Assembly: GCA_937942355.1 (NCBI GenBank)
Contig: CALDEW010000258.1
Span: 1 to 33,752, forward strand
DNA from: an uncultured Pirellulaceae bacterium
GTDB taxonomy: Bacteria; Planctomycetota; Planctomycetia; Pirellulales; Pirellulaceae
Reading direction: 5' to 3'
Length of the DNA stretch: 33,752 nucleotides
Shown: positions 1 through 33,752 of the stretch, piece by piece
Numbering within the stretch: position 1 is the stretch's first letter
Layout of the letters: each line of letters opens with the position of its first letter
Notes under the pieces: generated by a model
The model's input: the letters and a program-made list of their open reading frames with translations, nothing else
Databases searched by the model: none
What the model was told of the DNA's origin: nothing
Position numbers and translations under genes: made by a program

Positions 1-30
1 CTGTGATCTCTGTGCCCTCTGTGGTTTTAA
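1..30. repeat. 9-bp periodic CTGTGATCT-CTGTGCCCT-CTGTGG repeat tail at window edge
   Basis: CTGTGnnCT unit repeated with 9-bp period in the first 24 bases; continues off the window. Confidence 0.4.
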
Positions 31-248
31 CTTCTCTCCGGCCCACATCCATTATTGGGTTCCTCACAGGCTGGCGGCTTGCACTGTGGTCAGATCGACC
101 ACGCACAATGGTTTTTTCGCCCAAAACCAGCACGATTGGCATTGAACCAGCGGGCAGACGCAGATAAATTTCTGTTTTATTATGCGAGCCGACGCTACTA
201 ATAGCTTGCTCGCAAAACTTTCCCCGCGACCTCAACGGACAATAATCA

Positions 249-2750
249 ATGGCTTCGCCTTTAAACTGGTTTCGCAGAAACGCAATTTGGATCATGGTTC
301 CCGTCGGAATCTTCTGTATGGCGTTCTTTGGACTTGGTGCCGTCTTCGACACGCTAACATCTACGGCGCGTACCGGCACACGCGACAACCCAACGGTAGC
401 CACCTACAACGGAGGAGAGTTCACGCGTGATCAAATCACCGATATGACGCGCGCACATTATCGCACGCGGAATTTTCTTAACGAGCTCCGCAACCTAGGG
501 GTCGAAAAACGCGGCGATCAGTTCGTAGATCTCGTACGCCCGATCACTCCCATTCGCGACGGCCAGCAAGAGGTGATCGACGAAGATATCATCAGTCGAG
601 CCTTGATCGCGAAAAAGGCCGAAGCGGAAGGACTGACGGTCAGCGATAACATGATCGATCAGTACTTGTTCGGGACTTACGGCGTCATCGATGACGACGG
701 GCTGAGTAATCGAGATTTAGAATTGCTCAACCGGAGGGTTAACAACGGCCAGATTTCGATGGCGGCGATTCGACGCCAACTAAAGACAGAACTCTTGAGT
801 CAGCAAATGACGATGCTGTCGTTCGCCGGTATCCCGCGCGTTCCAAGCCCTTTGGAGTCTGTGCAGCATTATGCCAAGGTCAAACGAAAGGTCGATTGCG
901 AAGTATTCCCCGTCTCCATCAGCGAATACGTCGATGACAGCGCGATGCCGTCGCAGTCGGAGATTCGCGATCTTTATGAAAAGGGTAAATTCGAATTCAA
1001 AGATCCCGCTGGCAAACGCCCCGGTTTTAAACTCGCTCGCCGAATGAAGCTGCAATACTTCGTAGGCGATTACCAAGACTTCCTCGACAAAGCGTCTCAG
1101 GGACTATCCGACGAAGAAGTCCAGAAAAAGTACGATGAACTTGTGGCTCAAGAATCGGATTTGGTGATGGAGATTGTCATCGACGAGAACGAAGACGACA
1201 TGCCGGCAATCAATCTCGAAGGCGACGACGAAGCCGAAGGCGACAAAACCGATGACGGTGAAGAGGATGCCGCGCCAAAACCGGCTGACCCCGCTTCTGA
1301 CGACCAGAGCTATAAGATTGAATCCTCTGATTCAAAGTTTGTCTTGGTTTCGATGCCAGCTCAAGAAGAGACATCTGGCGTGGAAGTACCAACTGCAGAC
1401 GGTTCGGTTCCCGAGGTTATTGCTGGCGATGGTCCCGTTGCTGATGCGGTCGAAGTCGTCGGTGAAAAAGTCGAAGGTGCCGTAGAAGCGACTGAAGGTG
1501 CCGTAGAAGCGACTGAAGGTGCTGTCGAAAAAGCGGAAACAGCCGTTCAAGACGCTGCGTCAACGGAGGCTCCCGCGACTACAGAAGCTCCGATTGAAAT
1601 GAAGACCGAACTGACCGAAGAGTCAGCACCGGGAACAAACATCGAGTCCCAAGCAGACGCTGTGGTCGTTGAGAGCAAGAGTGACACCGTAGGTGACGGT
1701 GCTCCTGCTGCGTCCGCCGATACAACCGAACCAGATGTGGGTGGAATTGGCGACATGAAGGACGTCGACATTGGTCCTCTGTTAACCGACGAGGACGATG
1801 TCGTAAAACGCGCTAAACCGCTGGACGAAGTGGCTGACTTAATTCGCCGCCAACTGAAAGGCCCAGAAGCGGAAACCGCTTTGAAAACGGCGCTAGCGAC
1901 CGCAGAGAATGAACTTGAGAACTATTTCAATCTGCGACTTCAATGGGAAGTCAACGGTAAAGAAAAGAACAGACCCGCTCCTGAGCTTCCCAACCTCCAA
2001 GCGATTGCGGACAAGTACGGTTTGCGTCTCGCGGAAACCGAATTGGTTGACAAGGAAGAGATGATGAAAACGGAGCTGGGAAAAATCTATGAGGTTTTCA
2101 ATGTGCAGAACCGCCCGGTTCCAGTGCCTTTGCCAGACGTGATTTTCAATAAGTTCAACAGCTTGAGCGAGTACGATTCGACGTCAACGGACAATCGTTT
2201 CACAGGGAAGTCCTACGTTTACTGGCCAACTGAGTTGGCTGATTCAAAGGTTGCAACACTCGAAGAGTGTAAAGATGACATCATAAAATTCTGGCGACAA
2301 CAGAAAGCCGTGGAAACCGCCACCAAAGCCGCTGAAGCAATTGCTGCGAAGGTCAGCAAGGACAAAAAGCTGAGTTCGATTGATCCTGCGAAGACAATCC
2401 AAACCGGCGAGTTCACCTGGTTTCAACCACGTGGTCGACGAGCTGTGCTGTCAAGTCCGATCGGCGTTGATGCTCCTTCGGAAGCGTTTATGGAAACAGC
2501 ATTTTCACTTAGCCAAGGCGAAGCCGGTGTGGCTGTTGATGGTTCTGGCGAAACAATTTTTGTCATCCAATCACAAACTCCCAAAACCCCAGTAACGGAA
2601 ATTGGAGACGACTTTCTTAAGAATCAATTGTTCAAATTCCAACGATTGCCACCCGATGTGGGGCTGGTAAACGCTCACTATTTTCAAAAGAAGTCCGAGG
2701 CTTGGAACAGCGAATTCAGAAACTCCATGGGTGTTGCATTTGAGAAGTAG
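249..2750 (+). CDS. Membrane-anchored SurA/PpiD-like (peptidyl-prolyl isomerase-like) protein with long acidic Ala/Glu-rich insert
   Basis: 833-aa ORF with ATG; N-terminal TM (IWIMVPVGIFCMAFFGLGAVF) then VATYNGGEFTRDQI / ALIAKKAEAEGLTVSD like SurA_N; C-terminal FSLSQGEAGVAVDGSGETIFVIQ resembles parvulin-end motif. Confidence 0.7.
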   Translation: MASPLNWFRRNAIWIMVPVGIFCMAFFGLGAVFDTLTSTARTGTRDNPTVATYNGGEFTRDQITDMTRAHYRTRNFLNELRNLGVEKRGDQFVDLVRPITPIRDGQQEVIDEDIISRALIAKKAEAEGLTVSDNMIDQYLFGTYGVIDDDGLSNRDLELLNRRVNNGQISMAAIRRQLKTELLSQQMTMLSFAGIPRVPSPLESVQHYAKVKRKVDCEVFPVSISEYVDDSAMPSQSEIRDLYEKGKFEFKDPAGKRPGFKLARRMKLQYFVGDYQDFLDKASQGLSDEEVQKKYDELVAQESDLVMEIVIDENEDDMPAINLEGDDEAEGDKTDDGEEDAAPKPADPASDDQSYKIESSDSKFVLVSMPAQEETSGVEVPTADGSVPEVIAGDGPVADAVEVVGEKVEGAVEATEGAVEATEGAVEKAETAVQDAASTEAPATTEAPIEMKTELTEESAPGTNIESQADAVVVESKSDTVGDGAPAASADTTEPDVGGIGDMKDVDIGPLLTDEDDVVKRAKPLDEVADLIRRQLKGPEAETALKTALATAENELENYFNLRLQWEVNGKEKNRPAPELPNLQAIADKYGLRLAETELVDKEEMMKTELGKIYEVFNVQNRPVPVPLPDVIFNKFNSLSEYDSTSTDNRFTGKSYVYWPTELADSKVATLEECKDDIIKFWRQQKAVETATKAAEAIAAKVSKDKKLSSIDPAKTIQTGEFTWFQPRGRRAVLSSPIGVDAPSEAFMETAFSLSQGEAGVAVDGSGETIFVIQSQTPKTPVTEIGDDFLKNQLFKFQRLPPDVGLVNAHYFQKKSEAWNSEFRNSMGVAFEK
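1473..1514 (+). repeat. 21-bp tandem repeat inside CDS (GAAGGTGCCGTAGAAGCGACT x2 plus degenerate third unit)
   Basis: Two identical 21-bp units at 1473-1493 and 1494-1514; encodes EGAVEAT repeats. Confidence 0.9.
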
Positions 2751-2776
2751 CTGAATTGCCCTAGGTAAATTCAAAT

Positions 2777-2810
2777 CCCGCGCATGCAATGGGCTAGCGC
2801 GGGTTTTTTT
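2777..2810 (+). terminator. Rho-independent terminator
   Basis: CCCGCGC (2777-2783) / GCGCGGG (2797-2803) followed by TTTTTTT; 27 bp after the stop at 2750. Confidence 0.9.
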
Positions 2811-2848
2811 GTCTCATCGTCCTTAGTGTCGGAAACCCGTTTTTACTG

Positions 2849-3466
2849 ATGCCAGATTACAAAGAAATCTACAACGATGTCGTGAACACAAACTCACGAT
2901 ATACGGTCGCTCAGAATTCGCCCGGGTTCCGAGTTGTCCTACAATCCGAGCCGATTTTAATCCACCTCTCGGGGCGCAGTTTGGACGTGGGCTGTGGAGT
3001 CGGATTTGCGTTTGAGTATCTCTCCAATCCCCAATTTCGGTTTGATACTTACGGTGTCGATATCAGCAACGAAGCGATCGCGATCGCGAAACGCCGTTTG
3101 CGCTCCGAACCCAGGATGCAAAATCTTGATGATCGGCTCAAGGTGCTCGATTCGCAAACCTTGCCCTTTGAAGACGAATTCTTTTCGCTGGTGACCTGTT
3201 TTGATGTTCTCGAGCATCTGGACGAATCGGACATTGATGCAACCCTGCAAGAGATTGATCGGACGATGCTCATTGGCGGGACGCTTCTTTGTGCGGTCTC
3301 GTGTCGTAAAGCAGGTACCGCAGATAAGTTTGGAGACAATCTTCATCGCACCGTCAAGGCAACGGATTGGTGGATCGACAGAATTCAGCCCAAACGCGCG
3401 ATATTTGATGGTCAGCGCAAACAGCTGATCATGTGGAAGAATAAGGCGAACACGAAGACAACGTAG
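2849..3466 (+). CDS. Class I SAM-dependent methyltransferase
   Basis: LDVGCGVGFAFEYL motif I, YGVDISNEAI, LVTCFDVLEHLDE. Confidence 0.85.
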   Translation: MPDYKEIYNDVVNTNSRYTVAQNSPGFRVVLQSEPILIHLSGRSLDVGCGVGFAFEYLSNPQFRFDTYGVDISNEAIAIAKRRLRSEPRMQNLDDRLKVLDSQTLPFEDEFFSLVTCFDVLEHLDESDIDATLQEIDRTMLIGGTLLCAVSCRKAGTADKFGDNLHRTVKATDWWIDRIQPKRAIFDGQRKQLIMWKNKANTKTT

Positions 3467-3481
3467 TTGTCGCGCAATTTT

Positions 3482-3624
3482 AGCGGCAGGGCGCTAACCG
3501 CTGGTTCGTTGAACAACGTTTTCCCCGATTCTTCAGGCAAAGGCACGGCAACCCGCGGCTAGCGTACCGCGGCTCAGATTAGTGAAGCCCGTTCCGCTGG
3601 ACACTACCCTGCACCTTAGCAGGG
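3482..3624. repeat. Cluster of short intergenic hairpins (REP-like)
   Basis: AGCGG/CCGCT (3482-3502), CGTTG-AA-CAACG (3507-3518), CCGCGG twice (3553-3558, 3567-3572), CCCTGC-ACCTTA-GCAGGG (3607-3624). Confidence 0.5.
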
Positions 3625-3787
3625 CGCTCAATTCTTTCGCCTAATCGTGCGGTGCCTTATCTCCCAGAAATGGCGATCAAGGAAAAACCATCGGCCCTCA
3701 TTCCGTGTAAGCACCACTTCAAAACAACTGAAAAACGGTTAAACTGTTCACTCATAATTTTCCGGAAAGTTGCACGGGTTAACGCAG

Positions 3788-6490
3788 ATGAGTTCAAGTT
3801 TTGATGCCTTTGGAAGTCGAGATACAATAACGGTCAATGGCCAAGAGATCGGGATCTATAAAATCTCGGCCTTACAGGACAAAGGTATTGGTAAAGTTGA
3901 TCATCTACCTTACTCGATCCGGTTATTGCTCGAGTCCGTCCTTCGCAATTGCGACAACAAAGTTGTCACCGAAGAAGACGTAAAAAATTTGGCGAACTAC
4001 GACGCGGCAAGTCCTGCCAAAGTCGAGATCCCGTTCAAACCAGCGCGGGTTGTCCTCCAGGACTTCACCGGCGTACCTGCGGTCGTTGATCTTGCCGCAA
4101 TGCGATCTGCGATGGCCCGTCTTGGGGGAGACCCTGAAAAGATCAACCCGCTGATTCCGGTGGATCTTGTCATCGACCACAGTGTTCAAGTTGATCAGTT
4201 CGGTTCCGATGCCGCTTTAGAGATGAACGTGGAGTTGGAGTTCAAGCGTAATCGCGAGCGTTATGAATTTCTGCGTTGGGGACAGAAGGCTTTTGATAAC
4301 TTCCGCGTCGTTCCACCCAATGTGGGGATCGTTCACCAAGTCAACTTGGAATTTTTGGCCAAAGGCGTTTTCGTCCGCAATGACGAAAAAGGCCCCGTCG
4401 CAGTTCCTGATACGCTCGTTGGAACTGACAGCCACACGACGATGATCAATGGTTTAGGCGTGCTTGGTTGGGGTGTTGGCGGTATCGAGGCCGAAGCCGC
4501 GATGCTTGGTCAGCCGATCTACATGTTGTTGCCCGAGGTGATTGGTTTTGAACTGACTGGAAAACTGGCAGCCGGGGCTACAGCGACGGATCTTGTTCTG
4601 ACCGCGACAGAGAAACTGCGCGCCGCGGGTGTCGTCGGCAAATTTGTTGAGTTTTACGGTGAAGGCGTCAACAGCATGTCGTTGGCCGATCGCGCGACGC
4701 TGGCGAACATGGCACCCGAGTACGGAGCGACAATGGGATTCTTCCCAATGGACGACGAAACGCTTGACTACATGCGACGCACCGGACGTACCGAAGATGA
4801 GGTTGCTTTGGTCGAAGCCTACACCAAAGCTCAGGGCTTGTTCCGCGCCGACGATACTCCGGTGCCAAAGTTCACTCGCACGTTGGGACTAGACATCAGC
4901 ACCGTGGAACCATCTTTGGCGGGCCCTAAGCGTCCTCAGGATCGCATCGCTTTGTCCGCAATGAAAAAGTCTTTCAACGATAGCCTGACAGCTCCCGTCG
5001 GACACAGCGGTTTTGGGTTGAGCGCGGACAAACTGGACGCTTCGGCGCGAGTGGAAAACAATGGGCAATCCACTGACATTCAACATGGCTCCGTTGTTAT
5101 TGCGGCGATCACCAGTTGCACCAACACCAGCAACCCCAGTGTGATGATCGCGGCAGGTGTTTTGGCGAAAAAGGCGGCCGAGAAAGGCCTAACGGTTCCT
5201 TCTTACGTGAAAACCAGCCTTGCACCGGGTTCACGTGTGGTCACTGACTATCTGGATAAATCTGGCCTGACCGAATCGTTGAAAACACTTGGCTTCCACA
5301 CCGTTGGCTACGGCTGCACATCCTGCATCGGCAACAGCGGCCCTCTGCCGGAGCCTGTTTCTAATGCGATTACAACCGGCGAGTTGGTCGCATCGAGTGT
5401 CCTTTCGGGCAACCGCAACTTCGAAGGGCGCGTCAATCCAATGACCAAAGCCAATTACTTGGCCAGCCCACCTTTGGTTGTGGCCTACGCGCTTGCCGGC
5501 ACGACCGATATCGACTTGGTCACCGAACCGATCGGAAAAGGAACCGATGGCGATGTCATGCTGTCGGACATCTGGCCAACTCAAGAAGAAGTTCAATCAA
5601 TTCTGGACGCAAGTGTGTTACCGGAGATGTTTCAAAATCAGTATTCCAACTGTTTTGAATCCAACGAGATGTGGAACAAGATTGAAACCGGCGAAGGCGC
5701 TCTTTACCAATGGCAGGATTCCAGCACGTACATTCAAGAGCCGCCTTTCTTAGCCGGTTTAACCAAAGAGGTGACTCCAATCGAACCGATCAAAGGTGCG
5801 CGCGTGCTGGCTTTGTTGGGTGATTCTGTTACGACCGATCACATTTCTCCCGCTGGAGCGATCGCCAAGAGCGGTCCAGCAGGCAAGTTCCTACAAGAAA
5901 GCGGTGTTGGTCCCCGCGAGTTCAATAGTTTTGGATCTCGCCGAGGAAATGATCGCGTGATGGTTCGGGGAACGTTTGCGAACATTCGTATTCGAAACCA
6001 ATTGGCTCCTGGCACCGAAGGTGGTGTGACGACTCACCTACCTACCAACGAACAGATGTCGATCTACGATGCTTCGATGAAGTACCAAAACGACGACACT
6101 CCGCTGATCGTGTTAGCGGGGACGGAGTATGGTACCGGCAGCAGCCGTGACTGGGCAGCGAAAGGAACGATGATGCTGGGCGTCAAAGCCGTGATCGCTG
6201 CATCCTACGAGCGTATCCACCGCAGTAACCTGGTGGGCATGGGTATTCTCCCGCTGGAGTTCCAAGATGGAAACACTTGGAAGTCGGTTGGTTTGACTGG
6301 CAAGGAAACTTTCTCCATCGCGTCGCTGAGTGACAGTCTCGAACCACGGTCCTCAATTGAAGTGATCGCCGTTGACGACGATGGAAAAGAGACGAAGTTC
6401 AACGCAACGGTGCGAATCGATACGCCGGTCGAGATGGATTACTATCGCAACGGGGGAATCCTCCAAACAGTTTTGCGAAACTTGCTGTAG
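3788..6490 (+). CDS. acnA: Aconitate hydratase (AcnA type)
   Basis: Full-length aconitase: [72 protein letters not shown]. Track start 3770 is TTG; ATG at 3788 ([12 protein letters not shown]) preferred. Confidence 0.96.
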
Positions 6491-6592
6491 AAAGCAGTGC
6501 CGTTTACTTGCAGAGGGCTGCGAGGGGGAAACAGCGTGCAACAAGCAAGCTTAGCTCCGAGAGGCCGTGGTTATTTCCAGCCGGCTGGGCGG

Positions 6593-6760
6593 TATCGGGT
6601 GTGTCCCAGCTTAGACTCAGAGGGTAGTGGATGAGGCAACGAGTCCTGCCCCTCCTTTACCCTTCGATTTACCCTTTCACCCTTTCGTGCATCGTTTAAT
6701 GCAGCTGCAGGATTCGTGGCCTCATCCATTACCAGGATATTAAGACTTAAGGCTGCACTA
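6593..6760 (+). repeat. MITE-like/long-hairpin dispersed element, copy 1
   Basis: Arms GGTAGTGGATGAGGCAACGAGTCCTGC (from 6623) and GCAGGATTCGTGGCCTCATCCATTACC (to 6733); outer end CTGCACTA 6753-6760; same sequence as copies 2 and 3. Confidence 0.85.
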
Positions 6761-6791
6761 CCGTCAAAACGGCTACGCTGCTTAGAGTTGC

Positions 6792-8156
6792 CTATTCGTA
6801 GATGGTGAACTCACCGGTAGGCAAGTCGTTGGGCAGCAACGTAATTTCCGGCACTGCGGCAGTATGCCGATCGGCTGCTCGCCGCCCGCTCTCTTTTCGA
6901 TAGCTGCTGATCTTGTTCCGGCCGCTGTTTTTTGAGTCATACAATGCAGCGTCGGCTTTGCTGAAGATTGATTCGAAATTACTGTCAGCCTCAGACTTGC
7001 AGACACCAAAACTACAGCTGTAAATTAGATCCGAAGCCAATATTGACTGTCGAATCTCTTCTGCAAAATCACTTGCTTGTTTAGCGCTGCGATTGCTAAG
7101 TATTACCAGGAATTCGTCTCCGCCCCATCGAGCAATGATGTCCTTGTCACCTAACTTTGACCTGACGATCGTTGCCACATCAAACAGCACACGATCTCCG
7201 TAGCAATGGCCGAGATTGTCGTTAATCTCTTTGAACTTGTCTAAATCAAACAGAAGCATCGAGTATTCGAAACTACTTTTTGACGATAGATCCGCAAACT
7301 CGGCTTCCAGTCCATAACGATTAAACAAACCTGTTAACGGGTCCCGCCGAGCAAGTTCGTGGTAGGTGGCCGACTCCGTAATCAATAAGTTGTTATGCGC
7401 TTGGAGCTGCGACGCACTAACGGTTTTGTCCTGGAGTCTCTTCTTAAGTCTCAACGTGCGAACGACGAGCCCGATGAGCGTCCCGCCCATCCACAGCCAG
7501 AGCAAACTTTGATTCAGAGTTGCACTATCAACCCAATTTCCTACGCATTGAATCGACGCAATCTCAATCACACCTTCGCCGCCAGTGTTGACGTTAAACT
7601 CGAACAATGTAACGTTTTTAAAAGCAACCTCTGCGGCCTTACCTTTTGCGTTATAACTTTGTTGCCACCATGTCGGCACAAGGAAATCTTTTGGGCGCAC
7701 TGTAACGGTTTCCATTTTATCTGAAAGACTTAACAGTGTTTCATTGTATTTAAGGCTTGCGTAATCCCCTTCTATGCTGATAGTCGGTTCAAAATCTTTA
7801 ATGTAAAAGAAGACCTGTTCGCCTCCTTGCCTAGTCGTTTTGCATGTTATCTCGAAGCGGTCCACCCAAGACAAGTCTCTGGGAAAGTCTTCGCCAGGAG
7901 AAATTGAAATGAGCGAATAGATTTTCTCGAGAGATTTTCCATTGACGTCGTATGTGAACCTAAAAAGATCGTCGTCGATTTCTGCAGAAGATACGGACGT
8001 CCCTCCCCATGCTCGATCGTCGCCGCTCATAACTTTTGCAGCGTTCTGAGGAAGTAGTGAACATGAGCGCACGACGACTTTGTTCGCCAGAATTACTGCG
8101 AGCGTAACCAGCAGCAAGGTGGCGATCAGAATTTCAGTTTTGAATTTTGAAATCAT
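6792..8156 (-). CDS. Membrane GGDEF-domain diguanylate cyclase
   Basis: DPLTGLFNRYGLEAEF, FDLDKFKEINDNLGHCYGD, ARWGGDEFLVIL; two N-terminal TM segments flanking a sensor region. Confidence 0.93.
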   Translation of the reverse strand: MISKFKTEILIATLLLVTLAVILANKVVVRSCSLLPQNAAKVMSGDDRAWGGTSVSSAEIDDDLFRFTYDVNGKSLEKIYSLISISPGEDFPRDLSWVDRFEITCKTTRQGGEQVFFYIKDFEPTISIEGDYASLKYNETLLSLSDKMETVTVRPKDFLVPTWWQQSYNAKGKAAEVAFKNVTLFEFNVNTGGEGVIEIASIQCVGNWVDSATLNQSLLWLWMGGTLIGLVVRTLRLKKRLQDKTVSASQLQAHNNLLITESATYHELARRDPLTGLFNRYGLEAEFADLSSKSSFEYSMLLFDLDKFKEINDNLGHCYGDRVLFDVATIVRSKLGDKDIIARWGGDEFLVILSNRSAKQASDFAEEIRQSILASDLIYSCSFGVCKSEADSNFESIFSKADAALYDSKNSGRNKISSYRKESGRRAADRHTAAVPEITLLPNDLPTGEFTIYE

Positions 8157-8352
8157 GGAAACAAAAGAGGCGAAACACGTTCGGAGACCGACCCTTAAAG
8201 GTAGCCTTTGGGGGGCCTGATGTTTCTAACTCTAGGTCACGGTAAAGAAATGTCGTTAACGCGACAAAATTTCCGACCAAAAGACCAATCGAAATGTCGT
8301 TCCCACCGATCAAAATCGGCACAATCGTCAATAAGCGCACTTCGATGTTCTC

Positions 8353-8371
8353 CTCCTCTATGCAAGAGGAG
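8353..8371. other. Inverted repeat CTCCTCT-ATGCA-AGAGGAG downstream of fdhA
   Basis: Perfect 7-bp arms, 5-nt loop; no T-tract. Confidence 0.4.
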
Positions 8372-8446
8372 AAACTTGTTGCAGCGGTTACGTTTTTGTT
8401 TTGAGGCGAAACTCAACCAACGACTCAGCTCAGTTGGCTCAACCGG

Positions 8447-11197
8447 TTAGCCAGAAGCAACTTCTGCCAGCGCTTCTGTTGCCTGTTTGGATCTGCGAAC
8501 TCGCACAGCACAAACCTTGTACTCGCCGGTCCCAGTGATTGCATCGCCCGCATCATTGGTCAACAAATTCGCTCGATTTTCCGCGAAGTGCATTGGCATC
8601 CAGATGCAGCCGAAGCGAACACGCGGAGAAACCCAAGCCTCCGCCTGAATCGTTCCGCGTCTCGAACTTACTTCCACCTTGTCTCCATGAGCAATGCCTA
8701 AAATCTTGGCATCGCGTCGATGGATTTCGATGAAGTTCCCCCTTTGTTTCGCGACTGGTCCGGCGTCACGGCGGGTCTGAGTCGCGCTGTTGTAGTGATA
8801 GAGCGTTCTTCCCGTAGAAAGAACTAAGGGATAATCGTTATCAGGAAGCTCGTCACTGGGGCGATAATCAACTGCTTGAAACGGCGCTACACCGATAATG
8901 GGTCCGTCAAGATGTAACGTGGGCGTACCGGGGTGGTCTTCGTCCGGGCAAGGCCAATGAAGCCCTTTCACATTTGCTTCCAAACGATCGTAAGACATAC
9001 CTCTGAGCTGTGGCGTCAGCGACGCAAATTCCGCGAATACCTCTTTGCTGGAAGGATAATCCGGCATGTCGTATCCAGAGGCTCGCGCGATATCGCATAA
9101 GATCTCCCAATCGGGACGCGCGTTTCCAGGCGGATCAACCGCTTTGCGAACGCGCTGGACGCGGCGATCACTGTTGGTGAAAATACCGTCTTTTTCCGCG
9201 AAACAGGCACCCGGCAAAATGACATCCGCAAAACGTGTCGTCTCGTTGTGGAAAATTTCCTGACAGACTACAAACTCGCAGGCGTTGAGCCCAACCTCGA
9301 CCTTGGTCACGTTGGGTTCGGAGATAACAATGTCCTCGCCCATCACATAAACCGCCTTCAGGTTGCCCCGCGCCATCTCTTTCATCATTTCATTGAGATT
9401 GATGCCGTTGTTGGGCGACAAAGAGACTCCCCATGCAGATTCGAAAATCTCTCGGATACTTGGGTCAACGACTTTCTGATAACCCGGGTAGTAGATTGGC
9501 GTAGCGCCTGCGTCGTTGGCACCCTGAACATTGTTCTGGCCTCGTAGCGGATTCATACCCGCAGACCGAACGCCCAGATGCCCCGTCATCAGTACCAAAT
9601 TGGCCAGACAATAAACGTTGTCCGTTCCGTGCGTGTGTTCGGTAATGCCAAGCGTATAGTAAATTCCAGCGGCCTTGGTCGAGGCGTACCACCGAGCAGC
9701 AGTGCGAATATCCTCCGCAGGCACACCGGTAATCTCTTCTGCGGCCTCCGGCGAATAGGATTTGACCTTCTGGGCAACGGACTCAAAATCGGTCGTGTGT
9801 TTCGCGATGAATGCCTTGTCGTGGAGGTCCTCTTCAATGATCACATGGGCCATGGCAGACAACAGCCACACGTCCGTCCCTGGTTTGAGCTGAAGATGCA
9901 AATCAGCCATCTCCGCCAACCATATTTTTCGAGGGTCCGCAACAACGAGTTTTGCTCCACGCTGGCGAGCCCTTTTCATTTCCATCGCGATGATTGGATG
10001 TGCTTCGGTCGTGTTGGAACCGATGACAAACATCATCTCGGAGTCACGAATCTCATCAATCGAATTTGTCATCGCTCCCGCTCCGAACATTGTCACCAGA
10101 CCGGCGACGGTGGGAGCATGTCAGGTAGCGGCACACTGATGAACATTGTTGGTGCCAAACGCAGCCCGAGCCACCTTTTGCATCAAATAGTTCTCTTCGC
10201 CGGTGCAGCGTGAAGATGAAATAAACCCAAGAGCGTCAGAGCCGTACTTTTCCCGTACTCGGTTTAGTCCTGCGGACGTCGCAGCAATCGCCTCCTCCCA
10301 AGTCGCCGGTTGGAGATCACCATTAGCGTCTCTGATCAAAGGTTCGGTAATACGGTCTTTATGATGGATGAAATCGTAGGCAAACCGCCCTTTGACGCAT
10401 AAATTCCCATCGTTGAGCGTTTCCCCAGGTTCGGGGCTGGTGACTTTCACAACGCGCTCATTCTGAACGTGCAAATTCAGCTGACATCCAACACCACAAA
10501 AATTGCAGGTGGACCTAACCGATTCTGTTCCGCCCAGCTGGACCAAATTCTTGGGGGCTTTCTTTTCGATCAGAGCCCCGGTGGGGCAAGTGTCGATACA
10601 GCCACCGCAAAGCTCGCACGTCGTATCAATTAAGCTACGTTGCCCGGCAGTTGCGATCGTCGTCGCGCTGCCTCGATTGGAAAGCGTGATCGCATTCACC
10701 GCTTCGACTTCGTCACAATAACGAGTGCATCGTGCACAAAGGATGCAAAGGTCAGGTTCGAATTGAATGTACGGGTTGTCGTCCATGGGACGGTCACTGC
10801 GAGGCGCTTCAACCGGAGCCAAGTTCATATCGGGCACCGTCTGACAGAGCTCTCGTAACTGATTGCCATTGCCCGTTTCCAAAGGCAATCGCGCATCGTC
10901 CAGATCGTGATCGGACTTGTACAGGTTATAAAGCACCTTCCGATGACGCTCGATTCGATCGGACTGCGTTTGAATCTCCATGTCGGGCGTCACTACCCAG
11001 GCACATCCCGGTTGCAAGCGTCTCTGGCCCGCGACCTCGACCAAGCAGACGCGGCATGCGCCCACGGGTTCCAGTCGAGTATCGTGACAAAGTGTTGGGA
11101 TCTCAACGCCTTCACGTTTCGCAACTTCGAAAACCGTTTCGCCTGAAGAGGCAGATACCGATTTTCCGTCGAGTTTAATATGAAAAGAATCGCTCAT
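8447..11197 (-). CDS. fdhA: Formate dehydrogenase catalytic subunit, selenocysteine-containing (UGA read through at 10121-10123), N-terminal 2Fe-2S and 4Fe-4S domains
   Basis: Track ORFs 10121..11197 and 8447..10096 are in the same frame; joined: [35 protein letters not shown], the FDH Sec/Cys motif. 358 + Sec + 557 = 916 aa. Confidence 0.93.
10092..10123 (-). promoter_or_regulatory. Bacterial SECIS-like element (UGA plus hairpin)
   Basis: mRNA UGA-CAUGCUCCCACC-GUCGCC-GGUCU-GGUGAC; 6-bp stem with one G-U pair, GGUCU loop at positions 22-26 from UGA, matching the E. coli fdhF loop and spacing as recalled. Confidence 0.8.
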
Positions 11198-11220
11198 AGG
11201 TTTAGCTTTCGAATCTATGA

Positions 11221-12735
11221 CTATTTCGTTTTGAAGTGATCTGGAAAATGCTTACGTGCCGAATCCAACGGTTTCGCGGCAACCATGCCCAGTCCGCAGA
11301 TAGAGCCCTCTTCCATCTCCCAGGCAACATCGTCGGCGTGTTCAAATGCGATTGGATCGCCAAGTTTTAAATATGCATCGTTTTGCCGTCGTAAGTATCG
11401 TGAACCAATTCGACAGGGCGCACATTGCCCACAACTTTCGCGCTCGAAGAACTCCAATTGCCAACCGGCGGCTTGGGCCATATCGACAGTGTCGTTGAGC
11501 ACGACGACGCCCGAGCTACCCATCATGGATCCGGCTTCGGCCAAGTTTTTATAGTCCAAAGGCAGCGCTCGCATCGAGATCGGCAGAAAACCTGAGGAAG
11601 CCCCACCTGGGGAAAATGCCAGCGGCGTTCCGGTGTAACCACCGGCGGCCTCAACTAATTCGTCCAGCGTCACGCCCAGAGGAAGTTCGTACACACCGGG
11701 GGATTCAATGTGGCCGGAAATACAATACAGCTTCGAACCCGCTTCCGTCCTGCCGAGGTCCTTGAAGTGTTGCCCGCCGCGATGAATGATCGACGGCACG
11801 CAAGCGATCGTTTCCACATTGTGAATCAAAGACGGCTTGCCGCGAAAACCGGCCTCCGTTGGGAAAGGCGGCTTCAATCGGGGCATCCCGCGTTTGCCTT
11901 CCAACGACTCTAATAGCGCTGTCTCTTCGCCGCAAATGTAAGCACCATGCCCGCGCACAACAGTGAAGTTGAATTGAGCCAGCTGAGTTTGTGCTTCTTC
12001 GATCGCACGATTGATCGAATCGTATTCATTGCCGTACTCGCCACGGATATAGATGTAGATCTCGCTGGTCTCGATCATGGCGGCCGCGATCGCCAGCCCT
12101 TCAAGCATTTTGTGCGGTTGTCTGAGAATCGTCTCACGGTCCTTGAACGTTCCGGGCTCGGCTTCGTCCGCGTTGCAGATCACATATCGTTCGGTCTCAT
12201 TCTGGCTGCGGAGCGCCTTCCACTTAATGTGAGCCGGAAATCCAGCGCCACCGCGCCCTTGCAGTCCTGAAACCTCAATTTCCTTGATCACCGCTTCGGC
12301 ACCCATGGAAATTGACTTCTTCAATGCGGAGTAGCTCAAATCGACCGGCCCCGCCAGATTAATCGCCAACTCTGGATCGTCGGGCGTGATTGAGGTTTCT
12401 TTTTTTGTGTACGTCTTCAACTCCATCTCTTCGGTCAGCGTCGCAATCGCCAAATCACACTGCCCCAAACAGCTTACGCGCTCGCATGCTTTCCCAGAAT
12501 CGGTAATGCTCGCAGCCAATTCGTCTGCGCCAGCCAACTGACAGGACAGTCCGTCGCAAACGCGCGTGCGTTTCCCCGGAGTATCAATCAGCGAATAAAA
12601 CTTCCCCGTGCCCCATATATCCGCCTCGGGAACACCGGTATCTTCTGAGACTTGTCGCACCGATTCTTCGGTGACGCCGCCTGCGTGTTCCAGAAGATCA
12701 AGAATCTTTTCGCGTTGGGCATCCGGTTTTTGCAT
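11221..12735 (-). CDS. NAD-dependent formate dehydrogenase beta subunit, NuoE-NuoF (HoxF-like) fusion
   Basis: N-terminal CDGLSC...CERVSCLGQC 2Fe-2S thioredoxin-like (NuoE) then GLQGRGGAGFPAHIKWKALRSQ, RGHGAYICGEETALLESLEG, ESCGQCAPCRIGS (NuoF). Confidence 0.92.
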   Translation of the reverse strand: MQKPDAQREKILDLLEHAGGVTEESVRQVSEDTGVPEADIWGTGKFYSLIDTPGKRTRVCDGLSCQLAGADELAASITDSGKACERVSCLGQCDLAIATLTEEMELKTYTKKETSITPDDPELAINLAGPVDLSYSALKKSISMGAEAVIKEIEVSGLQGRGGAGFPAHIKWKALRSQNETERYVICNADEAEPGTFKDRETILRQPHKMLEGLAIAAAMIETSEIYIYIRGEYGNEYDSINRAIEEAQTQLAQFNFTVVRGHGAYICGEETALLESLEGKRGMPRLKPPFPTEAGFRGKPSLIHNVETIACVPSIIHRGGQHFKDLGRTEAGSKLYCISGHIESPGVYELPLGVTLDELVEAAGGYTGTPLAFSPGGASSGFLPISMRALPLDYKNLAEAGSMMGSSGVVVLNDTVDMAQAAGWQLEFFERESCGQCAPCRIGSRYLRRQNDAYLKLGDPIAFEHADDVAWEMEEGSICGLGMVAAKPLDSARKHFPDHFKTK

Positions 12736-12775
12736 GGTTTCTATTATGAGATACTGATATGTGATTTTATGGTCT

Positions 12776-12793
12776 GGTCAGACGTTTGACCAA
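12776..12793. promoter_or_regulatory. Palindromic candidate operator TGGTCA-N6-TGACCA upstream of fdh genes
   Basis: Perfect 6-bp arms with additional flanking GGTC (12772-12775) and GACC (12797-12800). Confidence 0.4.
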
Positions 12794-12794
12794 A

Positions 12795-12824
12795 TGACCG
12801 CGAACGATCGAATAGAGTATAATC
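12795..12824 (+). promoter_or_regulatory. Candidate sigma70-like promoter for proB
   Basis: ATGACC (12795-12800), 18-nt spacer, consensus TATAAT (12819-12824). Confidence 0.4.
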
Positions 12825-12999
12825 TATTTCCTGTTATTATTATTTGGTGAAACAAATTTTGATAGCTCCGTTCCCCCGCTGACGAAATGCGAACCTTAGG
12901 ACAAAACGTAGCCTCCTACCGCTCTCAAAACCAGACCAACGATCGGATTTGCGTGGCTGTCGTTGAGCAATTCAAACCCGGAAGAGAAAAAGGATTACT

Positions 13000-14130
13000 T
13001 TGAAACCGTCGCTTGCGAATTTTTCTCGTATCGTCATAAAGATTGGTTCGGCATCACTGGTTGACCAGATAACTGGAATACGTGACCTCTGGTTAACTTC
13101 CTTGATCCGGGATGTGGCCGATCTATGGGCCTCTGGCGCTGAAATTTTGATCGTTTCTTCAGGTTCTATTGCCTTGGGACGCAAGCAATTAGCGGACCAG
13201 GGCGTGCCGATCAGCGCCGGTCCGCTGCTGCTGGAGGAGAGCCAAGCCGCAGCGGCGATCGGACAAATTGCGCTATGCCACGCTTACCACAACGCGCTCA
13301 AAGCTCACAACATAACGGCGGCTCAAATTCTGCTTACTCTCGGCGACACCGAACAGCGGAGGCGTTATCTGAACGCGCGCGACACGATTCAAACGGCGCT
13401 GAAATGGAAATCTGTACCGGTCATTAATGAGAACGACTCGGTCGCCACAGCAGAGATTCGGTACGGTGATAATGATCGTTTGGCGGCGCGCGTTGCGTCG
13501 ATGGTTTCCGCCGATTTGTTGATTCTCCTTTCGGACATCGACGGATTGTACACTGCTCCTCCGCATCTGGACCCGAACGCAAAACATTTGGAAATTGTTG
13601 ATAACATCACGCCGGAGATCGAAGCCATGGGCGGCGATGCGGCGTCCGAGTTTTCTCGTGGGGGCATGCGAACAAAAATTGAAGCCGCCAAGATTGCGAC
13701 GTCTGCCGGAACCACGATGGTGATCACTTCCGCCGCTCAAATGCACCCGCTCTCCGAACTGAGCAACGGAAAGAAAGCGACGTGGTTTCGTCCATCGCAG
13801 ATACCCATCAACCAGCGCAAGCGCTGGATTGCCGGCGGATTGGAAGTCACCGGCCAAATCGTAGTCGACCAAGGGGCGTTGGCGGCACTGAAGCGCGGGA
13901 AGAGCCTGCTGCCCGTGGGAGTAACGGCAGTGCAAGGCGACTTCGCCCGAGGTGATACCGTCAAGATTGTCAGCCCCAATGGAATTACGATCGGGCGCGG
14001 ACTGTCCGAATACGATTCAGCACAAGCCAAGAAAATCATGGGGCTTCACAGCGCTGAAATAGCTGAACTGCTTGGCCAAAACATTCGATCAGTGCTGATT
14101 CACCGAGACGACATGGTGATGGAACTTTAA
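13000..14130 (+). CDS. proB: Glutamate 5-kinase with C-terminal PUA domain
   Basis: [63 protein letters not shown] start. Confidence 0.95.
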
Positions 14131-14186
14131 CTGGCTCATGCCCCTTACTTTTCAACGGGGCAATCAGAAGGAAGTTTTTGCGGGCT

Positions 14187-14348
14187 TAGTGCGGCGATCG
14201 CGTCTTAATTTTAGGGTAGTGGATGAGGCCACGAATCCTGCGGCTGCATTAAACGATCCACTAAAGGGTAAAGAGGGTAAAGGAGAGGCAGGACTCGTTG
14301 CCTCATCCACTACCTCCAACCCTAAATCTAAGGTGGCACACTGCACTA
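14187..14348 (-). repeat. MITE-like/long-hairpin dispersed element, copy 2 (inverted relative to copies 1 and 3)
   Basis: TAGTGCGG (14187-14194) ... CTGCACTA (14341-14348); arms GGTAGTGGATGAGGCCACGAATCCTGC (from 14215) and GCAGGACTCGTTGCCTCATCCACTACC (to 14314). Confidence 0.9.
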
Positions 14349-14375
14349 TTTCGATTTCTCCCCGACCAACACTTT

Positions 14376-15002
14376 CTATTGACCGGGTTGAATCACACCG
14401 TCCATCAAATTTTGCTCGTGAGCCTCGCAGCCGGAAGCGGAGATCGAAAGAGCACCAGATTCTTCGCGCAGAATCCATTTCTTTTCCGCGAGAACCCACA
14501 GGTGAAACTCCAGCAGTTCGTAAGAATAGGCGACGATCGTATCAAGTCCGCCAATCGCGATACCTGATTTCCGTAAGTCCTTGCGCTTCCTCTCATAGAA
14601 CATCTTCAGCAATTCGCGGCGATGTTCATTAAGGACGTCAGGCGTGAGTTTCAGCTCATCTTCTTCTGACAATTCGCCCGCCGGCGCGGCAGTTGGTTCC
14701 TCAACGGGAGCGTCATCAGTTTGAGCTTCCACAGCCGAATCTGGTGCTGCCGGCACCTCTGCTACAGGCGCTTGTTCCCTAGCCATGCTGCTCAATTGTT
14801 GATCGTATTGCTGACGCAGTTCGGGATCGCGCAGGACCTTAAACGCTTCGATGGCCTGAGGTACGCTCGAGTGATCGCCGCTGGATTCGGCGTCCGCTGC
14901 CAGCTGTCGAAACAGCCCCTCAAGTTCGTCCAGCGTCGCCATCGGATCGGCCCCAAGGACTTCGTAGTGGTTTGGAGATTGAATTGTTTCAGTAGAATTC
15001 AT
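14376..15002 (-). CDS. J-domain-like protein lacking an HPD motif, low-complexity middle region
   Basis: NHYEVLGADPMATLDELEGLFRQLA...AFKVLRDPELRQQYDQQ resembles DnaJ domain ends; ATG MNSTETIQ preferred over track start 15077. Confidence 0.6.
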   Translation of the reverse strand: MNSTETIQSPNHYEVLGADPMATLDELEGLFRQLAADAESSGDHSSVPQAIEAFKVLRDPELRQQYDQQLSSMAREQAPVAEVPAAPDSAVEAQTDDAPVEEPTAAPAGELSEEDELKLTPDVLNEHRRELLKMFYERKRKDLRKSGIAIGGLDTIVAYSYELLEFHLWVLAEKKWILREESGALSISASGCEAHEQNLMDGVIQPGQ

Positions 15003-15109
15003 TTCAGCAACTTTATTTTGGAGAGAATAGGAGGACGGGTTACCGCCAGCCGGGCAAGATAAATAAAGGTAGGTCAATCCTTCGCGCTGTCGAGCGAATT
15101 TGTGCTTTT

Positions 15110-16459
15110 TTGATCGCTACTGTCGACTCGCTACGCCCAATGCAAATTGTCGAAGCGGAATTTTCTGCTATATTTCCTACAACCGGAACCTTTCGCACCC
15201 TTTTGGGCGTATTGATTCGAGCGAAATTCTTCGGTCATATACGTTTTTCCCTACGTGAGACTTGTTTCGTGTTTGAAAACCTTTCGGCCAATATTGTCCG
15301 AGCCCAGCATCAGAAAGCGGAATGCGGCGCGTTGGAGTTGCTGCTTAAATCGTCGTTCGAGAACCCACTGTTTTACCCATCCGCGGATCAATGGATGTTT
15401 CCGGGCGATTCATTGGCAATCGTATTGCAGAGCAATCTATCGCAGGCTCCCAAGGTGCTTGATAGCTTCCTCCAATACGTCAGTGAACTGAAAGTTGACG
15501 CCGATGACGTTGTCGTTGTGATCAGTTCACAGATGGCGGACCAGTTTGGAATTACCGCCCAGCAATTACAACAATCGGAATCCGAAGTTGCCAACGGAAT
15601 GCCGCCTGCGCTGATGCAAGTCAAAATTGGCGGTGGTGAAGTTTCGTTTCAAGTCCACGATCCAGCCAATTCCTACGGGCTGGCCTACCTTGCGGCCAAC
15701 GAGGCGGGCGATCCGGTGCACATCAATCGCTTACTGGCCGACGCCGACGTTGTCGTTCCCATTGGATGTCCAACGCCGGGTGATCAGCAACGATATGACT
15801 GTTTGTATCCTGATTTTGGATCTGCCGAACGTTTGAAGCAATTTAAAGCCGGATCGGGATCAGTCGCCCAACGTCAGCAAGAGATCGAGTTGGCTAACGA
15901 TAACCTGGGAACATTTTTCTCTGTTGAGATCGTCACCGAACCCGGCGGACAAATTGCGGCGGTGTTTGCTGGGGCGCGAAAGGATGTCTTTGAGCAATCG
16001 AAACAATTGGCTGACGAACTTTGGACCGTCAACTTCATTCCAAATCACCAAACGGTATTGGCAACCATTGAAGAACCGGGGCGCGTGCAGACGTGGGACG
16101 ACTTTACCGACGCGGTGATCAATGCGGCACACGTCTCTAACGGCAGCGGCCCAATCGCGGTATGGACGGCCATCGACCAACCCGCAGACCGAAACACGCG
16201 CAAGGCGCTGATGGCTCAGTTTGACGAAAGCATCAGTGGAAAACTCTCTGTACGCCAGCGGTCGTTGGCTTCCATTGTTTCTGAACGGCCTGTCTTTTTG
16301 AAATCCGAACTGTCGCAATCGCAAACCGAAGAGTTAGGCTTAGGCTATATTGCATCCGAGAGCGACGTCGAATCGATACTGGATAAGTCTGAGTCAGGCA
16401 TTTTACTTCGCGATGCTCACCGCTGCCGAATTGACCAACCCCAAACCGCATCCAAGTAA
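15110..16459 (+). CDS. LarA-like (DUF2088, nickel-dependent racemase fold) protein, apparently catalytically degenerate
   Basis: GDSLAIVLQSNLSQAPKVL, GDPVHINRLLADADVVVPIG, FFSVEIVTEPGGQIAAVFAGARKDVFEQ resemble LarA segments; TTG start uncertain. Confidence 0.6.
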   Translation: MIATVDSLRPMQIVEAEFSAIFPTTGTFRTLLGVLIRAKFFGHIRFSLRETCFVFENLSANIVRAQHQKAECGALELLLKSSFENPLFYPSADQWMFPGDSLAIVLQSNLSQAPKVLDSFLQYVSELKVDADDVVVVISSQMADQFGITAQQLQQSESEVANGMPPALMQVKIGGGEVSFQVHDPANSYGLAYLAANEAGDPVHINRLLADADVVVPIGCPTPGDQQRYDCLYPDFGSAERLKQFKAGSGSVAQRQQEIELANDNLGTFFSVEIVTEPGGQIAAVFAGARKDVFEQSKQLADELWTVNFIPNHQTVLATIEEPGRVQTWDDFTDAVINAAHVSNGSGPIAVWTAIDQPADRNTRKALMAQFDESISGKLSVRQRSLASIVSERPVFLKSELSQSQTEELGLGYIASESDVESILDKSESGILLRDAHRCRIDQPQTASK

Positions 16460-16462
16460 AAC

Positions 16463-17371
16463 ATGTTCGACGAATCAACCCTTTCACATTACCGCGCTCT
16501 CAAAGACCGAGTCGCCATGGTCGAGCTTGACAGCTGTCTGGTTCAGCTGACGGGATCCGATCGGCATCAATTCCTTCACAACTTCTGCACCAACGAGATC
16601 AAGGAATTGCCGAACTTTGGCGTTTGCGAAGCCTTGATTCTCGACGGCAAAGGGAAAGTCCTTTTCCATATTCATGTGCTCAACAGGCAAGATGCGCTGC
16701 TGCTTCATTCCATGGCCAACGACGCGGAAGCAATGGTTGAACATCTTGACAAGTATCTTCTAAGAGACGATGTCCAGATGACCGTGATCTCTGATCACAA
16801 GTCAAAGTTCGTGACGGGACCGGAATCGGAAAAAGCCCTCTCGACTTTACTCCCATCAAAACTTGAACCAAACCAGTTGCTTGAACTGTCCTCTGGAGGA
16901 TTGATTGCTCATGTAGAGCTCGCGGGTTGGGGCTACTTGATCCTATCCGATGATGAAGACTTGGTCGACAATTCGATTGTTTCTGCCGGGCCAGATGCGC
17001 TTCAAGCGCTCCGTATTGAAAACCAAACGCCTTGGATGGGCATCGACATCGACAATTCCAATTTGCCACAGGAATTATTGCGAGACGAAAAGTGCATCAG
17101 CTTCACTAAAGGCTGCTATCTTGGCCAAGAGACGGTGGCGCGAATCGACGCAATCGGTCGTGTTAATCGAGTGATCGTTTTGGTCAAATCAGAAGTCGCA
17201 GTTGAGAGCGGAGCCGAATTGATAGTTGCAGAAAAAACGGTCGGAAAGTTACTGTCCGTTTCGTGGTCGCCCGACCAAGCCTGTTTCCTTGCGCTCGCGA
17301 TGGTGCGACGTCCGCACGAAAAAGCGGGCACCGAACTGACGTGTGGTTCATCCTTGGTAACGGTCGTTTAG
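16463..17371 (+). CDS. ygfZ: YgfZ/GcvT-like folate-binding protein
   Basis: Signature FTKGCYLGQETVARID; N-terminal LTGSDRHQFLHNFCTNEI. Confidence 0.9.
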   Translation: MFDESTLSHYRALKDRVAMVELDSCLVQLTGSDRHQFLHNFCTNEIKELPNFGVCEALILDGKGKVLFHIHVLNRQDALLLHSMANDAEAMVEHLDKYLLRDDVQMTVISDHKSKFVTGPESEKALSTLLPSKLEPNQLLELSSGGLIAHVELAGWGYLILSDDEDLVDNSIVSAGPDALQALRIENQTPWMGIDIDNSNLPQELLRDEKCISFTKGCYLGQETVARIDAIGRVNRVIVLVKSEVAVESGAELIVAEKTVGKLLSVSWSPDQACFLALAMVRRPHEKAGTELTCGSSLVTVV

Positions 17372-18142
17372 ATGGCGAAGCAAAAATCTCTTTTCCGGCC
17401 CTGCATCGATCTACACGATGGCCAAGTCAAACAAATCGTCGGCGGCACGCTGACTGATGATGGGGCGACTGAGAACTTCGTGTCCAATCGCCCAAGCTCT
17501 CACTTTGCCGAAATGTTTCGCAGTGATGAACTCCTTGGTGGGCACGTGATTCAACTTGGCCCCGGCAATCAAGCCGCCGCCGAAGAGGCAATTGCCGCTT
17601 ATCCGGGCGGACTTCAAATTGGCGGAGGCATAAATGATTCCAATGCGCGAAAGTGGATCGACCTAGGAGCCAGTCACGTTATCGTCACATATTGGCTATT
17701 AAATGAAAAAGGGGAATTTCAGGAGCAGCGTGCCTCCGAGTTGGCGGACATTGTCTCGCCTCAGAGATTGGTGATCGACCTCAGTTGCCGCAAGACCGAC
17801 TCGGGCTGGAGGGTCGCCATGAACCGCTGGCAAACTTTGACTGATCTCGAGCTTGACCAAACGGCTTTGGATCGTCTGAGTCAGTACTGCGACGAGTTCC
17901 TAATTCATGCGGCCGATGTTGAAGGAAAATGCCGGGGCATTGACGGACCCTTGGTAGAAATGCTGGGCCAATGGTCGGGGCGCAAAATCGTTTATGCCGG
18001 AGGCGTCGCCCGCATGGCGGACGTTGAATTGATCCAGAGCCTAAGCGGCGGTCGTGTGGACGTTACTGTCGGCAGCGCTTTGGACATCTTTGGTGGCGAC
18101 GGAGTAGAATACAGAGAATTGGTAGACTGGAATCAAAGATAG
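17372..18142 (+). CDS. hisA: HisA-type ProFAR isomerase, eukaryotic HIS6-like
   Basis: CIDLHDGQVKQIVGGTL, NFVSNRPSSHFAEMF, HVIQLGPGNQAAAEEA, LQIGGGIND, VIDLSCRKT, MNRWQTLTDLELD, EFLIHAADVEG, KIVYAGGVA, SALDIFGG. Confidence 0.9.
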   Translation: MAKQKSLFRPCIDLHDGQVKQIVGGTLTDDGATENFVSNRPSSHFAEMFRSDELLGGHVIQLGPGNQAAAEEAIAAYPGGLQIGGGINDSNARKWIDLGASHVIVTYWLLNEKGEFQEQRASELADIVSPQRLVIDLSCRKTDSGWRVAMNRWQTLTDLELDQTALDRLSQYCDEFLIHAADVEGKCRGIDGPLVEMLGQWSGRKIVYAGGVARMADVELIQSLSGGRVDVTVGSALDIFGGDGVEYRELVDWNQR

Positions 18143-18199
18143 CAAAGCGTCAACGTCTTGTTTGTATTTCGATTGCATCAATCTCTGATCAATCGTTTC

Positions 18200-19600
18200 T
18201 TAAACTTCGGCTAAAGTGCCTGTACTGTCGGCGAAACTGTCGGCCTCAACACCAAATTTGTGCAGCATGGTGAGATAGAGATTTGACAAACGAACTTCCT
18301 CGAAATCCATCTTGTGCTTCCAACTGGCGTCCGTATCGAAACCCGCCGTCGCCTGATTGTCTTCGTTACCTTTGCCGAACTTCAGATATTGCCCATGCTT
18401 GAATCCCATGTTCTTTCCTCCCGCTAAAATCAAAGGGTAATTGCGTGAAAGGTGGAAAGCGCTAGACGCAGAACCCAGCAGCAGCATCGTGTTATCCAGC
18501 ATAGATCCTTCTTCGCCGGGCTCGTGAGTTGACTTAATCCGAGTGACGAAACGCCCAAATTCAGCGCTCAGAAAGTTACTGTAAGTACCAAAGTTCTTCC
18601 AACCGTCGGGCTTTTTGACGGCATGGGTGAGTTCGTGAGTCAATTTGAAACCAACGGCGCGACCGAGATAGTCGCTGATACCGACACCATTTTCACGGCC
18701 CAATTGGTAGGTTGCAACGCGCGTGGAGTCTGTCTTGAAGGCGAGGTAAATTAACTCGTACATCGTGCGAAGATAGTTACGAGGATCCTCCGGCGTAACA
18801 TCCAGATTCAGATGATCCACGTCGACTTGAGCAAAGGGAACGTCCAACCAGCGTTTCGCCTTTTCCACTTTGACCTCAGTATCGCGCACCGACTGCAGGT
18901 ACTCGTCCAAACGCTGTTGGTCGTGTCTCGACAGACTGCGCTTCAAGGACCGCGCATCTTCCAGCAGGTAGTCCAAGGCACTATCACTCATCGCCAATTT
19001 TCGAGCTGCGTCTTTGTCGTTGGTTGCGAACAGCATATCAAAAATATTCTTCGGTCGATGTTCAGCCGGAATGGCGCGTCCACTGCTGTTGAAAGACATG
19101 GTCTGAGCCCCGCGCGGCGAACCGGTGCCTCCATCAGTAGAGAGCACCAAAGACGAAAAACGCGTATGCGCGCCCGTTTGCTCAGCGATCACTTGATCCA
19201 ATGAAATGGTGTTGTGATACTCTCCCCCATCGCCAGTGGCCGCTCCGGTGAGGAATTGGTCAGCGTTGCGGTGCCCGTGAACGTTTCGCACTCCGGGATG
19301 AGAAAGACCGCTCAGAATCGTGATGTCTTCTCGCAAACTCTCCAAAGGTTCAAGGCATTTTGTCAGTTTGAAATCCCTTCCGGAACCATGAGGAAACCAA
19401 GACCAATCTTGATAAGCCGGATCCTCTTTCAATGGCATCGGCACGCCATCTGGTATGTAGAAGGAGGCGAAGCGATGTTTGCGCTGCGATTGGGGTTTAC
19501 CAGAGTCCGCAAGACACTCAAACGCCGGCAAGGCAAGTGCGAATCCGCCGATGCCACGAATGAACTGCCTGCGATCCAGTTTAGATATTTTTCTGTTCAT
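18200..19600 (-). CDS. DUF1552 family secreted protein (Tat-like signal)
   Basis: DRRQFIRGIGGFALALPAFECLA; FASFYIPDGVPM, ITILSGLSHPGVRNVHGHRNADQFLTGA. Confidence 0.88.
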   Translation of the reverse strand: MNRKISKLDRRQFIRGIGGFALALPAFECLADSGKPQSQRKHRFASFYIPDGVPMPLKEDPAYQDWSWFPHGSGRDFKLTKCLEPLESLREDITILSGLSHPGVRNVHGHRNADQFLTGAATGDGGEYHNTISLDQVIAEQTGAHTRFSSLVLSTDGGTGSPRGAQTMSFNSSGRAIPAEHRPKNIFDMLFATNDKDAARKLAMSDSALDYLLEDARSLKRSLSRHDQQRLDEYLQSVRDTEVKVEKAKRWLDVPFAQVDVDHLNLDVTPEDPRNYLRTMYELIYLAFKTDSTRVATYQLGRENGVGISDYLGRAVGFKLTHELTHAVKKPDGWKNFGTYSNFLSAEFGRFVTRIKSTHEPGEEGSMLDNTMLLLGSASSAFHLSRNYPLILAGGKNMGFKHGQYLKFGKGNEDNQATAGFDTDASWKHKMDFEEVRLSNLYLTMLHKFGVEADSFADSTGTLAEV

Positions 19601-19637
19601 GAGATCATGCTCTGTTAAAGGGTATCAATGTCACGCT

Positions 19638-22265
19638 TCATTTGGCTTGGAATAGGTCGCTGGTCACGATCAAAATAACCAGCGTCGCAAGACCATCATC
19701 TTGTTTGCGTAGATCGGTAGTGATCTGATCAATGCTGGACCGATCGGCGAAACGCAAAGGTCGGCCCAGCGCGTAGGAACTCAACTTGTGCACCATGGCT
19801 CGGCAAAACTGATCCTGACGGTTCGCCAACAGGTATCGTTTGAGTCCATCTATGCCGTCGAGTTTTTGTTTGTTGAACAGCCGACTGGAGGCATCGACAG
19901 GTTTGTCATCTATGTTGTTTCGCCAGCTTCCTACGGCATCGTAATTTTCAAAGGCGATTCCCCAAGGATCAATTTTAGCATGACAGGAAATGCAGGCGGG
20001 ATCATCGCGGTGATTTTCTATGCGTTCCTTCAGGGTTAGCTTCGCAATATTAGGGTCAGCCAAGTCAATCTGGGGAACCGCCGGAGGAGGCGGTGGCGGC
20101 GGATCGTTGAGGATTCGTTCTAGCAGCCAGATGCCGCGTTTAAGAGGATGGGAGTCTTTACCATCGGAATTCATGGCCAACAAACCCGCTTGCGTCAACA
20201 GTCCGCCTCGGCGATCAGCAGAGTTCAGCGACACCTTCCGGAATCGACTGCCGTGAACATCCTCCAGACCGTAGTGCTGCGCCAAGCGTTCGTTGGCTAA
20301 AGTGTAATCCGCGTGAAGAATATCCAGCACACTGCTGTTATTGTTGAGCATCTCTTGGAAGAACGCGATCGGCTCATGTTGCATGGCCTCTTTAAGTGCC
20401 GTGTCGAAATCAGGATAGTCCTCCTCTTCAACAACAAGGTAGTCAAGCAGTTGCATACCCAACCATTGCCGCACGAAATGTTTAACAAATCGCTGACTGC
20501 GGGAGTCGGCCAACATCCGCTGCGTCTGCTGAACCAGCGTTTTCGGTGCGTTAAGTTTCCCAAGTGCCGCAAGGTCCAAGAGTTCTTGGTCGGGTGTACT
20601 GCACCAGAGAAACATCGACAGGCGCGTAGCCAATTCGTAACTCGACAGCACCTGTTCACCCGCAGGTTCCGAACCTTCCTGCACGACGTAAAGGAAATTG
20701 GGCGAAGCTAATACCGTGGCCAGAACCTCGATCATGGCTTCTTGAAAGTCAAGACAGTCGGGACGCACCTTCGTGAACAGTAGTACTTGCCGATCAACCT
20801 CTGAGTCCTTGATCGCGCGTCGCCAAGCTCTTGGTAAGAACTGCGAAAGCACCTCACGAGCGTATGCGATTTCGTTTTCTTTGTTTTTACTATCGACGAA
20901 AATTTTCTTGTGCGATTCCGGCGGCCATTGTTGATAGAAAGGCGTCGAAATTTCCAAATAGTCAATCCGTATTTCGGAGTTTCGATCTTTAGGCTTCCCT
21001 GAAGCTACATTCTCCAAGATCAAGTACTCCGTTGGATTGGGCATCTCTCCAAGTTGTTTTATTCTGCGGTAGTTGTTCCGAGGCATTTCCGACAGCGGGA
21101 CATCCCACTGGTAGAACTGTGGGCGGTCTGGGTCGGCCAAAATCGGAACATCGCGATCATCGACACGTCGACTGGTTCGAGAATCATTGGAAGGCTGAAA
21201 TCCAAACTTTAACCTCAGAGCCGGACGATTTGGACTCTCGGGCTCACTGCGGGAGGCACGGACGCGGACTCTAAGCGTTCCAGTTTCAGGCAGGTGATCG
21301 CCGAGATCAATCTTGTGTTCTCCGCGACTTGGAATGACCAACACGCGTGTAGAAACATCAGGCACTTTCGACAATTCCGCGCTAGGAAGATGCGACATCT
21401 TGCCGTTTCGGTAGTTGAAATAGGCCTCGGTTTCTTCCCCTGTCTCAAGATCACGGAAGAACGATCGTGAAGATTTCCCCTTCCGCTTCCGCTTCTTATT
21501 GCGACTGTTCTGATTCTCCATTTCAATCGCCATGGGGATACAGTAGTAGAACATCACCGGACGTTCTCCCCGCACGGTCGCCTCTTCCAGTGCCTTGCGC
21601 CCCAAACGACGGTAAGTCTCAAAATGTTTGACCGACATCTGCAACATTTCAGAGCTGTTCTCGAAGCCGTCCTCCGAATTGGTTTCCGGAGGTAGATCTG
21701 CGGCGAAGTCATACGGCAAGCCAAGCAGATCTTGCAACGCGTAGTTGTACTCATAACGCGTCACGCGTCGGAACGACGAATGAGCTCCGTCACTACGTCG
21801 CACCTGAGAGGCGACTTGCACTTCTTTTGAAAGCCACTCAATAATTTTACTGCGGTCCGCGCCGGACAGTTCGATTTCTGCGTCGGCCGGTGGCATCTCG
21901 CCGTTGCTGATTACATTGATGACTTCGAGCCACCAATCCGCATCGTTTCCTTGGATGAGGTCAGGGTCAAGCGTATCTAGACGCAATCCGCCTTCCTGCG
22001 ATTCGGCACCGTGGCACTGAAAACAGGCTTCTTTTAAGAGCGGACTGATCTCTTCGTGAAACGCTTTCGTATTGGCCTTTGGCGTTTCATCAGATAGAGA
22101 AGAAACAACATCCCGATCGCGGTAGCTGGATTGAGCGATACCCTGCGCTTTCACATCTTCCAAAGTGGGCAAGCCATCCTCGGCAAACAGTAGCGCGTCA
22201 AAAAGAAAAAGCACGACGATAGAAGAAACAAAGGTAAGCTTCAGGTAGCATCTTGTATTCGACAT
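19638..22265 (-). CDS. Planctomycete cytochrome c / DUF1587-DUF1592-DUF1588-DUF1585 protein
   Basis: Signal peptide; ACFQCHGAESQEGGLRLD and PACISCHAKIDPWGIAFENYDAVGSWR heme motifs; RVTRYEYNYALQDLLGL; GLLTQAGLLAMNSDGKDSHPLKRGIWLLERIL. Confidence 0.92.
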   Translation of the reverse strand: MSNTRCYLKLTFVSSIVVLFLFDALLFAEDGLPTLEDVKAQGIAQSSYRDRDVVSSLSDETPKANTKAFHEEISPLLKEACFQCHGAESQEGGLRLDTLDPDLIQGNDADWWLEVINVISNGEMPPADAEIELSGADRSKIIEWLSKEVQVASQVRRSDGAHSSFRRVTRYEYNYALQDLLGLPYDFAADLPPETNSEDGFENSSEMLQMSVKHFETYRRLGRKALEEATVRGERPVMFYYCIPMAIEMENQNSRNKKRKRKGKSSRSFFRDLETGEETEAYFNYRNGKMSHLPSAELSKVPDVSTRVLVIPSRGEHKIDLGDHLPETGTLRVRVRASRSEPESPNRPALRLKFGFQPSNDSRTSRRVDDRDVPILADPDRPQFYQWDVPLSEMPRNNYRRIKQLGEMPNPTEYLILENVASGKPKDRNSEIRIDYLEISTPFYQQWPPESHKKIFVDSKNKENEIAYAREVLSQFLPRAWRRAIKDSEVDRQVLLFTKVRPDCLDFQEAMIEVLATVLASPNFLYVVQEGSEPAGEQVLSSYELATRLSMFLWCSTPDQELLDLAALGKLNAPKTLVQQTQRMLADSRSQRFVKHFVRQWLGMQLLDYLVVEEEDYPDFDTALKEAMQHEPIAFFQEMLNNNSSVLDILHADYTLANERLAQHYGLEDVHGSRFRKVSLNSADRRGGLLTQAGLLAMNSDGKDSHPLKRGIWLLERILNDPPPPPPPAVPQIDLADPNIAKLTLKERIENHRDDPACISCHAKIDPWGIAFENYDAVGSWRNNIDDKPVDASSRLFNKQKLDGIDGLKRYLLANRQDQFCRAMVHKLSSYALGRPLRFADRSSIDQITTDLRKQDDGLATLVILIVTSDLFQAK

Positions 22266-22319
22266 TGGCCTTGACGATCTTTGGTACGAGAGGCGATTTG
22301 AAGAACTCGGTTATGCCCT

Positions 22320-22488
22320 CAGGACTTTGTTCCAACAAAAATTCCAGTTTCAGGTAGTGAACGAGGCAACGAGTCCAGCACTTCCTAATCCAGCACTTCC
22401 TAATTCAATTCTAAATAATCCGGCACGTTTAATGGAGCCGCTGGATTCGTGGCCTCATCCACTACCTGAGAATTAAAAATCTGCACTA
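22320..22488 (+). repeat. MITE-like/long-hairpin dispersed element, copy 3
   Basis: Arms GGTAGTGAACGAGGCAACGAGTCCAGC (from 22353) and GCTGGATTCGTGGCCTCATCCACTACC (to 22466); end CTGCACTA 22481-22488; left limit approximate. Confidence 0.8.
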
Positions 22489-22662
22489 GAGTTTAGATCG
22501 TACTTTAGCTGTCTATGCGCCTGCAAGTTTTCCCAAAACCGACCAAGATTCTTGGAATCTGCTTGCCAGCACCAGGGGGTTGAGTAACTGAACCGCCCGA
22601 AAGTTGATCCGGTGAACGTTGTCAATTTGGCCAGTCAAGCGCGGCGAATAAAAATCCAACTC

Positions 22663-22692
22663 AAAAAAAAGGCCAAGCAAAATTGCTCGGCC
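22663..22692 (-). terminator. Rho-independent terminator for the 22730-23398 gene
   Basis: Minus strand GGCCGAGCAA-TT-TTGCTTGGCC then T8. Confidence 0.9.
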
Positions 22693-22729
22693 TTTTGTTT
22701 TGCTTAAGAATCAAATTCTCAACCTTTGA

Positions 22730-23398
22730 CTATCGTCCAAACAAGCAGCACTTGTGACGACGCGGCTGAGGCATCGGCACTGGCATCGGTGCTACGAAGT
22801 TCATGAACACAGGCTGAAAAGACGGTGCCGGTGGTGCTTGTTGAACAATGACCGTCGGCGCAGGTGGCGGTTCGGTGATGTTGATAGGTGGTAGCGTTAG
22901 GTCCGGAAGAGGACCCATGCTGGTGATAACCGGTGCTTGCTGCACAGGAGCCGCTTGGACAACCGGAGCTGCGTAAGTCATCGGTGCCTGCTGGATAACC
23001 GGAGCAGCCTCGTAAACCGGAGCAGCCTGAACCATTGGAAGCGATCCATATCCGTAAGACTGACCCGCGACTGGCAGCGATGTAGCTGCACCGTTGTAAA
23101 CTCCTGCATCGTAGCCGCGTGTTCCGGAACCGCCGTAAGACCCCATGCCTGAATAGCTTCCTGTCGAAGCCATGAGATTGTCAGCTGACAGCGATCCTTC
23201 AACGACTTTAGATGCCGCCGTATGAGTTTGGCTTGCCGCTGCGCGCTCGTTCTGCAACTCTTGCAGAACATTCTCAAGTTGTCCGATAAGTGCGTCACGC
23301 TTTTGAGCTGACATTCCACTATCTTGTGCGTCTGCCTGGCCGGCAAAATTCGCAACTGAAAGGAATGCGATCAAAGCTGGTATAAGGAACTTTTTCAT
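22730..23398 (-). CDS. Secreted Ala/Pro/Gln-rich low-complexity protein, conserved-looking CCLFGR C-terminus
   Basis: Signal peptide MKKFLIPALIAFLSVANFAGQADAQ; APVVQAAPVQQAPV repeats; start at 23398 preferred over 23575. Confidence 0.7.
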   Translation of the reverse strand: MKKFLIPALIAFLSVANFAGQADAQDSGMSAQKRDALIGQLENVLQELQNERAAASQTHTAASKVVEGSLSADNLMASTGSYSGMGSYGGSGTRGYDAGVYNGAATSLPVAGQSYGYGSLPMVQAAPVYEAAPVIQQAPMTYAAPVVQAAPVQQAPVITSMGPLPDLTLPPINITEPPPAPTVIVQQAPPAPSFQPVFMNFVAPMPVPMPQPRRHKCCLFGR

Positions 23399-23582
23399 GG
23401 TGAGTCTCCGAGGTATCAAATTTAGGTTGGTCAAGAAGTCGCAATTATCCTCTGGGCATGCCTTAGATAAAAGCACCCATTTACCAGAATCTATGGGAAT
23501 TAGGGCCGTTTTCTGGCATTTAGTGCGCAAAATTAGGTACTGCTGGGTGTTTGTTGGCTGTGGACGCCCCTTCAACCGCCCA

Positions 23583-23607
23583 GCTGAAGTTTACCAAACG
23601 CTTCAGC
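23583..23607. other. Intergenic hairpin GCTGAAG-N11-CTTCAGC
   Basis: Perfect 7-bp arms upstream of the 23731 gene. Confidence 0.4.
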
Positions 23608-23730
23608 AGGGATAAGATTGGTCAACGAAGGCGTTTCGTTTAACAAGAAATCTCCGTGCGTTGCTGTCCGGCATGAGCTGAGTCGCTGCGTGTTTAAACA
23701 TGGCCTCGGATAATCCAGGCAGATCACCTC

Positions 23731-25752
23731 ATGCACAACATTTTGTCAGTTTGTTTTCTAGCGCTTTTGAACGCGACGCTTGCGATTGCTTTTGCGGCCG
23801 ACACATCTGCTCAAACGTCAACCAAAAAATCCCCGCCCTCCCCAGCTGCCGAAGTCGATTTCCTGCAACTTGAAGAGGACGGCGTAAAAGCGGCCGTCAA
23901 TCGCGCCTCAGTGTCGGCGGTGCAGATTGAGAGCATCGGTGGCAACGCGTCAGAGGCGGGAGTATCGACGGGAACGGTTGTGTCCGCCGACGGTCTGATT
24001 TTGACAGCCGCCTATAACTTGCGACACGAACCGCCCAACATTTTCGTCAAGGCGGTTGCTGCCGACGCCAAACAGCCCGAACGATACATCGCAAAATTAT
24101 TGGCAACCGACAACAGTCGCAACTTGTGTTTGCTGAAAGCAAATTTGCCAGATGGCGTAGAGTTAACACCGGCTGTTGCGGCGGCTGAGGATGGGCTGAT
24201 GATTGGTGCAACAACCATCGCCATTGGCAAGGTCCATGATCCAGGCGCAGCTTCAATTTCGGTTGGCATCCTCAGTGCCACGGATAGAATCTGGGGCCGC
24301 GCAGTCCAAACCGACGCCAAAATCTCTCGTTCAAACTATGGCGGCCCGCTAATTAATCTCAAAGGCGACACCATCGGCGTGTTGGTTCCGCTTTCCCCCA
24401 ACGACGGCAGCGTTGAAGCCGGAAGCGAATGGTACGACTCGGGAATTGGTTTTGCGATTCCGTTGGAAAGTTACTCTGCTTCGATTGAACGGATGGCTCA
24501 GGGCACCGATTTGGATCAAGGTCTCCTCGGCGTTACGCTCACCAGCGAAGACGTCTATTCCGACATACCAGAAATCAAATTTTGTGCGCCTCGATCGCCT
24601 TCATCGGAATGTGGTTTGAAGGTCAAAGATACAATCGTCGCAATGGATGGTCGAAACATTATCAATTTGGCGCAAATGAAACATGTTCTGGGGCCAAAAT
24701 ACGCAGGTGACGACATACAAATAACGGTCATGCGTGAGGGCAAAAAGGAAACCTTCACCGCAACTCTCACCGACAAAATTGAACCCTTCGTTGAATTGGC
24801 GATCGGCATTATCCCCCAACGCAACGCAGACGCGACGACGGCCGTCATTGACCATGTGTTTCCCGACTCCCCAGCGGCTAAGAGTGAACTTTCCCGTGGC
24901 GACATCATTTCCGCAATAAACACGAAAGAAGTAAAAACTTGGGATGACTTTCAAGCAGTGATCAACCAACTTGAATCAGGAGAAACAATCGAAGTTGTTG
25001 TTCGCAACGAAAGCGCGTCGAACCCTTCGCCAGCAAAGACGAAAACAATCGAGCTTGCTCCCCTGTCAGCGTCTATGCCGGTCATCGACCGCGACGACGC
25101 GCGACCAAAAGATGACGATCAGCCTGAGAAAGAACTGCTAACGGTACCGATTAAGGTTGCCGGATCAGCCAATCTCTGCACGGCCTTTCTGCCCGATAAG
25201 GAAGGCAAGAAATCCTCGATCGCGCGTCCCCTATTGGTTTGGGTTGCGCAGCCAGGGGATTCAGACGTCGACAAAATGGAGAAAACGATCAAAGAGGTCG
25301 TTACGCGTTATGGCTTGGCCGTGTTGGTGCCGCAATCGTTGAACCCGCAAGGTTGGAACCCTGAAGAAACCGAGTTTATCGTAAAGGCGATTGGAAAAAT
25401 TAAAGAACGAATCAAAATCGACGAAGACCGAATTGCGATCGGCGGCGAAAAATCGGCGGCGCGGATGAGTTGTCTTACCGCTTTGATTCATCGAGACATC
25501 TTTCGCGGCCTAATTGTGTTTGACAGCCTTTTCCCCCGTCGCACCCCAAGAGTCGAAACTCGTCCCGATCAGCGCTTGATGATCCTGCTTGCCACTTCGG
25601 ACGAATTTACCCCCATTGATAAACTTGAAAAGATAAAATCTGTTTTTGAAAAACGCAAATTCCCTATCACACAGATACAAACGCAAGACAAATCGTTGGC
25701 TAAGATGCTGCCTGAACTGGCATCATGGATCAACGCGCTTGACCGCCACTAA
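23731..25752 (+). CDS. HtrA-like trypsin-fold/PDZ protein with C-terminal alpha/beta-hydrolase-like domain, both apparently inactive
   Basis: TGTVVSADGLILTAAYNL, SNYGGPLINLKGDTIGV; two PDZ regions (SPSSECGLKVKDTIVAMDGRNI; DHVFPDSPAAKSELSRGDIISAINTKEV); C-terminal hydrolase-like fold with IAIGGEKSAARM. Confidence 0.75.
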   Translation: MHNILSVCFLALLNATLAIAFAADTSAQTSTKKSPPSPAAEVDFLQLEEDGVKAAVNRASVSAVQIESIGGNASEAGVSTGTVVSADGLILTAAYNLRHEPPNIFVKAVAADAKQPERYIAKLLATDNSRNLCLLKANLPDGVELTPAVAAAEDGLMIGATTIAIGKVHDPGAASISVGILSATDRIWGRAVQTDAKISRSNYGGPLINLKGDTIGVLVPLSPNDGSVEAGSEWYDSGIGFAIPLESYSASIERMAQGTDLDQGLLGVTLTSEDVYSDIPEIKFCAPRSPSSECGLKVKDTIVAMDGRNIINLAQMKHVLGPKYAGDDIQITVMREGKKETFTATLTDKIEPFVELAIGIIPQRNADATTAVIDHVFPDSPAAKSELSRGDIISAINTKEVKTWDDFQAVINQLESGETIEVVVRNESASNPSPAKTKTIELAPLSASMPVIDRDDARPKDDDQPEKELLTVPIKVAGSANLCTAFLPDKEGKKSSIARPLLVWVAQPGDSDVDKMEKTIKEVVTRYGLAVLVPQSLNPQGWNPEETEFIVKAIGKIKERIKIDEDRIAIGGEKSAARMSCLTALIHRDIFRGLIVFDSLFPRRTPRVETRPDQRLMILLATSDEFTPIDKLEKIKSVFEKRKFPITQIQTQDKSLAKMLPELASWINALDRH

Positions 25753-25764
25753 ATTGGAATCCCT

Positions 25765-26727
25765 ATGAAGCCTCATCTGTTTACTTGCTTGGTTGTCGCC
25801 GTGCTGGCGAGCGCGCATTGCCAATCAGCCTACTCGTGGCAAGGCAAACCTAAGTCGCAGACCATCAAACGCGTGAAAAGGGCGGCTCGCCCCAAGTTCA
25901 ACCAAAACGAGTCTAAAGACATCTTCTTTAAAGACGTCTACGCCGAAGGCACCGTCGGCAAGCGCCCAGATGTTTCTGCGCTTTCCGCGACGACGGCAAA
26001 AATTGCTTCTACTGACAACAACAGCGCTGATTCAAGCGACACTTGGAGCCAGATCATTGACGCATCCGTGATAGAAGACGAAGTTAAGTCTCTTCAACAG
26101 GAGCTCAACACGCTTGTGACGACTCCCGTGATGTTTCAAACCAAGTACAACGACATCAATGAACGGTTTGAGGTGCTGTCGATGTTGTTTGCGATCATCC
26201 GGCAATACGACGGCGACATTCGCTGGAACGAGCACGCTCCGACGGCGCAATTTTTGTTTCAACAGGCAGCTGTATCGTCACGCGCGGGAACGGCGAAGGG
26301 TTTCCAGTACTGCAAGGCCCGCAGAGAGGATCTCCAAGAGCTTGTGCGTGGCGGTTCTATCGCTGCCGGAAACCAAATTCCTGATTCAATCGATTGGTCG
26401 GTCGCGGCGAATCGCTCGCCGATCATGGTGCGATTGGAAGCGGCAAATGAAGACCTCAAACGCATGACGTCCAGCGCGTCTGAATTTGAAACGCACACCG
26501 AGGATGTGTTTCGGCTGAGCAATCTGGTGGCGGCGATGGCTAACGTGATCGTCCAAGACGGTATGCCCGAGGCTGAGGAGGATTCTTATGTGGAGTTCAG
26601 CGAAAAGATGAAGACCGCGTCTTTGAAATTGAAATCTGCCGTGAAGCTGAACGATTTCCAAGCGGCCTCGAAAGCGGCTAACGCGGTATCGCAATCCTGC
26701 GCTGATTGCCACTCAGAATGGCGATAA
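25765..26727 (+). CDS. Secreted cytochrome c'/c556-like protein
   Basis: Signal peptide and C-terminal NAVSQSCADCHSEWR (CXXCH near C-terminus of a helical protein); 12 bp after the upstream CDS. Confidence 0.7.
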   Translation: MKPHLFTCLVVAVLASAHCQSAYSWQGKPKSQTIKRVKRAARPKFNQNESKDIFFKDVYAEGTVGKRPDVSALSATTAKIASTDNNSADSSDTWSQIIDASVIEDEVKSLQQELNTLVTTPVMFQTKYNDINERFEVLSMLFAIIRQYDGDIRWNEHAPTAQFLFQQAAVSSRAGTAKGFQYCKARREDLQELVRGGSIAAGNQIPDSIDWSVAANRSPIMVRLEAANEDLKRMTSSASEFETHTEDVFRLSNLVAAMANVIVQDGMPEAEEDSYVEFSEKMKTASLKLKSAVKLNDFQAASKAANAVSQSCADCHSEWR

Positions 26728-26762
26728 CGACTTCTGCGTCAACATCTTTTAGACCAGATTAA

Positions 26763-26798
26763 GTTTGGGATTTCACATAAGAAAATAAAATCTCAAAC
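26763..26798 (+). terminator. Possible terminator/hairpin after cytochrome gene
   Basis: GTTTGGGATTT / AAATCTCAAAC, 11-bp arms with one G-T pair, 14-nt loop; weak T-tract. Confidence 0.4.
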
Positions 26799-27025
26799 CA
26801 ACCAGGCGGCTCAATGATAAGAGTTGGGGATTGTGCGTGCAGGCCTGAAAGTACTGAAAATGTCGAGAAGCGGGCTTGAGATGTTTCATGAGGAATACGT
26901 AAAGGACATGCGCGACTGAACCGAAATTTTCCAGCAAGAGTTGAGGACAGACCTACGAGACACCTAATCAGCGATTATACTTTTAAGTCACCATTTGTTT
27001 GACACCATCGCAACTTGAAAGTCAT

Positions 27026-27997
27026 ATGTCGATTAACACCGCTCTCTGTTTAGCCGAAGATCTATTAACACCTTGCCGAAAAATCACAGGCATTTCATCC
27101 GTTCTGCTGCCATTTACAGATAGCGTGGGGACCGTCGACTGGCAGGGTTTTGAAAATCAAGTTGTGCAAATCTACGAGGCAGGTCTGTTCCCCGCAGTCA
27201 ACATGGACACGGGCTTTGTCGATTTGATAAATGCCGACCAGCAAGACGAAGTATTACGTCGCACTCAATCAATCGCTTCGGGACGCTTCTTTGTTGCAGG
27301 AGCTTTCGTTAACGATCACTCCGGTGCGAATTTCAACCTTGACTCTTACCAACGCACCATCACCGATATCGCCCATTTTGGGGGCGTCCCTGTTCTGTTT
27401 CAGTCCTTCGGTTTGACTGAGCAATCTGATGACGAGATTATCGACAGCTACCGACGGATCTCTTGGGCTTGTGATAACTTCATCGCGTGTGAAGTGGGAT
27501 CGATGTTTGCGGATCCTGGAAAGATTTATTCTCTGGACGTCTATCGCGAACTTTTGACGATCGGTTCCTGCACCGGTGCCCAACATTGCTCTCTGGAGCG
27601 ATACGATGAATGGGAACGACTGGCGTTGCGTAACGAAATACGTCCTGATTTCAAAGTCTTCACCGGTAACGATTTGACCATCGACATGGTGCGCTATGGC
27701 AGCGATTACATTCTTGGGTTGAGCACCTTTGCTCCAGATATCTTCGCGTTGCGAGACCATTATTGGGAGCAGGGAAGTGATCGCTTCTACCAGTTGAACG
27801 ATTTGCTTCAGAATCTAGGCGCGTTTGGTTTCCGCGACCCTACGTCCGCCTATAAACACACCGCCGCCATGATATTGAAGATGCAGGGAATTATCGACTG
27901 TGACGCAACCCATCCCGATTCGCCGACTCGGCCCGATAGTGACAAGGAAGTGTTGGCAGGAATTTTGGAATCGATGAATCGTTATCGAAACCAATAA
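27026..27997 (+). CDS. DapA/NAL-superfamily (dihydrodipicolinate synthase-like) protein
   Basis: GISSVLLPFTDSVGTVDWQGFENQV, FKVFTGNDLTIDMVRYGSDYILGLSTFAP, SAYKHTAAMILKMQGIID; ATG at 27026 preferred over TTG at 26999. Confidence 0.8.
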   Translation: MSINTALCLAEDLLTPCRKITGISSVLLPFTDSVGTVDWQGFENQVVQIYEAGLFPAVNMDTGFVDLINADQQDEVLRRTQSIASGRFFVAGAFVNDHSGANFNLDSYQRTITDIAHFGGVPVLFQSFGLTEQSDDEIIDSYRRISWACDNFIACEVGSMFADPGKIYSLDVYRELLTIGSCTGAQHCSLERYDEWERLALRNEIRPDFKVFTGNDLTIDMVRYGSDYILGLSTFAPDIFALRDHYWEQGSDRFYQLNDLLQNLGAFGFRDPTSAYKHTAAMILKMQGIIDCDATHPDSPTRPDSDKEVLAGILESMNRYRNQ

Positions 27998-28125
27998 GCT
28001 CTCATTCAGCGGTAACTTTTAACAAGTTTTCAATATCCGCCTTTCTGTCCGTTGCCTGTTGGATGGATTGCAGAGTAGAATTTCCGGAAGCCGTTTAATA
28101 AAAATTAAAACCATTCCGATGCGTT

Positions 28126-29565
28126 ATGAGCTACCCAAAGATCACTTCATTTAAGTCGGTTGAAGACTTCAAGCCACACATTGATGCCCTTCCCATCAAA
28201 ATGCCTTTTGATCCCGAAGTGCAATCTGGATCCGATTCGCCACTGGCGGGTGCGCTTGAGACGGCATGCGGAAGGGTGGGAAACCGGTTTTCGATACTAC
28301 CCATGGAGGGATGGGATGGGACAACCGACGGACAGCCGACCGATTTGACGATTCGCCGCTGGCAGAGGTTTGGCCTCAGCGGGGCGAAACTGATTTGGGG
28401 TGGCGAAGCGGTCGCTGTGACTCCCGAAGGTCGCGCCAACCCCAACCAATTGATGATGAACTCATCTACGAAGTCCGCGATCGAATCCCTCAGAAAAACG
28501 TTGGTCGACGCCCACTCGGAGGCTTGCGGCAACGTCGCTGATCTAAAAGTTGGGTTGCAGCTAACTCATTCCGGTCGTTTCGCCCGTCCAAATAAAAAGG
28601 ACACGATCGAACCCACCATCGCTTACGCTCATCCGATCCTCGACCCTCGGTTTAAGATCGCTGATTCCGCTGCGGTCACGATCAGCGATGACGGGCTCAA
28701 GCAGCTGATTGAAACATTTGTTGAAGCGGCAAAGATGGCAGCCGATATCGGTTTTGATTTCGTCGACATCAAACAGTGCCACGGCTACTTTGGGCACGAG
28801 TTACTGTCGGGATTTGATCGGCCTGGCGAATTTGGCGGTTCGTTTGAGAATCGCACGCGGTTTATTCGAGAGATTATTTCCGGGATTCAAGCGGAGACGA
28901 ATATCTCAATCGGAAGTCGCATTAGCATTTTTGATTTTGCGCCTTTCACAAAATCCGAATCTGCGGTCGGTGTCAGCCAATCCGATGGGCCTTATGCTCA
29001 CGCCTTTGGTGGTGACGGAACGGGAGAAGGAATTGACCTTCAAGAGCCGGAAAAGGTGCTGAAGATGATGTCCGAACAGGGTGTAAAAATGATCTGCACG
29101 ACCGCTGGCAGTCCGTATTACAACCCTCACATCCAGCGTCCCGCGACAGCACCACCTTCGGACGGTTACCTTCCGCCAGAAGATCCGCTGGTAGGTGTTG
29201 CTCGACAGATTCAAGCCACCGCTGAACTGAAAAAAGCCCTGCCGGACACCGTATTTGTTGGTTCAGGTTATTCCTATCTTCAGGACTGGTTGCCAAACGT
29301 CGGCCAAGCTGTGATAACGTCGGCGATGGCGGATTCGATTGGGCTGGGGCGAATGGTTCTTTCCTACCCCGACATGCCGCTGGACATCATTGCCGGGAAT
29401 AAGCTTCAGCGGAAAAAGATCTGCCGAACATTTAGCGATTGCACGACCGCTCCGCGGAACGCCTTGGTTTCGGGTTGTTATCCGCTTGATCCTTTCTACA
29501 AAGATCGACCTGAACGAAAACAGTTGATTCAGATCAAAAAGGATTCCGTTCCCAAGGCCAGCTGA
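28126..29565 (+). CDS. NADH:flavin oxidoreductase, old yellow enzyme family
   Basis: GAKLIWGGEAVAVTPEGRANPNQL, LQLTHSGRFARP, HGYFGHELLSGFDRPGEFGGSFENRTRF. Confidence 0.9.
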   Translation: MSYPKITSFKSVEDFKPHIDALPIKMPFDPEVQSGSDSPLAGALETACGRVGNRFSILPMEGWDGTTDGQPTDLTIRRWQRFGLSGAKLIWGGEAVAVTPEGRANPNQLMMNSSTKSAIESLRKTLVDAHSEACGNVADLKVGLQLTHSGRFARPNKKDTIEPTIAYAHPILDPRFKIADSAAVTISDDGLKQLIETFVEAAKMAADIGFDFVDIKQCHGYFGHELLSGFDRPGEFGGSFENRTRFIREIISGIQAETNISIGSRISIFDFAPFTKSESAVGVSQSDGPYAHAFGGDGTGEGIDLQEPEKVLKMMSEQGVKMICTTAGSPYYNPHIQRPATAPPSDGYLPPEDPLVGVARQIQATAELKKALPDTVFVGSGYSYLQDWLPNVGQAVITSAMADSIGLGRMVLSYPDMPLDIIAGNKLQRKKICRTFSDCTTAPRNALVSGCYPLDPFYKDRPERKQLIQIKKDSVPKAS

Positions 29566-29690
29566 ACATGACGCCGGCAAATTCGAGCGTAGTGAAAATG
29601 CTGCGTTGCATCTCAGCGGCAACGTCGGTTAAAATCCAATTGGAATTTGTTGTGCCAGATACGCTACGGTTTTGAAAAAGTGAACCTCGA

Positions 29691-31049
29691 GTGAAAATTG
29701 CAATCATTGGCAGCGGCATCGCAGGACTGACTGCTTCTCACTTGCTACAAAAGACTGGTCACGAAGTTCATCTCTTTGAGTCCCAAACCAAGATTGGGAT
29801 GTCAGCTCATACGATTGACATAGCGTCACCGCATAACGGATTGTCAGTTTGCGGAGATGTTCCATCCAGGATGTTCAACGGGGCGCTTTGGCCTTCTGTG
29901 CTGGAACTCTATCAATCGCTGGGCCTTAAGATTACGACCATCGATGCGACGCAAAGCTACCGACGAGGTGATGAAATATCCGCTTTGCAATTTCAAATGC
30001 CATTTCAATGGACCAACGGGATTCTCAAAACGGCAGGTTCCTCGTTGTTGGCTTTAGCACATTCGGTTGGCGTCGGCGAAGCGGCCTCCGTTGGATCATT
30101 GAGCCGGGATTTTGGAAAACAGCGTCCTATCAGTGAACAGCGGGCAAAGTTCCTTTCCGAGATCAATCGTTTGCGCGATCAAGGGCTACGCGACTTGAGG
30201 ACACTTGGCCCCGACATGCCATTCCAAGAATACCTCGATCGAAATAGGTTTTCATCCGAGTTTTGCGACACATTTCTTTTTCCGGCCTTAAGTTCGACCG
30301 TCTGCACTTGCTCACACGAGGCTATTTCGAATTACCCAGCCGTGATTTTGCTGGAGGCGATGCAACATATAACCGGCGCTCAACCCCTTTGCCGCGTTGA
30401 GCAAGGAGCACGTTTGGTCTCAGAACGTTTAACCGAAAATGTGAACGTTAAATTAGCGACCCCCGTGAGAGATGTTGAACAAGGGCGCGACAGTGTCACC
30501 CTGACTGCAACCGGGAAAAGATTCGCCTACGACCACGTGATTATTGCCACCCAAGCCAATCAAGCGGCTAGTGTTTGTTTAAGATTGCCGGATTTCGAAG
30601 CGTCGATCTTGAAAGGATTTCAATATGAGGATGTTGATGTCGTCGTCCATACCGACGATCGTTTCATGCCATTGAGAAAGAATCAATGGTCTGTTTTTAA
30701 CTTCTCAGCCAGCAGCCAGAACCACGAATCAATGTGTACGGTCTGGATGAATCAGTTTCATACAAACTGGCAAGACGAAGCGATGACTCAGCCAATATTC
30801 CAGACCATTCGCCCAATTCATGACGTGGAATCGGGTAAAATGATTCGCAAGGCGAAGCTCCAACGTCCGCTGGTAGATTGCCGTTCATGGAATCTTTGGC
30901 AACAACTGCGAAAAATTCACCGACAGCCAAATCGACGGATCTGGTTTTGCGGTTCATACGCGATGCCGGGAATTCCTCTGCTGGAGTCGGCTGTTGAATC
31001 GGCGAAGGAGATTTCCAATGCAATTTCAAACGTGCAGGAACAGCCCTAA
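29691..31049 (+). CDS. FAD-dependent amine-oxidase-like oxidoreductase
   Basis: MKIAIIGSGIAGLTASHLLQKTGHEVHLFES dinucleotide fold; C-terminal IWFCGSYAMPGIPLLESAVESAKEISNAI. Confidence 0.88.
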   Translation: MKIAIIGSGIAGLTASHLLQKTGHEVHLFESQTKIGMSAHTIDIASPHNGLSVCGDVPSRMFNGALWPSVLELYQSLGLKITTIDATQSYRRGDEISALQFQMPFQWTNGILKTAGSSLLALAHSVGVGEAASVGSLSRDFGKQRPISEQRAKFLSEINRLRDQGLRDLRTLGPDMPFQEYLDRNRFSSEFCDTFLFPALSSTVCTCSHEAISNYPAVILLEAMQHITGAQPLCRVEQGARLVSERLTENVNVKLATPVRDVEQGRDSVTLTATGKRFAYDHVIIATQANQAASVCLRLPDFEASILKGFQYEDVDVVVHTDDRFMPLRKNQWSVFNFSASSQNHESMCTVWMNQFHTNWQDEAMTQPIFQTIRPIHDVESGKMIRKAKLQRPLVDCRSWNLWQQLRKIHRQPNRRIWFCGSYAMPGIPLLESAVESAKEISNAISNVQEQP

Positions 31050-31105
31050 AGCCTAATCAGACCCTCATTTGCTCGCAGTCACCTTTAAAAACCCTTAGTT
31101 TTTCA

Positions 31106-31125
31106 AAAGTTTTTCGGAAAACTTT
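31106..31125. other. Perfect hairpin AAAGTTTT-TCGG-AAAACTTT
   Basis: 8-bp arms, 4-nt loop, 57 bp after stop at 31049. Confidence 0.5.
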
Positions 31126-31330
31126 ACCGGTTGTTGGGGATGCAATGTCGGATTTAGCGATTTTGGAATCGCGACTTTAACGCCAAGGAAGGACTCGACG
31201 TTGATACTGGTCGCGCCGCTTTTTAAAACCAACTAGCATGGCGATAAGTAGTATATCAGCGACTCGCTAGCAGATCATTTGCGAGGATGCTTTTCTTCTT
31301 TAGGAAGTCGATTGCCTCGATACGTAATAA

Positions 31331-31363
31331 TGTATATGCTGAGCCCAACGGCTCAGACGTACA
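31331..31363 (+). promoter_or_regulatory. 5' leader hairpin upstream of DUF1571 gene
   Basis: CTGAGCC (31339-31345) CAAC GGCTCAG (31350-31356), with outer TGTA/TACA pairing. Confidence 0.45.
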
Positions 31364-31434
31364 GCATGGGCATCGACGAAATGGATTTTGTCAACAACTA
31401 TCTTCGCACTTGAAACAGCGCAAAGGATAGTCTC

Positions 31435-32598
31435 ATGGAGGATTGGATTACCATGCAGAAGTTTACTACACTAAGAACCGCCTTTTACGCGGTCGGCGCT
31501 TGGTCGGCCATTGCGGTTCTTTGTGGCAGTGGCTCATTGATCTCTCCCGCTATCGCTCAGACAGACGCCGATACCAATGCGGCATCTTCGGTTGAACAGG
31601 TCACAGCCGCTGAAAACCGAGCTACGAAAGAGCCTGTCTTCCGCGTTTCGAAGCTCAACCGCGAAAAAGCACCGGCAAATACTGATACTGATCGGGGGGC
31701 CACCGTCGATAAAGCCGTTTCGCAGCCTGTTGAAATTGAAAAATCCGAAGTCGAGACATCTCCTCCTCAAGCCCAGACGACGCCATTTCGAACGGCCAGT
31801 TCGAAGACTTACCCTCTTCCCGAACCGATGGCCGACGCCTCGATTTTTCCTACGTCTGAATCGCTGACATCGGCTCCTCATCCGCTGGACCGTGCCATCA
31901 GCATGGCCGAAAGCGCGTTAGAGAACATCCGGTCCAACGTGCTCGACTACTCAGCAATTATGGTCAAACGGGAGCGCATCAACGGTGTGCTTGGATCTCC
32001 GGAATACATGCAAATGAAGGTTCGTTGCCCTCGCAGTGTTTCAGGGAAAAACATTCCCTTCAGCGTCTATTTGAAAACGCTAAAACCTAAAAAGTCTGCT
32101 GGTCGTGAAGTTATTTGGATCCAAGGGCAGAATGATAACAAGCTCTGTGCGCATGAGACGGGGCTGCTAGGAATGAAGCGTTTCTATCTCGACCCAACTG
32201 GTTGGATTGCGATGCAGAACAACAGATATCCCATTCATGATGCGGGCATAGAAAACCTCATTATCAAACTGATCGAAAGAGCTGAAACAGCCAAGGTTGC
32301 AGGACATTCTGTGGTTAGCTACCGAGACAACGCAGAAATCATGAAGCGAAAATGCGAATTGATCGAATTGCTCAACGAGCAGCAGCATGAGAACGACGAA
32401 TTTTATAAGGCTCACGTTTTCGTCGACAAGGAATTGAATCTGCCAGTCCGTTACGTGGCATTCGATTGGCCAAAAACTCCCGGCGGCAAGCCCGAGATTA
32501 TTGAAGAGTACACCTACGTACGAATCAATTTGAATCAAGGTTTCCAGGACAAAGACTTCAGCGCCGACAACCCCGAATACAAGTTCCCTCGCCGCTAA
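31435..32598 (+). CDS. DUF1571 family secreted protein
   Basis: LENIRSNVLDYSAIMVKRERINGVLGSPEYMQMKVRCPR...GLLGMKRFYLDPTGWIAMQNNRYPIHDAGIENLIIKLIERAE; N-terminal hydrophobic segment. Confidence 0.85.
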   Translation: MEDWITMQKFTTLRTAFYAVGAWSAIAVLCGSGSLISPAIAQTDADTNAASSVEQVTAAENRATKEPVFRVSKLNREKAPANTDTDRGATVDKAVSQPVEIEKSEVETSPPQAQTTPFRTASSKTYPLPEPMADASIFPTSESLTSAPHPLDRAISMAESALENIRSNVLDYSAIMVKRERINGVLGSPEYMQMKVRCPRSVSGKNIPFSVYLKTLKPKKSAGREVIWIQGQNDNKLCAHETGLLGMKRFYLDPTGWIAMQNNRYPIHDAGIENLIIKLIERAETAKVAGHSVVSYRDNAEIMKRKCELIELLNEQQHENDEFYKAHVFVDKELNLPVRYVAFDWPKTPGGKPEIIEEYTYVRINLNQGFQDKDFSADNPEYKFPRR

Positions 32599-32657
32599 TG
32601 ACCAGTGGTCGAAATTGCGAGCAAATCATAATCTCGGGATGCGTATGAATTCGGTGA

Positions 32658-33752
32658 CTAATTCTCTGAGGCGTTGGGGATAACGTTTCCGTGTTCATCA
32701 AGCGACACGTTTTCATGCATCATGTATTTTAGGATTGGCGAAAGCAAGATACATACAATGCCGCATACGATCGCAGTGTAGCAGATAGACTGAAAGACGT
32801 CTCCATAGACATGTACTGTATCGATTGGTGCAGGCAAATCACCACCACCTCCTCCACCATGCCCACCTACGCTGGTGAATTGCGAGATGATGGCAGCAAG
32901 GTATTGGCTGAAAGCCGTCGCCAAGAACCAAGCTCCCATCAACGTGCTGACAAGAATTTTGGGACTTAGTTTAGTCATGGTTGAAAGTCCGACCGGAGAT
33001 AAACATAGTTCGCCCGTTGTTTGCAGAAGGATTCCCAAGGTAAGCCAGCTGATGGCGACCATACCAACTTCTGTGCAATTCTGGGCGCCGAGCCAGAAAG
33101 CACCAAATCCTAAACCTAGTTGAATTAGGCCAAGTCCAAACTTAACCGGGGCACTTGGGTCCAAGCCCTTCTTTCTCAATGCCGCCCATAACCAGTTGAA
33201 GGCCAAAGCAAGCACAAGAATAAACATAGCGTTGAACGACTGGAAGATTGAGGCGGGTAATTCGTCAATCCTGTGAGCGACGCCCATTCCGATGTTAGAC
33301 TCCGAAACTTGCCATGGGATTTCGATTTTATCAAGGTCATTGGTTTCCTTGATAATCTTACGGATTTCATCAAGATTTGAATTTGTGAAAGCTTTTCCGT
33401 CGGGGGAATATACGTATCCAAGTTGCGCTTGAGTCGGTTCGATCGTGACGGTCTGGCCAACCTGTTCCGCAGTGATTACGTCAGCCTCGGCGACACGGTC
33501 AATATTCCTGTCAGTGAAGTTGTTGACGCTGCTCCCAGCCTGTTCAAAAAACGCGAAGAACAGCATTTGAAAGAAAATCAAAACCAGCGCAGCAATCATT
33601 CGGTCGCGTTGAATCTTATTGAGCTTAAAGGTCTCAATAATAAGATACCCAAATGCCAAAACGCCTAGCACGGTCAGGACGAGTCCGGCTGGTTTGCTTA
33701 CCTCTTCCAAGAAGATACCGGGAATCGTGCCATAATCTTCTTTGACATTGTC
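32658..33752 (-). CDS. POT-family (proton-dependent oligopeptide) MFS transporter, C-terminal part; truncated by window end
   Basis: FFAFFEQAGSSVNNFTDRNID, GELCLSPVGLSTMTKLSPKILVSTLMGAWFLATAFSQYLAA; frame stays open to 33752 (DNVKEDYGTIPGIFLEEVSKP), so track start 33710 (TTG) is internal. Confidence 0.9.
   Translation of the reverse strand, partial: DNVKEDYGTIPGIFLEEVSKPAGLVLTVLGVLAFGYLIIETFKLNKIQRDRMIAALVLIFFQMLFFAFFEQAGSSVNNFTDRNIDRVAEADVITAEQVGQTVTIEPTQAQLGYVYSPDGKAFTNSNLDEIRKIIKETNDLDKIEIPWQVSESNIGMGVAHRIDELPASIFQSFNAMFILVLALAFNWLWAALRKKGLDPSAPVKFGLGLIQLGLGFGAFWLGAQNCTEVGMVAISWLTLGILLQTTGELCLSPVGLSTMTKLSPKILVSTLMGAWFLATAFSQYLAAIISQFTSVGGHGGGGGGDLPAPIDTVHVYGDVFQSICYTAIVCGIVCILLSPILKYMMHENVSLDEHGNVIPNASEN

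Follow-up and report, generated by a model that had tools for sequence, protein, structure and literature searches.

A HIS6-type HisA in a planctomycete genome and the bacterial breadth of its subfamily

Results

The window, the 33,752-nucleotide stretch of DNA analysed here, makes up a single contig of a MAG (G000; 4.6 Mb, 559 contigs, 82.6% complete, 2.46% contamination), which was assigned to Planctomycetota from its gene content and its kinship groups with named planctomycete relatives such as Scalindua. At the locus, a hisA gene of the HIS6 type is preceded on the same strand by a ygfZ gene and, 3 nt upstream of that, by an open reading frame with a weak match to Lar_N (Table 1). The hisA reading frame has 0 internal stops and contains all motifs quoted in the original prediction. 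Its start directly after ygfZ, also part of that prediction, was seen in the sequence, where the ygfZ stop codon TAG (17369-17371) abuts the hisA ATG at 17372 with a gap of 0 nt. No his genes are clustered around it, and scanning the window for Rfam families and tRNAs returned nothing.

Table 1. Genes and active-site codons of the window, and the intermediate HisA genes of other planctomycetes.
Feature	Coordinates	Strand	Details
ORF, Lar_N-like (lactate-racemase N-terminal)	15110..16459	+	449 aa; Lar_N 16.7 bits, below cut-off 23.6
ygfZ (CAF17-like folate-binding protein)	16463..17371	+	TIGR03317 72.4 bits, over cut-off
HIS6-type hisA (predicted ProFAR isomerase)	17372..18142	+	256 aa, ATG start, TAG stop; profile, PDB matches, model
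Codon of Asp13	17408..17410	+	Alignment: Salmonella HisA Asp7, Medicago HISN3 Asp57
Codon of Asp136	17777..17779	+	Alignment: DLSCRK motif, yeast HIS6 Asp134
Codon of His179	17906..17908	+	Alignment: in place of canonical Thr171
Codon of Glu184	17921..17923	+	Alignment: in place of canonical Asp176
Intermediate HisA	L027:1501-2199		Planctomycete families f9, f22 (three proteins)
Intermediate HisA	L028:1501-2196		As above
Intermediate HisA	L029:1501-2193		As above

In NCBIfam searches, the window protein scored 364.9 bits (E 2.5e-109) against TIGR02129 (hisA_euk, cut-off 229.3 bits), with the match covering profile positions 2-255 of 255. The canonical HisA model TIGR00007 gave 61 bits (cut-off 228.95 bits), the bifunctional HisA/TrpF (PriA-like) model TIGR01919 22.9 bits (cut-off 306.45) and the HisF model TIGR00735 16 bits (cut-off 294.55), while the WbuZ model stayed far under its cut-off. 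This confirms the predicted assignment to the HIS6 subfamily and not to canonical HisA. The best PDB matches by sequence were yeast HIS6 (2agk, E 1.7e-78, 53% identity) and Medicago HISN3 (9fcf, E 3e-71, 50% identity), followed in third place by a canonical HisA with an E value of 5.7e-5.

An AlphaFold2 model of the window protein, based on a 36-row alignment, reached a mean pLDDT of 95.7. By fold, too, its best matches are Medicago HISN3 9fcf, with a TM-score of 0.96 and an rmsd of 1.3 A, and yeast HIS6 2agk, with a TMt of 0.94; canonical Salmonella HisA, at about 0.8, fits far less well. Medicago HISN3 was crystallised with ProFAR or PRFAR as D57N mutants (9fcf and 9fcg, according to their PDB titles), Asp57 being the counterpart of Asp13. 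Asp136 is probably the counterpart of the second canonical catalytic aspartate (Salmonella Asp129), from which it is displaced by 2 residues in the alignment, and would presumably take over its role. All four residues used to define membership in the HIS6 type (the first catalytic Asp, the DLSC Asp, His179 and Glu184) are present in the window protein. His179 and Glu184 are common to all HIS6-type rows of the alignment and to three intermediate proteins described below, and canonical Arg15 is replaced by Gln21 in HIS6-type proteins. Canonical HisA (TIGR00007; Salmonella, Thermotoga) shares the superfamily PF00977, the first catalytic Asp and the expected reaction with the window protein, but differs at the Thr171, Asp176 and Arg15 positions and has neither the N-terminal insertion of HIS6 nor its DIFGG segment. 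With the known TIGR02129 proteins, yeast HIS6 and plant HISN3 (2agk, 9fcf, 9fcg), the window protein has in common the motifs CIDLHxGxVKQIVGGTL, DLSCRK and GSALDIFGG, the predicted fold and 50-53% identity; unlike them it is bacterial, has no organelle targeting sequence and is encoded beside ygfZ.

The MAG contains a single HIS6-type gene as its sole HisA candidate. A search for a second, canonical hisA, proposed together with the prediction, found none over the cut-off in this 82.6% complete MAG, a completeness at which absence alone says little. The other PF00977 matches turned out to be a HisA/HisF-like protein (G000:C307:1363-2121, L002), whose 83.7 bits against TIGR00734 fall short of the cut-off, and a weakly matching sequence on contig C403, which rules out a second canonical hisA among them. 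Weak third paralogues like L002 also occur in other genomes of the window's family. Neither the fragmented window genome nor another genome, G517, yielded hisB, hisH or hisF. In the MAG, contig C443 ends within hisD, and in G559, the nearest relative, hisH and hisF adjoin hisD on one contig. The missing genes are therefore most simply explained by a gap in the assembly; loss of the pathway in the window organism would, judged from the MAG alone, also be compatible with these absences.

G559 keeps the order formate dehydrogenase, proB, DnaJ-like gene, Lar_N-like ORF (67% identity to its counterpart in the window), ygfZ and hisA, with a gap of about 85 nt between the last two. The other five HIS6-bearing relatives that were viewed over a longer stretch had none of the window neighbours beside hisA. 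Conservation of a ygfZ-hisA operon across the genus is therefore ruled out. The predicted operon holds in so far as hisA lies in a tight same-strand run with ygfZ whose order recurs in G559, and fails as a conserved unit, since the order is absent from the other relatives examined. Because of this absence we regard the junction as local and see in it no evidence that YgfZ and HisA are functionally linked.

In the Planctomycetota genomes searched, the two HisA types exclude each other. Both were present together in 0 of the 46 genomes that were searched with both models: the 38 carrying a full-length HIS6-type gene or an intermediate were all without canonical hisA over the cut-off, and the six with canonical hisA were all without the HIS6 type. 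This indicates that the HIS6 type behaves as a replacement of canonical hisA in the phylum; hisF was over its cut-off in 42 of the same 46 genomes. In a wider phylum sample, 23 of 392 genomes exceeded the TIGR02129 cut-off, mostly members of family f14. The HIS6 type was found in 11 of the 13 genomes of the window's genus and in three sampled genera of its family (g1, g271 and g309). Most other genera of the family gave only weak matches of the kind produced by canonical HisA or HisF, and its other members have mostly retained canonical hisA. A single clade for the gene within the family was not rejected (p-AU 0.32), and one acquisition there is possible. Within the genus, G543 lacks the HIS6 type and has a canonical hisA instead (255.6 bits). 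In G454, which is 95% complete and has hisB, hisD, hisF and hisH, neither the HIS6-type nor the canonical hisA was found, which could reflect either an assembly gap or another isomerase.

The original prediction had implied that such genes are rare in bacteria, a view that did not hold up. A scan of GTDB genomes with a HIS6 alignment gave at least 594 pattern matches and at least 582 loci encoding relatives, all counts outside Planctomycetota resting on this one pattern scan. Bacillota, Desulfobacterota and Verrucomicrobiota are among the phyla represented in the matches listed. We examined the best 80 of the at least 582 loci, i.e. those most similar to the Medicago sequence and hence a sample biased to plant-like sequences; their sources included Lachnospiraceae, Paenibacillaceae, Desulfobacteraceae, Desulfobulbaceae, Verrucomicrobiota, Kiritimatiellota, Lentisphaerota, Endozoicomonadaceae, Fibrobacterota and others. 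HIS6-type HisA proteins of Paenibacillaceae, Lachnospiraceae, Desulfobulbaceae and other groups belong to the same subfamily and share roughly 47-57% identity with the window protein. On a Paenibacillus cellulosilyticus plasmid (RefSeq), a HIS6-type member is already annotated as hisA. In Cohnella fermenti (L133), the HIS6-type gene takes the hisA position of a his cluster ordered hisD-hisB-hisH-HIS6 type-hisF-hisIE, in which each gene exceeds the cut-off of its own model. In three other Paenibacillaceae hisF likewise follows the HIS6-type gene directly, so that these four differ from the window, where the gene lies away from his genes.

Three planctomycete proteins are intermediate between the two HisA types (Table 1). 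They scored 151-168 bits against TIGR02129 and 98-108 bits against TIGR00007, under both cut-offs, and their genomes (G017, G036 and G004, of families f22 and f9) have no canonical hisA over the cut-off. With HIS6 they share His179, Glu184, Tyr208, Cys11 and Gln21; they differ from it in having Asp at position 138, a canonical trait, and in lacking the HIS6 insertion and DIFGG. In a tree rooted with canonical HisA, they fell outside all HIS6 rows, which formed a group with support of 99/96, in a region where long branches meet between canonical HisA and HIS6.

The branch that parts HIS6 from canonical HisA in the rooted tree had support of 100/100, and the window gene was placed inside a planctomycete clade. 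Nesting within ordinary bacterial HisA, which had been set beforehand as the outcome refuting the assignment, did not occur. In three rooted trees, with 79, 72 and 65 rows, yeast HIS6 formed a clade with those planctomycete rows of families f1, f14 and f32 that each sampling contained (100/99, 100/97 and 100/97), and Medicago HISN3 took a separate place among bacteria. An unrooted tree of 46 rows, built from mostly different bacterial sequences, gave the same split between yeast and Medicago (99/98). A single clade of yeast and Medicago was rejected in three samplings (p-AU 0.0005, 0.0005 and 0.007); these overlap and contain the same two eukaryotic rows throughout, and the first tree was already known when the tests were made. 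Yeast HIS6 is a long branch whose position within the planctomycete group changes with sampling, and its placement as sister to the planctomycete clade was not rejected (p-AU 0.10 and 0.28).

Discussion

Our results identify the window gene, with high confidence, as the working HisA of this planctomycete (5'-ProFAR isomerase, EC 5.3.1.16), and the HIS6 (TIGR02129) subfamily to which it belongs as a bacterial counterpart of canonical HisA that is both old and widely distributed. We infer the enzyme activity and the bacterial origin of the subfamily; the HisA reading is carried by the subfamily assignment, the fold, the conserved Asp13, the mutual exclusion with canonical hisA and the his-cluster context of a bacterial homologue. 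As a (beta/alpha)8-barrel, the protein would isomerise ProFAR to PRFAR in an Amadori reaction of histidine synthesis, and the HIS6 type stands in for canonical hisA in the window's genus and in two further genera of its family. The gene itself is ordinary: its product, a known alternative HisA, adds one protein to an established family.

Lateral transfer of the gene into the bacterial lineage from a eukaryote, a fungus or a relative of fungi, is the strongest of the competing explanations and still an unlikely one. The position of yeast HIS6 within or next to the planctomycete clade makes transfer in some direction plausible, and other members of the window's family have mostly kept canonical hisA. 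On the other hand, the planctomycete clade takes in several families and dozens of genera and has long branches inside it. Its wider surroundings in the tree are bacterial, as are the intermediates that branch outside all of HIS6, and yeast is one long-branched tip whose place shifts with sampling. The position of the window gene within this clade gives no indication of a recent eukaryote-to-genome transfer, and this part of the original prediction is not supported; its suggestion that the gene is relevant to the origin of HIS6 is supported. Less probable still is that the protein, as a paralogue of HisA and HisF, has a different function, such as that of a bifunctional HisA/TrpF or of a barrel in a cofactor pathway. 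PF00977 is indeed a superfamily of several functions, and the MAG encodes a separate HisA/HisF-like protein, but the HisA/TrpF, WbuZ and HisF models all scored far below their cut-offs and TIGR02129 far above, and both the mutual exclusion with canonical hisA and the his-cluster position in Cohnella point to HisA. That the contig is a eukaryotic or other foreign contaminant of this fragmented and slightly contaminated MAG can be dismissed, given its bacterial neighbours (DUF1571, GGDEF, proB and ygfZ), the same gene type in 10 other genomes of the genus and, decisively, the order from formate dehydrogenase to hisA that is common to G559.

The position of the intermediates outside the HIS6 group favours, without proving, the view that the subfamily arose in bacteria. 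Further, as a lead from two eukaryotic sequences, the trees suggest that eukaryotic HIS6 may have more than one bacterial connection. In a full scenario, which we put forward tentatively and would rate as somewhat less than an even bet, fungal HIS6 would descend from the Planctomycetota clade to which the window gene belongs, or from a recent source common to both, plant HISN3 would go back to another branch of bacteria, and the subfamily as a whole would be bacterial in origin, having passed through an intermediate HisA that is still found in some planctomycetes. The intermediates and the two eukaryotic placements make the origin of fungal HIS6 and plant HISN3 directly testable, and it is this phylogenetic lead, together with the intermediates, more than the gene itself that is of interest.

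The label "eukaryotic" for this family is misleading, as most members found here are bacterial. The "eukaryotic" HisA model describes a broad bacterial subfamily, and annotating such genes as eukaryotic transfers or contamination would therefore be wrong. The TIGR02129 entry reportedly cites Fibrobacter succinogenes as an example among bacteria and attributes it to transfer from plants; because the HIS6 type is so widely distributed in bacteria, a transfer of this kind is unlikely as a general reading. In the papers covered by our search, which lay mostly outside the subscription literature, TIGR02129 goes unmentioned, and the passages found in two histidine-evolution reviews are silent on a bacterial HIS6 type. 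The family also has practical relevance, since the histidine enzymes of plants and fungi are targets for herbicides and antifungals, as PMC5585171 points out in general terms.

HIS6-type genes were additionally observed on sequences of viral or presumed viral origin. Two IMG/VR contigs classed as viral each carry a full HIS6-type hisA, at L173:1995-2771 amid a row of ORFs of ~100 aa, and at L174:1992-2741 between a GroEL ORF directly before it and a lytic-transglycosylase-like ORF. The two scored 382 and 340 bits, respectively, and paired in the tree (100/98); a phage-borne HisA is possible in both cases. A further HIS6-type HisA, with 47.5% identity to the window protein, is encoded at positions 3639-4367 of MT839235.1, an unannotated 4.5-kb "Bacteriophage sp." record from human faeces, where the copy may be host contamination.
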